Shown piece after piece: positions 1 through 64,000 of a stretch of 64,000 nt of DNA (position 1 is the stretch's first letter; every line of letters starts with the position of its first letter). This DNA is from Erythrobacteraceae bacterium E2-1 Yellow Sea (GTDB lineage: Bacteria > Pseudomonadota > Alphaproteobacteria > Sphingomonadales > Sphingomonadaceae), in assembly GCA_014983025.1 (NCBI GenBank), contig JADCLP010000006.1:62001-126000 (forward strand), in the 5' to 3' direction. Below the pieces are notes generated by a model that ran no database searches, was not told the origin of the DNA, and was given only the letters and a program-made list of their open reading frames with translations. The position numbers and the translations under genes are program-made.

Positions 1-341
1 TGAATGAAGAAGTTCACGAGGTCGAACTGAAGATCAATCTGACTGCCAAGACCGGCCAGGGCAATGCCTATCTGGTAGAACTGTCCTATTGCGGGCTGAT
101 TGGCATGCGCAACATCCCTGAAGAGCACGCCCATGCGTTCCTATATGCAGAAGCGCCGCGCCTGCTGTTCCCATTCGCACGTCGCGTAATTGCGGACGCC
201 GTGCGTGATGCAGGCTTCCCGCCGATGCTGATCGATCCGATCGACTTCAATGGCCTTTACCTGCAGCAACTTCAGGCGAAGCAGCAGCAGGAAGCTGGCG
301 CAGCGGGCGGCGATATCCCCCCTGCCAGCGGCAACGCCTGA
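1..341 (+). CDS. secB: Protein-export chaperone SecB (5'-truncated)
   Basis: The frame is open from base 3 and has no start in the window, so only the C-terminal two thirds or so is present. SecB is a cytosolic tetrameric chaperone that keeps precursor proteins unfolded and hands them to SecA for Sec export. The visible SecB core includes EVHEVELKIN, the aromatic stretch YLVELSYCGL, and LLFPFARRVIADAVRDAG followed by GFPPMLIDPIDF, which is the family's most conserved C-terminal block. The tail is rich in glutamine and alanine, as in other alphaproteobacterial SecB. It is followed by murJ on the same strand after about 110 bp of non-coding DNA. The identification is firm; only the 5' end is missing. 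Confidence 0.95.
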   Translation, partial: NEEVHEVELKINLTAKTGQGNAYLVELSYCGLIGMRNIPEEHAHAFLYAEAPRLLFPFARRVIADAVRDAGFPPMLIDPIDFNGLYLQQLQAKQQQEAGAAGGDIPPASGNA

Positions 342-358
342 AAATCTGCCAGCATCAC

Positions 359-388
359 CCATGCTGAGCCTGTCGAAGGTTGAGCAGC
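359..388. repeat. REP-like intergenic fragment between secB and murJ
   Basis: This short stretch reads CATGCTGAGCCTGTCGAAGG and continues into GTTGAGCAGC. The wording CTGAGCCTGTCGAAG resembles a palindromic intergenic repeat that I recall being common in Sphingomonadales genomes. Only one imperfect copy is seen here, so the call rests on recognition rather than on copies within the window. The rest of the 342-452 gap shows no gene. Confidence 0.35.
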
Positions 389-452
389 AGCAATTGACCC
401 CCCGTTCGCCGTGCGACATGCTGAAGGCGAACGGTTCGGGATATTGCGCGCA

Positions 453-2018
453 ATGAGCCTGCTGAAAAATGTCGGGACAATCGGCGGACTGACGGCCGTC
501 AGCCGCGTATTTGGCTTTTTGCGCGACATTATGTTGGCCCGTGTGCTGGGGGCTGGCGGCGTGGCGGATGCCTGGCAGCTGGCATTCCAATTGCCCAATC
601 TTTTCCGCAGGCTGTTTGCAGAAGGTGCCTTTGCCAGCGCATTCGTCCCGCTGTTCAATCGCCATATGACAGATGGAGAACCGGCAGCGCAGCGTTTCGC
701 TGCGGAAGTGCTGGCGATCCTGCTGCCCATTTTGGTGCTGTTCGGCGGACTGATGATGTTGGGCATGCCCTGGGTACTGTGGCTGTTCGCCAATGCCGAT
801 CTGCGCAGTGACCCGGAACATTATGCCCTGGCTGTAACCATGGGGCAGATTGCCTTCCCTTATCTGATGTTCATGAGCCTGGCGACTTTGACCGCGGCCG
901 TGCTCAATTCACTGTCACGCTTTGCCGCAGCAGCGGCCGCCCCCATCCTGCTGAATATCTGCCTGCTCGCTGCGCTGTTCTGGGGTGCGTTCCAGCCTCA
1001 GGGGGAGGAAACACGGCAGGCCACCGGCTTTTATCTGGCTGTTGCGGTATCGGTCAGCGGGCTTTTGCAATTGTTGTGGCTTACCTTCTGGATGCGGCGC
1101 GGTGGCTTTTCCATACCCTTCAGCCGCCCCAAAATGACAGCGCGCGTGAAGGAAATGGGCGTCCTGATTATACCCGCTGTATTCGGCGCTGGTGTGTATC
1201 AGATCAGTCGCTTCATCGATCTTGCCTTTATCCGCGGCCTGCCCGACGGATCGCTGACCTATATGGCCATGGCCGATCGCTGGAACCAGCTGCCACTGGG
1301 CATTATCGGCATTGCGCTGGGCACGGCCATATTGCCTGCCCTCAGCCGCTTCATCGCCCGTGAAGAGAGGGAGGAGGCGCAACGCCTGCAATCCAATGCG
1401 ATTGAAATGGCCATGCTGCTGACCGTTCCGGCTGCCGTTGCATTGTTTGTCACAGGCAGCGCGTTCGTGCGCGTGTTCATGCAATCAGGCGCCTTTACCA
1501 TGGAAGATGCGCGGATTACCGGCCTGCTTGTTTCAGGCCTGGTTATCGGTCTGCCCGCATATGTTTTGGTGAAGGTGCTGACGCCCAATTTCTTCGCCCG
1601 CAAGGATACCCGCACTCCCGTGATCACTGCTGCAATCAGCCTGTTGGTGACAATCGGGCTCAACCTGCTGCTGGTGCCGCGCATTGGGGTGCTTTCGCTA
1701 GCGCTGGCCGGATCAGCGGGGGCATGGGTCAATACGGCGCTGCTGTACGGCATATTATCCCGGCGTGGCTATTTCACGCTGACTGGGCGGGTAACCGGGC
1801 GGCTGGTCCGCATAACGCTTGCTGCCCTGCCGATGGGGGCGGCACTTTGGCTGGTGATGCACTATGCCGATGCCTTGTTCACCGGGTCCACAGGTGAACG
1901 GGCGATGTCGATTCTGGCGCTGATTGTGGTGGGCGCCATCAGCTATGGCATATGCGCCGTACTTCTGCGCATACTCGACAAGGCAACCATTCAGCGACTA
2001 ATGCGCCGCCAGGCTTAA
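453..2018 (+). CDS. murJ: Lipid II flippase MurJ (MviN)
   Basis: This is an integral inner-membrane protein of the MOP/MurJ superfamily that moves lipid II across the cytoplasmic membrane for peptidoglycan synthesis. The N-terminus MSLLKNVGTIGGLTAVSRV, the motif GFLRDIMLARVLG and the cytoplasmic FRRLFAEGAFASAFVP segment are diagnostic. The second half carries many hydrophobic segments consistent with 14 membrane helices. The length is 521 residues from the start chosen here, normal for the family. The frame extends 14 codons further upstream to base 411, but the family N-terminus matches ATG 453. It precedes trpS by 15 bp and may be co-transcribed with it. Confidence 0.95.
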   Translation: MSLLKNVGTIGGLTAVSRVFGFLRDIMLARVLGAGGVADAWQLAFQLPNLFRRLFAEGAFASAFVPLFNRHMTDGEPAAQRFAAEVLAILLPILVLFGGLMMLGMPWVLWLFANADLRSDPEHYALAVTMGQIAFPYLMFMSLATLTAAVLNSLSRFAAAAAAPILLNICLLAALFWGAFQPQGEETRQATGFYLAVAVSVSGLLQLLWLTFWMRRGGFSIPFSRPKMTARVKEMGVLIIPAVFGAGVYQISRFIDLAFIRGLPDGSLTYMAMADRWNQLPLGIIGIALGTAILPALSRFIAREEREEAQRLQSNAIEMAMLLTVPAAVALFVTGSAFVRVFMQSGAFTMEDARITGLLVSGLVIGLPAYVLVKVLTPNFFARKDTRTPVITAAISLLVTIGLNLLLVPRIGVLSLALAGSAGAWVNTALLYGILSRRGYFTLTGRVTGRLVRITLAALPMGAALWLVMHYADALFTGSTGERAMSILALIVVGAISYGICAVLLRILDKATIQRLMRRQA

Positions 2019-2033
2019 ACATCAGGACATATC

Positions 2034-3089
2034 ATGCGCGTCGTTTCCGGTATCCAGCCCACGGGCAATCTCCACCTTGGTAATTACCTGGGGGCGATAC
2101 GCAATTGGGTGCAGATGCAGGATGAAATCGATGCCGCTAATCGCGCTCAAGTAGCCGGAGGCGGTAGCGCGGACAAAAATCAGTGTCTGTTCTTTCTGGC
2201 TGATCTGCACGCCATCTCCATGCCGCATAACCCGGCAGAACTGGCCGCCGCCACGCTGGAAATGACGGCAGCACTTGTTGCCTGCGGGATCGATCCGCAA
2301 CGATCGGTCCTGTTCAACCAGGCGCAGGTCCCGGCTCATTCTGAACTGCAATGGCTGTTGAACGGCACGGCACGGATGGGCTGGCTGAACCGCATGACGC
2401 AGTTCAAGGACAAAAGCGGCAAGAACCGCGAAGGGGCGAGCGTTGCCCTGTTCACCTATCCCGTGCTGCAGGCCGCAGACGTATTACTGTACCAGGCCAC
2501 GCATGTGCCAGTGGGTGATGACCAGAAGCAGCATCTGGAACTGGCCCGTGACATTGCGCAGAAGTTCAACAATGACTTTGCATCAGAAGACGCACCAGTC
2601 TTCACTCTGCCCGACCCCTATATCCCGCCGCAAGCCGCACGAATCATGAGCCTGCGGGATGGCACGGCCAAAATGTCCAAATCCGATCCCAGCGATATGA
2701 GCCGCATCAATCTGGCCGATGATGCCGATGAAATCATGAAAAAGGTGAAGAAGGCCAAGACTGACCCCGAACCATTGCCTTCCGAAACTGCCGGGTTGGA
2801 AGGGCGACCAGAGGCGCTGAACCTTGTCAGCATTTATGGTGCGCTGTCGAACCAATCCACTGAAGAAATCTTGCGTGAGTTTGGCGGCGAAGGTTTTGGC
2901 AAGTTCAAGCCTGCACTGGGCGAATTGCTGGTTGAAACGCTCAGCCCTATCTCCGTACGTTTCCGTGAATTGAAGCAGGATCGTGAAGCATTGGATGCCA
3001 TTCTGGCGCGCGGCGCGGCGCAGGCACGTGAAATCGGCGTGCCTACGTTGAATGCGGCCTACAAGGCTTTGGGGCTGGTGCGCGGGTGA
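2034..3089 (+). CDS. trpS: Tryptophanyl-tRNA synthetase
   Basis: This class I aminoacyl-tRNA synthetase charges tRNA-Trp with tryptophan in the cytosol. The HIGH-type signature appears as TGNLHLGN at residues 10-18 and the KMSKS loop as KMSKSDPS at 213-220. Other class markers are the segment FLADLHAISMPH and the block YPVLQAADVLLY. The protein has 351 residues, slightly longer than the usual 330-340 because of an insertion around residues 30-50 before the FLADLH strand. It lies 15 bp after murJ on the same strand. A small inverted repeat follows at 3099-3114 but lacks a T-tract. Confidence 0.97.
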   Translation: MRVVSGIQPTGNLHLGNYLGAIRNWVQMQDEIDAANRAQVAGGGSADKNQCLFFLADLHAISMPHNPAELAAATLEMTAALVACGIDPQRSVLFNQAQVPAHSELQWLLNGTARMGWLNRMTQFKDKSGKNREGASVALFTYPVLQAADVLLYQATHVPVGDDQKQHLELARDIAQKFNNDFASEDAPVFTLPDPYIPPQAARIMSLRDGTAKMSKSDPSDMSRINLADDADEIMKKVKKAKTDPEPLPSETAGLEGRPEALNLVSIYGALSNQSTEEILREFGGEGFGKFKPALGELLVETLSPISVRFRELKQDREALDAILARGAAQAREIGVPTLNAAYKALGLVRG

Positions 3090-3218
3090 ACAGTTTTCTG
3101 AACGACCCCGTTCAATACCTGTTCAGGCCATCTACTTTACAACACGCCCTGTCGATGACAGCCTGTCATGGCACCGGGAGGTCCGTTTGCGCGTCGAATA
3201 ATTCCGAAGGGTAAGCAA

Positions 3219-3917
3219 ATGAATTACAATGTGAAAAGCAAAACCCGCCTCCTCAAGCTGGCGAGTGTGCCAATTTTACTAGCTGGCCTTGCCGCTTGCG
3301 CCACCCCATTCAAAGCAGATGTATCGCGTTTCCAATCCCAATTGCCCGCCCCTGAAGGTGAAAGTTTCGCTGTGGTTGCTGACGATCCAGCACTGGCAGG
3401 CGGGCTGGAATTTACCACATATGCCGACCAGGTAGAGGCACAAATGGAGCGGCTAGGTTATGTCCAGGCGCCATCGCCTGACAATGCAACCCTGCTGGTG
3501 CGCTTTGATTACGGGGTCGACAATGGCCGTGAAAAACTGCGCTCTACACCCAGCAGCTTCCATGATCCTTTCTGGGACCCTTGGTATCGTTCACGGCTCT
3601 ATTACGGATCAAGCTATTATTACCGGCCGCGTGGCCTTTGGAGCTATGGCTTCTATGACCCCTGGTTCAATGACAGCAGGGTAGAAAGCTACACCATCTA
3701 TACCAGTGGGATTGATCTGAAGATTGACCGTGTTGGAACGGGTGAACGCCTGTTCGAAGGCAAGGCGCAGGCCGTATCCACATCCAACCGGCTGCAATAT
3801 CTGGTGCCCAATCTGGTTGAGGCGATGTTCACGGACTTCCCCGGCAATTCGGGTGAAACGCTGCGCATCACCATCAAGCCGGAAGAAACCAAGGTGCGGC
3901 GGGTCGACAAGGATTGA
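3219..3917 (+). CDS. DUF4136-type lipoprotein
   Basis: The protein has a basic N-terminus, a hydrophobic stretch and a lipobox LAGLAAC near residue 28, so it is predicted to be lipidated and held in the cell envelope. The body carries the DUF4136 pattern: the VDNGREKLRSTPSSFHDP region, a Tyr/Trp/Gly-rich middle segment (residues about 110-150), and the ending LVEAMFTDFPGNSGETLRI. The start at 3219 was preferred to upstream alternatives because GGGTAAG precedes it and the signal peptide begins there. Its function is unknown. A clear paralogue lies at 30143-30766 and shares the FPGN-GET ending. A strong terminator follows. Confidence 0.8.
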   Translation: MNYNVKSKTRLLKLASVPILLAGLAACATPFKADVSRFQSQLPAPEGESFAVVADDPALAGGLEFTTYADQVEAQMERLGYVQAPSPDNATLLVRFDYGVDNGREKLRSTPSSFHDPFWDPWYRSRLYYGSSYYYRPRGLWSYGFYDPWFNDSRVESYTIYTSGIDLKIDRVGTGERLFEGKAQAVSTSNRLQYLVPNLVEAMFTDFPGNSGETLRITIKPEETKVRRVDKD

Positions 3918-3940
3918 CCACGGTACTCAACGCATATTGA

Positions 3941-3969
3941 AAGGGCGGCCCATTGGGCCGCCTTTTTTT
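3941..3969 (+). terminator. Intrinsic terminator after DUF4136 lipoprotein gene
   Basis: The arms GGCGGCCCA and TGGGCCGCC form a near-perfect GC-rich hairpin followed by seven T residues. It ends the preceding lipoprotein transcript. Confidence 0.9.
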
Positions 3970-4042
3970 GCGCCACCAGTTTAACCTCTTTTCCCGGATT
4001 TTGTGCTAGGTGCAGAGCATCACGCCGAAATGGAGGCAATGC

Positions 4043-4432
4043 TTGAGCAAAGTATCTATCCAGCGTTCAGTCTGGCTTACGGTGCTGCTGACGGCTGGTG
4101 CAGCTTGCAGCCCACCTGATGGGGGTGATGTGCTCGATGGGTTGAACTTGACCTCATCGCAGCGCGCCACTGCCGATGCTTTGATCGAAGGGCAGCTGAA
4201 AGCCTCTGCAATTCCCATGCTTCGCAAGCGCGATTATCTGGCAGCAGCATGCTATGCAAAAAAGGTAGATATGCCATCGCACATGGGCAATGCCCACCGC
4301 GCCTATCTCGCAAATTTTGAAGAGGCGGATAAGGATTATTATGGCTTTTTCGCCAAACAGGGGCTGTACGAGGAGACCGCCTATTCCGTGTTTGAGCGTT
4401 ACGAAGCCGCTATGAAGCAATGCAGCCTATAG
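4043..4432 (+). CDS. Small predicted lipoprotein of unknown function
   Basis: I do not recognise this protein. It starts with a basic/hydrophobic segment (MSKVSIQRSVWLTVLLTAG) followed by AAC-SPPDGG, which looks like a lipoprotein signal peptide although the -3 residue is not the usual Leu. The mature part is about 105 residues, helical and charged, with KRDYLAAACYAKKVDMP and an EEADKDYYGFFAKQG segment. The TTG start at 4043 was chosen because GGAGG sits six bases upstream; the in-frame ATG at 4010 has no such site. It lies alone between a terminator and the convergent dut gene. It is probably a real gene, with the role open. Confidence 0.6.
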   Translation: MSKVSIQRSVWLTVLLTAGAACSPPDGGDVLDGLNLTSSQRATADALIEGQLKASAIPMLRKRDYLAAACYAKKVDMPSHMGNAHRAYLANFEEADKDYYGFFAKQGLYEETAYSVFERYEAAMKQCSL

Positions 4433-4448
4433 TTCAGCATATTGTTCC

Positions 4449-4910
4449 TCAGCGTAGCTTTTCATGCCCGCCTGTTGAACCAAAGCCGCCTGCACCGCGC
4501 GCTGTATCATCCAGCTTATCCACCTCGGCCCATGCGGCCTGCGTCACCGGGGCCAGTACCAGTTGCGCCACACGGTCGCCACGCGCGATCGGGAAGGGTT
4601 CGCTGCCGTGATTGATCATGATCACTTTCAGTTCGCCGCGATAATCGCTGTCTATGGTGCCTGGGGTGTTGGGCACGGTTATGCCGTGTTTCAACGCCAG
4701 CCCTGAACGCGGACGGACCTGAATTTCGTAGCCTTGTGGAATCGCCACAGCCAGACCGGTCGCCACTGCATGGCGCGCACCCGGAGCCAGCGTCACATCT
4801 TCTGCAGAAACGATATCCATGCCCGCCGCGCCTGACGTGGCATAATGCGGCAGGTCCAGTCCTTCACCATGCGGCAGGCGTTTCACCTGAACCGCAACCA
4901 AATCATTCAT
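4449..4910 (-). CDS. dut: dUTP diphosphatase
   Basis: This homotrimeric dUTPase hydrolyses dUTP to dUMP and pyrophosphate, which keeps uracil out of DNA and supplies dUMP for thymidylate synthesis. All five family motifs are visible in order: [28 protein letters not shown] with its catalytic Asp, RGDRVAQLV, and the C-terminal glycine-rich [10 protein letters not shown] arm that closes over the substrate. The length from ATG 4910 is 153 residues, typical for bacterial Dut. The ATG overlaps the end of coaBC by 8 bp, so the pair is translated as a unit, an arrangement common in proteobacteria. Confidence 0.96.
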
Positions 4911-6657
4911 CAGTATCTGTCCTGTCCAAAGCTGCGGCCACACGCTCCATCAGAGCAATGGCCACTTCCAGCTTGGGCATTTCTTCCAGGCTTTCAACTC
5001 CATCGCCTGAAATGATGTGGACACGATTGTTATCGCCACCCATTACATCTCCTGATACGTCATTGGCGACGATCCAGTCGGCGGCCTTGCGCTTGCGCTT
5101 GGCCTTGGCGTGGTTGATTACATCCTCTGTCTCAGCAGCGAAACCAACCACCAGCTTGGGCCGTTTGTCAGAAGCAGCAACATTGGTGAGAATGTCGGGG
5201 TTTTCTGTCAGCACCAGCGCCGGCGGGGCTGATCCGCGCTTCTTCATCTTTTCAGCGCGATAATCCTTGGGTCTCCAGTCCGCGACCGCAGCCACCATGA
5301 TTGCAGCATCAGCTGGCAAAGCTTCGCGTACGGCCTTGGCCATCTGGTCTGCTGATTCAACATCGATCCGATCAACGCCCTTGGGCGTTTGCAGCGCAAC
5401 CGGGCCAGACACGAGCGTAACCTTTGCCCCAAGAGCGGCAGCGGCCGCTGCAATGGCATAGCCCTGCTTGCCCGAAGAACGGTTGGCGATGTACCGGACG
5501 GGATCGATCCCTTCCCAGGTCGGACCTGCGGTGACAAGCAGGTGACGCCCCTTGAGCGGACGATGCCCCTTCTTCACGCCCAGGCTTTCACCCGCCAACG
5601 CATCTTCAGAAATTTCGGCCACATCTTCAGGCAGCTCAACACCGCCTTCGCCATCTTCTCCTGCCGGAATTGCGGAACCCTCACCCTCGAACGGTTCAGG
5701 CGCTGCTCCACCTTCCTTGACTGTGTGATTGATCGCTTCAGGATCGGTCGGCGGGGCTGCACTTGCGCCACCCTTTTGCGCCAGCAATGGCCCACCCGCA
5801 ACAGGCACATCGGATTCCTGCGTCTCGTCTAGTTGAGGAGCTGCATCAGCTTCTTCCTCTGCCTCTGCCTCTGCCTCGGCAGCGGCCGCAGCTGCTTCCT
5901 CCTCGGCCAGATATTCTGCCTCAATCTCTTCCGCACTGCGCTTGGGAGTGGAGCGAGTAATAATGGAGGAAAGCAAGCCACCCAGCCCACCACCCCTGGG
6001 TACAACTTCGGGTTCAGGCTCAAGCGCTTCGATTTCCACTTCGGCTTCGGGTTCTGATACCGGCTCTGCAACGGGCGCTGCTGCTGCAGGCGCAGCGGGC
6101 ACCTCCACCTCTATGCCGAAATGTCCGGCAATCGCTGCCCAGATCGCTTGTGGTTCTGGCAATCTGCCATAACCGAATTCGCCGCAAGCCATCGGGCCTT
6201 CATCAGGATGCAGCACGTTCACGCCTGCCTGTTTCAGCCAGGTCACATTGCGCTGAGTCGCCTCATGTTCCCACATGCGTACATTCATGGCGGGCACAGC
6301 CATCACCGGCTTATCCGTCGCCAGGATCAGCGTTGTCGCCAGATCATCGGCAATCCCAGTCGCCATCTTGGCCATCAGATCGGCCGTAGCAGGGCATACA
6401 ACCACAAGATCTGCCTCTCGGCTCAACTGGATGTGCCCCATTTCGGCTTCGTTCTTAAGGTCCCACAAAGTAGTATGAACCGGGTTTTCGGACAGTGCGG
6501 CCAGCGCCATGGGCGTAACGAATTGCTGCCCGCCTTCTGTCACCACGCAAGTCACATCGCCGCCACCCTTGCGGATCAGGCGAACGAGCTCACACGATTT
6601 GTAGGCTGCGATGCCGCCGCCCACAATCAGCAGGATCTTCGGATGTGCCGCGCTCAT
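4903..6657 (-). CDS. coaBC: Bifunctional CoaBC with an unusually long acidic linker
   Basis: This enzyme makes 4'-phosphopantetheine in CoA synthesis. The N-terminal CoaC domain (residues about 1-185) is the FMN-dependent phosphopantothenoylcysteine decarboxylase, with [18 protein letters not shown] and [12 protein letters not shown]. The C-terminal CoaB domain (from about 370) is the CTP-dependent phosphopantothenate-cysteine ligase, with [28 protein letters not shown] and the Lys-rich MKKRG loop. Between them lie about 180 residues of Ala/Glu/Pro-rich low-complexity sequence, so the protein has 584 residues where about 400 is usual. ATG 6657 was chosen because the flavin-binding strand begins just after it. 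It overlaps dut. Confidence 0.95.
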
Positions 6658-6796
6658 GGTGTCATTCCCATCGCAGCGGCCTGCCAAACGCACATTCTTG
6701 GGCGAGCTCCCCTATTCAAAAACCTGTAGCCATGCCTTTACGGCACAGACGTACCCCGGCACTACCTGCAACATAGTGGTTAAATTTTGCCTAGCG

Positions 6797-6823
6797 TAAA
6801 GTTTTCCGACAGGCCAAACTTTA
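6797..6823. promoter_or_regulatory. Inverted repeat upstream of the DUF4345 gene
   Basis: Perfect 8-bp arms TAAAGTTT and AAACTTTA are separated by 11 bp. The repeat ends 25 bp before the ATG at 6849, in the divergent gap between coaBC and the DUF4345 gene. It could be an operator or a leader hairpin. No regulator gene lies next to it. Confidence 0.5.
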
Positions 6824-6848
6824 TGGTAATTTATGAGGAGATAAACCG

Positions 6849-7253
6849 ATGTTGGTCATTTTGCGGGCGCTGGTGCTGTTGGCGGGCATATTTTTTGTAT
6901 TGAAAGGTGCCGATTTTTTGATTGATCCCGCAGGTGCAGGCAGCGATTTCGGCATGCATGCGGCAGGAATTGCCGGGCTGGCGTCAATCCGCGCAGATAT
7001 GACCGCATTTTTCCTGATTGTGGGTGTGGGCCTGGTATGGGGCGGATGGGCACGCAAGGGGGATCCGCTGCTGGTCTCCGCCGCATTGATGGGTATCGCC
7101 CTGTTCGGAAGACTGGTCAGCCTGCTGGTTGATGGCCCCTATGATCATTTCTGGGCACCCATGCTGGTTGAAGCAGTGGTCGCCGTTCTGGCACTGATCG
7201 GCAGCCGCATGCTGCCGCATCACGCCTTTGAACCGGAAGATGACGAAGGCTGA
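6849..7253 (+). CDS. DUF4345-like small membrane protein
   Basis: This 134-residue protein is predicted to cross the membrane four times: residues about 3-21, 50-70, 78-95 and 105-122. It has the pattern of DUF4345, with a GADFLIDPAGAG motif after the first helix, ADMTAFFLIVGVGLVWGG in the second and LLVDGP before the last. Its function is unknown. GAGGAG lies a few bases before the ATG, which supports the start. The gene stands alone, divergent from coaBC and convergent with ubiB. The tail is acidic and probably cytoplasmic. Confidence 0.75.
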   Translation: MLVILRALVLLAGIFFVLKGADFLIDPAGAGSDFGMHAAGIAGLASIRADMTAFFLIVGVGLVWGGWARKGDPLLVSAALMGIALFGRLVSLLVDGPYDHFWAPMLVEAVVAVLALIGSRMLPHHAFEPEDDEG

Positions 7254-7277
7254 GAGGGGAGCTTAACTTAGCCTACC

Positions 7278-8849
7278 CTACCCTACCCAGCCCAGAGACA
7301 TCGCACCAGCCAATCCGCACGCCCCCAGCGCTGCGGCAAGCAGATATCCTGCCCAGGTCCAGCTGGAACTGTCGCGCTGATCCCACATCAACTTGATGTC
7401 CGGCAGCGGCGGCGGTTCAGGCGCACCACCTTTGGCCGGGAAGCGATCCTCTATGCGCCGCAGCAGATCGGGCAGGCGCAGCAGGGTCTGCGTGTCTTCA
7501 CGCAGCCGATCAGCCAGCGCCGCCTCTGGCCCCAATTCGTCCCTGATCCAGCTGCGAACATAGGGCGCACTGACATCCCACATATTGATGGCCGGGTTCA
7601 ACTGCGTGGCGATCCCTTCCACCATCACCATCGTCTTTTGCAGCAACAGCAGATGCGGTTGGGTCTGCATGTCAAAATCGCGAGTGATCGCAAACAACCC
7701 ATCCAGCATCTGGCCAACAGACAATTCGCTCACCGGCTTGCCGCGCATGGGTTCCCCCACAGCGCGCAATGCGGTCGCAAATTCATCCACCGAATGATAG
7801 CTGGGCACATATTGCGCCTCAAAATGAATCTCGGCCACGCGGCGATAATTACCCGTGGTCAGACCGTAGAGAATCTCTGCCAGCCATTGCCTTGCACGCC
7901 GGTCAATCCGACCCATAATGCCGAAATCGATCGCCACGATCGTGCCATCATCTTCGACAAACAGATTGCCCTGATGCATATCGGCATGGAAAAACCCGCC
8001 GCTGATCGCCTGGTTGAGGAATGCCAGCACCAACCGTGACGCCAGTTCCGGCAGATCATGTCCGCGTGCCTTCAGCTCTTCCACATTGCTGATCTTGACG
8101 CCATCGACCCATTCGACAGTCATCACACGGCCATTGGTGCGATCCCAATCGACTGCAGGAATGCGATAGCCATCTATCGCCTTCATCGCTTCTGCCAGTT
8201 CCGAAGCTGAGGCAGCTTCTCGCCGCAAATCCAGCTCTCTATCGGTCCATCGTTTGAAATTGGCGATGGTCAGACGCGGTCGCAGGCGAGCTGCCTCTCC
8301 CCCCATTGCCTCCACATGGGCAGCGGCCCATTCATAGGTCGCAATATCACGTTCAAACTTTTCACGGATGCCGGGGCGAAGCACCTTGATCGCCACGCTG
8401 CGGCCATCGGCGGTCACCCCCTTATGCACTTGCGCGATGGAGGCCGCACCAACAGGTTCAGGATCAATAGAGGTAAACAGGGCGCTGATGGGCTGGCCAA
8501 AACTCGCCTCTATAGCAGCCTCTATCGCGGCAAAGGGCACAGGCGGCAGGCTGTCCTGCAGGCTCAAGAGATTGCGCGCGGCATCCTCGCCCACCAAATC
8601 AGGGCGGGTGGCCAGCGTCTGCCCCAGCTTGATCGCGGCCGGGCCTATATCCTGAAATGCGCCAGCATAATCTGGCAATTGGGGCTGGAACGTTCCGAAA
8701 CGCGCCAGCCGTGTCAATCGCTTTACCGGAGGCGGCGTGTTTGGATCACGTTCAATCCCACGCAACGCGCCGTGGCGGGCCAGCGTGCGACCCCATTTAA
8801 GAAGCCGCCAGATATGGGTACTGGGCCGCGTCACCTTTATATTTTCCAA
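7278..8849 (-). CDS. ubiB: Ubiquinone biosynthesis accessory kinase-like protein UbiB
   Basis: UbiB is a member of the ABC1/ADCK atypical kinase family needed for ubiquinone synthesis; it works with membrane-bound precursors through an ATPase-like activity. The family KxGQ motif is seen in IKLGQTLATRPDLVGED. It is followed by the Ala-rich nucleotide loop VGAASIAQVH, the lysine in VAIKVLRPG and the catalytic stretch FHADMHQGNLF with DFGIMGRI. A C-terminal hydrophobic helix, AGYLLAAALGACGLAGA, anchors it to the membrane. Its 523 residues are typical. Its start overlaps the ubiE end by 13 bp, so both genes are probably one transcript for quinone synthesis. Confidence 0.95.
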   Translation of the reverse strand: MENIKVTRPSTHIWRLLKWGRTLARHGALRGIERDPNTPPPVKRLTRLARFGTFQPQLPDYAGAFQDIGPAAIKLGQTLATRPDLVGEDAARNLLSLQDSLPPVPFAAIEAAIEASFGQPISALFTSIDPEPVGAASIAQVHKGVTADGRSVAIKVLRPGIREKFERDIATYEWAAAHVEAMGGEAARLRPRLTIANFKRWTDRELDLRREAASASELAEAMKAIDGYRIPAVDWDRTNGRVMTVEWVDGVKISNVEELKARGHDLPELASRLVLAFLNQAISGGFFHADMHQGNLFVEDDGTIVAIDFGIMGRIDRRARQWLAEILYGLTTGNYRRVAEIHFEAQYVPSYHSVDEFATALRAVGEPMRGKPVSELSVGQMLDGLFAITRDFDMQTQPHLLLLQKTMVMVEGIATQLNPAINMWDVSAPYVRSWIRDELGPEAALADRLREDTQTLLRLPDLLRRIEDRFPAKGGAPEPPPLPDIKLMWDQRDSSSWTWAGYLLAAALGACGLAGAMSLGWVG

Positions 8850-9568
8850 CCCGAATAAATGCCAACGGCACCGCCCAGGATCAACTCAACCCGCGTATTC
8901 ATGAAGCCAGCATTGCGGATCATGCCTTCAAAATCGCGCGGCTTGGGAAAACGACGGATGGATTCGGCCAGATAGCGATAGCTGCCTTCGTCATCGGCAA
9001 TCATCTTACCGATCTTGGGCATCAAATGATGCGAATAAAGATCATAGATTTCCTTGAAGCCGGGCCATTCGGTAGAACCAAATTCCATGCAGAAAAAACG
9101 ACCGCCATGCTTCAACACGCGATGCGCCTCTGCCAGCGCCTGATCGATATGGGTCACATTGCGAATGCCAAATACGATGGTGTAGGCATCGAAGACAGCA
9201 GCCGGGTATGTCAGCTGTTCAGCGTTCTGGTTGGACCATACCAATGAGTTCAGCCCGCGCTCTATCGCGCGCTCGATCCCCACATCAAGCATATCCTGAT
9301 TGATATCGGCCACGGTAACATCAGCACCGCGTTCGGCCATGCGGAAAGCTATGTCGCCCGTGCCGCCTGCCATATCCAATATCGCCTCGCCCGGCTGCGG
9401 TTTGACCCTGCGTACAAACTTGTCCTTCCACAGCCGGTGCATGCCGCCCGACATGGCATCATTCATGATGTCATATTTGGTGGCAACGCTGGAAAACACC
9501 GCGCCAACACGGCGGGTCTTTTCTTCGGGGGCTACATCTTCATAGCCGAAAGATACCTGATCGCTCAT
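8837..9568 (-). CDS. ubiE: Ubiquinone/menaquinone C-methyltransferase UbiE
   Basis: This SAM-dependent C-methyltransferase methylates demethoxy-ubiquinol (or demethylmenaquinol) precursors. The N-terminus carries VFSSVATKYDIMNDAMSGG, a UbiE signature. The SAM-binding motif I is ILDMAGGTGDIAF, and a second UbiE signature is RVLKHGGRFFCMEF. The length of 243 residues matches the family. The gene leads a two-gene unit with ubiB and is divergent from mutM. The 57-bp gap to mutM holds a composite inverted repeat. Confidence 0.96.
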   Translation of the reverse strand: MSDQVSFGYEDVAPEEKTRRVGAVFSSVATKYDIMNDAMSGGMHRLWKDKFVRRVKPQPGEAILDMAGGTGDIAFRMAERGADVTVADINQDMLDVGIERAIERGLNSLVWSNQNAEQLTYPAAVFDAYTIVFGIRNVTHIDQALAEAHRVLKHGGRFFCMEFGSTEWPGFKEIYDLYSHHLMPKIGKMIADDEGSYRYLAESIRRFPKPRDFEGMIRNAGFMNTRVELILGGAVGIYSGWKI

Positions 9569-9569
9569 G

Positions 9570-9607
9570 GCTTTGCGCCTTAGGGAAGTTTATGAACTTC
9601 GCAAAGC
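9570..9607. promoter_or_regulatory. Composite inverted repeat between ubiE and mutM
   Basis: The outer arms GCTTTGCG (9570-9577) and CGCAAAGC (9600-9607) enclose inner arms GAAGTT (9585-9590) and AACTTC (9595-9600). All are perfect matches; a 7-base bulge lies on the left side. It sits between the divergent starts of ubiE and mutM and could be an operator shared by both. Confidence 0.5.
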
Positions 9608-9625
9608 TTGTTAGGGGCATCTTCC

Positions 9626-10441
9626 ATGCCAGAATTACCTGAAGTCGAAACAACAGTGCGCGGGCTCGCACGGTTCATGGACGGTGCGCAGATCACGCGC
9701 GTCACATTGAACCGGCCTGATTTGCGCCGCCCCTTTCCGCCGGAACTCGTGCAGGTGTTGACCGGTGCGCGCATCACATCCCTGGGCCGGCGGGCCAAAT
9801 ATGGCCTGATCCACACGGACCGCGAGCAGACAATGATATTCCACCTGGGGATGAGCGGGCGCTGGCGGATAGATCCAGCAGATGCTGATAAGCATGATCA
9901 CCTCTTGATCGAAACGGGCAGCAATCGCTTTGCCCTGTGCGACCCGCGGCGGTTCGGATCGGTCGACCTGGTAACGACAGACGCCCTCGCCACATGGCCC
10001 ACATTCGCCGTAATGGGGCCAGAGCCATTGGGAGAAGAACTAACCCCTTCCTATCTCAAAACCGTGCTCACTGGCCGCAAACAGGCGATCAAACTGTGCC
10101 TGCTTGATCAGCGGATCGTGGCGGGCTTGGGCAATATTTATGTCTGCGAGGCACTTTGGCGTGCAGGCATCAACCCAAGCAGAACAGCTGGCGCGGTAAC
10201 AAAACCGCAACTTGAACGGCTGGTGCCGGCAATCAAGGACGTGTTGACCCAATCGATCCGCGATGGTGGTTCCAGCTTGCGCGATTATGCCCAGCCCGAT
10301 GGTGAGCTGGGCTATTTCGCCACCCGCTTCGATGTCTATGGCCGCGAAGGCCTGGCCTGCCACCATGGGGATGGCGGAATCATCCAGCGTATTACCCAGG
10401 GCGGGCGCAGCAGCTGGTTCTGTAGTATATGCCAGAAGTGA
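9626..10441 (+). CDS. mutM: Formamidopyrimidine-DNA glycosylase with atypical zinc finger
   Basis: This is a bifunctional glycosylase/AP-lyase that removes 8-oxoguanine and formamidopyrimidines. The N-terminus MPELPEVETTVRGL supplies the catalytic Pro2 and Glu3, so ATG 9626, with AGGGGC eight bases upstream, is the right start. The helix-two-turn-helix region contains LDQRIVAGLGNIYVCEALW. The C-terminal zinc finger is unusual: the first half reads CHHGDGGIIQRI where a C-x2-C pair is expected, while the second pair is intact as WFCSICQ. A histidine may replace the missing cysteine. The length of 271 residues is normal. Confidence 0.95.
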   Translation: MPELPEVETTVRGLARFMDGAQITRVTLNRPDLRRPFPPELVQVLTGARITSLGRRAKYGLIHTDREQTMIFHLGMSGRWRIDPADADKHDHLLIETGSNRFALCDPRRFGSVDLVTTDALATWPTFAVMGPEPLGEELTPSYLKTVLTGRKQAIKLCLLDQRIVAGLGNIYVCEALWRAGINPSRTAGAVTKPQLERLVPAIKDVLTQSIRDGGSSLRDYAQPDGELGYFATRFDVYGREGLACHHGDGGIIQRITQGGRSSWFCSICQK

Positions 10442-10450
10442 AGGGTTTCC

Positions 10451-10479
10451 TTGACGATTCGCTTCACCGCGACTATGTG
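10451..10479 (+). promoter_or_regulatory. Probable rpsT promoter
   Basis: TTGACG (10451-10456) and TATGTG (10474-10479) are separated by 17 bp, a good sigma-70 layout, about 100 bp upstream of rpsT. A GATTC (GANTC) site overlaps the end of the -35 box. Just downstream, CGCCG, CGGCG and CGCCG-TTTT (10480-10508) can form two alternative short hairpins. Confidence 0.5.
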
Positions 10480-10579
10480 CGCCGCTTTCCGGCGTGAATC
10501 GCCGTTTTACAGACAGTTTGAACAGGTAATCGGTCGCCTGTGTGGTGACCCGAAGCATTAAGGTCGAGATAGGACAAAT

Positions 10580-10840
10580 ATGGCCAATACGCCGCAAGCC
10601 AAGAAGCGCATCCGTCGCAACACCCGCCGCGCCGAAGTGAACGGTGCGCGCATCAGCCGCATCCGCAGCTTCGTAAAGAAGGTCGAAGCTGCATGTGAAT
10701 CGGGCGACAAGGAAGCTGCAGCCACTGCGCTGAAGGCAGCTCAGCCGGAATTGGCACGCGGTGTGGCACGCGGTGTCCTGCACAAAAACACTGTCGCGCG
10801 CAAAATGTCGCGTCTGACAAAGCGAGTCGCATCACTGTGA
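10580..10840 (+). CDS. rpsT: 30S ribosomal protein S20
   Basis: S20 is a basic helical protein that binds 16S rRNA early in 30S assembly. The N-terminus [17 protein letters not shown] and the pattern [13 protein letters not shown], followed by the C-terminal [19 protein letters not shown], are typical. The length is 86 residues, as expected. It has its own likely promoter after mutM and a terminator at 10884-10918. It precedes dnaA, an order often seen in Alphaproteobacteria. Confidence 0.97.
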
Positions 10841-10883
10841 TTCGCTGACCCGGAAGGGTCACAAACACCTTTTTGAAGGTCAT

Positions 10884-10918
10884 GGGGCCGGTCCTTTGGG
10901 ACCCGGCCCTTTCTTTTG
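10884..10918 (+). terminator. Intrinsic terminator of rpsT
   Basis: GGGCCGGTCC pairs with GGACCCGGCCC across a TTTG loop with one bulged C, followed by TTTCTTTT. It separates the rpsT transcript from dnaA. Confidence 0.85.
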
Positions 10919-11323
10919 TCATATAGCTGCACTGCAGCATCGCAATAACTGTAGGGTTTTCCACGATTCGCGTTGCCGAGATACAGAAATCGATTGTTTT
11001 TCAATGACTTCAACGCAAGCCTGCGGAGTCCGAACGAGTCAACCGAATTATTTCAGTTTTTTTGCACCTAGCCCTCTTGCTTGCAGAGAAAAGGCGTACA
11101 TAAATCGGTTTCACACCAGGGGCAGGACAGCCCGGGTTTTTACAGCTTGGACGATGGGGGGATTTCCGGAATCATGATTCCGGAAATGGGCGGAGCTTCG
11201 CCTATCGTAATCTTTTGGGGTTCCCGGGCTGCGGCCAGGGTGTTGGGGTTAGGATAAATCTGCGAGATGGTCGGCAAGAATGACAATGTGCGGCTCACGA
11301 AACGCACAGTAGACGAGGATTTG
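10919..11323 (+). other. Long dnaA upstream region without a gene
   Basis: About 400 bp with no convincing coding frame. It holds five of the ten GANTC (CcrM-type) sites that lie between 10456 and 11180: at 10965, 11026, 11036, 11169 and 11176. It also holds a 26-bp perfect palindrome. I found no perfect DnaA box (TTATCCACA) and could not fix a promoter, so I do not call this an origin. It is most likely the regulatory leader of dnaA. Confidence 0.6.
11162..11187. promoter_or_regulatory. 26-bp perfect palindrome upstream of dnaA with two GANTC sites
   Basis: The left half is ATTTCCGGAATCA and the right half is its exact reverse complement, with no spacer. The centre contains GAATC (11169-11173) and GATTC (11176-11180), both matching the CcrM methylation site GANTC. 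It could be an operator for a dimeric regulator, a methylation switch or an mRNA hairpin. Confidence 0.75.
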
Positions 11324-12733
11324 ATGGAAGATGCGGAAGCAGTAAACCTGGCGGCAGATTGGGCAGATATCAGCCAGGGCTTGCGCAAGGATCTGGGGCA
11401 CCAACTTCACAGTCAGTGGATCAAACCGATCCAGCTGGGCGGATTCAGCAAGGAGAGCGGCACGCTCGACCTGTTCCTGCCCACCGAATTTTCGGCCAAT
11501 TGGGTGAATGACCGTTTCCATGACCGTCTTCAGCTGGCCTGGAAGATTGCCCGCAGCGAAGTCCGTAAGGTCCGTATCCAGGTTCATCCCGGTCGTCGCC
11601 AATTGCCCGAATTGCGACTCGACAATGGCCGTCGCCCGGCAAATGACGGGTTCGATACCAGTGTCATCGCAGTTGCGGCTGGCAGCATGGGTGATGCAGG
11701 CTTTACCAGTTCGGTTGGCCTTGACCCATCATTGACCTTTGCTGCCTTTGTTACAGGTGAAGCCAATGTTCTGGCCTGCAATGCGGCGCAGCGCATGGCA
11801 GCGACTGAACAGCCGCAATTCAGCCCGCTTTATCTCAAGGCCGCGACTGGGCAGGGCAAGACTCACTTGTTGCACGCCATCGGCCATGCCTATCTTTCAG
11901 CCCACCCGCGTGCGCGCATCTTCTATTGCAGTGCTGAACGCTTCATGGTCGAATTTGTTCAGGCGCTCAAAGCCAATCAGATGATCGAATTCAAGGCGCG
12001 GCTGCGCAGCTTCGATCTGCTGCTGGTGGATGACATCCAGTTCATCATCGGCAAGGCGAGCGCGCAGGAAGAACTGCTTTACACGATCGATGCCCTGCTG
12101 GCCGAAGGCAAGCGGCTGGTATTCGCTGCAGACCGCGCGCCGCAGGCGCTGGACGGTGTTGAGCCCCGCCTGTTGAGCCGCCTTTCCATGGGCCTCGTCG
12201 CCGATATTCAGGCGGCTGATATTGAACTGCGGCGTTCGATCCTGGAATCGAAACTGACGCGCTTTGCCCCGCTCGACGTACCCGATGATGTGATCGATTT
12301 CCTCGCCCGCACCATCACCCGCAATGTACGCGAACTGGTGGGCGGCCTCAACAAACTGATCGCCTATGCCCAGTTGACCGGGCAGGAAGTGTCGCTGCAA
12401 CTGGCGGAAGAACAGCTGACCGATATCCTGTCGGCCAATCGCCGCCGGATCACGATTGATGAAATCCAGCGCACCGTGTGCCAGTTCTATCGCATCGACC
12501 GGGCCGAAATGTCGTCAAAGCGGCGCGCCCGCGCCGTGGTGCGCCCGCGCCAGGTTGCCATGTATCTGGCCAAGGTGTTGACACCGCGCAGCTACCCCGA
12601 AATCGGGCGCAAATTCGGTGGCCGTGACCATTCCACGGTTATCCACGCTGTTCGCCTGATCGAGGATCTGCGCCAGCGCGATGCCGATATGGATGGCGAT
12701 GTGCGCAGCCTGCTGCGCCAGCTGGAAAGTTAA
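11324..12733 (+). CDS. dnaA: Chromosomal replication initiator DnaA
   Basis: DnaA binds DnaA boxes at oriC, melts the origin and loads DnaB. Domain I lies at the N-terminus (WADISQGLRKDLGHQLHSQW). The AAA+ domain has Walker A ATGQGKTHLLHAIG near residue 174 and Walker B LLLVDDIQFI. The C-terminal helix-turn-helix holds the DnaA signature GGRDHSTVIHAVRLIEDL. The protein is 469 residues from ATG 11324, which has GAGG just upstream. An in-frame ATG at 11267 would add 19 residues and cannot be excluded. The long upstream region with GANTC sites suggests methylation-linked control as in Caulobacter. Confidence 0.96.
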   Translation: MEDAEAVNLAADWADISQGLRKDLGHQLHSQWIKPIQLGGFSKESGTLDLFLPTEFSANWVNDRFHDRLQLAWKIARSEVRKVRIQVHPGRRQLPELRLDNGRRPANDGFDTSVIAVAAGSMGDAGFTSSVGLDPSLTFAAFVTGEANVLACNAAQRMAATEQPQFSPLYLKAATGQGKTHLLHAIGHAYLSAHPRARIFYCSAERFMVEFVQALKANQMIEFKARLRSFDLLLVDDIQFIIGKASAQEELLYTIDALLAEGKRLVFAADRAPQALDGVEPRLLSRLSMGLVADIQAADIELRRSILESKLTRFAPLDVPDDVIDFLARTITRNVRELVGGLNKLIAYAQLTGQEVSLQLAEEQLTDILSANRRRITIDEIQRTVCQFYRIDRAEMSSKRRARAVVRPRQVAMYLAKVLTPRSYPEIGRKFGGRDHSTVIHAVRLIEDLRQRDADMDGDVRSLLRQLES

Positions 12734-12772
12734 TTCCAACACAATTTGCACAGATCAGCCACAGCTTGATCG

Positions 12773-12830
12773 ACAGGTCTGTAAACAGGCCTATCGACAG
12801 GCTGTGCACATGCTGCCAACAGGCTGTGCA
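12773..12830. repeat. Short direct repeats between dnaA and the DUF983 gene
   Basis: The 12-mer ACAGGCTGTGCA occurs at 12797-12808 and 12819-12830, a 22-bp period or about two helical turns. Related ACAGG units start at 12773 and 12785, and ATCGACAGG occurs twice. The last copy runs into the next ATG. The role is unknown. Confidence 0.5.
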
Positions 12831-13231
12831 TGCAAATATCCACCACCCTGCCCGGTAATTTTCGTAGCGCACTAATGCGTGGCCTGCGCGGGCAATGCCC
12901 ACGTTGCGGCGAAGGCGCATTGTTTCACAAATGGCTGAAACCGTACAATGCATGCCCCACATGCGCGCTGGACCTGACGCCACAACAGGCGGATGACTTC
13001 CCGGCCTATATTGCCATCTTCATCACCGGTCATCTGGTGGGGCCAATCATTATCATGCTGGCGCTGGAATATGCGCTCAGCAGTTGGCAGATTGCCGCCA
13101 TCCTTTTGCCCATGGCCACGGCCATGATGCTGGCAATGCTGCAACCGGTGAAAGGCGGGGTAATCACCGCGCAATGGTGGAACGGCATGCATGGCTTTGT
13201 GAAAGAACGTGTAGAGGCCCCGCCGGAATGA
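12830..13231 (+). CDS. DUF983 zinc-ribbon membrane protein
   Basis: The protein opens with a zinc-ribbon-like pair, GQCPRCGEG and NACPTCALDL (residues about 23-47). Two hydrophobic segments follow: FPAYIAIFITGHLVGPIIIM and WQIAAILLPMATAMMLAML. This is the DUF983 layout, with the conserved ending GGVITAQWWNGMHGF. The role of the family is unknown; it is common in Alphaproteobacteria. The ATG lies inside a 12-bp repeat after dnaA. The stop overlaps the start of the next gene (ATGA), so the two are translationally coupled. Confidence 0.8.
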   Translation: MQISTTLPGNFRSALMRGLRGQCPRCGEGALFHKWLKPYNACPTCALDLTPQQADDFPAYIAIFITGHLVGPIIIMLALEYALSSWQIAAILLPMATAMMLAMLQPVKGGVITAQWWNGMHGFVKERVEAPPE

Positions 13232-13992
13232 ATTTGCCTGAGGAACGGCTGGACCGCTTTGCCCGACATATCGTGCTGCCCGAAATCGGCGGCGCTGGGC
13301 AGGTGGCGCTGGCGGGCAAGCATGTCGCGCTAATTGGCCTCGGCGGCATTGGTTCGCCCGCCTTGCAATATCTCGCCGCGGCCGGGATTGGCCGCTTCAC
13401 ACTGGTGGATGACGATGTGGTGGAGGCGAGCAATCTGCAACGCCAGACCATTTTTACCACCCGCGATGTGGGGCATGGCAAGGCGGTATCGGCCCGCCGC
13501 TGGATGGCCAATTTTGACGAGGCCTTGCAGGTCGACATAAGCGATACGCGCCTCTCAGCCGAAAATGCCGTGCAAATGCTGGGTGGTGCCGATCTTGTGC
13601 TGGATGGGACAGACAATTTCGCAACGCGGCTTGCTGTATCCGATACTTGCGTCGCACAGGGCATTCCATTGCTCAGCGCCGCAGTGGGCCGGTTTCAGGG
13701 GCAAGTGGGTACCTTTGCCGGGCATTTGCCTGATCAGGCCTGCTATCGCTGCTTTGTTGGCGATGCCTTTGATGCGGAAGATTGCGACACATGCGCTGAC
13801 GATGGCATGCTGGGGGCCATGGCGGGCTGGGTCGGTACGTTCGCTGCCATGCAGGCCATGCGCGTACTGCTGCAAGGTGTCAGCATATTAGGCAATCCGC
13901 AATGGGGTCAGCTGCATTTGCTCGAGGGGATGCAACCAGGACTGCGCAGCATGCGGATTGTGAAGGACCCTGCCTGCACGGCTTGCTCTTGA
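13228..13992 (+). CDS. ThiF/MoeB/HesA-family adenylyltransferase
   Basis: This E1-like enzyme is expected to adenylate the C-terminal glycine of a small sulfur-carrier protein (MoaD or ThiS type) for molybdopterin or thiamin synthesis. The N-terminus ERLDRFARHIVLPEIGGAGQ is the family signature. The nucleotide loop is LIGLGGIGSPALQYLAAAG, and DLVLDGTDNFATR is conserved. Zinc ligands are present as ACYRC and TACS. The stretch CADDGMLGAMAG includes the cysteine at the family's catalytic position. The length of 254 residues is typical. It overlaps the DUF983 gene by 4 bp. MoeB and ThiF cannot be separated from sequence alone, so no symbol is given. Confidence 0.88.
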   Translation: MNLPEERLDRFARHIVLPEIGGAGQVALAGKHVALIGLGGIGSPALQYLAAAGIGRFTLVDDDVVEASNLQRQTIFTTRDVGHGKAVSARRWMANFDEALQVDISDTRLSAENAVQMLGGADLVLDGTDNFATRLAVSDTCVAQGIPLLSAAVGRFQGQVGTFAGHLPDQACYRCFVGDAFDAEDCDTCADDGMLGAMAGWVGTFAAMQAMRVLLQGVSILGNPQWGQLHLLEGMQPGLRSMRIVKDPACTACS

Positions 13993-14015
13993 AAATTCCA
14001 CCAACTCGATTAAAT

Positions 14016-14036
14016 ATGATATCATAATTATATCAT
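14016..14036. promoter_or_regulatory. AT-rich operator-like site upstream of the SPFH gene
   Basis: The palindrome ATGATATCAT (14016-14025) is followed seven bases later by ATATCAT (14030-14036). This also gives an inverted repeat of ATGATAT and ATATCAT. The site ends 15 bp before the ATG, just ahead of AAGGAG, where a bound regulator would block transcription or translation. It is strikingly AT-rich for this genome. Confidence 0.55.
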
Positions 14037-14051
14037 TAAGGAGATTGTTGG

Positions 14052-14969
14052 ATGAACAGCGGTCATTCAGAAATGCGACGCAGCACGGAACGTGCCGCGC
14101 AGACTTTCAATGGATATTTCTTTCTGATCGGCCTGCCGATCCTGTGGTTCCTCAGCTATTTGGTGGTCGCCAATGCGTTACCAGGCCTTGAATATGGCAA
14201 AGCAGGCAAACTGACCTTTATCTTCACGCTAGTGGGTGTGGTGATTGCAAATACGATATTCACTACCGGCTTTTTCATGGTCCAGCCCAATGAAACACGT
14301 GTCATCACCCTGTTTGGCAAATATGTCGGCACCGAACGGACTGACGGCTTGCGCTGGATCTGGCCATGGATGAGCAAGAAAAAAGTGTCAGTTCGCGCGC
14401 ACAATGTTCATTCAGAACGGGTAAAAATTAACGATCTGCGCGGCAATCCTGTCGATATTGCCTGCAATGTTGTGTGGCGGGTGCGCGATACGGCACAAGC
14501 CGTTTTCGATATCGATGATTATCGTGAATTCGTGAATATCCAGATCGAAGCCGGTCTGCGCACAGTGGGCGCGCGCCATCCATATGATGATATGAGCGAA
14601 GATGATCAGACAACCTTGCGCGGCAGTGCGGATGTGATCAATTCTGAACTGCAGGCAGAGCTGAATGACAGGCTGGCTGTGGCTGGCATCGTGGTGGACG
14701 AGGCTGGCTTGACCCACCTCGCTTACGCTCAGGAAATCGCCGGGGCGATGTTGCGCCGCCAGCAGGCAGAAGCGATCATCGCAGCACGTACAAAGATTGT
14801 GATGGGCGCGGTCAGCATGGTTGAAGACGCGCTGGAGAAGCTCCGCAAGGATGGAATTGTCGAACTGGATGATGAACGACGAGCCGCCATGGTTTCCAAT
14901 CTGATGGTAGTTCTGTGCGGTGATCGCGAAGCACAGCCCATCGTCAACGCCGGAACCTTGTACCAGTAG
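14052..14969 (+). CDS. SPFH/band-7 domain membrane protein
   Basis: The protein has two N-terminal membrane helices (residues about 22-45 and 55-78). A stomatin/prohibitin/flotillin/HflK-type domain then begins at FFMVQPNETRVITLFGKYVG. The stretch DGLRWIWPW and the helical C-terminal part AQEIAGAMLRRQQAEAIIAA fit SPFH proteins, which form membrane-bound oligomers and often scaffold proteases or lipid domains. It has 305 residues. It is preceded by a strong AAGGAG site and an operator-like repeat. It is followed after 3 bp by a small ribbon-helix-helix protein, a pairing seen in several bacteria. The exact role is unknown. Confidence 0.85.
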   Translation: MNSGHSEMRRSTERAAQTFNGYFFLIGLPILWFLSYLVVANALPGLEYGKAGKLTFIFTLVGVVIANTIFTTGFFMVQPNETRVITLFGKYVGTERTDGLRWIWPWMSKKKVSVRAHNVHSERVKINDLRGNPVDIACNVVWRVRDTAQAVFDIDDYREFVNIQIEAGLRTVGARHPYDDMSEDDQTTLRGSADVINSELQAELNDRLAVAGIVVDEAGLTHLAYAQEIAGAMLRRQQAEAIIAARTKIVMGAVSMVEDALEKLRKDGIVELDDERRAAMVSNLMVVLCGDREAQPIVNAGTLYQ

Positions 14970-14972
14970 CCG

Positions 14973-15173
14973 ATGCCTCAATCCTCGCGCAAAGCCTTCG
15001 CATTGCGGCTCGATCCGGCGCTCCACGACGTGGTGGAGCGCCTGGCAGCAAGCGAACTGCGCTCTGTAAACAATGAGATCGAAATCCTCTTGCGTGAAGC
15101 GCTGGCAAAGCGTGGGATTGCTGTTCCACAAGGCCAGCGCCCACGCCGGGGCCGCCCACCAAAGCAGGACTAA
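14973..15173 (+). CDS. Small ribbon-helix-helix (Arc/HicB-like) DNA-binding protein
   Basis: This 66-residue protein has KAFALRLDPALHDVVERLA followed by RSVNNEIEILLREALAKRG, the strand-helix-helix pattern of Arc/MetJ-type repressors and HicB-like antitoxins. The tail is very basic (RPRRGRPPK), like an AT-hook, and may add DNA contact. It begins 3 bp after the SPFH gene, so the two are surely co-transcribed. No toxin gene is visible beside it, so an antitoxin role is not supported here. A plausible but untested target is the AT-rich repeat upstream of the SPFH gene. Confidence 0.8.
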   Translation: MPQSSRKAFALRLDPALHDVVERLAASELRSVNNEIEILLREALAKRGIAVPQGQRPRRGRPPKQD

Positions 15174-15182
15174 CCTGAACGG

Positions 15183-15902
15183 TCAGCCGCCTAGCACTGC
15201 TTCCACCCACTGTGGCACCAGATCGCCCGCCCTGCCCAATCGCGATTCGTCGAACCAGTGCGACCCTTCGCTGCGCTCCAGATTCAGTTCCAGAGTTTGC
15301 GCGCGCAGATCGCGCGCCTCGCGCACAAACCCGGCGGCAGGATAGACCGCACCGCTGGTGCCGATGCTGACGAACAGATCCGCCTCGCGCAAAGCGGCGT
15401 AAATCCGCTCCATCTGATAGGGCATTTCGCCAAACCAGACGATGTCGGGCCGCAGGCTTGGCGCGGCGCAGACGGGGCATGGCGGACGGTCCAGCATGGG
15501 TGCATCCCAAGGGCTGCGCATCTCGCAGGAAAGGCATAGCGCACTTTTCAGCTCGCCATGCATATGCAGCATACGGTTTGCGCCTGCGCGTTCATGCAGA
15601 TCGTCGACATTCTGCGTGACGATCAGCAATTCGCCTGAAAATTCCTGGTCCAGCCGTGCAAGGGCATGATGCGCCGGGTTCGGTTCCGCATGGGCCAGCG
15701 CCGCACGCCGCATATCGTAGAAACGCAGCACCAGATCGGGATCGCGGGCAAACCCTTCAGGCGTCGCCACATCCTCTATCCGGTGCTGTTCCCACAAACC
15801 GTCAGCCGCGCGGAAGGTATCGATCCCGCTTTCAGCGGATATGCCTGCGCCTGTAAGCACCACGATATTGGATAGACCGGATTTCATATGCATACTCGTC
15901 AT
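15183..15902 (-). CDS. cobB: NAD-dependent protein deacylase, class III sirtuin (CobB-like)
   Basis: Sirtuins remove acyl groups from lysine using NAD. Motifs in order are TGAGISAESGIDTFR (NAD binding), TQNVDDLHERAG, the catalytic HMHGEL, a four-cysteine zinc module (CLSC and CPVC), and IVWFGEMP. The stretch RFYDMRR places a Tyr and an Arg three residues apart, the class III signature that favours succinyl or malonyl lysine. It has 239 residues with the first ATG; in-frame ATGs three and five codons later are also possible. It is convergent with the ribbon-helix-helix gene and divergent from dapB across a repeat. Confidence 0.93.
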   Translation of the reverse strand: MTSMHMKSGLSNIVVLTGAGISAESGIDTFRAADGLWEQHRIEDVATPEGFARDPDLVLRFYDMRRAALAHAEPNPAHHALARLDQEFSGELLIVTQNVDDLHERAGANRMLHMHGELKSALCLSCEMRSPWDAPMLDRPPCPVCAAPSLRPDIVWFGEMPYQMERIYAALREADLFVSIGTSGAVYPAAGFVREARDLRAQTLELNLERSEGSHWFDESRLGRAGDLVPQWVEAVLGG

Positions 15903-15987
15903 GCTGAACTTGTTTCAGCATCCATCCTGCCCCACAGTGCAAACATCGCAAGTGAATAAATAGGTCCTGAAGTAAGTTCAGGGTGAC
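15898..15987. repeat. Inverted pair of REP-like hairpin units between cobB and dapB
   Basis: The left unit (15898-15923) and the reverse complement of the right unit (15964-15987) match at most positions. Each unit is itself a hairpin: TGCTGAA-N5-TTCAGCA on the left and CCTGAA-N5-TTCAGG on the right. The flanks also pair (CATCCTGCC with GGCAGGATG). The architecture resembles a paired REP-type intergenic element and sits directly before dapB. Confidence 0.7.
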
Positions 15988-16008
15988 GGTTTGGCTAAGG
16001 ATGGCAGG

Positions 16009-16737
16009 ATGACGCAATTCGGAATCATCGGGCATAAGGGACGCATGGGCCAAGCGCTGCTGAAAGCAGTGGCAGAGGCCGGGCATGAAGTGTCTGGCGG
16101 GGTCGATGCAGGCGAGCAGCCAGGCCCGCTGGCCACGCGCTGCGATGTGCTGGTCGATTTTTCCGCGCCATCTGCCCTTTCCGCCAATCTGGCCGCCGCA
16201 CGCGTGGCCGGCACGCCCATGTTGATCGGCACCACCGGGCTGGAAGATGAACATCACCGCTTGATCGATGAGAGCGCGCAATACCTGCCAATCTTGCAAA
16301 CGGGCAATACCTCGCTTGGCGTCACCTTGCTGGCACATCTGGTGAAAGAGGCAGCATCGCGGCTTGGCCCCGATTGGGATATCGAGATTGTCGAAATGCA
16401 CCACCGGATGAAGGTGGATGCACCTTCCGGCACCGCACTGCTGCTGGGTGAAGCGGCGGCGGCAGGACGCGGGATTGATCTGGCCAGTCACAAGGAAAGC
16501 GGGCGCGACGGGATCACTGGCGCGCGCAAGGAAGGCGCGATTGGCTTTGCTGCATTGCGTGGCGGCACGGTGGCGGGCGATCACAGCGTGATTCTGGCAG
16601 GCGATGAGGAGCGCGTGACGCTGACCCACAATGCCGAAAACCGCATGATCTTTGCCCGCGGCGCGGTGAAGGCGGCGCTGTGGCTGCTGGGCAAGGAACC
16701 GGGCCGTTACACCATGCCGCAAGTATTGGGGCTTTGA
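16009..16737 (+). CDS. dapB: 4-hydroxy-tetrahydrodipicolinate reductase
   Basis: DapB reduces hydroxytetrahydrodipicolinate with NAD(P)H in the lysine and meso-diaminopimelate pathway. The nucleotide loop is IIGHKGRMGQALL. The active-site block is VEMHHRMKVDAPSGTALLLG, with the catalytic His pair and Lys. GTTG precedes the hinge. The length is 242 residues from ATG 16009, normal for short DapB. A TTG six codons upstream is in frame, but the first strand of the Rossmann fold starts right after this ATG. nth follows after 10 bp, and dapE lies nearby on the other strand. Confidence 0.95.
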   Translation: MTQFGIIGHKGRMGQALLKAVAEAGHEVSGGVDAGEQPGPLATRCDVLVDFSAPSALSANLAAARVAGTPMLIGTTGLEDEHHRLIDESAQYLPILQTGNTSLGVTLLAHLVKEAASRLGPDWDIEIVEMHHRMKVDAPSGTALLLGEAAAAGRGIDLASHKESGRDGITGARKEGAIGFAALRGGTVAGDHSVILAGDEERVTLTHNAENRMIFARGAVKAALWLLGKEPGRYTMPQVLGL

Positions 16738-16747
16738 CTTCCAAGGT

Positions 16748-17398
16748 ATGACCAAAGACCAGATTTTTGAATTTTTCCGCCGTCTGGCAGAGGACAATCC
16801 CGAGCCGGAGACAGAACTGGAATATGGCAATGCCTATCAGCTGGTGGTGGCCGTCGCCCTATCAGCGCAGGCCACCGATGTGGGCGTGAACAAGGCGACG
16901 CGTGCGCTGTTCGCCAAGGTCACAACGCCACAGCAAATGCTGAAACTGGGCGAGGATGGGCTGAAGGATCACATCAAGACGATCGGCCTGTTCAATTCCA
17001 AGGCGAAAAACGTCATCGCGCTGAGCCAGCTGCTGGTGGATGATTATGGTGGCGAGGTGCCTGACAGCCGCGAGGGACTGGTCAAACTTCCGGGGGTGGG
17101 CCGCAAGACGGCCAATGTCGTACTCAATTGCTGGTTCAAGCAGGAAACCTTTGCGGTCGATACGCATATTCTGCGCGTGGGTAACCGCACCGGCCTCGCC
17201 AAGGGGAAAACACCCGAACAGGTGGAGGCGAAGCTGGAAAAGCGTGTGCCGCAACCCTTCCGCCTGCACGCGCATCACTGGCTGATCCTGCATGGCCGCT
17301 ATATCTGCAAGGCGCGCACGCCCGAATGCTGGCGCTGCCAGCTTGTGGACCTGTGCAGTTTCAACAAGAAGGTGCTGGAAAAGCCGAAAGGGCGTTAA
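16748..17398 (+). CDS. nth: Endonuclease III
   Basis: This DNA glycosylase/AP-lyase removes oxidised pyrimidines. The helix-hairpin-helix is LPGVGRKTANVVLN with the catalytic Lys, followed by the catalytic Asp in FAVDTHILRVGNR. The [4Fe-4S] cluster ligands are visible as C-x6-C-x2-C-x5-C in CKARTPECWRCQLVDLC. Its 216 residues match bacterial Nth. It follows dapB by 10 bp on the same strand and is convergent with the symporter gene. Confidence 0.96.
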   Translation: MTKDQIFEFFRRLAEDNPEPETELEYGNAYQLVVAVALSAQATDVGVNKATRALFAKVTTPQQMLKLGEDGLKDHIKTIGLFNSKAKNVIALSQLLVDDYGGEVPDSREGLVKLPGVGRKTANVVLNCWFKQETFAVDTHILRVGNRTGLAKGKTPEQVEAKLEKRVPQPFRLHAHHWLILHGRYICKARTPECWRCQLVDLCSFNKKVLEKPKGR

Positions 17399-17407
17399 AA
17401 CGCCCGC

Positions 17408-18643
17408 CTAAACGTCATCCGCGCTGATCATTTCGGCCCGGTCAATCTCATTGGTCAGGCTCGCCACTGTCGTCGCCACCGCAGCATCACCACTGACATT
17501 GGTGGTGGTGCGCATCATATCCATGATCCGGTCCACGCCCGCCACAAAGGCGATGGTTTCCAGCGGTACGCCCACCGCGCCAAACACCAGCGCCATCATA
17601 ATCAGCCCTGCGCCCGGTATACCAGCCGCACCCACCGCGCCCAAAGTGCCCAGGATGGAGATCAGGACATAATCACCCCAGCTGAGGTCCACGCCGAAGA
17701 TCTGCGCGCCGAACAAAGTGGCAAGCCCCAGATACATCGCAGTGCCATTCATATTGATGGTCGCGCCCAGACTGATCACAAAGCTCGCCACTGAATTGCT
17801 GATGCCCAGGTTCCGTTCCGCACAGCGCAGCGTCACCGGCAGCGTGGCGTTGGAACTGGCGGTAGAATAGCTGACGGCAATGGCATCGATAATGCCGCGG
17901 AAGAAATCCACCACAGGCAGGCGCGCGATGAATTTGATCATGGCCGAATACATCACGCCGATGATCAACAGGCAGCCGAGATAGTTGAGGAACACCAGCT
18001 TGCCCAGGGCGGCGAGCGCCCCCAGCCCCAGTGTGCCCGCAACCCATGCCATCAGTGCAAAAACACCAAATGGGGTCAATTCCATCACCACCATGGTGAC
18101 TTTCTGCATTACGATAGAGCCGGAATCGAAGATTTTGAGGACAGGTTCCCCTTCCCCCTTCGCCATCAGGATACCGATGCCGATCAGCATGGAAAAGACG
18201 ATCAGTGGCAGGACATTGACGTCTGCCATCACCTGAACCGGGCTTTGCGGGACCATGCCCAGCAGCATGTCACGCCACGTGGTCTCATTGGGTTGCGGCA
18301 CGGCGCCCATTTCGATCATGGAGGTATCGACGCCCACACCCGGCTGCACCACAGTGCCCAGAAGCAGACCCAGCCAGACCGCGATTTGCCCAGTCACAAC
18401 GAACAGCAGCAGTGCACGCCAGCCGACACTGCCCAGCTTGCGCAGATCGCCAATACTGGCGACGCCTGCGACCAGGCTGAAGAAGATCAGCGGCACCACC
18501 AGCATCTTGATAAAGGCGACGAAGACATCGCCCACAATCTTGATGCTCGCCGCGCCGGGCCCCCACAGCCAGCCGGTCAGCACGCCCAGCAGCAGCGCCG
18601 CAACAACGCGTTGCCACAGTGGAATTTTGAACCATGCGGCCAT
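17408..18643 (-). CDS. Dicarboxylate/amino acid:cation symporter (DAACS family)
   Basis: This integral membrane protein belongs to the GltP/DctA family, which imports C4-dicarboxylates or acidic amino acids with Na+ or H+. Family marks are KMLVVPLIFFSLVAGVASI, the serine-rich re-entrant loop SYSTASSNATLPVTL, the GATINMNGTAMY motif in helix 7 and GIPGAGLIMMALV in the second re-entrant loop. It has 411 residues. The substrate cannot be told with confidence, so no symbol is given. It starts 11 bp after dapE ends and is the last gene of the GST - nuclease - dapE operon. Confidence 0.9.
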   Translation of the reverse strand: MAAWFKIPLWQRVVAALLLGVLTGWLWGPGAASIKIVGDVFVAFIKMLVVPLIFFSLVAGVASIGDLRKLGSVGWRALLLFVVTGQIAVWLGLLLGTVVQPGVGVDTSMIEMGAVPQPNETTWRDMLLGMVPQSPVQVMADVNVLPLIVFSMLIGIGILMAKGEGEPVLKIFDSGSIVMQKVTMVVMELTPFGVFALMAWVAGTLGLGALAALGKLVFLNYLGCLLIIGVMYSAMIKFIARLPVVDFFRGIIDAIAVSYSTASSNATLPVTLRCAERNLGISNSVASFVISLGATINMNGTAMYLGLATLFGAQIFGVDLSWGDYVLISILGTLGAVGAAGIPGAGLIMMALVFGAVGVPLETIAFVAGVDRIMDMMRTTTNVSGDAAVATTVASLTNEIDRAEMISADDV

Positions 18644-18654
18644 TTTGCGTCCCC

Positions 18655-19794
18655 TTATCCGGTTGCCAGCACTGCACGCGCAATCCGCGCGTAGATACGG
18701 CTTAGCGTATCAAGGTCAGGCATGGCCACAGCCTCGTCCCGCTTATGCATGGTGGCATTGCACAGGCCAAATTCTATCACCGGGCACACAGCGCGCAGGA
18801 ACCGCGCATCAGATGTGCCGCCGCTGGTTGATGCCTCTGGCACAATGCCTGTCTCTGCTTCAATCGCATCGGCAATAATCTGGCTAAAATCACCCGGCGG
18901 GGTTAAGAAAGGTTCGCCCGAAATGATCGGCAGCGCGCTGCCGCCATGCTTTTCAGCTATGCCCCCGATCAAATCGGACAGTGACGCGCCCGAATGCTGA
19001 TCATTGAAACGGATGGATATGCGCGCCTTGGCCCTGGCCGGGATCACATTATGCGCTGCATTGCCCACTTCCAGTTCAGTGATTTCGATATTGCTGGGCT
19101 GGAACCAGTCGGTCCCTTCATCCAGCACCAGCGCGTCAATTTCCGCCAGCATTGCCACCAGCTTGGGCAGCGGGTTATCGGCCAGATGGGGATAGGCGAC
19201 ATGGCCCTGCACGCCCTCTACCTCCAACCAGATATTGACTGAACCACGCCGGCCGATCTTCATCATATCGCCCAGCCGATTGACGCTGGTGGGTTCGCCC
19301 ACAAGACAAAGATCGGGCTGGTGACCCGCTTCGCGCATATAGTCGATCAACGCCCGCGTACCGTGCAGCGCCGGGCCTTCCTCGTCCCCTGTTATAATAA
19401 AGCTGACCGTGCCAACATCTACCGGAATATCAGCGACGGCGGCGACTATGGCGGCGATCGCCCCCTTCATATCCACCGCACCGCGCCCATACAGCAGCTC
19501 GCCGCGTTCTTCGGCGGTAAAGGGTGCGCTGGTCCAGCCATCCCCCGGCGGCACCACATCCAGATGCCCGGCAAAGGCGAAATGCTTGCTGCCTTCTGGT
19601 CCTCTACGAATGGCGAACAGGTTTTCAACTGGCGCTTCATCACTGCCTGCTGGCCCATCCCCGCGTGTGAAACGATGCACGCCAAAACCCAGTGGTGTGA
19701 GCATCTGTTCCAGCACATCAAACACCAGCCCGGTGGCGGGCGTGACACTGGGCGCTTCAATCAGCTGTTTGGCGAGGTCGGTCACATCAGTCAT
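18655..19794 (-). CDS. dapE: Succinyl-diaminopimelate desuccinylase
   Basis: This M20-family zinc hydrolase cleaves N-succinyl-LL-diaminopimelate in the lysine/peptidoglycan pathway, matching dapB nearby. Metal-site motifs are FAGHLDVVPPGD (His and Asp) and ITGDEEGPALHGTRA (catalytic Glu). The dimerisation domain follows (GVQGHVAYPHLADNP), and the last metal His is in LCNATMHKRDE. Its 379 residues fit DapE. Its ATG overlaps the stop of the S1/P1 nuclease gene (TGATG), so it is coupled to the upstream genes. Confidence 0.95.
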   Translation of the reverse strand: MTDVTDLAKQLIEAPSVTPATGLVFDVLEQMLTPLGFGVHRFTRGDGPAGSDEAPVENLFAIRRGPEGSKHFAFAGHLDVVPPGDGWTSAPFTAEERGELLYGRGAVDMKGAIAAIVAAVADIPVDVGTVSFIITGDEEGPALHGTRALIDYMREAGHQPDLCLVGEPTSVNRLGDMMKIGRRGSVNIWLEVEGVQGHVAYPHLADNPLPKLVAMLAEIDALVLDEGTDWFQPSNIEITELEVGNAAHNVIPARAKARISIRFNDQHSGASLSDLIGGIAEKHGGSALPIISGEPFLTPPGDFSQIIADAIEAETGIVPEASTSGGTSDARFLRAVCPVIEFGLCNATMHKRDEAVAMPDLDTLSRIYARIARAVLATG

Positions 19795-20666
19795 CAGGGT
19801 GCAGCTTCCTCCAATGGCCCCGGCGCAAAGGCGAGTTCCAGCATCTCTGCAATGCGAATGCCCGCCTGCTGAACCCGCTGGCGGGAAACAGGAACGGCGG
19901 CCACAATATCATCCTGCGTCAGCTTGGTTTCGCTTGGCAAATCTCCATCACATGGCTTGCGATCGAATGCATTGGGGTAAACGAAATCACGCGCGGTCTG
20001 CCAACTTTCACGCCCCCAGTCATCGGCGTTGCCACCACCCAATTCGGCGCGCTCTTGCGCGGTGTAGCGGCGGACAATGGCGTCCGGGCCGCTGGTAACG
20101 GCACGTTCGGCCAGCGCGCTGTCCCAAATGCTGTGAAGGTTCAAGCCAGGTACGATCCCATAATCCGCTGCACGTTCGTTCCCCCCACGATCATGATCAT
20201 CGCCGGAATGAAGTGGCTGATGGATATCACCCACAAAGTGTACCAGAAATGCCAATGCTTCCAGCCGGATCGCATCGGGCAGACGCTCATCAGCCAAGAG
20301 GCGCAGATTGCGAGTGATCTGGGCATTGATGCAATTGCCGCCCGAACAATTGCGCCGTGCATTATATTCTTCACACACAGGCGCGGTGCGATAATGCCAT
20401 GCTGCTGTATAACCCCAGCGCCACCCCTCACGCCTGACACAATCCGCCCAGGTTGCCAGTTCCTCTGCCGTTGTGATGCGGCATTGTGGTGTCCCAAGCT
20501 CAGCCTGTGAACGCATTAACTGCGCTACCTTGCGCCGCACATCAGCACTGGAATTCTCCAAGGCGATTTTTGCCGTTACGCCATGCGCATAAAATCCCCA
20601 TGCCTGCGCTGCAGTGGGTGCAAATATGGTAAGCGCGAACAGCGCAAACAGCAGACGCTTGATCAT
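19794..20666 (-). CDS. Secreted S1/P1-type nuclease
   Basis: The protein has a signal peptide (MIKRLLFALFALTIFAPTAAQA) followed directly by WGFYAHGVTAKIA. The mature N-terminal Trp is a zinc ligand in S1/P1 nucleases, and further metal residues are in LVHFVGDIHQPLHSGDDHDRGG. The family degrades single-stranded nucleic acids and 3'-nucleotides, usually in the periplasm or outside the cell. It has 290 residues from ATG 20666, where the signal peptide starts. It is coupled at both ends through TGATG overlaps to the GST gene upstream and dapE downstream, an odd mixture of functions. Confidence 0.9.
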   Translation of the reverse strand: MIKRLLFALFALTIFAPTAAQAWGFYAHGVTAKIALENSSADVRRKVAQLMRSQAELGTPQCRITTAEELATWADCVRREGWRWGYTAAWHYRTAPVCEEYNARRNCSGGNCINAQITRNLRLLADERLPDAIRLEALAFLVHFVGDIHQPLHSGDDHDRGGNERAADYGIVPGLNLHSIWDSALAERAVTSGPDAIVRRYTAQERAELGGGNADDWGRESWQTARDFVYPNAFDRKPCDGDLPSETKLTQDDIVAAVPVSRQRVQQAGIRIAEMLELAFAPGPLEEAAP

Positions 20667-21331
20667 CAGGCCGGGGCCTTCTCGAAAGCTTCGATCACCC
20701 ATTCTTCATCCTCTGCACCCGCGATCCAGGCCTGCATCCATTCATGTTCCCACATGGCCTGCATATAGGTTTGCGCAAAGCCGGGAACGCCAATCCCGTA
20801 GGTAATGAAACGCGAAATGATGGGGGCGTAGAAAATATCCGCCGCGCCGAAAGTACCGAACAGGAAAGGGCCGCCCTGCCCATGGCGCGCCCGCGCCTCT
20901 GCCCACAGCGTCAAGATGCGCACCACATTGTGCTTGGCTTCATCCGTCAGGCCAGACAGTTCGATCCGCTTGCGCACATTCATGGGGCATTCGCGCCGCA
21001 GCGGCAGGTAACCGCTGTGCATTTCTGCCACCATCGCCCGTGCCATGCCGCGCGCCGCGTCATCTTTCGGCCAGAAACGGTCCCGCCCCACCTTGTCTGC
21101 AAGATATTCCAATATTGCCAGGCTGTCCCAGATTACGACATCACCGTCCCACAGGATCGGCACCTTGCCGCTGGACGGCTGCACTTCGCCCATCTGGCGC
21201 TTGGCAGCCTCCCATTCCTCACCACTGATATTGACAGTGAGTTCTTCGAAATGGAGGCCCGATTGCTTGGCAGCGAGCCAGCCGCGCAATGACCAGCTGG
21301 AATAATTCTTGTTCCCGATGATCAGTTTCAT
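20666..21331 (-). CDS. Glutathione S-transferase family protein
   Basis: The N-terminal thioredoxin-like domain (residues about 1-80) contains NKNYSSWSLRGWLAAKQSG, where Ser or Tyr residues would contact glutathione, the conserved cis-proline in GKVPILWDGD, and WDSLAILEYLADK with the glutathione-binding Asp-Ser. A helical C-terminal domain follows. It has 221 residues. The substrate is unknown. It is the first gene of a tightly packed minus-strand operon with a nuclease, dapE and a symporter, and is divergent from the FadL-like gene. Confidence 0.88.
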   Translation of the reverse strand: MKLIIGNKNYSSWSLRGWLAAKQSGLHFEELTVNISGEEWEAAKRQMGEVQPSSGKVPILWDGDVVIWDSLAILEYLADKVGRDRFWPKDDAARGMARAMVAEMHSGYLPLRRECPMNVRKRIELSGLTDEAKHNVVRILTLWAEARARHGQGGPFLFGTFGAADIFYAPIISRFITYGIGVPGFAQTYMQAMWEHEWMQAWIAGAEDEEWVIEAFEKAPA

Positions 21332-21523
21332 ATGCGTGCTCCTGCCATTTCAGATGCGCAGTAGTGGTTCATCATTACACTGTCGAGGCTGAACGAATGC
21401 AAAGGCTGGCCTTGAACGTGCCAGTTTAGTTTTCCTTCGCAACCAGAAACTGTTTGTGCCTGTTTTTCAGCGAAGTGGTGATTAGTTGGGCTGAACGAAA
21501 GCGACCATATTATCGGAAGTACC

Positions 21524-22792
21524 ATGATCAAGCCCACAATCCGTAAGTCCACCATCCTAGCCGCGCTGCCTTTGGCTGCAACCATGCTGGCACCTGCTGC
21601 ACAGGCGACAGATGGCTATTTCCTCAATGGTGTGGGGGCAGCGGCCAAGGGTGCTGGCGGCGTGGCAATCGCACTGCCGCAGGACGCACTTTCCATCGCT
21701 GCAAACCCTGCTGCGGCGACAGAGCTGGGCCACCGAATCGATGGCGGACTGGAGGTTTTCATCCCGCGCCGTGGTGCCCGAATCAATGGCAATCTTGCCG
21801 GGCTGGATGGGGCATATACCGCCAATGACACCAACCCCTTTGTCCTGCCAGAATTTGGTTATGTCCGCCCAGTGTCGGACAAGGTTTCACTGGGCATTGC
21901 CATCTACGCGCATGGCGGGATGAACACGACCTATGGCAGCAGCCCCTTTGCCGCTTTTGGTGAAACAGGCACAACCGGCGTCGATCTGAAACAGGTCTTC
22001 ATTACCCCCACCGCTGCCGTTCGTATCGCGCCGGGCCATTCGCTGGGCATCTCGGCCATCGGGTTGGCGCAGGGCTTTCGTGCGCGCGGGATCGGCGTGT
22101 TTTCCGCCGCTTCAGCAGACCCGGCCAATTTCACCAATCGCTGAACCGATGTGGCCTTTGGCGCAGGGGTTCAGCTTGGCTACCTCGGCAAAATCAACGA
22201 TAGTGTCAGCATTGGCGCGTTCTACAAATCCAAGGTCTGGTCAGGCAAATTTGACAAATATGCCGGGCTGTTCGCGCAGCAAGGCGGTTTTGATGTGCCT
22301 GCATCCTTCGGTGCTGGCATTGCGGTAACGCCCACCAAGCGGCTGACGCTGGCGGCCGATGTCAAACATATCCAGTATTCAAATGTGCAATCGGTCGGCA
22401 ATTCACTCTCCCCACTGTTTCAGGGCGTGCCCTTTGGCGCAGAGGGCGCACCCGGATTTGGCTGGCGCGATATCACCGTGGGCAAATTCGGTGCCGTTTA
22501 TCAGGCCAATGGCCAGGTGACCTTGCGCGCAGGCTATTCCATCGGCGGCAACCCTGTGCCTGCGTCGGAAACGCTACTCAACATCTTGGCACCCGGCGTC
22601 GTGACGGAGCATTTCACCGCAGGGGCAACCATCAAGACCGGGGCAGGACTGGAATTCACCACTTACGCCATGCATGCCCCGCGCAACACAGTGCGCGGTG
22701 TGGGTTCAATCCCGGCGAATTTCGGCGGGGGCGAGGCGGATGTCTATCTCCGCGAAACATCCATCGGTTTTGCGGTTGGGTACAGTTTCTAG
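21524..22792 (+). pseudogene. OmpP1/FadL-family outer membrane protein interrupted by an in-frame TGA
   Basis: The first part has a signal peptide ending in AQA and the FadL start TDGYFLNGVGAAAKGAGG, expected for a beta-barrel channel for long-chain fatty acids or aromatics. A TGA at 22142-22144 follows TNR. The same frame continues as TDVAFGAGVQLGYLGKI and runs to a proper barrel end, FAVGYSF, at 22792. Relatives are expected to have a glycine there, so GGA to TGA is the simplest change. Translation may restart at GTG 22151, but a barrel split this way should not assemble. It is either a recent pseudogene or a base-call error. Confidence 0.8.
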
Positions 22793-22807
22793 CTTCTCGC
22801 CAGAAAC

Positions 22808-23473
22808 TCAGGCCCAATCCGCGCCCAGCGCATCTTCCAGCACAGCGGCGCGCAATTCTGCGATGCCCATGCCTTTTTCGCTGGAGGTAACATGGATCAC
22901 GGGGAAGGCGGCGACGTGTTTCTTCGCCTCTTCCGCAACCTTGGCAACGGTTGCATCCAGCTCTGATTTCTTGACCTTGTCAGCCTTGGTCATGACGATG
23001 CGATAGACGACGGCAGCCTCGTCCAGCATCTTCATCATCTCGCGGTCGACATCCTTCAGCCCATGACGGCTATCGACCAGCACCAGCGTGCGGGTCAGTA
23101 CCTGCCGCCCGCGCAGATAGGATTTGACCAGATTCTTCCATTTATCGACCACCTTTACAGGGGCCTTGGCAAAGCCATAGCCGGGCATATCTACTAGCCG
23201 CAGCAGTGTGGGTTCGCCCACTTCAAAGAAGTTCAATTCCTGCGTGCGCCCCGGCGTGACAGAGGCTCGCGCAATCGCCCGCCTGCCAGTCAATGCATTG
23301 AGCAGGCTGGATTTGCCGACGTTGGACCGGCCGCAAAAGGCCACCTCCGGCACAGTTGGATCGGGCAGGAATTTCAGCTGTGGAGCTGACAGCAGGAAAT
23401 CGACCCGGCCGGAAAACAGCCGGGACGCGCCCTCCTCTTTACGGGCCTGATCTGCCTGTTCTTCCGGGCTCAC
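22808..23473 (-). CDS. engB: Ribosome biogenesis GTPase EngB/YsxC
   Basis: This small TRAFAC GTPase is needed for 50S assembly. The G1 loop is GRSNVGKSSLLNALTG, G2 lies in the TPGRTQELNFF stretch, G3 is VDMPGYGFAK and G4 is MTKADKV. The C-terminus ends with EKGMGIAELRAAV. It has 221 residues including a short N-terminal extension. It lies 3 bp after yidC and is the last gene of the rpmH-rnpA-yidD-yidC-engB operon. Confidence 0.95.
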   Translation of the reverse strand: MSPEEQADQARKEEGASRLFSGRVDFLLSAPQLKFLPDPTVPEVAFCGRSNVGKSSLLNALTGRRAIARASVTPGRTQELNFFEVGEPTLLRLVDMPGYGFAKAPVKVVDKWKNLVKSYLRGRQVLTRTLVLVDSRHGLKDVDREMMKMLDEAAVVYRIVMTKADKVKKSELDATVAKVAEEAKKHVAAFPVIHVTSSEKGMGIAELRAAVLEDALGADWA

Positions 23474-23476
23474 GCG

Positions 23477-25267
23477 TCAGCCCTTGCTCTTGCCATCGCG
23501 CGTCTTGACTGTGGCCATATCCGCCTTCTGCTTCTCCGCCGCAGCGCGCAATTGCGGGTGCTTGGAATAAAGATAGCTTTGCTGCGCCAATGTCAGGATA
23601 TTTGAGGTGATCCAGTAAATCAGCAGGCCGGCAGCGAATGGTGCCATCACGAACATCAGGATCCATGGCATGAAGGCAAACATCTGTGCCTGGATCGGAT
23701 CCATCGCTGTTGGGTTGAGGCGGAAAGTCAGCCACATGGTCACACCCAGCAGTACTGCCAGCACACCGATGGCAAGGAAGCCGGGCGGGTCAAACGGCAG
23801 CAGACCGAACAGGTTCAGTATATGCAAAGGATCGGGCGCAGACAGATCCTGAATCCACAGCGCAAAGGGCTTGTGCCGCATTTCGATCGCCAGGATCAGT
23901 GTCTTGTAAAGCGCAAAGAAGATCGGGATCTGCAGCAGCAAGGGAAGGCACCCGGCAAGCGGATTGACGCCTTCATCCTTATACAGCTTCATCACTTCCT
24001 GCTGCTGGCGCTGCTTGTCATCCTTATAGCGTTCCTGAATCGCCTTCATCTTGGGCTGGACCGCTTTCATTGCCGCCATGCTGGCAAATTGCTTTTGCGC
24101 GATGGGGAACATCAGCCCGCGAATGATCACGGTCAGCAGGATAATGGCAACACCGAAATTACCCACCAGGCCATAAAGCTTGGTCAACAGCCACCAGATC
24201 GGCCAGGCGATAATTTCAAACCAGCCCCAGTCGATTGATTTGCCAAAATTCGTGATGCCCTGCGCTTCATAAGCACGCAGCACGCTGCTTTCTTTGGCAC
24301 CGGCAAACAGCTGCGTTGTGCGCGTTACCTGCTGACCGGTACCGACGGTCACCGGCTGATAAATCGCATCGGCGCGGAAATGGCGATCCCCCAGAGAACG
24401 GAAATCGGCATCCACCTGCTCGCCTTCCTGCGGGATCAGGGCGGACAACCAATAGATATCGGTAAAGCCGATCCAGTCGGTCCCGCCATCAATGGCCTGC
24501 GAACCTTCTTCTTCCAGATCATCATAATCCAGGTCAAACTGTACCGCGCCATCGGCATCGGCAATTGGGCCGGAATGGACGTTCCATGTGTCCTGGCTGG
24601 CCGTATCGCTGGTACGGTTGATCAGGGCAAAGGGCTGCGCCACGATGGGGCCGGTGCCGGTATTGGCCACCGTCTGCTTGGCAGTGATCATATAGTGATC
24701 ATCCACCGACAGTTCGATGGCAAAGGTCTGACCTTCGCCATTGTCATAGGTCAGCGTGACCGGGCTATCCTGCGTCAGCTTGCCGCCTTCTGCCGTCCAG
24801 ACCGTTTTGGCATCGGGCAACTTGGCCCCATTACCCACCCAGCCGAACTGGGCGAAATGTTGGGCAGGCGTGCCCTGGGGTGAAAACAGACGAACGGGGC
24901 CGCTATCTTTTTTAACAGTCTGGCGGTGGGTTTTCAGCACCAGATCATCCAGCCGTGCACCGACCAGATTAATGGAACCTGCTACCTCAGGCGCATCGAT
25001 CTGCACACGGTCTGGCGATGCCAGCTCTGTCTTCAGATCCGCTTCTTCCTGCGCCACCATGCCAGGATCCGTCAGCCCGCCTTCACGCGTACGGCTCTTG
25101 ATCGGCACACCATCGCCCGATGCGTCAGTGGAAATCGCCTCTGCCGGCTGCACGGTTTCTGCCGCAACTTCTGGCTGCGGATAGAAATAGCGCATAGCCA
25201 CATCCCAACCCAGGATGAGCAAGGCCGAAAGTGCCACGGCGAGCAGGATATTACGCTGGTTGTTCAA
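23477..25267 (-). CDS. yidC: Membrane protein insertase YidC
   Basis: YidC inserts and folds inner-membrane proteins, alone or with SecYEG. The first helix is NNQRNILLAVALSALLILGW. A periplasmic P1 beta domain covers residues about 60-350, and the conserved five-helix core begins near YGLVGNFGVAIILLTVIIRG, with the cytoplasmic hairpin KQFASMAAMKAVQPKMKAIQ and the segment LPLLLQIPIFFALYK. It has 596 residues, as in other alphaproteobacteria. It lies between yidD and engB. Confidence 0.97.
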   Translation of the reverse strand: MNNQRNILLAVALSALLILGWDVAMRYFYPQPEVAAETVQPAEAISTDASGDGVPIKSRTREGGLTDPGMVAQEEADLKTELASPDRVQIDAPEVAGSINLVGARLDDLVLKTHRQTVKKDSGPVRLFSPQGTPAQHFAQFGWVGNGAKLPDAKTVWTAEGGKLTQDSPVTLTYDNGEGQTFAIELSVDDHYMITAKQTVANTGTGPIVAQPFALINRTSDTASQDTWNVHSGPIADADGAVQFDLDYDDLEEEGSQAIDGGTDWIGFTDIYWLSALIPQEGEQVDADFRSLGDRHFRADAIYQPVTVGTGQQVTRTTQLFAGAKESSVLRAYEAQGITNFGKSIDWGWFEIIAWPIWWLLTKLYGLVGNFGVAIILLTVIIRGLMFPIAQKQFASMAAMKAVQPKMKAIQERYKDDKQRQQQEVMKLYKDEGVNPLAGCLPLLLQIPIFFALYKTLILAIEMRHKPFALWIQDLSAPDPLHILNLFGLLPFDPPGFLAIGVLAVLLGVTMWLTFRLNPTAMDPIQAQMFAFMPWILMFVMAPFAAGLLIYWITSNILTLAQQSYLYSKHPQLRAAAEKQKADMATVKTRDGKSKG

Positions 25268-25313
25268 GGTGGAATTCCGTGCGTCTGTTTTGCGTTAGTG
25301 TGTTATATAGGCA

Positions 25314-25523
25314 TTACGGTACGGGATCATAGCCATGCCCGCCCCATGGGTGGCAGCGCATTAGCCGCTTAAACGCCAGCCATCCACCCTTGATCGCGCC
25401 ATATTTCGCAATCGCCTCTATCGCATATTGCGAACAGGACGGCGCATAGCGGCAGGTGGGTGGCAAAATGCGGCTGGGCCCCCATTGCCACAGGCGCGCG
25501 ATAAAGATCAGCAGTTGCTTCAT
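25314..25523 (-). CDS. yidD: Membrane protein insertion efficiency factor YidD
   Basis: This 69-residue protein carries the YidD pattern: GPSRILPPTCRYAPSCSQYA with three conserved cysteines in or near the motif, then GWLAFKRLMRCHPWGGHGYDPVP. It sits at the membrane and helps YidC-dependent insertion. It overlaps the end of rnpA by 4 bp and precedes yidC by about 46 bp. Confidence 0.94.
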   Translation of the reverse strand: MKQLLIFIARLWQWGPSRILPPTCRYAPSCSQYAIEAIAKYGAIKGGWLAFKRLMRCHPWGGHGYDPVP

Positions 25524-25912
25524 TTGCGTGGCCCTTTGCGTGGTCCCCTGCTCGGACGGCGCCGTGGCGGATCGCCCTTGCCATCGGCGGCTCGTTGCAG
25601 GGCGACAGACAATTCTTCGCGTAATTTGCCGAAGTCACGCTCAATCGCGCCATCGCGAGCAATCAATATATGGTCATGATCGGGAAGCCCCCCATCCGGC
25701 AAAGCAGCCCACAGCAATTCACGAAAACGCCGCTTGATCCGGTTACGGACCACGGCATTGCCAATCCGCTTGGTCACGGTGATGCCATAACGTTTACCCC
25801 GCTCACCATTGGGGTTGGCCAGCAGCACGAAACCAGGTCGCGCAACACGAAGCCCGCGATTGGCCGCCAGAAAATCGGCCCGTTTGCGAATGACAGAAAT
25901 CGATTCGGTCAT
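25520..25912 (-). CDS. rnpA: Ribonuclease P protein component
   Basis: RnpA is the small basic protein subunit of RNase P, which trims the 5' ends of tRNAs. The start IRKRADFLAANRGLRVARPG and the RNR motif GNAVVRNRIKRRFRELLW are typical. The C-terminal tail is very basic (PRRRPSRGPRKGPRK). It has 130 residues. It lies downstream of rpmH and overlaps yidD. Confidence 0.95.
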   Translation of the reverse strand: MTESISVIRKRADFLAANRGLRVARPGFVLLANPNGERGKRYGITVTKRIGNAVVRNRIKRRFRELLWAALPDGGLPDHDHILIARDGAIERDFGKLREELSVALQRAADGKGDPPRRRPSRGPRKGPRK

Positions 25913-26030
25913 GATATGCCCATACGCGAACGGGCCCCCACAAGGGAGCCCGCAAGCTTCACCGCATCACATGGGTTATACCGCGTGAGCGAAGATATCG
26001 CGCGCCCTAAGGGGCGGCGCAACCTATAAA

Positions 26031-26165
26031 TTACGCGCAGAGGTTCTTGCGGCCACGCGCACGGCGGGCACGAAGGACCTTACGGCCACCAGGAGTCGCC
26101 TTGCGAGCGAAGAAACCATGGCGGCGAGCACGCACGAGATTGCTGGGTTGAAAAGTCCGCTTCAT
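26031..26165 (-). CDS. rpmH: 50S ribosomal protein L34
   Basis: This 44-residue gene was found by reading the intergenic sequence. The protein starts [19 protein letters not shown] and ends [10 protein letters not shown], which is L34. It is the first gene of the rpmH-rnpA-yidD-yidC-engB operon. A sigma-70-like promoter lies about 85-110 bp upstream, and a terminator-like hairpin lies between promoter and start codon. Confidence 0.97.
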
Positions 26166-26205
26166 ATCGTCCTCGAAATCAAAAAAGTACCTGTGCGGCA
26201 CCAAT

Positions 26206-26232
26206 AAAAAGGGCCGCCCAAGTCAGGCGACC
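26206..26232 (-). terminator. Terminator-like attenuator in the rpmH leader
   Basis: On the minus strand GGTCGCC pairs with GGCGGCC (one G-U pair) across a 7-base loop, followed by C and five T residues. No minus-strand gene lies upstream to be ended, since comM runs the other way, so it probably stops transcription inside the rpmH leader. Confidence 0.65.
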
Positions 26233-26247
26233 GCCATATGATGCGCG

Positions 26248-26276
26248 CGGTTAGGCCAAGGCGTGCCCTGAGTCAA
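26248..26276 (-). promoter_or_regulatory. Probable rpmH promoter
   Basis: On the minus strand TTGACT (26276-26271) and TAACCG (26253-26248) are separated by 17 bp. A GAGTC (GANTC) site overlaps the -35 element. Transcription would start near 26241, upstream of the attenuator-like hairpin. Confidence 0.55.
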
Positions 26277-26365
26277 GATGAAGCAGCAGCCATTAAAACT
26301 TGTTATCAGGCGCCCCATCCCCTCGACAAGTACAGGTGGCGTAGTCACGAAAATCGCTTTTCTCC

Positions 26366-27895
26366 ATGACAGTACAGGGGGTGCGGGTGGTCGCGCTGGT
26401 CAAAACGGTTGCATATCTTGGACTGGAAGCCCGCAGTGTTGAGGTGCAATGTCAGGTTGCCCCAGGCCTGCCACGCTTTGCCATTGTTGGCCTGCCCGAC
26501 AAGGCTGTTAGCGAAAGCCGGGAACGCGTGCAGTCCGCGCTGGCGGCGATGGGGCTTGCCCTCCCACCCAAACGCATCACCATCAACCTGTCGCCTGCAG
26601 ATCTGCCAAAGGATGGATCGCATTACGATTTGCCCATAGCATTGGCTCTGCTCGCGGCCATGGGCGTGACCGATGCCGAACAGCTGACCGAATGGATGGC
26701 TGTTGGCGAACTGGCACTTGATGGCCGCATCGTCCCCTCACCCGGCGTTCTTCTGGCGGCACTCCATGCCAGCGAGGAAGAAATTGGATTGATCTGCCCT
26801 GCGGCCCAGGGGGCAGAGGCAAAATGGGCCAGCGGCATCCCCGTGCTGGCTGCGCCCGATCTGGTCAGCCTATTGAATCACCTCAAAGGTACGCAGCAAT
26901 TGCCCGAACCATCGCGTGGCGAGGTGGAATTGCCAGCACCGATGGCGGATTTGAAGCAGGTAAAGGGTCAGGAAACGGCAAAGCGCGCATTGGAAATTGC
27001 CGCTGCAGGTGGCCACAATCTTCTGATGGTCGGCCCACCTGGCGCCGGGAAAAGCCTGTTGGCGAGCTGCCTGCCAGGTATTCTACCCAAACTGACACCG
27101 GCAGAGGCGCTGGAAGTGTCCATGGTCGCATCTGTTGCTGGCCTGCTGGAAGGTGGACGGATAAGCCGCCAGCGCCCCTTTCGCGCGCCACATCATTCGG
27201 CCAGCATGGCTGCGCTGACAGGCGGCGGGTTAAAGGTGAAGCCTGGTGAAGTCAGCCTGGCGCATCTGGGTGTGCTGTTCCTCGACGAATTGCCGGAATT
27301 CCAGCGTGCCGTGCTTGATTCACTGCGCCAGCCGCTTGAAACCGGCAGCATCGATGTCGCCCGCGCCAATGCCCATGTGACATTTCCCGCTCGTGTGCAG
27401 TTGGTCGCCGCGATGAACCCGTGCCGCTGTGGCCATCTTGGTGACCCGGCGTTGGCCTGTTCACGCGCACCGCGCTGTGCCGCAGATTATCAGAGCAAGG
27501 TATCCGGCCCCATGCTCGACCGGATCGATCTGCATGTGGAAGTGGACCCGGTCAGCGCCGCTGATATGGCACTGCCGCCGCCGTCAGAAGGCTCAGCCGA
27601 AGTGGCAGCACGCGTTGCCCGCGCCCGTACCATCCAGACCGCTCGCGCTGCAGAAACAGGAGCCCGCAGCAATGCGCAACTGGCTGGAGAAGCCTTGGAG
27701 AAATATGCCACGCCCGATGATGCTGGCCTGGCGCTGTTGATGCAGGCGGCAGATTCGATGCGCCTGTCTGCCCGTGGTTACACCCGTATGCTGCGTGTGG
27801 CGCGCACGATTGCCGATATGTCAGGTGCTGACCGGGTTGGGCGCATCCATATTGCAGAGGCGCTGAGTTATCGCCGGCAGGCCCCGCGGGCATGA
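26366..27895 (+). CDS. comM: YifB/ComM-family Mg-chelatase-like AAA ATPase
   Basis: The protein has the ComM layout: an N-terminal Lon-like domain (SVEVQCQVAPGLPRFAIVGLPDKAVSES), a Mg-chelatase AAA+ core with Walker A VGPPGAGKSLLASCLPG and Walker B LGVLFLDELPEF, and the zinc-like cysteine cluster MNPCRCGHLGDP with CSRAPRCAADY. A C-terminal lid helix bundle follows (RLSARGYTRMLRVARTIADM). In Vibrio, ComM is a branch-migration helicase used in natural transformation. It has 509 residues. It is divergent from rpmH and convergent with the HxlR gene. Confidence 0.93.
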   Translation: MTVQGVRVVALVKTVAYLGLEARSVEVQCQVAPGLPRFAIVGLPDKAVSESRERVQSALAAMGLALPPKRITINLSPADLPKDGSHYDLPIALALLAAMGVTDAEQLTEWMAVGELALDGRIVPSPGVLLAALHASEEEIGLICPAAQGAEAKWASGIPVLAAPDLVSLLNHLKGTQQLPEPSRGEVELPAPMADLKQVKGQETAKRALEIAAAGGHNLLMVGPPGAGKSLLASCLPGILPKLTPAEALEVSMVASVAGLLEGGRISRQRPFRAPHHSASMAALTGGGLKVKPGEVSLAHLGVLFLDELPEFQRAVLDSLRQPLETGSIDVARANAHVTFPARVQLVAAMNPCRCGHLGDPALACSRAPRCAADYQSKVSGPMLDRIDLHVEVDPVSAADMALPPPSEGSAEVAARVARARTIQTARAAETGARSNAQLAGEALEKYATPDDAGLALLMQAADSMRLSARGYTRMLRVARTIADMSGADRVGRIHIAEALSYRRQAPRA

Positions 27896-27908
27896 CAACC
27901 GGCCAAAA

Positions 27909-28454
27909 CTAGCCTGTTTTCTTGGCCGCTGCCAAATCGATCACATCACCGCGACCAAGGCCAGCACTTGCTTCAGCTTGAGTGCCATCACTGCGCAGCC
28001 CGATCTTGTCCGGGCGCACAAACCACAAATCCCTCAGCGTCAAAATCCGCCCATCATGTGCCAGAATGGAAACCGGCCCGATCGGCAGGCGATCCCTTTC
28101 ATCGACCAGCACCGGGTTTTCTGGCGCCCCGCTGCCATATTTCTGGCCCCATTGGCGCAACGCCAACATGGCGGGCAGAAGGTCCGATCCCTTTTCAGTC
28201 AGCCTGTATTCGATCTTGCGCCGGTCATCCGCGCAAGGCTCGCGCTTCAAAATGCCATGCTCCACCAGTTTGGCCAGTCGATTGGACAAGATGTTGCGGG
28301 CAATGCCCAGCTCGCTCAAGAATTCTTCGAAATGATGCAGGCCGTTAAAGCTGGCACGCAGGATCATGAAAGACCAGCGTTCGCCCATCACCTCAAGCGC
28401 CTGCGGCAGCCCACATTCGGTCAATTCGCGCAAAGGTTCCCGGATCTCGCCCAT
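27909..28454 (-). CDS. HxlR-family transcriptional regulator
   Basis: The winged helix-turn-helix domain is clear: CGLPQALEVMGERWSFMILR, then HHFEEFLSELGIARNILSNR for the recognition helix and REPCADDRRKIEYRLTEKG for the wing. HxlR regulators sense redox or electrophile stress, often through the N-terminal Cys, here in TECGLPQ. The C-terminal extension after residue 110 is longer than usual. It has 181 residues. It is divergent from the small secreted protein at 28618, with a palindromic site between them that may be its operator. Confidence 0.9.
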   Translation of the reverse strand: MGEIREPLRELTECGLPQALEVMGERWSFMILRASFNGLHHFEEFLSELGIARNILSNRLAKLVEHGILKREPCADDRRKIEYRLTEKGSDLLPAMLALRQWGQKYGSGAPENPVLVDERDRLPIGPVSILAHDGRILTLRDLWFVRPDKIGLRSDGTQAEASAGLGRGDVIDLAAAKKTG

Positions 28455-28519
28455 CTCTATCCTTTAATATGAAACCCATTTTTAGCGCAGTAATCGCGTT
28501 CGGGCAAAAAATTTCAGTT

Positions 28520-28534
28520 TTAGGTTGCAACTAA
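28520..28534. promoter_or_regulatory. Probable HxlR operator
   Basis: The quasi-palindrome TTAGGTTGCAACTAA lies midway between the divergent hxlR-type gene and the gene at 28618. TAGCAACTGG at 28557-28566 may be a second half-site. The TTGCAA core suits a dimeric winged-helix regulator. Confidence 0.5.
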
Positions 28535-28617
28535 GGACTTATCGTATTAAGTAGCGATTAGCAACTGGTTTTGATTCGAAACTTGGTTTGATATAACAAG
28601 CAACAGGAATTGATACG

Positions 28618-28959
28618 ATGGCCCTCTCCACTCCACTCTCCAGCCGCACCGGCGTGTTTGTTCTGGCTCTTGTCTATACCGGCCTTACCTTTGGTGCGGC
28701 TATCTCTCCCACCCCAGCCTCTGCAACCAATGGCGCCTATTATACTGCCGAACTGGCCAAACCTGCCGGTGACGCACGTACAGTCGCCGCTGGGGTTGCA
28801 TGGTCATGCGAAGGCACAACATGCGCTGGCAACAAAGGCATGCAACGTCCCTTGCGCGTATGCCGCGCATTGCAGCGAGAATTTGGTGAAGTCATCAATT
28901 TCTCCACGCAAGGTGAAGCTTTGAGCGATGAAAAGTTGGCCCAATGTAACGGCAAGTAA
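28618..28959 (+). CDS. Small secreted protein, CC_3452-like
   Basis: The 113-residue product has a signal-peptide-like N-terminus (residues about 10-36, ending in ASA). A mature part follows with the pattern YYTAELAKPAGDARTVAAGV, then WSCEGTTCAG, RPLRVCRALQREFGEV and the ending KLAQCNGK. This resembles the CC_3452 family of small cysteine-containing periplasmic proteins known from Caulobacter and Sphingomonads; the family name is from memory. Four conserved cysteines suggest disulfides. Its function is unknown. It is divergent from an HxlR regulator and may be its target. Confidence 0.7.
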   Translation: MALSTPLSSRTGVFVLALVYTGLTFGAAISPTPASATNGAYYTAELAKPAGDARTVAAGVAWSCEGTTCAGNKGMQRPLRVCRALQREFGEVINFSTQGEALSDEKLAQCNGK

Positions 28960-29002
28960 GCCACGCTATTCCCCGCCGGCCCCCTCTCCCCCGGCAAAAC
29001 AT

Positions 29003-29034
29003 GCCCCTGGTGCATCCCCGCACCGGGGGCTTTG
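29003..29034 (+). terminator. Terminator after the CC_3452-like gene
   Basis: GCCCCTGGTGC pairs with GCACCGGGGGC, with one mismatch, across ATCCCC, followed by TTTGATTT. It lies between the plus-strand small gene and the convergent HAD gene. Confidence 0.7.
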
Positions 29035-29036
29035 AT

Positions 29037-29663
29037 TTAGCCAGCGATCAGCCCGTGCGCCAACAGATCACGTGCCAGTGCATCTGCTCCGGTAAATTGG
29101 TGTACATGCCATCCGAGCGCCTGCGCCGCCGAGACATTGGCCGGATTGTCATCAATAAGCAGCATATTGGCCGGGCCATGCCCGAACCGCTCTGCCGCCA
29201 GATTGAAAATCGCCGGATCGGGTTTGGCTAATTTCTCCTGACCTGAAACCACAATATCGCGAAATCGCCCTAAGACAGATTGTGTGGGCCGAAATTCTTC
29301 CCATAATTCCGCGCCGAAATTGGTCACTGCATAGAGCGGGATATTGGCGGCGTGGAGCGCCTCAATTATGTCTGCCGTACCCGGCACGAGACCGGGAATG
29401 CTGTCCAGGAAATGCGTGGCATAGTGATCGATCAGATCGGCATATTGTGGAAACATTGCCTTGCGTTCAGGCAGCATGTCGCAGAGCGCGCGACCAGCAT
29501 CATGTTCAAAATGCCATTTTTCGGTCACGACATTGGCACAGAACCAGTCAAGTTCTTGCTCGTCATCAATCAGCGGCTCAAAAATCAACCGCAAATCCCA
29601 TTCCACAATCACGCGACCGATATCGAACACTACTGCTTCAATCGGCGCTGTCTTCTCAAACAA
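29037..29663 (-). CDS. HAD-superfamily hydrolase
   Basis: The protein opens with the HAD motif I, AVVFDIGRVIVEWD, of the DxGxV type found in YihX-like phosphatases. Motif II is the Thr in YAVTNFGAELW, motif III the Lys in QEKLAKPDPAIF, and motif IV LLIDDNPANVSAAQALGW. A helical cap lies between motifs I and II. It has 208 residues. It is a small-molecule phosphatase or dehalogenase-like enzyme whose substrate cannot be told. It is convergent with the CC_3452-like gene and lies downstream of rpmJ. Confidence 0.9.
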   Translation of the reverse strand: MFEKTAPIEAVVFDIGRVIVEWDLRLIFEPLIDDEQELDWFCANVVTEKWHFEHDAGRALCDMLPERKAMFPQYADLIDHYATHFLDSIPGLVPGTADIIEALHAANIPLYAVTNFGAELWEEFRPTQSVLGRFRDIVVSGQEKLAKPDPAIFNLAAERFGHGPANMLLIDDNPANVSAAQALGWHVHQFTGADALARDLLAHGLIAG

Positions 29664-29686
29664 AGCTCTGTTCCCCCATACAGCAA

Positions 29687-29716
29687 CGGCCCGCGCTCCG
29701 ATCTGGAGGCGGGCCG
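29687..29716 (-). terminator. Hairpin between rpmJ and the HAD gene
   Basis: CGGCCCGC pairs with GCGGGCCG, with extra CTCC and GGAG pairs inside. Seen from rpmJ on the minus strand it would be its terminator, but the following T-tract is weak, so it may be only partly effective. Confidence 0.5.
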
Positions 29717-29763
29717 ATCATGCGGCGCAAGTCACGCAAGGTGACCGGCCAATCAGCGTGAAA

Positions 29764-29889
29764 TCAGCCCTGACGGGCCTTGAAACGGCGATTGGTCTTG
29801 TTGATGACATAAGTCCGGCCGCGACGGCGAATAACGCGGCAATCGCGGTGGCGGTTCTTCAGCGACTTAAGGCTGTTACGGATTTTCAT
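29764..29889 (-). CDS. rpmJ: 50S ribosomal protein L36 (B type)
   Basis: This 41-residue gene was found by reading the intergenic sequence. The product starts [20 protein letters not shown] and ends [12 protein letters not shown], which is the L36 form lacking most zinc-ligand cysteines; only one Cys remains. It stands alone. A GC-rich hairpin lies in its leader at 29910-29933 and another lies after it at 29687-29716. Confidence 0.95.
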
Positions 29890-29909
29890 CGTTCTTTTCC
29901 AAAATGCAG

Positions 29910-29933
29910 CGCGCCGGAGTTGGCCCCGGCGCG
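29910..29933 (-). promoter_or_regulatory. GC-rich hairpin in the rpmJ leader
   Basis: Perfect 8-bp arms CGCGCCGG and CCGGCGCG are separated by 8 bases, about 20 bp upstream of the rpmJ ATG. On the minus strand it is followed by CTGCATTTT, a poor T-tract, so it could be a leader structure or a weak attenuator. The rest of the 29890-30142 gap shows nothing coding. Confidence 0.45.
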
Positions 29934-30142
29934 AGAAAATTCAAGGCGCGCCGTTAGCGTGGGCAGAGATTCGGGTCAAGCGCCCAAGCGAAGAACGCAA
30001 GATTTCTCTGCCTAGACCGCATCTGTACGCAAGGGCACCCCATATCCATGCTTGGCCAATGTTGTCCTGTTATTCATAAACACCGCGCTAGGCTATAAAT
30101 TCATGCATGCAAATATGAGTAACGCGGAATAAGGATCGAACA

Positions 30143-30766
30143 ATGCGACGCTTACTAAGGACTATGATGGGCGTCAGTGTTGCATTGGCGCTGTTGTCGG
30201 GCTGTTCCACCACTTCAGGCCCAAGCCCGGTAGAAGTGACGCGGTTTCATGATGCCACTCAATTACATCGGATCAGCCAAGGTACGATCTTTGTTGAAAC
30301 TGCGCCAGGAAATGACAGCGAAACGCTCGACCTGGCCATTTATAAGGCGGCTGTAGCGCAGGAATTGGCACGGATGGGCTATACGGAAACATCACGCGAT
30401 GATGCGCGGCAAGTGGCGCAGGTGCGGCTGGAACATTTTTATATAGCCGATGAGGCGCCCCGGCGCGGACCGGTAAGTGTGGGCGTGGGCGGTTCCACCG
30501 GCTCTTATGGTTCTGGCGTGGGTGTCGGCATCGGCATCAATCTGGGTGGCGGCAAACCAAAAGACCGTTCCGGCACTGAATTGGGCGTAATGATCCGTGA
30601 CAAAGGGACCATGCAATCACTATGGGAAGGGCGCGCAAGGCTGGATGTCCCACGCGGGCACCCTTTGTCTGAACCACACGCCAATGCAGTTGCCATTGCA
30701 AAGGCATTGTTTGAAGATTTCCCGGGCAATGACGGGGAAACAGTCGAGATTGAGGTGAGTAAGTGA
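30143..30766 (+). CDS. DUF4136-type lipoprotein (second paralogue)
   Basis: A signal peptide with lipobox LLSGC (Cys near residue 21) marks this as an envelope lipoprotein. The mature part has the DUF4136 pattern: [20 protein letters not shown] near the start, a glycine-rich low-complexity middle ([20 protein letters not shown]) and the ending [18 protein letters not shown]. It shares order and the FPGN-GET ending with the lipoprotein at 3219-3917. It has 207 residues. The stop overlaps the GTG start of the carboxypeptidase gene, so the two are coupled. Confidence 0.8.
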
Positions 30767-31899
30767 CACAGATCGCGATCGACGCGAATTTTGACAGCGG
30801 CAATATCGAAGTCCTTACGATTGACGGTACCAAGGCGCGGTTGGCGCTGCGCAAGGACAACCTGTCTGAATTCGCGCAATGGTTCCATTTCCGTGTCACC
30901 TGCGCTGCTGGCGAAGATCTGGAACTGAAGATTACCGGCCTGAACAGCTCCGCTTACACTGCCGGATGGCCCGGCTATGACGCATGCGTTTCTGAAGACC
31001 GCGAGTATTGGACGCGCGCTACCAGCTCTTTTGACAAGAGCGAAGAAAATGGCACGCTCACCTTCCGCTATACGCCGGCCAGCAATGTGGCATGGTTCGC
31101 TTATTTCGCGCCCTATTCGATGGAACGCCATCACGATGTGGTAGCAGAGGCGGCTGCCAATGAAGGGGTGGAACTGCTGCGTCTGGGCACCACGCTGGAT
31201 GGCCAGCCGCTCGATTGCCTTGCACTGGGTAATGGGGACACACAGGTCTGGCTCTATGCCCGCCAGCATCCCGGTGAAACACAGGCCGAATGGTGGATGG
31301 AAGGGGCGCTGGAATGCCTGACCGATCCAGCCGATCCTGTCGCACGTGCGCTGCGCAGCCGTTGCCGATTCCACATCGTGCCCAATTGCAACCCCGATGG
31401 TTCGCGCCGTGGCCATTTGCGCACCAACGCGGCGGGCGTGAACCTGAACCGTGAATGGGAAAGCCCGACACCAGAAAATTCACCAGAAGTTCTGGCGATA
31501 CGCAACCACATGGATGTGACAGGCGTCGATTTTGCTATCGATGTCCACGCGGATGAAGCGATCCCAGCAGTCTTCCTTGCCGGATTTGAAGGCATACCCG
31601 GATGGACCGATGCTCTAGGCGCCAGCTTTGATCGCTATCAGCAAATTCTGGATCGGCGCACGCCTGATTTCCAGACCAAGCTGGGTTATCCCAAAGCAAG
31701 GGCCGGCCAGGCTAATCTGTCGATGAGCACGAACCAGCTGGCCGAACGTTTTGGCTGCACGGCAATGACACTGGAAATGCCTTACAAGGATCTGGCCGAT
31801 GCGCCCGAACCCGAACAGGGCTGGTCACCCGAACGATGCAAATTGCTGGCGCGCGATTGCCTGGCCGCTCTGCTCGAATGGCTCGACAACAAGGGCTAG
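30763..31899 (+). CDS. M14-family zinc carboxypeptidase (cytosolic CCP-like)
   Basis: The protein has an N-terminal beta domain (residues about 1-120, with [20 protein letters not shown]), as in cytosolic carboxypeptidases related to tubulin deglutamylases. The M14 catalytic domain follows: zinc ligands in [15 protein letters not shown], the [20 protein letters not shown] motif with substrate-binding Arg, then DVHADE with the third zinc ligand. The catalytic Glu is expected in TLEMPYKD. There is no signal peptide, so it acts in the cytosol. It has 378 residues and a GTG start overlapping the upstream lipoprotein stop. The substrate is unknown. Confidence 0.88.
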
Positions 31900-31909
31900 G
31901 CCGCGCGGC

Positions 31910-32329
31910 TTACCCCTTAAGGCTGGCTGGCCCGAAGGCCTGTGGCAGTAGATCGCTGAGATGCGTTTTGACCACGTCATCTTCTCCCGCACACCACACC
32001 ACGGGGTCTGTGCCGCCCAAACCGGCCAGTTCGTTCAGCACCTGACGGCAACGACCACATGGAGTGATCGGTGCTGCAGTTTCACCGATAACGGCAACTT
32101 CTTCCAACCCGCCACGATGGCCATCATCCATAGCCTTGGCAACGGCCACGGTTTCGGCACACAGCGCCAGGCCATAGCTGGCATTTTCGATATTCGTGCC
32201 CGTCACGACCGTGCCATCGGCAAAGTGCAACGCCGCACCCACCCGGAATTTCGAATAGGGGGAATATGAATTTTCCAGCGCCATTCGCGCTGCTGCAATC
32301 AGGCTGTCCCGATTATTATCCTCGCTCAC
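31910..32329 (-). CDS. cdd: Cytidine deaminase
   Basis: This zinc enzyme deaminates cytidine and deoxycytidine for pyrimidine salvage. The substrate loop is SYSPYSKFRVGAAL. The catalytic motif is ALCAETVAV with the zinc Cys and catalytic Glu, and the second zinc pair is TPCGRCRQVL. Its 139 residues match the homotetrameric class. It is the last gene of a minus-strand unit with a GH25 lysozyme and a UPF0262 protein and is convergent with the carboxypeptidase gene. Confidence 0.95.
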   Translation of the reverse strand: MSEDNNRDSLIAAARMALENSYSPYSKFRVGAALHFADGTVVTGTNIENASYGLALCAETVAVAKAMDDGHRGGLEEVAVIGETAAPITPCGRCRQVLNELAGLGGTDPVVWCAGEDDVVKTHLSDLLPQAFGPASLKG

Positions 32330-32342
32330 CGCGTATTCTCCT

Positions 32343-33050
32343 TCACGGTTGCACCACCACCCATTCGACCGGCTGTTCAGAAGCCTCGCTCATCAGCGCA
32401 CTATTGGCACTCCATAGCAGCCATGGACGCCCGGCGTAACGCGGAACAAAGCGGTCGCGCACCAGCCACAGATCCCGCTCGATCCGGCCTGCAATGCCAT
32501 AGCGGTCCTCGAATGCAGGGGACAGCTTCAGGATCACCGGCTTGCCGACATGCATTTCAACCTGGTTGATGAAGGTCATCAGTTCGCTTTCAACTGCCGC
32601 ATCGCTGACCTGGCCAGCACAGTTTTCCGCCGTGTTATCCAGCGCAATTGCCGGTGGTAGAAAATGCTCATCACGCGGTACGATGGTGACGAAATTTGCC
32701 GATTGCCCATCCGCCTTTTCGCATGGGTCGAATATGTGGACTGCGCCCACCATCAAACCTTCTCTACGTGCTGCATCAAGATTGCGGGCAAAGCGTGCAT
32801 CCTGCCCGCCCGATCCGCGGCTTGCCTCCAGATAAGCGAACTTTCCGCCCAGGGCGCGCACTGTGGCAAAGCCGACCAGTCCATGGCTCTCATTCACAGC
32901 GATACCTTGGTCGGGATATTCGGCCTCGTCAGGCACAAAATTTTGCAAATCCCGCCAGTACCAGCCAGCTGATGCCAGCAAAAACATGACGGAGAGCGCG
33001 GCGATATATCGCCTCCAACGGCGGAGCGGTTTGCCGGGTTTACGTGCCAT
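32343..33050 (-). CDS. Membrane-anchored GH25-like muramidase
   Basis: A basic N-terminus followed by one helix (YIAALSVMFLLASAGWYW) anchors the protein, and the rest lies in the periplasm. It has the GH25 lysozyme pattern: DQGIAVNESHG at the first strand, then FAYLEASRGSGGQDARFARN and GAVHIFDPC, and the ending WVVVQP. GH25 enzymes cut the MurNAc-GlcNAc bond in peptidoglycan. The usual catalytic Asp/Glu pair is not perfectly clear by eye, so activity is likely rather than certain. It has 235 residues. It lies 12-13 bp from both neighbours. Confidence 0.8.
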   Translation of the reverse strand: MARKPGKPLRRWRRYIAALSVMFLLASAGWYWRDLQNFVPDEAEYPDQGIAVNESHGLVGFATVRALGGKFAYLEASRGSGGQDARFARNLDAARREGLMVGAVHIFDPCEKADGQSANFVTIVPRDEHFLPPAIALDNTAENCAGQVSDAAVESELMTFINQVEMHVGKPVILKLSPAFEDRYGIAGRIERDLWLVRDRFVPRYAGRPWLLWSANSALMSEASEQPVEWVVVQP

Positions 33051-33062
33051 CGCTCTGCCCTG

Positions 33063-33563
33063 TCAGCCCTTGATATGCAGCACGCAGATCAGCGTGAACA
33101 GGCGACGTGCGGTGTAGAAATCGGTTTCCACCTTGCCTTCCAACCGCTCCATCAGCAACTCAGCCGCATGGTCGTGAATGCCGCGCCGCGCCATGTCGAT
33201 CGTTTCGATTTCAGCTGGGGTCGCCTTGCGGATCGCCTGGTAATAACTGTCACAAATGGCGAAATATTCACGGATCGGGCGACGGAACCGCGCAAGACCG
33301 ATCAACAGCGTTTCCAGCATTTCGTCCGCCTGATCGCGGATTTCCATCGCCAGCCGCCCATCCTGAACCGATAGCCGCAGGCGATAGGGGCCTTTGGCAC
33401 CGCGCTCTGCACTGCGCAGAGGCTTGAAGCTATTTTCCTCGATCAGGTCAAAAATGGCGACGCGTCGTTCCTGCTCCACATCGGCGTTGCGCCAGATGAT
33501 CGTCTCTTCATCCAGAGAGACATGGGCGATTCGATAATCGCCAGAGGGTGAAGCAGCAGTCAT
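33063..33563 (-). CDS. UPF0262 family protein
   Basis: The 166-residue protein matches the UPF0262 pattern: RIAHVSLDEETIIWRNADVE, RVAIFDLIEENSF, then PYRLRLSVQDGRLAMEI, the helix RFRRPIREYFAICDSYY, and the ending AARRLFTLICVLHIKG. The family is alphaproteobacterial and has no known function. ATG 33563 was chosen over the upstream alternative because the conserved region starts soon after. It is the first gene of the UPF0262 - GH25 - cdd unit and is divergent from dnaB. Confidence 0.88.
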   Translation of the reverse strand: MTAASPSGDYRIAHVSLDEETIIWRNADVEQERRVAIFDLIEENSFKPLRSAERGAKGPYRLRLSVQDGRLAMEIRDQADEMLETLLIGLARFRRPIREYFAICDSYYQAIRKATPAEIETIDMARRGIHDHAAELLMERLEGKVETDFYTARRLFTLICVLHIKG

Positions 33564-33623
33564 GGGACCCCCGCTTTCGCAGATGCACACAGGGTTGCAC
33601 AAGCCCTGTTTGATTAGTCCACG

Positions 33624-33632
33624 CTATCCACA
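33624..33632 (+). promoter_or_regulatory. DnaA-box-like 9-mer upstream of dnaB
   Basis: CTATCCACA matches the DnaA box TTATCCACA at 8 of 9 positions and lies 80 bp before dnaB. A single near-match is weak evidence, but the link to the helicase gene makes it worth noting. Confidence 0.25.
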
Positions 33633-33712
33633 GGGTGACATGCGCTGAACGGCGAAATATTCCTGCCTGGAAGACTTGCCTTGCAATAGGCAGCAGGCGC
33701 AGAAGGGCGCGC

Positions 33713-35221
33713 ATGGCCGAAACTGATTTGCTTGTACGATCTGAAACAAGTGACGCGAAAGCGCGCACGCTCCCTTCGAATATCGAGGCTGAGGCAGCGT
33801 TCCTTGGTGCCCTGCTGATCGACAATCGCGTGCTGGAAGAATTGCGCACGCCGATTCGGGCCGAACATTTCTTTGAGCCACTGCACCAGCGAATCTTTGA
33901 TCGGATCATCAAATTGGTGGACCGCAATGCCACCGCCAGCCCAGTTACTCTGAAGCCTTATTTTGAGGCGGATGAGGCACTGGCCGCACTGGGCGGTACC
34001 AGCTATCTGGCGCAATTGACCGCCGATGGGCATGGCCTGCTGGCGGCGAGTGAGCTGGCAGCACAAATTTACGACCTTGCGCTGCTGCGTGAATTGGTGA
34101 GTGTTGGCCGCGGCCTGGTGGAAGGCGCCCTCGACACGTCGGAAGACGTCGCCCCGATGGAGAAGATCGCACAGGCTGAAGCCGACCTATTCCGCGTTGC
34201 GGAAGGTGCAACCACGGGCAGCGATGCATCAAGCTTCAAAGATGCGGCACTGACCGCGATCAAGCTGGCTGAAGCGGCAATGAATTCAGGCGGCGGATTG
34301 TCAGGCAAGACCACCGGCCTTTCGAGCATCGACCGCAAGACTGCCGGCCTGCATGATTCCGACTTGATCATTCTGGCGGGCCGCCCAGGGATGGGCAAAA
34401 CCTCGCTCGCCACCAATATCGCCTTTAATTGCGCGGAAGAGCATCTCAATTGGCAGCGCGACGGGGGCGAGTTCAATTATGGTGCGCCGGTGGCCTTTTT
34501 CAGCCTGGAAATGAGCGCAGACCAGCTGGCCACGCGTATCCTGGCCGAACAGGCAGAGATCAGTTCTGAATCGCTGCGTTCGGGTAAATTGAGCCGCGAT
34601 GAATTCCAGAAACTATCCTATGCTAGTCAACGTTTGGCAGAATTACCTCTCTATATCGATGACACGCCAGCGCTGACGATCGGTGGCCTGCGCACACGTG
34701 CCCGGCGGTTGAAACGGCGGCACGATATCGGCCTGATCGTGGTCGACTATTTGCAATTGCTGCAGGGATCAGGCCGCGCGAATGACAATCGCGTGAACGA
34801 AATTTCCGAAATCAGCCGTGGGTTGAAAACGCTGGCCAAGGAACTGGCCGTTCCCGTCATTGCCCTGTCCCAGCTCAGCCGTGCGGTTGAACAGCGCGAG
34901 GACAAGCGGCCCATGCTGTCTGACTTGCGCGAATCCGGCTCGATCGAGCAGGATGCCGACATGGTATGGTTCATCTTCCGCGCCGATTACTATCACTTGC
35001 TAATTAAGCCAGACACGCCTGACGGATCCTCTGCAACAGATGTGGTCGAGAAATATCGCAGCTGGGAGGAGAAATATGATGAGCTACGCAGTAAGGCCAC
35101 ACTGATCGTGGCCAAGCAGCGCCATGGTTCGACCGGCAATGTCCCGCTGCATTTCCAGAGTGAAATCACGAAATTCACCAGCCCCAATGTGAAGGATTAT
35201 TCAGACTGGGGTTACGAATAG
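33713..35221 (+). CDS. dnaB: Replicative DNA helicase DnaB
   Basis: DnaB is the hexameric helicase of the replication fork. The N-terminal domain is seen in LPSNIEAEAAFLGALLIDNR. The RecA-like domain has Walker A GRPGMGKTSLATNIAFN and Walker B LIVVDYLQLLQGSGR. DnaB motifs PVIALSQLSRAVE and LRESGSIEQDADMV follow. It has 502 residues, normal length and without an intein. ATG 33713 follows a GAAGGG site; the upstream in-frame extension is not conserved-looking. It is divergent from UPF0262. Confidence 0.97.
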   Translation: MAETDLLVRSETSDAKARTLPSNIEAEAAFLGALLIDNRVLEELRTPIRAEHFFEPLHQRIFDRIIKLVDRNATASPVTLKPYFEADEALAALGGTSYLAQLTADGHGLLAASELAAQIYDLALLRELVSVGRGLVEGALDTSEDVAPMEKIAQAEADLFRVAEGATTGSDASSFKDAALTAIKLAEAAMNSGGGLSGKTTGLSSIDRKTAGLHDSDLIILAGRPGMGKTSLATNIAFNCAEEHLNWQRDGGEFNYGAPVAFFSLEMSADQLATRILAEQAEISSESLRSGKLSRDEFQKLSYASQRLAELPLYIDDTPALTIGGLRTRARRLKRRHDIGLIVVDYLQLLQGSGRANDNRVNEISEISRGLKTLAKELAVPVIALSQLSRAVEQREDKRPMLSDLRESGSIEQDADMVWFIFRADYYHLLIKPDTPDGSSATDVVEKYRSWEEKYDELRSKATLIVAKQRHGSTGNVPLHFQSEITKFTSPNVKDYSDWGYE

Positions 35222-35231
35222 GCGCGCTGTT

Positions 35232-36434
35232 TCAGGCGCCCAGATTAAGGCGCCGTGTAACTGTGTAATCAATAACTGACACCAGGAACCAGCCCAACCG
35301 CCAGCGAATGCGGTTGAACAAACCCTTGCGCCTACGGTGCAATTCGGGGGTGATTGCTTCAGAATTGGCCTGCATGTGATCGACCAGTTCGCGCATTTTG
35401 GCAGCGATCCCGGCATCCTCCACCCGCACCATCAGCTCCAGATTGAGCCGGATCGAACGCATATCGAAATTGGCACTGCCGAAATAGGTGATGTCATCCA
35501 CCACCAGCATTTTCATATGCAGCTTGCAGGGCTGAAATTCGTAAATCTCAGCTCCGGCGCGCAACAGCTTGCTATACAGCGAACGTGAGGCACCAATAGT
35601 GGCAGTGTTATCAGACTTCCCAGCCATTATCAGCCGGGTTTGGCCCTTGCGCGCGATCATGGCAATCAAGCGGCGCATCGCGCCTGGGGGGGAGAAATAG
35701 GCCATCACCAGGTCCAGCCGCTCACCTCGTGCCAGGTCACGCTTCACCGCCCGCGCCCAGGCACTCGTCAATTTGGTTGGCCCACCCAACAGCAATTGTA
35801 CCGGGCCTGTCCCAGGATCCCATTCGCGGACCATGGCGCGGATGGCACGAAACTGGCGATGGTGACTGGCCACCCAAGCTTCCAGCAATACGAACCATTC
35901 ATGAAATTTGCCAACCACCTCGCCACTGATCATCACACCCAGATCACACCAGCCATTGTCGGCTGGTGACGCAAAATAGTGATCCGATACATTGAACCCA
36001 CCGGTCAGAACTCTTTGCCCATCTGCGATCACGAATTTTTGATGATTACGAATGAGATAGCGCACATTCCAGTCTGGTGAGAATGTGTGGAAACGCCCAC
36101 CGGCCTCTATAATGGGCCGGAAAAATTCATCCGGCGCATCGGTCCCGAAATCATCAATAATCAAATGCAGTTTCACGCCGCGCTGTGCCGCACGCACCAG
36201 AGCGGCAAGCACTTGCCGTCCCGCCCCATCTGCCTGAAACATATAGTAAAATATTTCCAGTGTATCGCGTGCACTGTCGATATGATCGATCAATGCCTGC
36301 AGGCGATCCGCCCCCGCCGGATAGAAGGTGAAATCATGCCCTTGCGCGCTGGCTGTAAAAGGTTTGGCATCACAATATGCGCCCACCAACTCGTTCTGAT
36401 CACTGGTGCTCGGGGCCTCGGTCATGCCAGCCAT
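35232..36434 (-). CDS. Phospholipase D-family (cardiolipin-synthase-like) enzyme
   Basis: Two HxKx4D motifs are present, NHQKFVIADGQRVLTGGFN and LHMKMLVVDDITYFGSANFD, which form the shared active site of the PLD superfamily. Bacterial cardiolipin synthases have this layout, but the N-terminal membrane helices of ClsA are missing, so a ClsB/ClsC-type protein fits better. The C-terminus is basic with a hydrophobic stretch (LGWFLVSVIDYTV) that could attach to the membrane. It has 400 residues. It is convergent with dnaB and divergent from rpoZ. Confidence 0.88.
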   Translation of the reverse strand: MAGMTEAPSTSDQNELVGAYCDAKPFTASAQGHDFTFYPAGADRLQALIDHIDSARDTLEIFYYMFQADGAGRQVLAALVRAAQRGVKLHLIIDDFGTDAPDEFFRPIIEAGGRFHTFSPDWNVRYLIRNHQKFVIADGQRVLTGGFNVSDHYFASPADNGWCDLGVMISGEVVGKFHEWFVLLEAWVASHHRQFRAIRAMVREWDPGTGPVQLLLGGPTKLTSAWARAVKRDLARGERLDLVMAYFSPPGAMRRLIAMIARKGQTRLIMAGKSDNTATIGASRSLYSKLLRAGAEIYEFQPCKLHMKMLVVDDITYFGSANFDMRSIRLNLELMVRVEDAGIAAKMRELVDHMQANSEAITPELHRRRKGLFNRIRWRLGWFLVSVIDYTVTRRLNLGA

Positions 36435-36499
36435 CTATAACGCCAGAACAGATGACGCCAGTTATCGCACCATACTTCCTTCAATAAGGGTGCATTTCC

Positions 36500-36528
36500 T
36501 TGACTCGCGGCCGCTCCCAACCTATCTG
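36500..36528 (+). promoter_or_regulatory. Probable rpoZ promoter
   Basis: TTGACT (36500-36505) and TATCTG (36523-36528) are separated by 17 bp, about 40 bp before the rpoZ ATG. A GACTC (GANTC) site overlaps the -35 element, as also seen at the rpmH promoter. Confidence 0.5.
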
Positions 36529-36568
36529 GCGCGCTTTCCCGCAATAGCTATTTGCATGAGAGGCCTTG

Positions 36569-36913
36569 ATGGCACGCGTTACAGTTGAAGATTGCGTAGA
36601 CAAGGTGCCGAACCGTTTTGACCTGGTTCTGCTGGCAGCCCAGCGCGCCCGCGAAATTTCTGGCGGTGCGGAACTGACACTGGACCGCGACAGGGACAAG
36701 AACCCGGTTGTTGCCCTGCGTGAAATTGCCGAGCAGACGATCAGGCCCAAGGAATTGAACGAAGCGATCGTGACCGGTCTGCAGAAAATCCTGCCTGATG
36801 ATGAGGATGAGGCCGATGCAATCGGTTCGCTCAGCCAGTCGGCAGAGGCGCTGCGTATTACCGCGTCCACCCCAACCCGTTCGACCTCCATCGGGTCAGA
36901 TTACGACGGTTGA
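36569..36913 (+). CDS. rpoZ: RNA polymerase omega subunit
   Basis: Omega helps assemble the beta' subunit into RNA polymerase. The start [20 protein letters not shown] and [13 protein letters not shown] are diagnostic, as is the [14 protein letters not shown] segment. It has 114 residues, including the Glu/Asp-rich and Ser/Thr-rich tail usual in alphaproteobacteria. It has its own likely promoter and a strong terminator. The spoT/relA gene that often follows rpoZ is absent; a ParA-like gene follows instead. Confidence 0.95.
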
Positions 36914-36935
36914 TGCATCATTGATTTTCGCTTGA

Positions 36936-36965
36936 AAGGCCGCTCTTCTTGGGCGGCCTTTTTTG
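36936..36965 (+). terminator. Intrinsic terminator of rpoZ
   Basis: Perfect arms AAGGCCGC and GCGGCCTT enclose a nine-base loop and run into a T-rich tract. It separates rpoZ from the ParA-like gene. Confidence 0.9.
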
Positions 36966-37004
36966 TTTGGCGATTCGAAAAAATCCGAAAGGTTCCAACC
37001 CAAT

Positions 37005-37733
37005 ATGGCAGTAATCGCGATATACAGTGCCAAAGGTGGGGTGGGCAAAACCACCATCGCCGCGAACCTGGCCTGGCACGCTTCGCAAGAAGCAGGGCGC
37101 AATACACTGCTATGGGATCTAGACGCTGCCGGCGGGGCGGGATTTCTCTATAATGTGGAACCGGTCGCCAATCGGGGCAGTGCCATGTTTTCGCGCAAGC
37201 AGGACCCGGAAGATTTGATGTGGGAAACTGGCTATCCCAATCTGGACCTGCTGCCAGCCGATGCCAGCATGCAGCAGCTGGATACCCAACTGACCCAAAT
37301 CGGCAAGAAGCGCCAGATTTCCAAGCTGACGGATAAATTGGGCAAGGGCTATGATCGTATCATCCTGGATTGCCCGCCCGGCATCAATGAATTGAGCGCG
37401 CAGGTGGTACGCAGCGCGGAAATCGTGATCGTGCCGCTGCCGCCCTCTCCATTATCCAGCCGGGCATTTGATCTGGTGGCGCAGGAAATCAAACGGCTGG
37501 GCAAGAATGCCCCATCCATTCTGCCGGTCTTTTCCATGGTGGACCGCCGCCGCAAGCTGCATCGCGAAGCTGTCGAGGCGCAGTCGAAATGGCCCTGCCT
37601 CAGCTATTCCACACTGACTGAACAGTGCGCTGTCCGGCATCAGCCATTGGGTGCCTTTGCCGCGTCATCAGAACCTGCGACGCAGTTTTCTGCCCTTTGG
37701 AAAGCGATTGATCGCAAGCTGGCGCGTCGCTGA
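37005..37733 (+). CDS. ParA/MinD-family ATPase
   Basis: The deviant Walker A motif KGGVGKTTIAANLAWH begins at residue 9, and the switch motif is IILDCPPGINELSA. These mark a ParA/MinD/SIMIBI ATPase that dimerises around ATP and positions cargo on DNA or membrane. It has 242 residues from ATG 37005, where the first strand (AVIAIYSA) starts. No parB, minC or other partner is next to it, so it is an orphan whose cargo is unknown. It follows the rpoZ terminator and precedes a DUF3667 gene. Confidence 0.88.
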   Translation: MAVIAIYSAKGGVGKTTIAANLAWHASQEAGRNTLLWDLDAAGGAGFLYNVEPVANRGSAMFSRKQDPEDLMWETGYPNLDLLPADASMQQLDTQLTQIGKKRQISKLTDKLGKGYDRIILDCPPGINELSAQVVRSAEIVIVPLPPSPLSSRAFDLVAQEIKRLGKNAPSILPVFSMVDRRRKLHREAVEAQSKWPCLSYSTLTEQCAVRHQPLGAFAASSEPATQFSALWKAIDRKLARR

Positions 37734-37793
37734 AATCTGCCGCTTTTCCTGCCTGCCATTGCTTGATTATATTGGCAGTAGATCGGGGGACCT

Positions 37794-38873
37794 ATGAGCG
37801 ATGCGACCGAAGGATTAGGTGGCGCGATTGAGGCGGGACTGGCTGGCCGTTCTGTCGAGGCCAACAATGGAACAGCCCATAATGGCGATGCTGTTGGCCA
37901 TGGGCCATGCCTTAATTGCGGAACCACGGGCCTGATCGGACCATACTGCCACAATTGCGGGCAACAGGTGCATATTCACCGCAGCATGGCGGCTATCGGC
38001 CATGATCTGATGCATGGCGTGCTGCATCTCGACGGCAAGCTGTGGCGCACCCTCCCGCTTCTGACGTTGAAGCCGGGGCAGTTAACCCGCCGTTACATCG
38101 CGGGCGAGCGGACCAAATTCGTCAGCCCAATGGCAATGTTCCTGTTCAGTGTATTCATGATGTTTGCCGTGTTTCAGATGGTCGGGCTGACAACGCCAAC
38201 CACTATCGACCCCGTTCCTTCCGGCGCGGAAGCAAAGGTGGAAGGCATCGTAACGGATTTCGACGTGGAGCGGGCCAATCTGGAAAAACAGCTGGCTGAA
38301 TTGCCACCAGATGATCCGGCCAGGCCTGGCCTGGAACAGGACCTGGAAGCAGTTATAATTGCTCAAGAAAAGGCACAGCAGGCCAAACAATTCATCCTTG
38401 GTGGCAATGATAGTGCCCAGAGGTCATTTGGCGCGGACATTGGCGTCCCCTTGTTCGACAAGGCATTGAACAAATGGCGCGATAATCCGGGGCTGATGCT
38501 GTATAAACTGCAAGCAAATGGCTATAAATTCAGCTGGCTCCTGATCCCGTTATCACTGCCGTTTATGTGGCTCTTGTTCGCTTGGCGACGCAATTATCAC
38601 CTTTATGATCACGCTATTTTCGTGACCTATTCGCTCAGCTTCATGTCGCTGCTGTTCATTGCCCTCTCCATACTCAGCGCAGCTGGTATTGGCGGCACTT
38701 GGATATTCATGACGCTGGCTGTGGTCCCACCGATCCATATCTATAAACAGTTGCGCGGCGCCTATGGCTTGAGCCGCGGATCCACCGCCTGGCGGCTGTG
38801 CGTGTTGTCGATATGTATCGCTGCAGTACTGGTGATCTTCTTGCAAGCATTGCTGCTGATCGGCGCATTCTGA
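37794..38873 (+). CDS. DUF3667 membrane protein with N-terminal zinc ribbon
   Basis: The N-terminal region holds a zinc-ribbon-like pair, CLNCGTTGLIGPYCHNCGQ (residues about 39-57). The DUF3667 block follows: HRSMAAIGHDLMHGVLHLD and KPGQLTRRYIAGERTKFVSP. Membrane helices are seen around residues 110-130, 245-262, 270-292, 298-320 and 335-358. A charged coiled segment lies between the first helix and the second group. The function of the family is unknown. It has 359 residues and stands alone before the convergent ftsH. Confidence 0.85.
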   Translation: MSDATEGLGGAIEAGLAGRSVEANNGTAHNGDAVGHGPCLNCGTTGLIGPYCHNCGQQVHIHRSMAAIGHDLMHGVLHLDGKLWRTLPLLTLKPGQLTRRYIAGERTKFVSPMAMFLFSVFMMFAVFQMVGLTTPTTIDPVPSGAEAKVEGIVTDFDVERANLEKQLAELPPDDPARPGLEQDLEAVIIAQEKAQQAKQFILGGNDSAQRSFGADIGVPLFDKALNKWRDNPGLMLYKLQANGYKFSWLLIPLSLPFMWLLFAWRRNYHLYDHAIFVTYSLSFMSLLFIALSILSAAGIGGTWIFMTLAVVPPIHIYKQLRGAYGLSRGSTAWRLCVLSICIAAVLVIFLQALLLIGAF

Positions 38874-38889
38874 CACAACCACAATGGAA

Positions 38890-38915
38890 AGGGCGCCCGC
38901 AGTAACGGACGCCCT
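38890..38915 (-). terminator. Probable ftsH terminator
   Basis: AGGGCG-CCG pairs with CGG-CGCCCT across CAGTAA, with two single mismatches. It lies between the convergent DUF3667 and ftsH genes. T-tracts are short on both sides, so it may act in both directions. Confidence 0.55.
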
Positions 38916-38945
38916 CAAAAATACGACAGATTGTGTTTTGGTGGG

Positions 38946-40907
38946 TCAGGCGCCCTGTGGCGCTGCGCCGCCTTCACCGCCGAATTTCTTGCCAGCCTTG
39001 GGCACGGCAGAACCGCTGACCGGCTTGATTGATACCGGACCAGACGGCTGATCAGGCCGGTCAATCTTGCCCGTGTCGAGCAGGGTCGTAATATCTTCAC
39101 CCGACAGCGTTTCATATTCCAGCAGCGCCTGAGCCAGCAGATGCAGTTGATCCTCATGCTTGGTCAGCAGATCGGTGGCGCGTTTATGCGCCCCTTCGAC
39201 CAGCCCCTTGATTTCTGCATCGATCAGCTTGTTCGTATCGGCCCCTGCCATGGTTCGCTGCGTACCGCCCATGCCCAGATACCCCTCTTGGCTCTGTTCA
39301 TATTGCAGCGGGCCCAACTTGTCCGACATGCCCCATTTGGTGACCATGTTGCGAGCAAGGTCCGTGGCGTACTGGATGTCTGACGATGCGCCAGAACTGA
39401 CCTTGTCATGCCCGAATATGATTTCTTCCGCCACGCGCCCTCCCATGCTGACCGACAGGTTCGCATGCATTTTGTCGCGGTGGTATGAATAATTATCCCG
39501 TTCGGGCAGGCGCATCACCATGCCCAGTGCGCGGCCGCGCGGGATGATGGTTGCCTTGTGGATCGGGTCTGACGCATCTTCATGGACAGAAACGATGGCA
39601 TGGCCTGCCTCGTGATAGGCGGTCATCTTCTTTTCATCATCGGTCATGACCATGGAACGGCGTTCCGCCCCCATCATCACCTTGTCCTTGGCATCTTCAA
39701 ATTCCTGCATGGCGACAAGGCGCTTGTTCCGCCGAGCCGCCAGCAATGCTGCCTCATTGACCAGATTGGCCAGGTCCGCACCGGAAAAACCAGGCGTTCC
39801 GCGCGCAATGGTGCGTGGGTTAACGTCAGGTGCCAAGGGGACCTTTTTCATATGGACGGCCAGAATCTTCTCACGACCGTCAATATCAGGGATTGGAACC
39901 ACCACCTGCCGGTCAAACCGGCCCGGGCGCAACAGTGCCGGATCCAGCACGTCAGGCCGGTTGGTGGCGGCGATTATGATGATGCCTTCATTGGCTTCAA
40001 AACCGTCCATCTCAACCAGAAGCTGGTTCAGTGTCTGTTCGCGCTCATCATTGGAATTGCCCAAGCCGTGTCCGCGGTGGCGGCCCACAGCGTCAATTTC
40101 ATCGATGAAGACGATACAGGGTGCATTCTTTTTCGCCTGTTCGAACATGTCGCGCACGCGGCTGGCACCAACGCCCACGAACATTTCGACAAAATCGGAA
40201 CCCGAAATGGTGAAGAAGGGCACGCCTGCCTCACCCGCAATGGCGCGTGCCAGCAAGGTCTTACCTGTACCAGGCGAACCGACCAGCAATGCACCCTTGG
40301 GTATCTGGCCGCCCAGCTTGGAAAAACGTGAAGGGTCCCGCAGGAATTCAACGATTTCCTCCAGCTCCTCACGCGCTTCATCAATCCCGGCGACATCATC
40401 AAAGGTCACGCGACCTTGGCGCTCTGTCAGCAGTTTGGCCTTGGACTTGCCAAAACCCATGGCGCCGCCTCCACCACCCTTTTGCACCTGACGCAGGGCA
40501 AAAAAGGCAATTCCCAAGATCAACAGGAAGGGCAAAGTCTGGATCAGGATATAAAGGAAAACATTGCCTTCTTCCTGCTCAGCACCAGAAAATTCGACCC
40601 CATTATCTTCCAGCAGCGTTGTCAGTGATGTGTCACCTGCCACGGGAATGGTCGAAAAGGCCGCGTCATTCTTCATCACACCGGTGATCTTGTCAGGTGC
40701 AATCTGCACCTCCTTGACCGAACCTTCCGCCACCTTGCTGCGAAAATCGGAATAGGGGATCGGCGTTCCGGCGCTACGCGTATCTCCGCCCATGATAGAA
40801 ACAGCCAGCATCAGTGCCATGAAAATCCCGCCCCAGATAAGCAGAGTTTTCAGCAAGGGGTTAGGTCCTTCAGGCGGCGTGCCGCGCGGGTCGTTCTCGT
40901 CATTCAT
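38946..40907 (-). CDS. ftsH: ATP-dependent zinc metalloprotease FtsH
   Basis: FtsH is a membrane-bound hexameric AAA+ protease that degrades damaged membrane proteins and short-lived regulators. Two membrane helices flank a small periplasmic domain (residues about 20-40 and 110-130). The AAA domain has Walker [18 protein letters not shown], Walker [14 protein letters not shown] and the second-region-of-homology arginines in [11 protein letters not shown]. The zinc protease site is [10 protein letters not shown]. It has 653 residues. It lies downstream of, and on the same strand as, a TetR gene. Confidence 0.97.
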
Positions 40908-41000
40908 GAGACGCAGTTCCTTTCACAACCGCCAATGTAGGCACGCGCAAGTGAATGGCAAGATAACGCAACCGCACAGATCACTCATATTGGCGACTTT

Positions 41001-41645
41001 TCAGCGCGCTTTTGCGGTGTATGCCTTAAGAAAAACCTCAACCGCGCCAATAACCCGTTCCAAATTCTCTTTGGGTTTCAACGGGACGCCCAGCCGCCGC
41101 TCCATATCCCCCATCCCCTTGCACATGGATACAAACTGTTCCACCGCCAGGCGTGTGTTCGGTACATCCAGTTCACCAAGCGCCACAGCCTGTTCCAGAA
41201 ATGCAGAAAAAGCAGCTTTCATTCGATAAGGTCCAGCCTCAAGAAAAGCTTTCCCGACATCGGGGTGCTGTTCCATCTCGGCCGCGATCCGCCTTTCAAA
41301 CTGGACCATTTCCGGACGCGATAGGAAAGTCACCATCGCTTCCCCAATCACTCTAAGGCGATCGCGTATTGGGCCATCATCGGCCGCCTGGAAGGTCAAC
41401 AAGTTACGGATACGGGCACATTCACGATCAACTGCCGCCTCAAACAAAACCCTCTTGCCACCGAAATGGTTGTAGATAGTCACTTTGGAAACACCTGCCT
41501 CGGCCGCAATCTGTTCGATAGAGCTGGCCGCATATCCTTGCTTCAAAAAGGATTTTCCAGCCGCCTTAACAATTGCATCCCGCTTTGCATCATCCACAGG
41601 CCTTCCGCGCCGACGTATGGCTGGACTGATCGAGCGCCTTGACAA
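41001..41645 (-). CDS. TetR-family repressor of the adjacent ABC exporter
   Basis: The N-terminal helix-turn-helix is typical of TetR: DAIVKAAGKSFLKQGYAASS, then IEQIAAEAGVSKVTIYNHFG. The C-terminal ligand domain is unremarkable (residues about 70-214). The gene is divergent from a permease-ATPase-HlyD-TolC operon with 90 bp between, the common arrangement for a local efflux repressor. The gap holds three CCGTTC repeats that may be its operator. The ligand is unknown. It has 214 residues. Confidence 0.9.
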   Translation of the reverse strand: MSRRSISPAIRRRGRPVDDAKRDAIVKAAGKSFLKQGYAASSIEQIAAEAGVSKVTIYNHFGGKRVLFEAAVDRECARIRNLLTFQAADDGPIRDRLRVIGEAMVTFLSRPEMVQFERRIAAEMEQHPDVGKAFLEAGPYRMKAAFSAFLEQAVALGELDVPNTRLAVEQFVSMCKGMGDMERRLGVPLKPKENLERVIGAVEVFLKAYTAKAR

Positions 41646-41656
41646 AGTGAACCCCT

Positions 41657-41700
41657 CCGTTCAATTAAACGATGCCGTTCAGTAATGGAGCAAGCCGTTC
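41657..41700. promoter_or_regulatory. Candidate TetR operator: three CCGTTC repeats
   Basis: CCGTTC occurs at 41657-41662, 41675-41680 and 41695-41700, 18 and 20 bp apart and on the same side of the helix within limits. An overlapping inverted repeat AATGGA-N9-TCCATT lies at about 41684-41704. It sits in the only gap between the divergent TetR and exporter genes. Confidence 0.5.
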
Positions 41701-41735
41701 CATTGTGCAAGTTTGCCATTTGAAAGTGAGATTTC

Positions 41736-42867
41736 ATGCTTTGGATCGCGATCCGCATGCTGACAGGCGACAAGCAGAAATTCTTTGGCTTGCTGTTCGG
41801 TATCGCTTTTTCCACCCTGCTGATAACTCAGCAAATGACTCTGTTCGTCAATCTGGTGGAGCGGGGCGCAAGCGGGGTCTTCAACACAGCAAATGGTGAT
41901 ATCTTTGTAATGGATCCGGTCAGCCGGTCGACAGATATCACCTATCCCATGCCCTCAACGGCACTCGATCAGGTCCGGTCAATCGCAGGCGTTAAATGGG
42001 CTGTGCCGCAGATACGGGCAAATGCCGCTGTGCGCACCAGCGATGGCGATCTGGAACAGGTAGCGATTATTGGGGTTGATGATGCCACTCTGATAGGCCT
42101 TCCCAAACACTTGCTGATCGGGAAGAAATCTGACCTTTCCATTCCGGACACCGTTATCATCGATGATGTTGGTGCCTGGCGCATGTTTGCACAAGGTGAC
42201 GCCATCGGCCAACGCCTAGAGTTAAATGACCAGCGCACCGTGATCCGGGGTATGGCGGACACCACGCCATCTTTCACCAGTACGGCCGTATTTTACACCA
42301 CCTATTCACGTGCATTGCGTTATGTCCCTGGCACACGCAACAGGATGAGTCTGGTGCTGGTGGGCTGACGACGGAGTATCGCCCGAGCAGCTGGCCAGCC
42401 AGATTTCCGAACAGACCGGCCTAAAGGCACGCACACGGAAGCAATTCGCCAAGGACGGGGTCGATTTCATCATCGAAAACACTGGCATTCCGTTCAATTT
42501 CGGGATCACCGTGGCTTTGGGCTTCATTGTCGGCGTGGCGATTGTGGGGCTGACTTTCAGCCTTTTCATCCGCGACAATATCAAACAATTTGGCGCATTG
42601 AAGGCAATTGGCGTGTCCAACCGCAAAATAGTTCGCATGGTGGCAGCACAGGCGGGGATGGTTGGTGCAGTTGGCTATGCGCTGGGATTGGCAGGTACGG
42701 CATTGTTCATCTGGGGTTTCAGCGGAAACCCTACCTTCAAAGGCTTCTATCTGCCCTGGTACCTACCGCTGATCAGCCTGGTCGCAGTTGTCATGATTCT
42801 GGCTTTCACCGGCTGGGTGGCTCTGCGCAATGTAATGCGTACTGAACCTGCGGCAGTGTTCAGATGA
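41736..42867 (+). pseudogene. DevC/MacB-like ABC permease with a +1 frameshift
   Basis: The first part, MLWIAIRMLTGDKQKFFGLL, is the N-terminus of a DevC/FtsX-type permease. Its frame ends in TGA at 42366. One base over, the protein continues without a break: LVLVG is followed by ADDGVSPEQLASQISEQ and then the FtsX membrane core (VALGFIVGVAIVGLTFSLFI) to 42867. One extra G in the GGG run at 42362-42364 explains it; without it the protein is 376 residues and full length. The neighbouring exporter genes are intact, so this may be recent decay or a homopolymer base-call error. Confidence 0.85.
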
Positions 42868-43601
42868 GCGGGCCATCTGCAAATCAGGCTGACTGCACAC
42901 CAACCGCCGCAATTTGTGCGCGCGCTGTCTCGTGCGATTTCCAGTCTGGCCAACAAACCATCCGTGTATTGCATAGCATAAATGCCGATATCCAGCCGGG
43001 TGAGATGACTTATCTTGTAGGCGAAAGTGGTTCTGGCAAAACCACATTGATTTCGATCATGTGCGGGATTTTATGGCCGACAGAGGGGCAGGTCCACGTC
43101 TTTGGTACAGATATTTACGGACTGACTGATACTGAACTGGTCGATTTTCGACTGCAGAATATCGGTTTTATTTTCCAGCAGTATAACCTGATCCCTGCGA
43201 TCGATGCCGCCAGCAATGCTGCCGTTCCACTCATCGCGCGCGGGGTTCCACTGCATGAAGCCCGCGAAAAAGCGATGGAATTGCTTGATGCGCTGAATAT
43301 CGGCGATCAGGCTGGCAAGCTGCCCAGCCAACTCTCTGGCGGCCAGCAGCAACGTGTCGCCATTGCCCGTGCCCTGGTTCATGAACCACGGCTGGTCGTA
43401 TGTGACGAGCCCACCGCGGCGCTGGATGCAAAGTCAGGACGCCGCGTGATGGATTTGCTGCGCGAAGTGGCTGTGGCGCCAGACCGTGCCTGCGTCATAG
43501 TAACTCACGATAACCGCATTTTCGATCTCGCAGACCGTATCCTGGTATTGGAAGACGGCCGCATCACACATGACGGCAAAGAAATGCCCAAGGATCATTG
43601 A
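42864..43601 (+). CDS. ABC transporter ATP-binding protein (DevA/LolD/MacB type)
   Basis: This is the nucleotide-binding subunit of the exporter. Walker A is VGESGSGKTTLISIMCG, the Q-loop follows in FIFQQYNLIPAIDAAS, the ABC signature is LSGGQQQRVAIARALV and Walker B is LVVCDEPTAAL. The layout matches the LolD/MacB/DevA branch that works with FtsX-type permeases. It has 245 residues. Its ATG overlaps the permease stop (ATGA) and the HlyD gene follows after one base, so all are one operon. Confidence 0.93.
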   Translation: MSGPSANQADCTPTAAICARAVSCDFQSGQQTIRVLHSINADIQPGEMTYLVGESGSGKTTLISIMCGILWPTEGQVHVFGTDIYGLTDTELVDFRLQNIGFIFQQYNLIPAIDAASNAAVPLIARGVPLHEAREKAMELLDALNIGDQAGKLPSQLSGGQQQRVAIARALVHEPRLVVCDEPTAALDAKSGRRVMDLLREVAVAPDRACVIVTHDNRIFDLADRILVLEDGRITHDGKEMPKDH

Positions 43602-43602
43602 A

Positions 43603-44589
43603 ATGGCCATTATCCCTGAAAATTTCAGTTTCTCACGCAAGGGCCTGCCAATCATTGCCTTGATCGGGTTTGTCGGGGCGCTGCTATACATTATTTTCGG
43701 TGTACCAGATCGGACGGTTATTCAACCATCAGAACTACCCGCACACCCCAGCGGCGCACTGGCGGATGATGCGCGTGTTGCTGGCACTGGTATTGTCGAA
43801 CCTTCAAGCGAAGTGATTGACATTGGCACTGCACTGGCTGGACTTGTTACCGATGTTCGCGTGAAGCCGGGTGATCTGGTCGAAAAAGGTGCTCCGCTTT
43901 TCATTGTGGATGACCGCGCAGCCCGCGCGCGCCTGCAAGAAGCGCGGGCTGCCATCAATGAAGCACAACAGGCGATTGCAGAGGCGCAATCAGCCCAGGC
44001 CACAGCTTCGCTCCAACTGGATCTTTACCGCTCGATTGATGATCCAGCCGCTGTGAGCCGCGCAGAAGTCATTCGCGCAGAAGGGGAAGCAAGTGCCGCA
44101 AATTCGCGGCTTGCCTTGGCTCGCGCGCGACTTGGTGCGGCACAGGCAGCGGCAGCCAGCGCGCGGACTGAATTGGGCCGCCTTACCGTGCGTGCCCCCA
44201 TAGCTGGTGAAATTCTGGCAGTGAATATCCACCCTGGTGAATATGTCTCCACACTCGGCACGGCTGCTGTTCCCTTCATCCAGATGGGTGAAACCCGTCC
44301 GTTGCATGTCCGCATTGATGTGGATGAGGATGAGGCATTGCGCGTGAAGATGGGTGCTGCGGCACAAGTCAGCCCGCGCGGTGGTGCGCAGGACCAGATC
44401 CAGGCCAGCTTTGTACGGGTAGAACCACAAGTCGTGCCAAAGAAATCGCTGACCAATGCAGCGCAAGAACGGGTTGATGTGCGCGTGTTGCAGCTGATCT
44501 ATGCCCTGCCCCAAGATGCGCGAAGCACATTTCGCGTGGGCCAACAGGTCGATGCCTTTATCCCTGCCAAGCAGGAAAGCGACAAGTGA
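43603..44589 (+). CDS. HlyD/DevB-family membrane fusion protein
   Basis: One N-terminal membrane helix (PIIALIGFVGALLYIIFGV) is followed by a biotinyl-lipoyl-like half (TDVRVKPGDLVEKGAPLFIV). A long alpha-hairpin comes next (residues about 110-190, Ala/Glu/Arg-rich), then the second lipoyl half (LTVRAPIAGEILAVNIHPGE) and a beta-barrel domain. This is the periplasmic adaptor joining the ABC transporter to the outer-membrane channel. It has 328 residues from ATG 43603, one base after the ATPase stop. It resembles DevB of cyanobacterial glycolipid exporters. Confidence 0.9.
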   Translation: MAIIPENFSFSRKGLPIIALIGFVGALLYIIFGVPDRTVIQPSELPAHPSGALADDARVAGTGIVEPSSEVIDIGTALAGLVTDVRVKPGDLVEKGAPLFIVDDRAARARLQEARAAINEAQQAIAEAQSAQATASLQLDLYRSIDDPAAVSRAEVIRAEGEASAANSRLALARARLGAAQAAAASARTELGRLTVRAPIAGEILAVNIHPGEYVSTLGTAAVPFIQMGETRPLHVRIDVDEDEALRVKMGAAAQVSPRGGAQDQIQASFVRVEPQVVPKKSLTNAAQERVDVRVLQLIYALPQDARSTFRVGQQVDAFIPAKQESDK

Positions 44590-46019
44590 CCCCCAAACCT
44601 CTAGCCTTGGCCGCCCTGATGCCGCTGGCCTTGTCGGCCTGTGCGGCCGGCCCAGCGCCCGATATTGCCACACCTGTACCCGCGCTGCCCGATGGATATT
44701 TCACAGCAGCCGATGATGCTGCACAAGGCGATTTGGCGCAATTACTGCCCCATTCAGACCCAGCCTTTCAGGCTCTGCGCGATCAGGCGCTGGCTAATGG
44801 GCCGACGCTGGCAGTGGCGATGGCCCGGATAGAAGCTGCGCGAGCCGGTGCCGCGCGTGCAGGGGCAGAATTGTTCCCCAATATCGGCGTCAATGCCTCT
44901 GCCACACGCAACCGCACCAATCCCCAGCAGGTCGGGGCCAATCTGCCAGCAGGGGTCAGTATCGATACGGAACGCACAACCTATGCGGGTAATGTCACTG
45001 CGCGCTGGGATGCCGACCTGTTTGGCGCACTAAAAGCCAATAAACGCGCGGCACTGGCACGGCTCGATGCGGCGAATGCGAGCGCACAAGCGGTACGTTT
45101 GGCACTAGTCAGTGAAATTGCCACCAGTGTGATTGCCTGGCGCAGTCTAGAAACGCGCGAGGCAGCGTTGAAGGAAGATCTGGAGGCGGCCAAGCAGCTT
45201 GCCATCCTGGCAGGCAAGCGTGAGGAGGCAGGGCTGGCCCCCGGCTTCGACCTGGTAAGGGCAGAAGCTGCCGCAGCTTCAAGCCAGTCGCGCCTTACCA
45301 CTCTTGATAGCGAGCGGGCACAATTGGTCGGGCGGCTTGTCACACTTACAGCGATGGATGCTGGCAATGTCACGACCGCATTGGCACAACCTGTTGTTTC
45401 GGCCGGCCTACCTACCCCACCCGCTTCACTGCCATCTGATCTTTTGCAAAACCGCCCGGACGTGGCGCAGGCCGCAGCAGAGCTGACCGCCAGTGATGCC
45501 GAGCTTGCCTATGCCGCACGGCAACGCTTCCCCAAGCTGACGCTGTCCGCTGCTATTGGCCTGCTGGCATTCGATACGGCCAATCTGTTCGACAATGATT
45601 CACTGGTTGGATCGCTGGGTGCTGGCCTGGCTGGACCCTTGCTTGATTTTGGGAGGATCGCAGCCGAAATTGACGGGGCAACGGCGAACAAGCGCGCAGC
45701 CTTCGCCGCCTATCGCGGCGCAGTGTTTGGCGCACTTGGTGATGCAGAGGCGGCATATGGGCTGGTTGACACGGCCGATATCCAGGCGAAGGCGGCCAAG
45801 GTAGAAGCTGAGAACCTGCAACACGCGGCACGTCTGGCCGACACAAGATATCGTGCAGGACTTGCTGATTTTCTGACCGTGCTGGAGGCGCGCCGCGCCG
45901 CCGACGCGAGTGGTGAGCGCGCAGCCAGTGCAATGGCTCAGGCGCGCCGGGCACGTGTGTTACTGTGGCAGGCGCTGGGTGGAGATTATTCGGTCTCGCC
46001 ATCGAAAGGGGCCATTTGA
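44586..46019 (+). CDS. NodT-type outer-membrane efflux lipoprotein
   Basis: The protein has a lipobox (LSACA, Cys near residue 19) and two repeated halves of TolC-like helices, with NGPTLAVAMARIEAARAGAA and the later ELTASDAELAYAARQRFPKL. Family signatures also include LPSDLLQNRPDVAQAAAE and the ending QARRARVLLWQALGG. It forms the outer-membrane channel of the exporter. It has 477 residues. The GTG start overlaps the HlyD stop. It closes the TetR-regulated operon. Confidence 0.92.
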   Translation: MTPKPLALAALMPLALSACAAGPAPDIATPVPALPDGYFTAADDAAQGDLAQLLPHSDPAFQALRDQALANGPTLAVAMARIEAARAGAARAGAELFPNIGVNASATRNRTNPQQVGANLPAGVSIDTERTTYAGNVTARWDADLFGALKANKRAALARLDAANASAQAVRLALVSEIATSVIAWRSLETREAALKEDLEAAKQLAILAGKREEAGLAPGFDLVRAEAAAASSQSRLTTLDSERAQLVGRLVTLTAMDAGNVTTALAQPVVSAGLPTPPASLPSDLLQNRPDVAQAAAELTASDAELAYAARQRFPKLTLSAAIGLLAFDTANLFDNDSLVGSLGAGLAGPLLDFGRIAAEIDGATANKRAAFAAYRGAVFGALGDAEAAYGLVDTADIQAKAAKVEAENLQHAARLADTRYRAGLADFLTVLEARRAADASGERAASAMAQARRARVLLWQALGGDYSVSPSKGAI

Positions 46020-46099
46020 ACTCACGCTACATCCACGCAAATCGGTGGAACTCTGCATCACTGCATTGACTTGACGCATCACGCAGAGAGAAAGGGGTA

Positions 46100-46546
46100 A
46101 TGGCACGCATTTTTGCAGCGGTATCTGGCGGCGGGCATCTGGAACAGCTTATGTTGTTGTCCGGAGCCTTTGCTGGGCATGAATTGTACATTGCCACACC
46201 CAATCCGAAACAGGCGCTGTTACACGGCGCGCCCGATCCAATACCCATGCCAGATTGCAACCTGAACGAACCAATCAACGCACTGCGCTGCGCCACCTCT
46301 GCATTGAAGCTCGTCCGCGAAATTCGCCCCGACGTGGTTATTTCCACCGGCGCTGCACCGGGATTTTTCTGCATCCTGTGGGGCAGGCTGCTGGGTGCAC
46401 GAACGCTTTGGATTGACAGTGTGGCCAATGCGGAACGGCTTTCACTTAGCGGCAGACTGGCGAGCCATATTGCCCATCGCTGTCTGAGCCAATGGGCACA
46501 TCTGGCTGATGGTAAACGGGTGCAATACGCAGGATCTGTGCTTTGA
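46100..46546 (+). CDS. PssD/Alg14-like glycosyltransferase subunit
   Basis: The 148-residue protein matches the Alg14/PssD family: FAAVSGGGHLEQLMLLSGAF at the start, VREIRPDVVISTGAAPGFF in the middle and WIDSVANAERLSLSGRLA after it. Alg14-type proteins anchor and activate an Alg13-type partner to transfer a sugar to a lipid-linked carrier. The partner is the next gene, which overlaps it. AAGGGG lies just before the ATG. This opens the exopolysaccharide locus. Confidence 0.87.
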   Translation: MARIFAAVSGGGHLEQLMLLSGAFAGHELYIATPNPKQALLHGAPDPIPMPDCNLNEPINALRCATSALKLVREIRPDVVISTGAAPGFFCILWGRLLGARTLWIDSVANAERLSLSGRLASHIAHRCLSQWAHLADGKRVQYAGSVL

Positions 46547-47022
46547 TCTTGCTTACGGTCGGCACGCAGCTTGGTTTTGACCGCTTGGTGGCTGCAATGG
46601 ATGCGATCGCACCTGATCTAGACCAGCCCTTGATCGCACAGACCGGACCCGGTCGCTACACCCCACTCCATATGCAGGCGGAGCCATTTTTTCGGCCCAG
46701 TGATTTTGAGGAATTAGTGGCCAGATCCATGCTTATCATTGCCCATGCCGGGATCGGTAGTGTTCTGTCGGCGCGACGGCACAATACACCCATCGTGCTG
46801 ATGCCGCGGCGGGCCAAGCTGGGCGAACATCGCAATGATCATCAACTGGCAACAGCTGCACACTTGCGTGATCGAGAGATGATTTTCGTGGCGGATGATG
46901 AAAGCGATCTGCCCGGCGCAATTGAGAGGGCTTTGGCCGCAGGACAATCAGCGCATCAGAGCCAGCCAACTGGCCTTGTCCAGCTGCAGTCCGCAATTTC
47001 GGCATTCATACTGGGTGATTAG
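46543..47022 (+). CDS. PssE/Alg13-like glycosyltransferase subunit
   Basis: The protein corresponds to the C-terminal GT-B half of MurG-like transferases: ILLTVGTQLGFDRLVAAMDA, the sugar-nucleotide-binding block IAHAGIGSVLSARRHNTPIV and LMPRRAKLGEHRNDHQ. With the PssD-like protein it forms a two-part glycosyltransferase (in rhizobia, the second step of EPS repeat-unit assembly). The TTG start overlaps the upstream stop. It has 159 residues. Its 3' end overlaps the opposite-strand membrane gene by 17 bp. Confidence 0.87.
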   Translation: MILLTVGTQLGFDRLVAAMDAIAPDLDQPLIAQTGPGRYTPLHMQAEPFFRPSDFEELVARSMLIIAHAGIGSVLSARRHNTPIVLMPRRAKLGEHRNDHQLATAAHLRDREMIFVADDESDLPGAIERALAAGQSAHQSQPTGLVQLQSAISAFILGD

Positions 47023-47614
47023 AGATTTTCGTCACCGCCCGATATCGCAAAGCAGACCAGCCAACAATAAGTGAAAGTGCAGGGTCAATTATCCAATTGA
47101 GACGCCAGCCATAGAGCAACAGGTCGCTCTGGTGCCAGGAAATCATCCGCAGACAGATAAGAGCAATCATGCCTGCTGCGGCAGCCTGCGCGATATGCAG
47201 ATACCTGCCGCTTTGATAGTTCCGCACCACCAGCCACCGGTTCAACCAATACCAGGCGACCAAAACACTGCACAACATGGCCAATACAGCCAGCGGGACC
47301 TGAATGGCCTGCCGCAAATGATAAAGCCCACCCTTTTCAAAAAGGGCACGAACCGCATCGTGCACGCCATGTTCCAGATCAAGCCAACGACTGATCGCAA
47401 ACAGGATGAAAAGACTGCAACAGACTATCCACTGCCGCCTGTCTGGGGTAGTCTGGCCAGCGTGGGCGGCGCGTGCAGCAGCCATACAGCACAACACTGC
47501 GACAAAGCAGTAAAACACACCAGCAGTGATCGAAAGAAGGGATGGCCCAGAACTTGTCAAACCTGCAGCCCCCCTTTTTTGAGGTGATGGTTTTTTACCT
47601 TGTTCGGCCAGCAA
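47006..47614 (-). CDS. Membrane protein of unknown function in the EPS locus
   Basis: I do not recognise this protein. It has about five hydrophobic segments: GVFYCFVAVLCCMAAARAA, WIVCCSLFILFAISRW, LAVLAMLCSVLVAWYWL, AAAAGMIALICLRMIS and a last one near WIIDPALSLIVGW. The RWLDLEHGVHDAVRALFEKG segment between helices 2 and 3 is probably exposed. The start is uncertain: the TTG at 47614 is the longest, and a start near residue 19 would lose only a polar leader. It overlaps the PssE gene tail by 17 bp on the opposite strand. Position suggests a link to polysaccharide export. Confidence 0.65.
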   Translation of the reverse strand: MLAEQGKKPSPQKRGAAGLTSSGPSLLSITAGVFYCFVAVLCCMAAARAAHAGQTTPDRRQWIVCCSLFILFAISRWLDLEHGVHDAVRALFEKGGLYHLRQAIQVPLAVLAMLCSVLVAWYWLNRWLVVRNYQSGRYLHIAQAAAAGMIALICLRMISWHQSDLLLYGWRLNWIIDPALSLIVGWSALRYRAVTKISNHPV

Positions 47615-47720
47615 AGAAAATTAGTCCAGCTTGCCCACAGTCACGTCCACCGATTCAGTTGCGCGCAATCCGGCCCCCGATTAACCCGGCAAAAAAGGGT
47701 ATGCATCGGGGACGCGCGCA

Positions 47721-48434
47721 GTGACAAGACAGACGTTTCAACGCTTGGCTGCTCTTGCCGCGTTTGCGGCTGCGCTTTCCGCATGTGGCAGCACACCCCC
47801 GCCGGCAATCGGCGCTGCACAGACACAGCCGCAAGCCAGTCTGGGACAGAATGGCTACACCGCAAGGCCGGACGCGAATTATCATCTACGCGGTTCTGAC
47901 GTAATTTCGGTTTTGATTTTTCGTGAGCCGGACTTGTCGATGGACAAGGTTGCGATTGGGGCTGACGGGCATTTGTCATTGCCACTGATCGGTCAGGTGA
48001 ATGCGGCTGGGCTGACCGTGGCCGAACTTACCAGCCTGCTGAGCCAAGAACTGGACAATGCTGGTCTGAAAAATCCTCAGGTTGCTGTAAATGTAATCGA
48101 TCACGCATCACACCTTGTGACTGTTGAAGGCGGCGTGACAGAGCCGGGCGTCTATCAGTTCCAGCCAGGTGCAAAGCTTTCATCAGCTATTGCATTGGCA
48201 AAGGGGCCAAGCCGTGTCTCGCAAATGCGCGAAGTGGCAATTTTCCGCGAAACGCCTGACGGGTTGATGGTCGCCAAATTCGATTATCGCTCTGTGCGCC
48301 AGGGCACCATGCTGGACCCCGTCCTGGCCCCGGGTGACCGGATTGTGGTTGGCATTTCAGGCTTGTCCCAATTCTGGCAGGATCTGCTGCGCGCACTACC
48401 TGCCTTTGCCCTCTTCACTAATGTGAACTGGTAG
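47721..48434 (+). CDS. Wza/GumB-like polysaccharide export lipoprotein
   Basis: The signal peptide ends in a lipobox (LSACG, Cys near residue 22). The poly_export domain follows: NYHLRGSDVISVLIFREPDL, then IGADGHLSLPLIGQVNAAGL, and an SLBB-like domain with VTVEGGVTEPGVYQF. Wza forms the outer-membrane channel for capsule or exopolysaccharide. It has 237 residues, short like GumB. The GTG start lies 6 bp from the next start by stop-to-start distance, and the tyrosine kinase Wzc follows. Confidence 0.92.
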   Translation: MTRQTFQRLAALAAFAAALSACGSTPPPAIGAAQTQPQASLGQNGYTARPDANYHLRGSDVISVLIFREPDLSMDKVAIGADGHLSLPLIGQVNAAGLTVAELTSLLSQELDNAGLKNPQVAVNVIDHASHLVTVEGGVTEPGVYQFQPGAKLSSAIALAKGPSRVSQMREVAIFRETPDGLMVAKFDYRSVRQGTMLDPVLAPGDRIVVGISGLSQFWQDLLRALPAFALFTNVNW

Positions 48435-48439
48435 GTGCG

Positions 48440-50662
48440 ATGATGGAACACACCAACCTGGCACAACCAGCACCACGCCCGGCTGAGAACTGGCTGGACA
48501 ATTTCATGCCCGGCGGCAAGCAGGGTGATAAAGGTCCAAGTGGTGAAATTTTCGATATCAGGGCGATCCGTGGCCTGTTATTCCGCCAGCGTTATCTGCT
48601 GATTGCAACAGTTGCTCTAGCTTTACTGACAGGCTTGATCATCACGCTTATCGCTACGCCAATCTATCAGGCAGAAACCACCATACGGGTCGATACGGAT
48701 GGCGCGAATATTGTCGAAGGACAAAATCTGGAGGCCATCCACGCGAACGAAGTATATCGCTATATGGAAACGCAAGGCTCGGTCATTCGCAGCCGTCGCC
48801 TGGCTCTCGCTGTCACTGACAAGCTGAAATTGTATGACCGGCCCGATTTCCTCAAAGGCATGACGGCAGAAGAAAAGCCTGATGGTGTTGGCGAGGAACA
48901 ATGGGCTGCCAAGCGCCGCGATGCCGCGGCTGACAAATTGCGCGCCGGCCTGGAAGCCGACATTCCTGATCAAAACCGGATCGTCACTATCCGGTACCGA
49001 TCAACCGACCCGGTAATGGCCGCAGATGTGGCCAATGCCTATGCCACGATTTTCGTCAGCGAGGACTTGCGCCGCAGCCTAGAAGAAAACCAATACGCAC
49101 TCAAATATCTGCGCGAACAGATCGAAGATGTGCGTGCCCGCCTGCAAGAGGCGGAACTGGCCGCCAATGCCTATGCCCGGCGCAGCGGCATTGTGAACCA
49201 GTCCATCGCTGGCAGTATTGATAATGATGAATTCGGTTCCCAGAACCAGTCCATCACAGGCGCCAATCTGGCGCGGATCAACGCCACCTTTGCCAGTGCG
49301 CGCGCTCAAAGAATTGCCGCGGAAGAACGCTGGCGTATTGTCGCCAGTCAACCTGCCGCCCAACTGCCCGAAGTTCAAAACAATAATGCAATTCAGACCG
49401 TTCTGGCCCGACGGGCTGAATTGAACACACAGCTATCTGAACTGCGCCAGCGTTATGATGATAATTATCCCGCCATCACCGATGTTATTGCCCAGATATC
49501 TGCAATTGATCGGCAGTTTGCATCGATTTCTGGCGACATCAAGAACGGCATCCGCAATGAATATGAAATTGCATTGCGGCAGGAACAATCGCTGGGTCGC
49601 GAACTGAACAGCCTGTCGCGCAGGACGCTTGATGAACAGGACAGCAGGGTTCGCTTCGAACTGCTTGAACGCGATGCGATTTCCCTGCGCGGTGAATTGG
49701 GTGCCCTGCTAGAGCGTTACAACGAGATCAATTCTGCATCGAACCTGCAACTGGGCTCGTCCAGCCTGCTGGATGAAGCAGTGGTGCCAAGCCAGCCCAT
49801 ATCGCCCAATCTGCTGCAGAATATGCTCTTGTCCCTGATGATCGGCGCTGGGCTTGCTGGCGTTTTGGCCGTGCTGCGCGAATCCTTCGATGATCGCCTG
49901 CGGTCGCTCGAAGATATCGAGGATAGGCTGGGCTATCCCGTACTTGGCCAGACGCCCTATGTCGAAGACACAGACATAGCTGAACAGATTGGAAACCCTT
50001 TCAGCCCGCTCATGGAAGCCTATTCCTCGCTGCGGTCCACACTCGATTACGCATTGCCGCGCGATCGCAATGTCTTGATGGTCACAAGCAGCCAGGCAGG
50101 GGAAGGGAAATCCACAACAGCCATGGTTCTGGCGCAAAAATCAGCGCAACTAGGCCGCAAAACCTTGCTGATCGATGCAGACCTTCGCCGCCCATCCATC
50201 GCAAGAATGTTTGGCGAGGCGAGACCCAAGCTGGGTTTTGCCGAAGTGGTTTTGGGCCATACCGACCTGGCATCCGCCCTGATGCCTGACACGCCAAAGA
50301 ATTTGGATGTGCTTCCCATGGGAACGCTGCCGCCGAACCCGGTTGAACTTCTGTCATCGGGCGAAGTGGCCAAGTTCATTGCACATCACCGTGACGAATA
50401 TTCTTTGATTATCTTCGATTCATCACCGGTGATGGGCATCGCCGATGCACCGATCCTGACACGCCATGTCGACGCCGCGGTATTCGTTATAGAGGCGAAT
50501 AAAGTGCAGAGAGGTCAGGTACGCGACTCTATCCGACGCATTCGCAATGTCGGGGGCAATTTGGCCGGTGTGGTGTTGAGCAAGTTCCGCGCGCTGCAGG
50601 CCGGTCAGTCATACGACTATCAATACCGCTATTACGATTACAGATCGAGTGAGGCAGAATAA
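48440..50662 (+). CDS. Wzc-like polysaccharide co-polymerase and tyrosine autokinase
   Basis: The N-terminal Wzz domain has two membrane helices (YLLIATVALALLTGLIITLI and NLLQNMLLSLMIGAGLAGVL) around a long periplasmic coiled coil (residues about 190-400). The C-terminal BY-kinase has Walker A SQAGEGKSTTAMVLAQ, Walker A' TLLIDADLRRPS and Walker B YSLIIFDSSPVMG. The tail holds a cluster of tyrosines (SYDYQYRYYDYRSSEAE) for autophosphorylation. It controls chain length and export with Wza, which lies 5 bp upstream. It has 740 residues. Confidence 0.95.
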   Translation: MMEHTNLAQPAPRPAENWLDNFMPGGKQGDKGPSGEIFDIRAIRGLLFRQRYLLIATVALALLTGLIITLIATPIYQAETTIRVDTDGANIVEGQNLEAIHANEVYRYMETQGSVIRSRRLALAVTDKLKLYDRPDFLKGMTAEEKPDGVGEEQWAAKRRDAAADKLRAGLEADIPDQNRIVTIRYRSTDPVMAADVANAYATIFVSEDLRRSLEENQYALKYLREQIEDVRARLQEAELAANAYARRSGIVNQSIAGSIDNDEFGSQNQSITGANLARINATFASARAQRIAAEERWRIVASQPAAQLPEVQNNNAIQTVLARRAELNTQLSELRQRYDDNYPAITDVIAQISAIDRQFASISGDIKNGIRNEYEIALRQEQSLGRELNSLSRRTLDEQDSRVRFELLERDAISLRGELGALLERYNEINSASNLQLGSSSLLDEAVVPSQPISPNLLQNMLLSLMIGAGLAGVLAVLRESFDDRLRSLEDIEDRLGYPVLGQTPYVEDTDIAEQIGNPFSPLMEAYSSLRSTLDYALPRDRNVLMVTSSQAGEGKSTTAMVLAQKSAQLGRKTLLIDADLRRPSIARMFGEARPKLGFAEVVLGHTDLASALMPDTPKNLDVLPMGTLPPNPVELLSSGEVAKFIAHHRDEYSLIIFDSSPVMGIADAPILTRHVDAAVFVIEANKVQRGQVRDSIRRIRNVGGNLAGVVLSKFRALQAGQSYDYQYRYYDYRSSEAE

Positions 50663-50689
50663 GCAAGCCTGAACTTAAGTCAGCCCTCG

Positions 50690-52018
50690 CTATTTTCCTG
50701 ACAAACTATCCCGCTGTGTAAATGCGAATGATGTTGCCCCGCCCAACAGCATATAGAACCATGTCTGAAAGCCGCCAAAAAAGGCCACTGTGAAACCGGC
50801 CAACAAGATTGAAGACAGTGCAATAACCAATCCTAGTGCGAACTTGCCATCCACCTTGTCCATATGCGGAACCTTCAGCGCAACCTTTGCGAGCACAATC
50901 AGGGCCGCCAGCAGAATGAATACCACCATCGGAATCCCATGCCTGAGCGCCAGCAAAAGCCATTCGGCATCCACGCTGTTGGGCATCCAAAATGCACGCT
51001 CATAATCGGTATAGGCAATACCGAACCAGGGATGCGCGCGAACCGAATTCAGCCCAAAATCCCAGGTCAATGTGCGATATGCGCCTGTGGCTGGGCTGAG
51101 CGTATAACGGATGATGACGGAGATCAGCCCGTTCTTGCTGGCGACTTCAAGCAATAGTGCCAGCCCAATGCCAGCGAAGATAAACCGCCACCAGGTCAAA
51201 ATCTCCACACGCTTTTGCAGCCAGTCGTACCCAGTCATCGTCACAAAGTAGATCAGCACGAGAAATACAGCCGAACTGATCGAGAAAATCGCGCATATTC
51301 CGGCACACAGGCCAAAATAGAACGGCCATTTGCGAATGCCAGACATGACATAAAGGGGCAGCAGGCTAGCCAGAAACAAGCCAGCCAGAATGGGGTGGGA
51401 AAACGGCCCTGCCACCCTCAACAATCCCAGTCGCACATCCGTGAATCCACGCGCGGGCCCAACTGCCGTACCATTTTCATATGCAGGCAGGCTTCCGAAG
51501 ATATTAGCAAAGAAAGGGCGCACCAACGCCCGCTGCGCCAGGGTTTCTGCAAACATTGTGGCACCCGCCAACAAGGCGCCAGGTGCAACCAGCACCAGGA
51601 AGCGACGAAGATCAGTCAAATTCTGAATGCAAGAGCGCCCAACCAGATAGGCAGGCAACAAATCCATCACCAGTGCCCCGCCCCGGATCATACCAGCTGA
51701 TGGACCATAAAAGACGATGAAGGAAATCAAGATCCAGGCCGATCCCGCTACCATCAGCAGGTCTGCCACCGAGAAACGCAACCTTCCTGATACGATCATC
51801 CGGATGATCCAGGGGAACAGGGCAAGCGTTGCGAAGCGATAGGGATAGATCGCCAGGCCTGCGATCTCCAACCGCATTTCCTGCGGCAAAAGGGCAGAAT
51901 AAAACAGCACAAGCGCAGGCATCATCTGCCAGATGATGGTGCGCAGATCGCTTTGCGAAGCGCCCACAGGCTTGTGCCAGACGGGGCTGCTACCCGCGAG
52001 CGTGTCTGCCGATGTCAT
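50690..52018 (-). CDS. O-antigen ligase/Wzy-like membrane protein
   Basis: The protein has about eleven hydrophobic segments and the Wzy/WaaL pattern: a long periplasmic loop with NSVRAHPWFGIAYTDYERAF before the last helices, and LLRVAGPFSHPILAGLFLAS with a conserved His. Such proteins polymerise repeat units or ligate polymers to a carrier. It has 442 residues. It lies on the minus strand, convergent with wzc and divergent from the spike-base gene. A second protein of this kind begins at 63357. Confidence 0.85.
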   Translation of the reverse strand: MTSADTLAGSSPVWHKPVGASQSDLRTIIWQMMPALVLFYSALLPQEMRLEIAGLAIYPYRFATLALFPWIIRMIVSGRLRFSVADLLMVAGSAWILISFIVFYGPSAGMIRGGALVMDLLPAYLVGRSCIQNLTDLRRFLVLVAPGALLAGATMFAETLAQRALVRPFFANIFGSLPAYENGTAVGPARGFTDVRLGLLRVAGPFSHPILAGLFLASLLPLYVMSGIRKWPFYFGLCAGICAIFSISSAVFLVLIYFVTMTGYDWLQKRVEILTWWRFIFAGIGLALLLEVASKNGLISVIIRYTLSPATGAYRTLTWDFGLNSVRAHPWFGIAYTDYERAFWMPNSVDAEWLLLALRHGIPMVVFILLAALIVLAKVALKVPHMDKVDGKFALGLVIALSSILLAGFTVAFFGGFQTWFYMLLGGATSFAFTQRDSLSGK

Positions 52019-52165
52019 GATTTGCGCCCCATCTGCCCACCCTATGCCTCAACAGCTCTCTCTCGCAATAACCCTTTGCGCCCGTGCACAACAAACAAAG
52101 CATTTTCCTACTCATATACGAAACGCTACGCAATGTTCTCTATTTGTTCATTTGAGGACGCGCAT

Positions 52166-52435
52166 ATGCCCAAGGATAGTTTCCAGACTTCATCTGATAG
52201 CCTGATCGCACCCGCGAAAGCTGCATTCGACATTACGCCGAATGATTTTACCGAACTGCAGGAAGTAACCAAAGCAATATACATTGGCACGGGTGGCGAT
52301 GTTGTGCTGCGACCGCAGGAAGGGTTGGCAGACGTTACATTTCGCAATCTCCAGTCAGGTGCAATCCTGGATGTCCGCGTCAGTGCTGTGCGTGCCACAG
52401 GGACAAGCGCAACAGATATTATCGGGCTGGTGTAA
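52166..52435 (+). CDS. GTA-type head-spike base protein (Rcc01079/GhsA-like)
   Basis: The 89-residue protein matches the pattern of the spike-base family first seen in the Rhodobacter gene transfer agent (Rcc01079, GhsA): AKAAFDITPNDFTELQEVTK, then AIYIGTGGDVVLRP, TFRNLQSGAILDVRVSAVRA and the ending TGTSATDIIGLV. In RcGTA this base binds the capsid and holds a fibre that attaches to capsule. ATG 52166 has GAGGA upstream. The stop overlaps the next ATG (TAATG). No capsid or tail genes are in the window. The family assignment is by motif recognition from memory, not by a search. Confidence 0.7.
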   Translation: MPKDSFQTSSDSLIAPAKAAFDITPNDFTELQEVTKAIYIGTGGDVVLRPQEGLADVTFRNLQSGAILDVRVSAVRATGTSATDIIGLV

Positions 52436-54519
52436 TGCCCGGGTTCGGTTACGGATTGGGCCTCCGCAAAAGGCATCGCCTGGCCTTGCCGGGTGAAACC
52501 CCTGTTGCAGTTGAAGCAATAGAACCGTCCGCCAGTTGGACCGGTGTGGCGGCATCAGGTTATTCTATACCGCCCAGTGATCCTGCACGCGTGACAGCAA
52601 AACCGGCATGCCGCCTGATCGTTGTGCCCAACCAGTATTTTACAGATGAATTGCTGGTGGGGGTATATGCGGGCGCGAATAATGGCGGTTCCCTGTATGA
52701 AAACATGGGGTTGAGCCATGTCCGCGTTTATTGTGAAGGCAATGTGCTGGATATTCCCGCCCCCTCCGTTCAAATCTTTCCGGATGCCAATGGAAATCAG
52801 GTTTCCTGTTTCGGCTGGTGGGCAAAGTTGAAAAAGCCTGTTGGCATCAGCGGACATGCCCATGTCTATTTTGAGGCTGTGCCGTCCGATGCAACCATGC
52901 AGAACCGAGTGATCGGCCCGTTCCAATTCAGCCCACAGGAACTGTTTGCAGCAACGGGGACCATTCACGATTATGAATTAGAAGTGGCCGCCAGCCAGAC
53001 TGAAATTGCCGGCGTCAGATACAAGACGATCTATGAAGCCTTGCGTTATCTGGCGCTGCAATTGGCCGAAAACCCCCGGATTACCGTGACCGAAGCTGGA
53101 ACTTATGACTTGCAGCAAGGTCATTGGAGCATACACGCGGGCAGTGGTTTTGCCACGATCCAGGCAAGCGCCCCCATTACAATCGGCAGGAACAATTTCA
53201 CAGTCGCCACCGCCGCCCTGCCCCGCACCAAATATGATGGACTGCACTTTAAAGGCAGCAATATTACCTTCGACATGAAGAACATGGATGCAGTTTATCC
53301 TGAAACGGCATCCACAGGCCGGGACTATTGGTTTGACGGGATTGTTGCGACCAATTCAGGTGGGCGTGGCAATCTGTGGGCTGGCGGCCCCCGCATATTT
53401 GGCCTGTGTCGCTTCAAACCCTGGTTCACCGAATGCAGCATCTCAACCCTGCCCAGCATGGTGACAACCGCGTCGCTGGTGCGTGGCTGCCAACTTTCCC
53501 AGGGCTACTTCGACTGCGCAACAGATGCCGATTGCGTGATCGGCAACAGGGTTGAGGATTGGGACAGCGTTGACTGGCTTACCGAACGGCCTGCCTTCAG
53601 CGTGCAATATACCGGCACAGGTGCCAGTGCGACCTTGGAACTGAGTGGGTCAAATGACGCCAGCAGCAGAACCTTCACAGCGAAAGTGAACGGATCCAAC
53701 GTCGGCACCTTCACTGTCCAGAAAACCGAAGCCGCCTATGCCGCTAACACGAATTATACGATTCAGAATGTCGTCGATTGGCTGAACGGGCTCACCGATT
53801 GGTCCGCAAGCGTGATCGATAATACATATCGGGCAACGGCCTGTTCGCTCGCCGGGCTTGATGGTTCGGCATTCGCCGCAACAGATGTGAAATCGGCACC
53901 GTTGAATGTGGTCACTATTTTCAGCGTCCATCCTGACTTCTGGCAATTACCAGAAGGGCTGGGGACGCGAGAGAATGTTATTGTAGCTGACAATAAATTG
54001 ATCGACTTTGCAGGCCAGAAGCTGTTTCTGTCTGCTGGCAGTACAAATCTTCATGATGCACTTTTCATCAACAACGCCGCCCATGACAAAGACATCATCA
54101 GCGGCAGCCAGAACAAACTGGTGCTGTCTTCGCAAGCGGGCAAAAACAGCCAATCTCATGTGATCGTGGCCCATAACAGCATGATGCAGAATCTTCTGCT
54201 ACGGTCCGATCTTATCTACAACCCGGACAGCTATTGCATTGTTTCCAACAATGTATTTCGGGATATCGATTGGGTGGGCAGCCCGAACGATCCTGATCTG
54301 ACAATTTCAGGTAACCATCTGTTTATCGGAGCTGACAATCCATCGGGTGCCGCTGGAACATCGATCGGCGGTGACGAGACGAGCCTGTATTCAAATGTTG
54401 TCGCCGGAAATTTTGCCCCGAAAGGTGATTTATTGGCCAACCGTAAACCGCCAGTTTTGAAATATGACATCAACGGCAATGCGCGAGCTGCCACCAGCCC
54501 TGTGGGCGCTTTGCGATAA
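52435..54519 (+). CDS. Beta-helix spike/fibre-like protein paired with the spike base
   Basis: The N-terminus MPGFGYGLGLRKRHRLALPG resembles fibre proteins of GTA and phages. The middle (residues about 180-330) has hydrophobic-polar repeats typical of a right-handed parallel beta-helix: AGTYDLQQGHWSIHAGSGFA, then KYDGLHFKGSNITFDMKNMD. An inserted domain (residues about 385-485) is rich in Ser/Thr/Asn (LELSGSNDASSRTFTAKVNG). The C-terminal third has further coils (VIVADNKLIDFAGQKLFL, ENVIVADN). It has 694 residues and no signal peptide. Such proteins bind or cut polysaccharide; no active site could be assigned. Confidence 0.65.
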   Translation: MPGFGYGLGLRKRHRLALPGETPVAVEAIEPSASWTGVAASGYSIPPSDPARVTAKPACRLIVVPNQYFTDELLVGVYAGANNGGSLYENMGLSHVRVYCEGNVLDIPAPSVQIFPDANGNQVSCFGWWAKLKKPVGISGHAHVYFEAVPSDATMQNRVIGPFQFSPQELFAATGTIHDYELEVAASQTEIAGVRYKTIYEALRYLALQLAENPRITVTEAGTYDLQQGHWSIHAGSGFATIQASAPITIGRNNFTVATAALPRTKYDGLHFKGSNITFDMKNMDAVYPETASTGRDYWFDGIVATNSGGRGNLWAGGPRIFGLCRFKPWFTECSISTLPSMVTTASLVRGCQLSQGYFDCATDADCVIGNRVEDWDSVDWLTERPAFSVQYTGTGASATLELSGSNDASSRTFTAKVNGSNVGTFTVQKTEAAYAANTNYTIQNVVDWLNGLTDWSASVIDNTYRATACSLAGLDGSAFAATDVKSAPLNVVTIFSVHPDFWQLPEGLGTRENVIVADNKLIDFAGQKLFLSAGSTNLHDALFINNAAHDKDIISGSQNKLVLSSQAGKNSQSHVIVAHNSMMQNLLLRSDLIYNPDSYCIVSNNVFRDIDWVGSPNDPDLTISGNHLFIGADNPSGAAGTSIGGDETSLYSNVVAGNFAPKGDLLANRKPPVLKYDINGNARAATSPVGALR

Positions 54520-54528
54520 ATTCTGCCG

Positions 54529-56006
54529 TCAAACGCCCGTGCCCGGCCGCACAAGACCGGGCACGGTGCTGGCGAAAGGCAATCTTGCCAAGGCCGTGCG
54601 GATCCCATCCGGCATCTGGATGATCAGGATAACAATCGCTGCCACAGACAAAATGGCAGTGCACGCCAAGGCGGACAGCCAATCTTCAGCGTAAAGCGAA
54701 ACAATTATGGCAAGTCCCACCAACATGGCAGGCAGGGCCAGCTTGCGTGCAGTAAAAGCCACGCCGACCCCTGATCGATGGATCAACACAACACCATCCA
54801 GAAGGCAACGCAATCCGAAGGCACAGGCGATACCTGCCAGCCCGAATGACACACCCAGAACGGCCAGCATCACGGCATAGATGGGCAGTTCCATCACATG
54901 AAGTAGAGCGGTAAAACGCGGCAACCCGCGTGCATGCAATTGCGCATAGGGCACATTGGCCACCGCATTGACCCAGAAACTGGCGAGCAGGATCACCGCC
55001 ACCAGCAGGGATCGCGGATCAAGCGCATCACCCAACCACAGTTGCAACAAAGGGCGCGACAGGCAAATCAACACGATCACCAATGGCGCATATAGCTGTC
55101 CAATGAAGACCGTATATTGCCGGCATTTCTCGATAGATCCCTCCACCGACTCTGCTGCCAATTGCGGAAATAGCGCCTGCACCAGGGCAATCGGCAACAT
55201 TTGCGTGCGGCCTGCGATCTGGAAAGGGATGGTATATGCAGCAACAGCTGCTGCCCCCAATACCGCGCCAATCGCAAACCGATCCGCATAAACCATCAAT
55301 GGACTGATCACGCCTGACAAGGCGATCCATGATCCAAATGTTGTTGCATGACGCAGATCGGCAGCAGCAATACGCAACGGTGCACCACGCAAGGCAAATC
55401 GCCACAGCCCTGCCCATCCAATAATCAAACCGATCAACCTGCCAGCAACTGCAGCCATAATCAGCCATGTCAGATCAGGCCCCCAGGCAATCGCAACCAT
55501 GAGTGGAAGTATCTGACCAGAAGAATTACCCACCAGATTGGCCATGGCCGAGATACGGAACCGTTCCAGCCCCATCAACGCTCCGCCCGCCACACCGTTC
55601 AACGCCATGATCGGGTTCGCCAGAGCCAGCACCCAAACTGCCTGCAGCAATTCGTCACGCAGGCCCTGTGTTATCTCGAAAGGTCCGGAAAAATAGTAAT
55701 AAGCTACTGCATAAACCAGTGCCGCGCCTATCAGCGATATCGCCAGGGCAACACAGGCAGCGGACCAGACCGCCACCGCTACCTGCGCATTGTCTGCCTG
55801 TGGGGTTGATGCAATGCGCTGCGTCAGGGCACGGCCTGTACCAAAATCTGCCTGCCCGAAATAACCCAACAGCAACCAACCAATCGCCAGTGCGCCATAT
55901 CGCGCATGCCAATTGCATCGACGTAAAAGGGGATGGTGGCCAGCGCTACAAGCAAAGGCAGACCATTGCCCATCGCGACATAAAGGCTGTTGCGCAGCAA
56001 TTTCAT
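54529..56006 (-). pseudogene. Wzx-like polysaccharide flippase with a -1 frameshift
   Basis: The N-terminus MKLLRNSLYVAMGNGLPLLV runs in one frame to VDAIGM. In the next frame the protein continues as RYGALAIGWLLLGYFGQADF and then as a normal MATE/Wzx-type flippase (about 12 helices) to 54529. One missing G after the ATG at 55905-55907 (ATGGCGCGA expected, ATGCGCGA seen) restores a 492-residue protein. It would move lipid-linked repeat units across the inner membrane. A downstream start in the second frame lacks the first helix. It is either a decayed gene or a base-call error. Confidence 0.85.
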
Positions 56007-56122
56007 AACGGCAAATCAGTATCGGAAAGCATAGTCACGCCAGCCCCCTGCCAGAACAATGTCTTTGCTCTGCTGGTCATTCACTAAGCCCCTTCAATAT
56101 TCATCTGCTTGGTCCCACATGC

Positions 56123-57328
56123 TCAGCCCCCGATGATCCATTGCTGCAAACCGGACTTGCGGCAGCTGGCGGCGCGGATTTCTGCATCACAAATGGAGCG
56201 CAGATAGCGATGGCCCTTTTCCAGCAACCAACCTGGGTAGCCCAACCATTTAAGCGGGTCGTTGACATCACGACCGGAAAGGCGCGCCAATTGATATGGG
56301 TCCGGTTGAACTGCACGGCTCAAAGCGTGGATTGGCCCCGTGCCACCGCTGCGTGATATCACACGGTGCAATAGGGCATGTTGGCGTGCAGTCTCTTCTG
56401 TGTCCAGCAGTGCTAAATAGGCGCTATCCAGCAGTTCAGAGCGTGGAAATTCGTTCGTCAAAAGATCGGCTGGCACCCAGCTGGCGCCAGCATGCCGTAC
56501 CATATGGGCCACCAGTTGTAATGCGCGGGCCAGATCCATCTCTGCAGCCTCTGTCTGCAAGCTCGCCCAATCTATTGGGCCGTGACTGGTCACCAGAAAG
56601 TGCAGATCAGCCAGTAGCAGTGGCCCATTGCTGAAAAGGTGGTGCCATGTTGCATGTTCAACCAGGTGCAGAAAATTCGTCTGCTCATCCGGCACACGAA
56701 TATCCTCACCCAAAAGCTGTGCGAATGTTGCAGAAGCATTGATCTGTAAGAGCAAGCGTGCCTCGCCCGCCCAACCACGTGCGTTCAAACGATGATGCAA
56801 TTCGATCATCAGCCCGCTTTCACAATCGACAATTTCGGGCAATTGGTGACCATATTCGATGCCATATCGCCCTGCCCCAGAAGGCCGGGAAAATCTGGCA
56901 TCGGACAGCAACAGCTTTTGGGCTTCGACCACCTCATCATGGGGTAGCAATAAATCAACGTCACGCAACGGACGCAGTGATGGATCGGGATATGCACCAT
57001 ATGCCAGCGCAAGGCCCTTCAATGCGATTGGGCGCAACCCAGCCTCACGCAGCAGTGCAACTACTCGGGCTATCGCCCGCCCCTGGGCAAGCGCGTGCAG
57101 GGCAGCGTCCCTGGCTGCTTCATGCAATTGTGCAATGACAGGCTTTGCCAGATCAGCCCCTTCGGCGATATGCGCCAGAAGTGGCAGGGTGCGCGTACGA
57201 TACGCCAAAGCAATCAATTCTTGCCAATGCTTGGGCGACAACGCTTGCAAGGCGGGGCGATGATCCTCTTCAGGTGCGGCACAACAGGTGATCAGAAGCT
57301 GCCCAGGTTGATCAACAGTGTCAGCCAC
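56123..57328 (-). CDS. Nucleotidyltransferase-family protein of the RiPP operon
   Basis: The central part holds the NTP_transf_5 pattern: LRPIALKGLALAYGAYPDPS followed by LRPLRDVDLLLPHDEV, which places the Gly-Ser-like loop and the two metal Asp residues. The rest is helical (residues 1-100 and 200-400), with ATWHHLFSNGPLLLADLHFL near the middle. Such proteins occur beside lasso-peptide kinases and may modify the peptide. It has 401 residues. It overlaps the ABC transporter gene by 8 bp and is the last gene of the operon. Confidence 0.8.
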   Translation of the reverse strand: MADTVDQPGQLLITCCAAPEEDHRPALQALSPKHWQELIALAYRTRTLPLLAHIAEGADLAKPVIAQLHEAARDAALHALAQGRAIARVVALLREAGLRPIALKGLALAYGAYPDPSLRPLRDVDLLLPHDEVVEAQKLLLSDARFSRPSGAGRYGIEYGHQLPEIVDCESGLMIELHHRLNARGWAGEARLLLQINASATFAQLLGEDIRVPDEQTNFLHLVEHATWHHLFSNGPLLLADLHFLVTSHGPIDWASLQTEAAEMDLARALQLVAHMVRHAGASWVPADLLTNEFPRSELLDSAYLALLDTEETARQHALLHRVISRSGGTGPIHALSRAVQPDPYQLARLSGRDVNDPLKWLGYPGWLLEKGHRYLRSICDAEIRAASCRKSGLQQWIIGG

Positions 57329-58985
57329 CGCTCAATTCCACCACATGATCTGCCAGCGCCGCCATGGCCGGGTCATGCCCCAAAACCACCACGGTCATTT
57401 TTCCGCGCAACGCCGCAATAGAAGTCCGGATGGCATCGGCATTGCTCTGATCAAGACCCGCAGTTACCTCATCCAGGATCAATAGATCCGGGTTGCACAG
57501 CAGTGCCCGAGCCAATGAAATACGCTGCCGTTCACCGCCAGACAATTGCCGCGCACCTTCGCCTATGCGTGTGGCCAAACCTTGTGGCAAATCATCTACG
57601 AACCCTGCACTCGCAGCGTCCAGAGCAGATTGCATTTGTTCATCGCTGGTTGCCACATCGTCCCATGTCATGTTCTGGGCGATTGTTCCATCGATGAAAA
57701 AAGGGCGCTGCTCAACATAGGCCACGTGTTTGCGCCACCCCAGCCGCACTGCGCCATCCAATACCTGCCCATCCACCAATAATGTGCCGCTGTCCGGCGC
57801 GATCAAGCCACTCAAGACATCAGCAAGGCTGCTCTTGCCCACACCGGAAGGGCCATAGATTGCGATGATTGAACCTGCAGGAATGGACAGGCTGAAGCGG
57901 TCAAGCACGGGCTTTACCCTGCCCGGAAAGGAAAGTGAGACATCCGACAGTTCTATCGACTGGCGCAGGGGCACTGTCTGCGCAGCATCTATATGCGGTT
58001 CAGCATGCATCCGTGCTTCGTCAATCAAACTCAAGATTCCACCCATTGCCGGGCATGCATGCTTCCAGCCACGCAAAGCCTGTTGCAATCCACTGATCAT
58101 TGGAACAGCCCGCACCGATAGCGCCAGAATGGGCACTACATAGGCAAGCGGCATGGCCCAGACGAAAATCGCCAGATAGATGAACAGTGCCAGCAGCGCA
58201 GCGGCGATTAGCTGGAATAGCACCAGAATGCGGTGCCCGGCGCGGAAATAAGACAATTCAAGCCGTTCAAGCTGCGCTGAACCATAGGCAAAATCCCGCG
58301 CGAATTGTGGCATGCCCCGTCCAATACGTGCGGCACGCAAATGATCGAGCCCACCACTCACAACCCGCTGCAAATCAAGATATGCCTGCGTATAGTGCCC
58401 CTCTTCCGCACCGCGCAGCCGACGCAGCAGCCACACAGGCCAGATCGCGGCCAGGCCAAGGCCCACAATCACGAGCGTGAGTGGCGCAGAAATCAGGACA
58501 CTGGTCACCAACAGGACGAACAAGGTCAACGTATAGGTCAATGCCGTCAGCCCTTGGTCTGCCAACACACCTGCGCGATCTGCCTCCCCCATCATCAAAG
58601 CAGCATGGTCTCCACTGTGCTGCCCACTCAACCAGCGCCATTCCGCCCCCATGATCGCCATATGTGCGCTCTGTCGAAGCTGACGGGTCAATTCCAGTCC
58701 AGCAGATCTGCGCCGTTCATTGGCCGCATAAACGATGACAGCTCGCGCCCCGACCAGGGCAACAAATCCAGCCAGCAAGACCTCTGGCGGCCAATCAGCC
58801 AGACTGGCCAGCCAGCCGTTTGGCCCGCCATCGACCTGGCCAATAATCAACAAGGTGATCGGCACCAGCAGCAAAAGGCCGACCCCCTCTGTCAGGCTGG
58901 CGATCAGCATCAGCATGATCAGGATTAACAGCTTGCGCGACCCGATCTGCACAATAAGCGCACGCATCACCTCCCGGTTTCCCAT
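57321..58985 (-). CDS. ABC exporter (membrane-ATPase fusion) of the RiPP operon
   Basis: The N-terminal half has six membrane helices (from LLILIMLMLIASLTEGVGLL). The C-terminal ATPase has Walker A IYGPSGVGKSSLADVLSGLI, signature LSGGERQRISLARALLCN and Walker B DLLILDEVTAGLD. It corresponds to the D protein of lasso clusters, which exports the mature peptide. Start 58985 (MGNREVMRAL) was chosen as it lies just after the stop of the cyclase gene; the frame is open further upstream. It has 554 residues. Confidence 0.88.
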   Translation of the reverse strand: MGNREVMRALIVQIGSRKLLILIMLMLIASLTEGVGLLLLVPITLLIIGQVDGGPNGWLASLADWPPEVLLAGFVALVGARAVIVYAANERRRSAGLELTRQLRQSAHMAIMGAEWRWLSGQHSGDHAALMMGEADRAGVLADQGLTALTYTLTLFVLLVTSVLISAPLTLVIVGLGLAAIWPVWLLRRLRGAEEGHYTQAYLDLQRVVSGGLDHLRAARIGRGMPQFARDFAYGSAQLERLELSYFRAGHRILVLFQLIAAALLALFIYLAIFVWAMPLAYVVPILALSVRAVPMISGLQQALRGWKHACPAMGGILSLIDEARMHAEPHIDAAQTVPLRQSIELSDVSLSFPGRVKPVLDRFSLSIPAGSIIAIYGPSGVGKSSLADVLSGLIAPDSGTLLVDGQVLDGAVRLGWRKHVAYVEQRPFFIDGTIAQNMTWDDVATSDEQMQSALDAASAGFVDDLPQGLATRIGEGARQLSGGERQRISLARALLCNPDLLILDEVTAGLDQSNADAIRTSIAALRGKMTVVVLGHDPAMAALADHVVELSGG

Positions 58986-58989
58986 GCTG

Positions 58990-60936
58990 TTATCGGCTGT
59001 CCCCATTCCCCCCGACATAGCGCAGGAAACGCGCAGTCGATACAGCGCGGCCAAGTGCTGCACAGATGCGTTCATACTCATGTTTTTCTGGGTCTTCACC
59101 GCCCTGCCATGCGGCCCAGTCACTGCTCAACCGCGCAACGTCGAAAACTTCAGTAAGCGCTGGGTCACGCTGCATCTGAGCAAGTTCATCATCCAATATT
59201 TCATGGTCGCGCTGAAATCGCATAGCCCAGTCAGCCGCCTGCCTGCCAGCCCGCCTTTCTCCCCATACCGCTTCCGGCACGCGCCCCTGCAACAAACGGC
59301 GCCCCAGCCAACGCTGTGTGCCGTCGCGTAAATATTGATCATCCGGAATGCCGATGCATAATTCCAGCAGCGGGCGATAGGAGGTTGGATCGCGATAGCC
59401 GATGCCATGTTGCAATTGCAGCGCCAGTTCGATCTCGCCGCCTTCACTCAACATTTCACCCAGAACCGCAGCGCGCCAATCGCGAGAGGTGGGCACATCA
59501 TAGAAATAGGGATCAAAGCCGGTCTTGCGTGCGCGATCGAAAACACCACTGTCACGCGCAAATTCCCACCTCATGGGACACCATGTTTCAAATGGAGAGG
59601 GGCGCCATCGGCGCGGCGCATCAATCAATCGGCGTAGACCCAGCGACACATGCGGCATTACTGCGCGCGAAATCAGCCGACGCCATGCAGGACGATGGTC
59701 GCGATTACGGGCGTTCTCCAGCCATAAATGCTGCCAACGCCCTTCGGCAAACCATGTGGGATATCCTGTCAGTCCGTCGTAGGAAAAACCCGTATTGCCC
59801 GCTGCGCCGTGGAACACGGCATCGCAACCTTCCGCAACTGCGCATGAAAACATCTCGCGTATCCAATGCATGTTCACTTCATTGCGGGCGGGCCAGCTAC
59901 CCATAGCCAGCATTGCATCCTGATCCTGGCAAAAGCGGCGATCGGCGCCTGTAATAAAACGCGGCTGGAGCTGAGGGTACATTTCCGCCAGTGCGCGAAC
60001 TTTGGCACTTTCATCACCAAAGCTGGTATCATGCTGCCCAGCCTGCCATCCGGCCTGTGGGACAGAGGTGTAAGAGATGAGCGCTTGGTTCGGCCCAATT
60101 AATTCTACCAGATAACTGGCTACGGCCTGGGAATCGAACCCGCCCGACAAAGAGATTGCGGGGCGTGCAACGCCGATAAGTTCAGCTGCTGTGCCCTTAC
60201 GAAAGGCAGCATCCACCGCTTCGACATAATCATCATCTCGCGCGAAGCGAACATCAGGCACATCATGCACTGACCAGAAGCGACGGTGCCTTTCACCCGC
60301 CGGATCATGCCATTGTACCGTTCCCGCTTCGAGCCGCTCCGCACCAACATACCAGCTGCGCGAACCATCGGAATAGTTGAGCAGCAGGGCATCACCCAGC
60401 TTGGCGTGATCCGGCTTTGGTTCAAGCCCGGCAGCAAACAGCGCACGCGGGATAGAAGATGCTATCACCCGGCTGCCCTGCCGCCAGACATGCAAGGGGC
60501 GGCATGCAACCGATCGCGCCAAGCGCAGCAGATGGCGCTCTGGAAACCAGCGGATCGCAACATAATTGCCGTGGATCAACCGATCGCAATTCTCCCCAAA
60601 CCTGGCATGAATGGCAGCATAAAAATCCTGGTCGGACAGAGCTGGATCGGCCCCAAATTGCAGGTTCAATTCGCCGCGATCATGTATCCAGCCTGCCAGA
60701 AGTGTGTAGCCACCATCGTGATCCTGGACAGGGGACAAGACTTCAATTTCGGGCGTTGCTCCATCACTTAACCAACCATTTGCACGCGCGGCAAGCCATC
60801 CCCCTGTCACGTTGCCATGCCGTAAACCCCCAGCTTTGCCGCGCTGCATTTCATTGACGATCGCGGGAATACTATCAGCAAACCCATTTCCCCCACCCAG
60901 ATCAACTGCAACAGTGATCAGCAGGTCAGCGGGCAT
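58990..60936 (-). CDS. Asparagine-synthetase-like lasso cyclase (C protein)
   Basis: The ATP pyrophosphatase motif SLSGGFDSQAVASYL identifies the asparagine synthetase B fold. The N-terminal glutaminase-like domain is present but lacks the catalytic Cys at position 2 (MPADLLITV), as in lasso cyclases that activate an acidic side chain with ATP and close the macrolactam. RPLHVWRQGSRVIASSIPRA and the ending RICAALGRAVSTARFLRYV are also typical. It has 648 residues. It overlaps the B2 gene by 11 bp. Confidence 0.85.
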   Translation of the reverse strand: MPADLLITVAVDLGGGNGFADSIPAIVNEMQRGKAGGLRHGNVTGGWLAARANGWLSDGATPEIEVLSPVQDHDGGYTLLAGWIHDRGELNLQFGADPALSDQDFYAAIHARFGENCDRLIHGNYVAIRWFPERHLLRLARSVACRPLHVWRQGSRVIASSIPRALFAAGLEPKPDHAKLGDALLLNYSDGSRSWYVGAERLEAGTVQWHDPAGERHRRFWSVHDVPDVRFARDDDYVEAVDAAFRKGTAAELIGVARPAISLSGGFDSQAVASYLVELIGPNQALISYTSVPQAGWQAGQHDTSFGDESAKVRALAEMYPQLQPRFITGADRRFCQDQDAMLAMGSWPARNEVNMHWIREMFSCAVAEGCDAVFHGAAGNTGFSYDGLTGYPTWFAEGRWQHLWLENARNRDHRPAWRRLISRAVMPHVSLGLRRLIDAPRRWRPSPFETWCPMRWEFARDSGVFDRARKTGFDPYFYDVPTSRDWRAAVLGEMLSEGGEIELALQLQHGIGYRDPTSYRPLLELCIGIPDDQYLRDGTQRWLGRRLLQGRVPEAVWGERRAGRQAADWAMRFQRDHEILDDELAQMQRDPALTEVFDVARLSSDWAAWQGGEDPEKHEYERICAALGRAVSTARFLRYVGGNGDSR

Positions 60937-61438
60937 GTGGGGCAGAAGTAGATATGTGATCTAATGGACAAGGGGCTGCTGGTATAAAGCCCAGTACAAT
61001 ATGGAAATTGTCGCGATCGCAATTCCCGATCAGCATGGTGCCGCCCAGTTCAACCCATGCGTGATAGCCATGTTCTGCTGAGCGATCCTGGCGATCCATC
61101 GCCAACACCAATTGCGGGTGGAAACCACCCCTTCGCAGCAACCATTGCAGCGCCATTGCCTGCGCCAGACATTTGGGCTCACGCGGAAGCCGATGTGCCG
61201 CCCGCACAACACGGCGAGCGACCGCGGTGGCGTGACGCATCCCATCTGCAGTAACGACTGGCATATCACCTGCACCGCCCGCATACACATCACCCAGGCT
61301 GGATCGCCAACGCGACATGGGGGCCAGACGAACCAGCAAAACCGCCAATATCAGCAACCCCATTACCTCCAGCGTTGCAAGCCGGGAGTGCCAGATATTT
61401 TGATCTGGATAGTTGGCGCCTGCCCCGGTCATGGCCAC
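60926..61438 (-). CDS. Lasso-peptide B2-like transglutaminase-fold protease
   Basis: The 170-residue protein has an N-terminal hydrophobic helix (MGLLILAVLLVRLAPMSRW) and the transglutaminase-like C-H-D triad of the B2 family: CLAQAMALQWLLRRGG, then HAWVELGGTMLIGNCD. B2 cleaves the leader peptide from the precursor bound by B1. It starts 10 bp after the B1 gene and overlaps the cyclase gene, so it belongs to the same operon. Confidence 0.87.
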   Translation of the reverse strand: MAMTGAGANYPDQNIWHSRLATLEVMGLLILAVLLVRLAPMSRWRSSLGDVYAGGAGDMPVVTADGMRHATAVARRVVRAAHRLPREPKCLAQAMALQWLLRRGGFHPQLVLAMDRQDRSAEHGYHAWVELGGTMLIGNCDRDNFHIVLGFIPAAPCPLDHISTSAPHAR

Positions 61439-61448
61439 GCCAAAACGA

Positions 61449-61715
61449 TCATCGATATTCAGCGAAACCAGTCGCCACTAGCTGATCGGCAAATTCGGCA
61501 ACAGATTTGCTGCATACATCATCTTCGACATCATACTCGTCGCAAATCTGCCCTGATATTACGTCCAGATCAGCTTCATCATCCAGCTTGCGCCAGATAT
61601 TGAAGCCAACATCCTTCAGCGCGAAGAAGCCACCTGTTTCGCCATGCACCAGAATCAATTCCCCATCGACTTCACTGGACAGGAAATTTCTGGAGAGCTT
61701 TATGAGTTTACGCAT
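61449..61715 (-). CDS. PqqD-like RiPP recognition element (B1 protein)
   Basis: The 88-residue protein has the PqqD/RRE fold pattern: LSSEVDGELILVHGETGGFF, then ALKDVGFNIWRKLDDEADLD and VISGQICDEYDVEDD with the winged-helix helices. B1 proteins bind the leader of the precursor and present it to B2. It lies 29 bp after the precursor candidate and 10 bp before the B2 gene. Confidence 0.85.
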   Translation of the reverse strand: MRKLIKLSRNFLSSEVDGELILVHGETGGFFALKDVGFNIWRKLDDEADLDVISGQICDEYDVEDDVCSKSVAEFADQLVATGFAEYR

Positions 61716-61744
61716 ATCGATCTGCTACCGGATAAGAAAAGCTG

Positions 61745-61885
61745 TCAGCTGAATGCGCCAACCCCATGCGAATCTGTCTTGGCCGCATTCTTTTGGCGAA
61801 TTGCAGAGAGATCGACTGTAAGCTGTTCAAGGACAGGTTTGGTCCATTGCTTACGCTGGCCAATGTTATCGCGCGGCTGTGTCAT
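61745..61885 (-). CDS. Candidate RiPP (lasso-like) precursor peptide
   Basis: This 46-residue gene was found by reading the gap between the kinase and B1 genes. The peptide starts MTQPRDNIGQRKQWTKPVLE and ends KTDSHGVGAFS. WTKPVLEQL (residues 14-22) matches the [YW]xxPxL leader motif that B1 proteins bind. GGAG lies six bases before the ATG, which overlaps the preceding stop (ATGA). The C-terminal serine is what paeninodin-type kinases phosphorylate. No Asp or Glu stands 7-9 residues after a Gly, Ala, Ser or Cys in the likely core, so a standard lasso ring is not evident. Confidence 0.6.
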   Translation of the reverse strand: MTQPRDNIGQRKQWTKPVLEQLTVDLSAIRQKNAAKTDSHGVGAFS

Positions 61886-61995
61886 TCCTTGCTCCAGAGC
61901 GGATCAGTGTCACAAAAATCAGCAATAAAATAGGCATACTCACCGCCACCTGACAAGGCGGCTGAGCTGGGATTTGCCCCATAAATGGAGGACAA
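61882..61995 (-). CDS. Small overlapping frame between the kinase and the precursor
   Basis: A 37-codon frame starts with TTG six bases after the kinase stop and ends in TGA overlapping the precursor ATG. The product is SSIYGANPSSAALSGGG followed by EYAYFIADFCDTDPLWSKE. GEYAYFIAD would allow a nine-residue Gly-to-Asp ring, so it could itself be a precursor core. The TTG start and lack of a clear leader motif make this uncertain, and it may not be translated. Confidence 0.3.
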   Translation of the reverse strand: MSSIYGANPSSAALSGGGEYAYFIADFCDTDPLWSKE

Positions 61996-62001
61996 GTCTG
62001 C

Positions 62002-62958
62002 CTATTGTGGCAGGCCGTTCAAAAGCCCGGTAATTTGCCGAACATCAGCGTTAAATCGCGCGGGATCGCGCGGACGTTGTAACCGCCAGAACTGCACATG
62101 GCGTGCAAATGCCAACATCAATGTCTCATGCGCGCGCTGATCAGCCCGTGCAGCGTGGATGAAATCACGATAAAGCGCGCTCAGCAAAAGTTCCAATTTT
62201 GCCGCACCGGTGACAGGTTCTATCGAAACATCAGGGCCATCTTCCAGGAATATCAAATGTCGCAGAGGCATTGCATGCTGAACGGGAACACTCAGCTCAG
62301 TAAAGAATTTTCCTGGAACTGACGCAATCGGCGGCCCGGCTTCCAAACCGATCATAGCCAGCGCATCACCCCACAGTTTGGCAGGCTTGCCATCGGGCAG
62401 AGCCAGCGGGCCATCACTTGCAGATACAGTCAGCAGCGTATCATCACAGACATGTGCCATCCCTTCCCCGGAAAGGGCTGCCGCCAATGTCGATTTGCCA
62501 GAGCCTGCTGCACCAGTGAAAGCTATTACGCCGCCTGCATTCGCAACCGCGCTGGCATGCAAGGGGAAAAAACCGTTGAGCCAGGCAACCGCTCCAAACA
62601 CCGTGCCCCACAGATATAGCCGCAGCTCATCCCGGTTCGCACCGCCAGAGCAAAGTGCATAAACCTTGCCACCCAGTTGATAATGGAACCGAACACCACC
62701 GGGCGTAACAAACTGGAAAGACGCAGCTGTGAGTGCAAAGCCTTCCCGATCGAACAATATATCCCCGGTCAGATCACCACCATCGCCATGCTGGCAATCC
62801 ATGGCATGCCGCATCAATTCCATCGCCCGCAACCCTGCTTCGTGCACGGGTTGATCGGCAATTTCAGGCGCTGCCGCCATAAGAGATCCAGGTGTTTTCA
62901 CTTCTTTGCCGCATAGCCCCTGCAGCCATATCAGCCAATGACCACGCGGATTTACCAC
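62002..62958 (-). CDS. HprK-like serine kinase of the RiPP operon
   Basis: The protein has the HprK-related kinase fold: FPLHASAVANAGGVIAFTG, with Walker A TGAAGSGKSTLAAALSG just after it, and a later CDDTLLTV acidic motif. In paeninodin-type lasso clusters such kinases phosphorylate the C-terminal Ser of the precursor. The N-terminal half (residues about 30-120) is a beta-rich region. It has 318 residues from GTG 62958; an ATG at 62880 is also possible. It is the first gene of the operon. Confidence 0.85.
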   Translation of the reverse strand: MVNPRGHWLIWLQGLCGKEVKTPGSLMAAAPEIADQPVHEAGLRAMELMRHAMDCQHGDGGDLTGDILFDREGFALTAASFQFVTPGGVRFHYQLGGKVYALCSGGANRDELRLYLWGTVFGAVAWLNGFFPLHASAVANAGGVIAFTGAAGSGKSTLAAALSGEGMAHVCDDTLLTVSASDGPLALPDGKPAKLWGDALAMIGLEAGPPIASVPGKFFTELSVPVQHAMPLRHLIFLEDGPDVSIEPVTGAAKLELLLSALYRDFIHAARADQRAHETLMLAFARHVQFWRLQRPRDPARFNADVRQITGLLNGLPQ

Positions 62959-62965
62959 ATAAACT

Positions 62966-62987
62966 TTTGATTTAACGTGATCAAATC
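62966..62987. promoter_or_regulatory. Inverted repeat before the RiPP operon
   Basis: TGATTT and AAATCA are separated by 9 bp, with an overlapping TTTGAT-N8-ATCAAA, directly upstream of the kinase gene and of the divergent gene at 63058. It may be an operator for the RiPP operon. Confidence 0.45.
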
Positions 62988-63057
62988 AGGGCATTGATGC
63001 CGATTCCTTACGACTCTATAAGTAAAAATACATATTTTGCGTAGAGAATGCCTAACC

Positions 63058-63354
63058 ATGTTACCGCTTGTATCTCGATTGGCCTTGAACCTTGCGGCTG
63101 CCGCTATGGTTTTCGTGCCTGTCTGCGCACAGGCGAACACCAGGGCATCAGCCGCAAAAGTCAATTATCAGACTGCCACCAGGCAGGCCTCGATTGCCCC
63201 GCAATTGGCCAGCAAGGACGATGATGATGACGATCTTGACGGGATCGTTTGGATCATTGGCGGAACGGCGCTCGCTGCAATAATCATAATTGCCATATCC
63301 GGTGGAAGTGGATCAAGTACTCGCACCCCCAACCAGTCAAACGGTGCGAACTGA
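63058..63354 (+). CDS. Small secreted or membrane protein with Asp run and C-terminal helix
   Basis: I do not recognise this protein. It has a signal-peptide-like start (MLPLVSRLALNLAAAAMVFV, ending near CAQA), a short polar part and a run of acidic residues (KDDDDDDLDG). A hydrophobic helix follows (IVWIIGGTALAAIIIIAISG), then a polar tail (GSSTRTPNQSNGAN). This looks like a small single-span envelope protein. It has 98 residues from ATG 63058. It is divergent from the RiPP operon and lies immediately upstream of a Wzy-like gene. Confidence 0.65.
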   Translation: MLPLVSRLALNLAAAAMVFVPVCAQANTRASAAKVNYQTATRQASIAPQLASKDDDDDDLDGIVWIIGGTALAAIIIIAISGGSGSSTRTPNQSNGAN

Positions 63355-63356
63355 CC

Positions 63357-64000
63357 TTGTTCGGCCGGGCCAGGCCTGTCCGCATTACAAATCCCGAAAT
63401 CCAGCTCGCTGCCCTGGTCGCAGTTTCCATTTTGATGGGCGGCGGCGGCGTGGCCTATGGCCTGAACAATCTGGCCGTCCAACTGGTCGCACTCAGCCTT
63501 CTTGCCATCAACCGCACGGCATGCTGCCAGTTTTGGCGGGAAACGCCGCATGCGCTCAGGCTCCTGGTTGCATGCACACTGGTGCTGCCACTGCTTCAAC
63601 TGATACCACTACCTTTCAGCATTTGGAGCATATTGCCTGGCCGCGAACTGGCAAAGGCAGCATTCATGGCAAGTGGCGGGCCGGGCTGGCACGCTTTCAG
63701 CCTTGATCCCGCGCGTACGCTGGTTGCAGCATTGGGTCTGATCACACCACTGGCAGTTCTGATGCTGGGATGGCGCTTGTCTCATGAGGAGTTGGCGCGT
63801 CTCTCTCTGATCATAATAACCTTTGGGATCTTCAATTTCCTGCTGGGTGTGCCGCAAGTGCTGTCGCAAGGACAGGCGGCGATCCTGTACCCCGAAAATC
63901 CCATGCCCGGGGTTCTTTTTGGCACCTTTGCCAATCGCAATACCACCGGGCTATTTCTGGTTGCCTGCCTGGTGCTGGTCAGCCTGATCAGAGTTGATGA
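63357..64000 (+). CDS. O-antigen ligase/Wzy-like membrane protein (3'-truncated)
   Basis: The frame is open to the end of the window. The product LFGRARPVRITNPEIQLAAL is followed by many hydrophobic segments (VAVSILMGGGGVAYGLNNLA, LLVACTLVLPLLQLIPLP, TLVAALGLITPLAVLMLGW). A loop with GVLFGTFANRNTTGLFL at the end fits the Wzy/WaaL superfamily. Its TTG start lies 3 bases after the preceding stop; a later ATG at 63434 is also possible. It is a second polymerase or ligase-like protein in this locus, with 214 residues visible. Confidence 0.75.
   Translation, partial: MFGRARPVRITNPEIQLAALVAVSILMGGGGVAYGLNNLAVQLVALSLLAINRTACCQFWRETPHALRLLVACTLVLPLLQLIPLPFSIWSILPGRELAKAAFMASGGPGWHAFSLDPARTLVAALGLITPLAVLMLGWRLSHEELARLSLIIITFGIFNFLLGVPQVLSQGQAAILYPENPMPGVLFGTFANRNTTGLFLVACLVLVSLIRVD

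Follow-up and report, generated by a model that had tools for sequence, protein, structure and literature searches.

A predicted head-spike gene pair of the RcGTA type within a polysaccharide locus of Erythrobacter and its relatives

Spike genes and their polysaccharide locus

The window analysed here, a stretch of 64,000 nucleotides from Erythrobacteraceae bacterium E2-1 Yellow Sea (genome G000; 2.5 Mb in 31 contigs, given as 100% complete), carries two overlapping forward-strand genes within a polysaccharide (EPS) locus, the first encoding a spike-base protein of 89 aa (52166..52435) and the second a fibre of 694 aa (52435..54519). The 89-aa ORF matched the NCBIfam family NF048002 ('spike base protein, RCAP_Rcc01079 family') with an E value of 1.7e-30 and 105.1 bits, relative to a curated cut-off of 28 bits, and covered positions 1-85 of the 85 in the model. 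It was also matched by PHROG 12296 (E 3.4e-23) and, over residues 4-85, by the solved head-spike base of RcGTA (6tb9, Rcc01079; E 1.5e-10). Judged by these matches, 52166-52435 can be assigned to the Rcc01079 spike-base family and occupies the GhsA position; the genome contained no second spike-base match. The initial annotation had described a small protein resembling the RcGTA spike base (Rcc01079, GhsA), to be searched against spike-base models, and this identification holds, while its counter-case of no match to the family falls away. The fibre gene lies directly 3′ of the base gene, in the gene order of GhsB, and its start codon opens on the last base of the base gene's stop codon (TAATG), giving a one-base overlap. 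Coupling of the base gene to a beta-helix gene, also claimed in that annotation, agrees with this overlap and with an AlphaFold2 model of the fibre that aligns with beta-helices.

On one side of the pair, genes for the polysaccharide export protein Wza (47721..48434, + strand; PF02563, E 1.6e-20) and the chain length protein/tyrosine kinase Wzc (48440..50662, + strand; PF02706, PF13807 and AAA_31) are followed by a reverse-strand gene for a Wzy-like membrane protein (50690..52018), from which the pair is divergently oriented. On the other side lies a gene for a Wzx-type flippase (54529..55875, − strand; PF13440, 6.5e-14; PF01943, 7.3e-14), placing the pair between Wza-Wzc and the flippase. The ORF at 50690-52018 had no match in Pfam or NCBIfam and is named for its position and membrane-protein look. 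The pair had been reported to lie beside wza, wzc, wzy and wzx-type genes, and Pfam bears this out for Wza, Wzc and Wzx, with the Wzy-like assignment made by position. Among 72 clustered spike loci, each extending up to ~10 kb either side, relatives of the Wzy-like protein were present in 53 and a Wzc relative lay near the spike in 53, the latter confirming that spike genes occur beside EPS genes more often than by chance. The window also holds, beside the EPS genes, a lasso-peptide-like cluster on the reverse strand (56123-62958) with NTP_transf_5, ABC transporter and Asn-synthase proteins and, by eye, a transglutaminase-like ORF (60926-61438), a PqqD-like ORF (61449-61715), a 46-aa precursor candidate (61745-61885) and an HPr-kinase-like ORF (62002-62958).

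Spike bases were also identified in 13 phage records, and second spike-base copies lie outside the EPS-locus context in three genomes (L051 in G037, L101 in G094 and L102 in G092). Both observations would be consistent with the pair being a remnant of an unrelated prophage that came to lie beside EPS genes. We consider this origin highly improbable, as EPS genes rather than phage genes flank the pair on both sides in the window, the same context recurs in other genera, and searches of 50,697 phage records and a plasmid collection found no relative of the fibre. The spike-base proteins of phages RcapNL and RcWaterboi, for example, belong to the same base family (36-37% identity) and lie in phage genomes, whereas the fibre encoded here has no relative in the phage collection.

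The closest described system is the head spike of RcGTA from Rhodobacter capsulatus, formed by Rcc01079 (GhsA) and Rcc01080 (GhsB), which, in the excerpts cited, shares with the window the base family, the base-fibre pairing, the N-terminal anchor pattern and a location outside the head-tail cluster beside polysaccharide genes (PMC7296036, PMC10218006, PMC8601537). RcGTA spike genes have already been described beside capsule genes in the relevant part of PMC10218006, and the locus here is therefore a variation on a known arrangement. Unlike in RcGTA, the pair sits, in Erythrobacter and its kin, inside an EPS locus of the Wza-Wzc type, with several fibre families, and its promoter carries the element TTTCCTAC together with a LexA/S24-type box. 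The fibre also differs in size, having 694 aa and a predicted beta-helix compared with the 325 residues given for the RcGTA fibre in the cited excerpt of PMC7296036.

Fibre anchor, beta-helix body and promoter

The 694-aa fibre had no match in Pfam, PHROGs or PDB sequences, and the NCBIfam search returned chance matches only (best E 0.14); in the PDB sequence search (E up to 1) no match to Rcc01080 was obtained. Its first ten residues, MPGFGYGLGL, have glycine at positions 5, 7 and 9 and hydrophobic residues at 4, 6, 8 and 10. This alternating pattern is in register with the RcGTA anchor IALGLGLGL, fibre residues 2-10, for which the structural description excerpted from PMC7296036 reports binding to the base pentamer. 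Fibre starts were obtained for 70 of the 72 loci (none from G082 and G094b), with whole fibres present in G026, G073, G105 and G109. A strict anchor motif, defined as at least two consecutive hydrophobic-Gly pairs within the first 14 residues, was found in 35 of these 70 fibres and 25 of 3746 background windows, and was missing from the remaining 35 fibres. Eight genomes (G009, G021, G035, G060, G071, G081, G086 and G089) encode a distinct base subtype with the motif K-Y/F-L-Y-V/I-G and the ending ACA, and none of the eight had the anchor motif, compared with 35 among the 62 others. In one fibre body family, cl40, the base is of the distinct subtype in G009 and G086 but of the common type in G067, whose anchor reads GIGLGFG, while G019, with the same body and a common-type base, has neither motif. 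On account of the pattern in G009, G086 and G067, the anchor seems to go with the base more than with the body, a comparison that few genomes stand behind. A GhsB role for the fibre is thus supported by position and anchor pattern, the body having no detected homology.

In the AlphaFold2 model of the fibre, built from 20 sequences, mean pLDDT was 88.7, with residues 1-20 under 50. Whole-length matches by Foldseek alone were weak, but when these were re-checked with VIA-align, residues ~175-690 aligned on right-handed beta-helices, including those of the glycoside hydrolase BT_1002, the AlgE4 epimerase, PL6 alginate lyases, RbmB and the Sf6 and HK620 tailspikes, with Z values of 13.1-15.8 among the 50 matches listed (~15 for the PL6 lyases). 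The predicted body thus resembles the fold of beta-helix tailspikes and depolymerases (Sf6, HK620) and of PL6 lyases, at ~10 to 17% identity among the matches listed. Unlike the Sf6 and HK620 tailspikes, the fibre would be attached through the spike base, judging by gene context and anchor.

An alternative is that the pair has left the GTA and now serves the EPS locus, in which case the beta-helix, together with a small partner, would bind or trim EPS. This would suit the likeness to PL6 lyases, AlgE4 and RbmB, although a predicted fold common to the fibre and these enzymes is not in itself a sign of activity. It would also suit the GhsB-position fibres of G025 and G049 (L044 and L058; 1028 and 1021 aa), which by eye open with a Tat-like sequence (RRSF and RRAF) in place of the anchor motif. 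The window's fibre, by contrast, carries the capsid-spike anchor, and inspection of residues 1-30 revealed no export signal of the kind expected of a secreted polysaccharide lyase. A capsid-spike base has also been kept together with the fibre, and overall we regard such a change of service as unlikely.

The promoter of the pair contains two elements on the forward strand, TTTCCTAC at 52104..52111, 62 bases before the spike-base start, and the LexA/S24-type box GTTCTCTATTTGTTC at 52135..52149. Nine of the 72 promoters were left out before counting because they lay in other contexts or had no EPS locus (G239a, G239b, G218a, G218b, G130, G082, G094a, G037b and G092b). Among the remaining 63, TTTCCTAC was present in 60 (0.29 expected), lying 54-82 bases before the start, compared with 0 of 40 wza promoters and 1 of 45 GTA terS promoters. 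As the element was discovered on most of the same promoters, the 14 further loci, all of which contained it, provide a fairer test. The exact pattern GTTCN7GTTC was found in 25 of the 63 spike promoters, that of the window included (0.26 expected), and in 9 of the 14 further loci, but in none of the 45 GTA or 40 wza promoters. LexA sites of the GTTC type have been described for alphaproteobacteria (PMC6473078, in the excerpt cited). The stricter pattern TGTTCN6TGTTC occurs at 15 sites in this genome, versus 3 for the reversed pattern; besides the spike's own, six of these adjoin genes for an IMS-type polymerase, uvrD, uvrA, mmcB and two S24-type repressors of 211 and 216 aa, while the other eight have neighbours not recognised as SOS genes, one of them being the exact sequence of the spike's box. 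The spike promoter therefore appears, by the GTTCN7GTTC pattern, to share an operator with SOS genes, and may be under SOS control. In size and make-up, the two S24 proteins resemble RogA, which the excerpt of PMC9632790 gives as a 213-aa LexA-like repressor of GTA activators in Caulobacter, and both LexA and a RogA-like protein are therefore candidate regulators.

A palindrome, AACCN5GGTT, was found in 21 of 63 spike, 16 of 45 GTA and 1 of 40 wza promoters, the window's spike promoter having the LexA/S24-type box and not the palindrome. That spike promoters carry an SOS-type box or this palindrome, the latter also present at GTA promoters, while wza promoters have 0 and 1 of 40, respectively, argues against the pair having passed into the service of the EPS locus.

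GTA cluster and distribution of the pair across genomes

An RcGTA-like head-tail cluster is encoded on another contig (C20) of the same genome. Family matches identified the capsid (PF05065), the DUF2163 hub (TIGR02218), the DUF2793 tail fibre, a DUF2460/TIM-barrel fusion protein and a megatron with Rcc01698_C, and the terminases, portal, protease, tail genes and NlpC peptidase were named by eye. GTA_TIM (PF13547) had no match in the genome, where a different TIM barrel (PF23845) is present. A genome without a GTA, as the missing PF13547 had first suggested, is ruled out by the capsid and hub markers. The initial annotation had called for a GTA cluster to be sought elsewhere in the genome, and the C20 cluster answers this; its counter-case of a genome lacking GTA genes does not apply. 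The DUF2460 protein (L033:11428-13752) measures 774 aa as a fusion that also contains a non-contractile tail sheath N-domain and a TIM barrel (PF23844 and PF23845).

Across the 114 genomes of the genus, the spike base was present in 60. Among the matches listed, 58 genomes had both the spike and a Wzc ortholog (at least 43% identity), 2 had the spike only, 2 had Wzc only and 52 had neither (Fisher 1.9e-27, phylogeny not modelled); partial Wzc matches at contig ends in G033, G099 and G108 were scored as present and a remnant in G100 (43% over 165 aa) as absent. The two genomes with a spike and no Wzc were G047, where the spike lies on a 6.3-kb contig of a 72% complete genome, and G082, where it lies in another context; the two with Wzc and no spike (G003 and G078) contain the EPS locus, with no spike found in the gap. 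For the GTA capsid, the corresponding counts were 38 with both, 22 with the spike only, 15 with the capsid only and 39 with neither (p = 1.7e-4, phylogeny not modelled). In these genomes, presence of the pair matches that of the EPS locus much more tightly than that of the GTA. The same context extends to other groups, with a Wzc relative lying within 10 kb of the spike in 9 of 14 further loci (one at 36% identity), these 14 being examined out of 36 and belonging to Novosphingobium, Aurantiacibacter, Alteraurantiacibacter and uncultured Sphingomonadaceae or MAGs.

Intact fibres of at least 519 aa were retained in 20 of the 22 spike-bearing genomes with no capsid match, the exceptions being G048, with a broken fibre, and G082, with its spike in another context. 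Four of the 22 are less than 90% complete (G047, G082, G086 and G105), and a full-length terminase is retained in some (G005, G019, G066, G070 and G105). For the base, dS was finite in 16 of 20 pairs, which gave dN/dS values of 0.03-0.27; for the fibre, dN/dS was 0.05-0.58 in 13 of 20 pairs. Many dS values were above 1. Intact spikes in genomes without a capsid match fit either recent GTA loss or another function. The presence of the pair with the EPS locus rather than the GTA, and the persistence of the fibre in these 20 genomes, are also what a pair now serving the EPS locus would predict.

Covariation, proposed role and GTA loss

For covariation of the fibre with neighbouring EPS genes, 42 genomes offered rpoB, an unbroken fibre and a locus of sufficient length; 7 of them lacked a Wzy-like or Wzc gene in the stretch and were dropped, leaving 35. 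In whole-matrix partial Mantel tests of these 35 genomes, fibre distances correlated with base distances (r 0.54, p 0.0005) but not with EPS content (r 0.02, p 0.36), Wzy-like (r 0.07, p 0.18) or Wzc (r -0.03, p 0.65); most fibre distances lie near saturation, yet the negative result still counts against covariation. Closely similar fibres behaved differently. When fibres were grouped at a distance below 0.6 (33 within-group pairs) and the rpoB trend was removed, distances were smaller within groups than between them for EPS accessory gene content (0.51 versus 0.85), Wzy-like (0.42 versus 0.69), Wzc (0.30 versus 0.43) and the base (0.30 versus 0.50), each with p = 1e-4, the floor of 9999 permutations. 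Fibre groups at 0.5-0.6 were also slightly closer in rpoB (0.144 versus 0.166, p 0.0007); for pairs with rpoB distances above 0.13 (25 within-group, no p computed), EPS content was 0.57 versus 0.86 and Wzy-like 0.45 versus 0.69. As these within-group distances go beyond the rpoB trend, closely similar fibres keep similar EPS loci. At a threshold of 0.7 there was no EPS signal, and the base alone showed one. Covariation, proposed as a check on the initial annotation, thus appears among close fibres and not in the whole-matrix tests or the looser grouping, and the idea that adhesin and polysaccharide are inherited together stands to the same extent, supported by the shared locus and the close-fibre pattern. 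Taken as a whole, that annotation's interpretation is partly supported.

Linkage alone could explain this covariation. The spike genes might then travel as passengers with a mobile EPS locus, under selection in GTA producers and hitchhiking in other genomes, and the fibre would have no functional match to the polysaccharide. The whole-matrix tests without signal and the retention of the pair in GTA-negative genomes would agree with such passengers. However, among the 22 GTA-negative genomes one EPS-locus fibre only is broken (G048), and G003 and G078 carry the EPS locus without the pair, which therefore can be lost; we think passenger status quite unlikely.

We consider it probable, on the evidence as a whole, that the pair is the head spike of this genome's RcGTA-type GTA and that the fibre binds the polysaccharide of the surrounding locus. 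If particles are produced, the base protein would sit on capsid pentamers, with the fibre pinned into the base pentamer through its N-terminal alternating hydrophobic-glycine peptide. The beta-helix would bind, and perhaps also cut, the polysaccharide of the Wza-Wzc-Wzx locus, and the pair's own promoter, with its LexA/S24-type operator, would tie spike production to DNA damage. Recombination that swaps the polysaccharide would tend to swap the fibre too, because the genes for adhesin and receptor share a locus, and particles would therefore keep fitting the coat of their own lineage. The adhesin is thus likely to be part of, and to vary with, the locus of its likely receptor, and fibre and polysaccharide may be functionally matched. 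Within the literature searched, the near-constant presence of the pair in one EPS locus across a genus and its neighbours, the variation of fibres with that locus and the SOS-type spike promoter are new.

GTA production kills the cell and scatters DNA, which raises the question of how such a trait remains aimed at kin. If the adhesin is encoded in, and varies with, its receptor locus, kin targeting follows from linkage, and DNA exchange between strains might be predictable from fibre type; key (spike) and lock (coat polysaccharide) may pass down a lineage together. More tentatively, the EPS locus with its embedded spike could act as a mating-type-like cassette for GTA exchange, in which receptor and adhesin are replaced together, release is of SOS type, and strains that lose the GTA, as at the recurring terminase/tail-fibre junction, retain receptor as well as adhesin and would thus go on receiving DNA from relatives. 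Genomes that lack the GTA and keep the pair would serve as natural non-producers for the cheater argument made in PMC10883770, in the part of it cited here.

One GTA deletion junction is common to 12 genomes (G009, G021, G025, G030, G048, G079, G083, G086, G088, G096, G107 and G065; loci L143-L147, L150-L155 and L271), in which terminase residues 1-151 are joined directly, in the +1 frame, to the tail-fibre gene at about codon 20. Eleven of these genomes fall in roughly ten separate places in the rpoB tree, several of them next to GTA-positive species, and in the sister pairs examined the flanks are similar right up to the junction. Among the tested pairs, the tail-fibre frame contained no stops, with dN/dS values of 0.04-0.20 where dS was finite. 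Recurrent precise loss, an old shared polymorphism and a kept remnant are all candidate explanations. In other deletions (L148, L149, L156, L157 and L158), the same terminase end runs into DUF2163 codon 137 (G050 and G052), or the portal is joined to the tail fibre (G019 and G066) or to DUF2163 (G070). Re-gain of the GTA by transfer is not favoured, since terminase distances correlate with those of rpoB, with Spearman coefficients of 0.54 for residues 5-151 and 0.65 for residues 152-439 across 25 genomes, the pairs not being independent.
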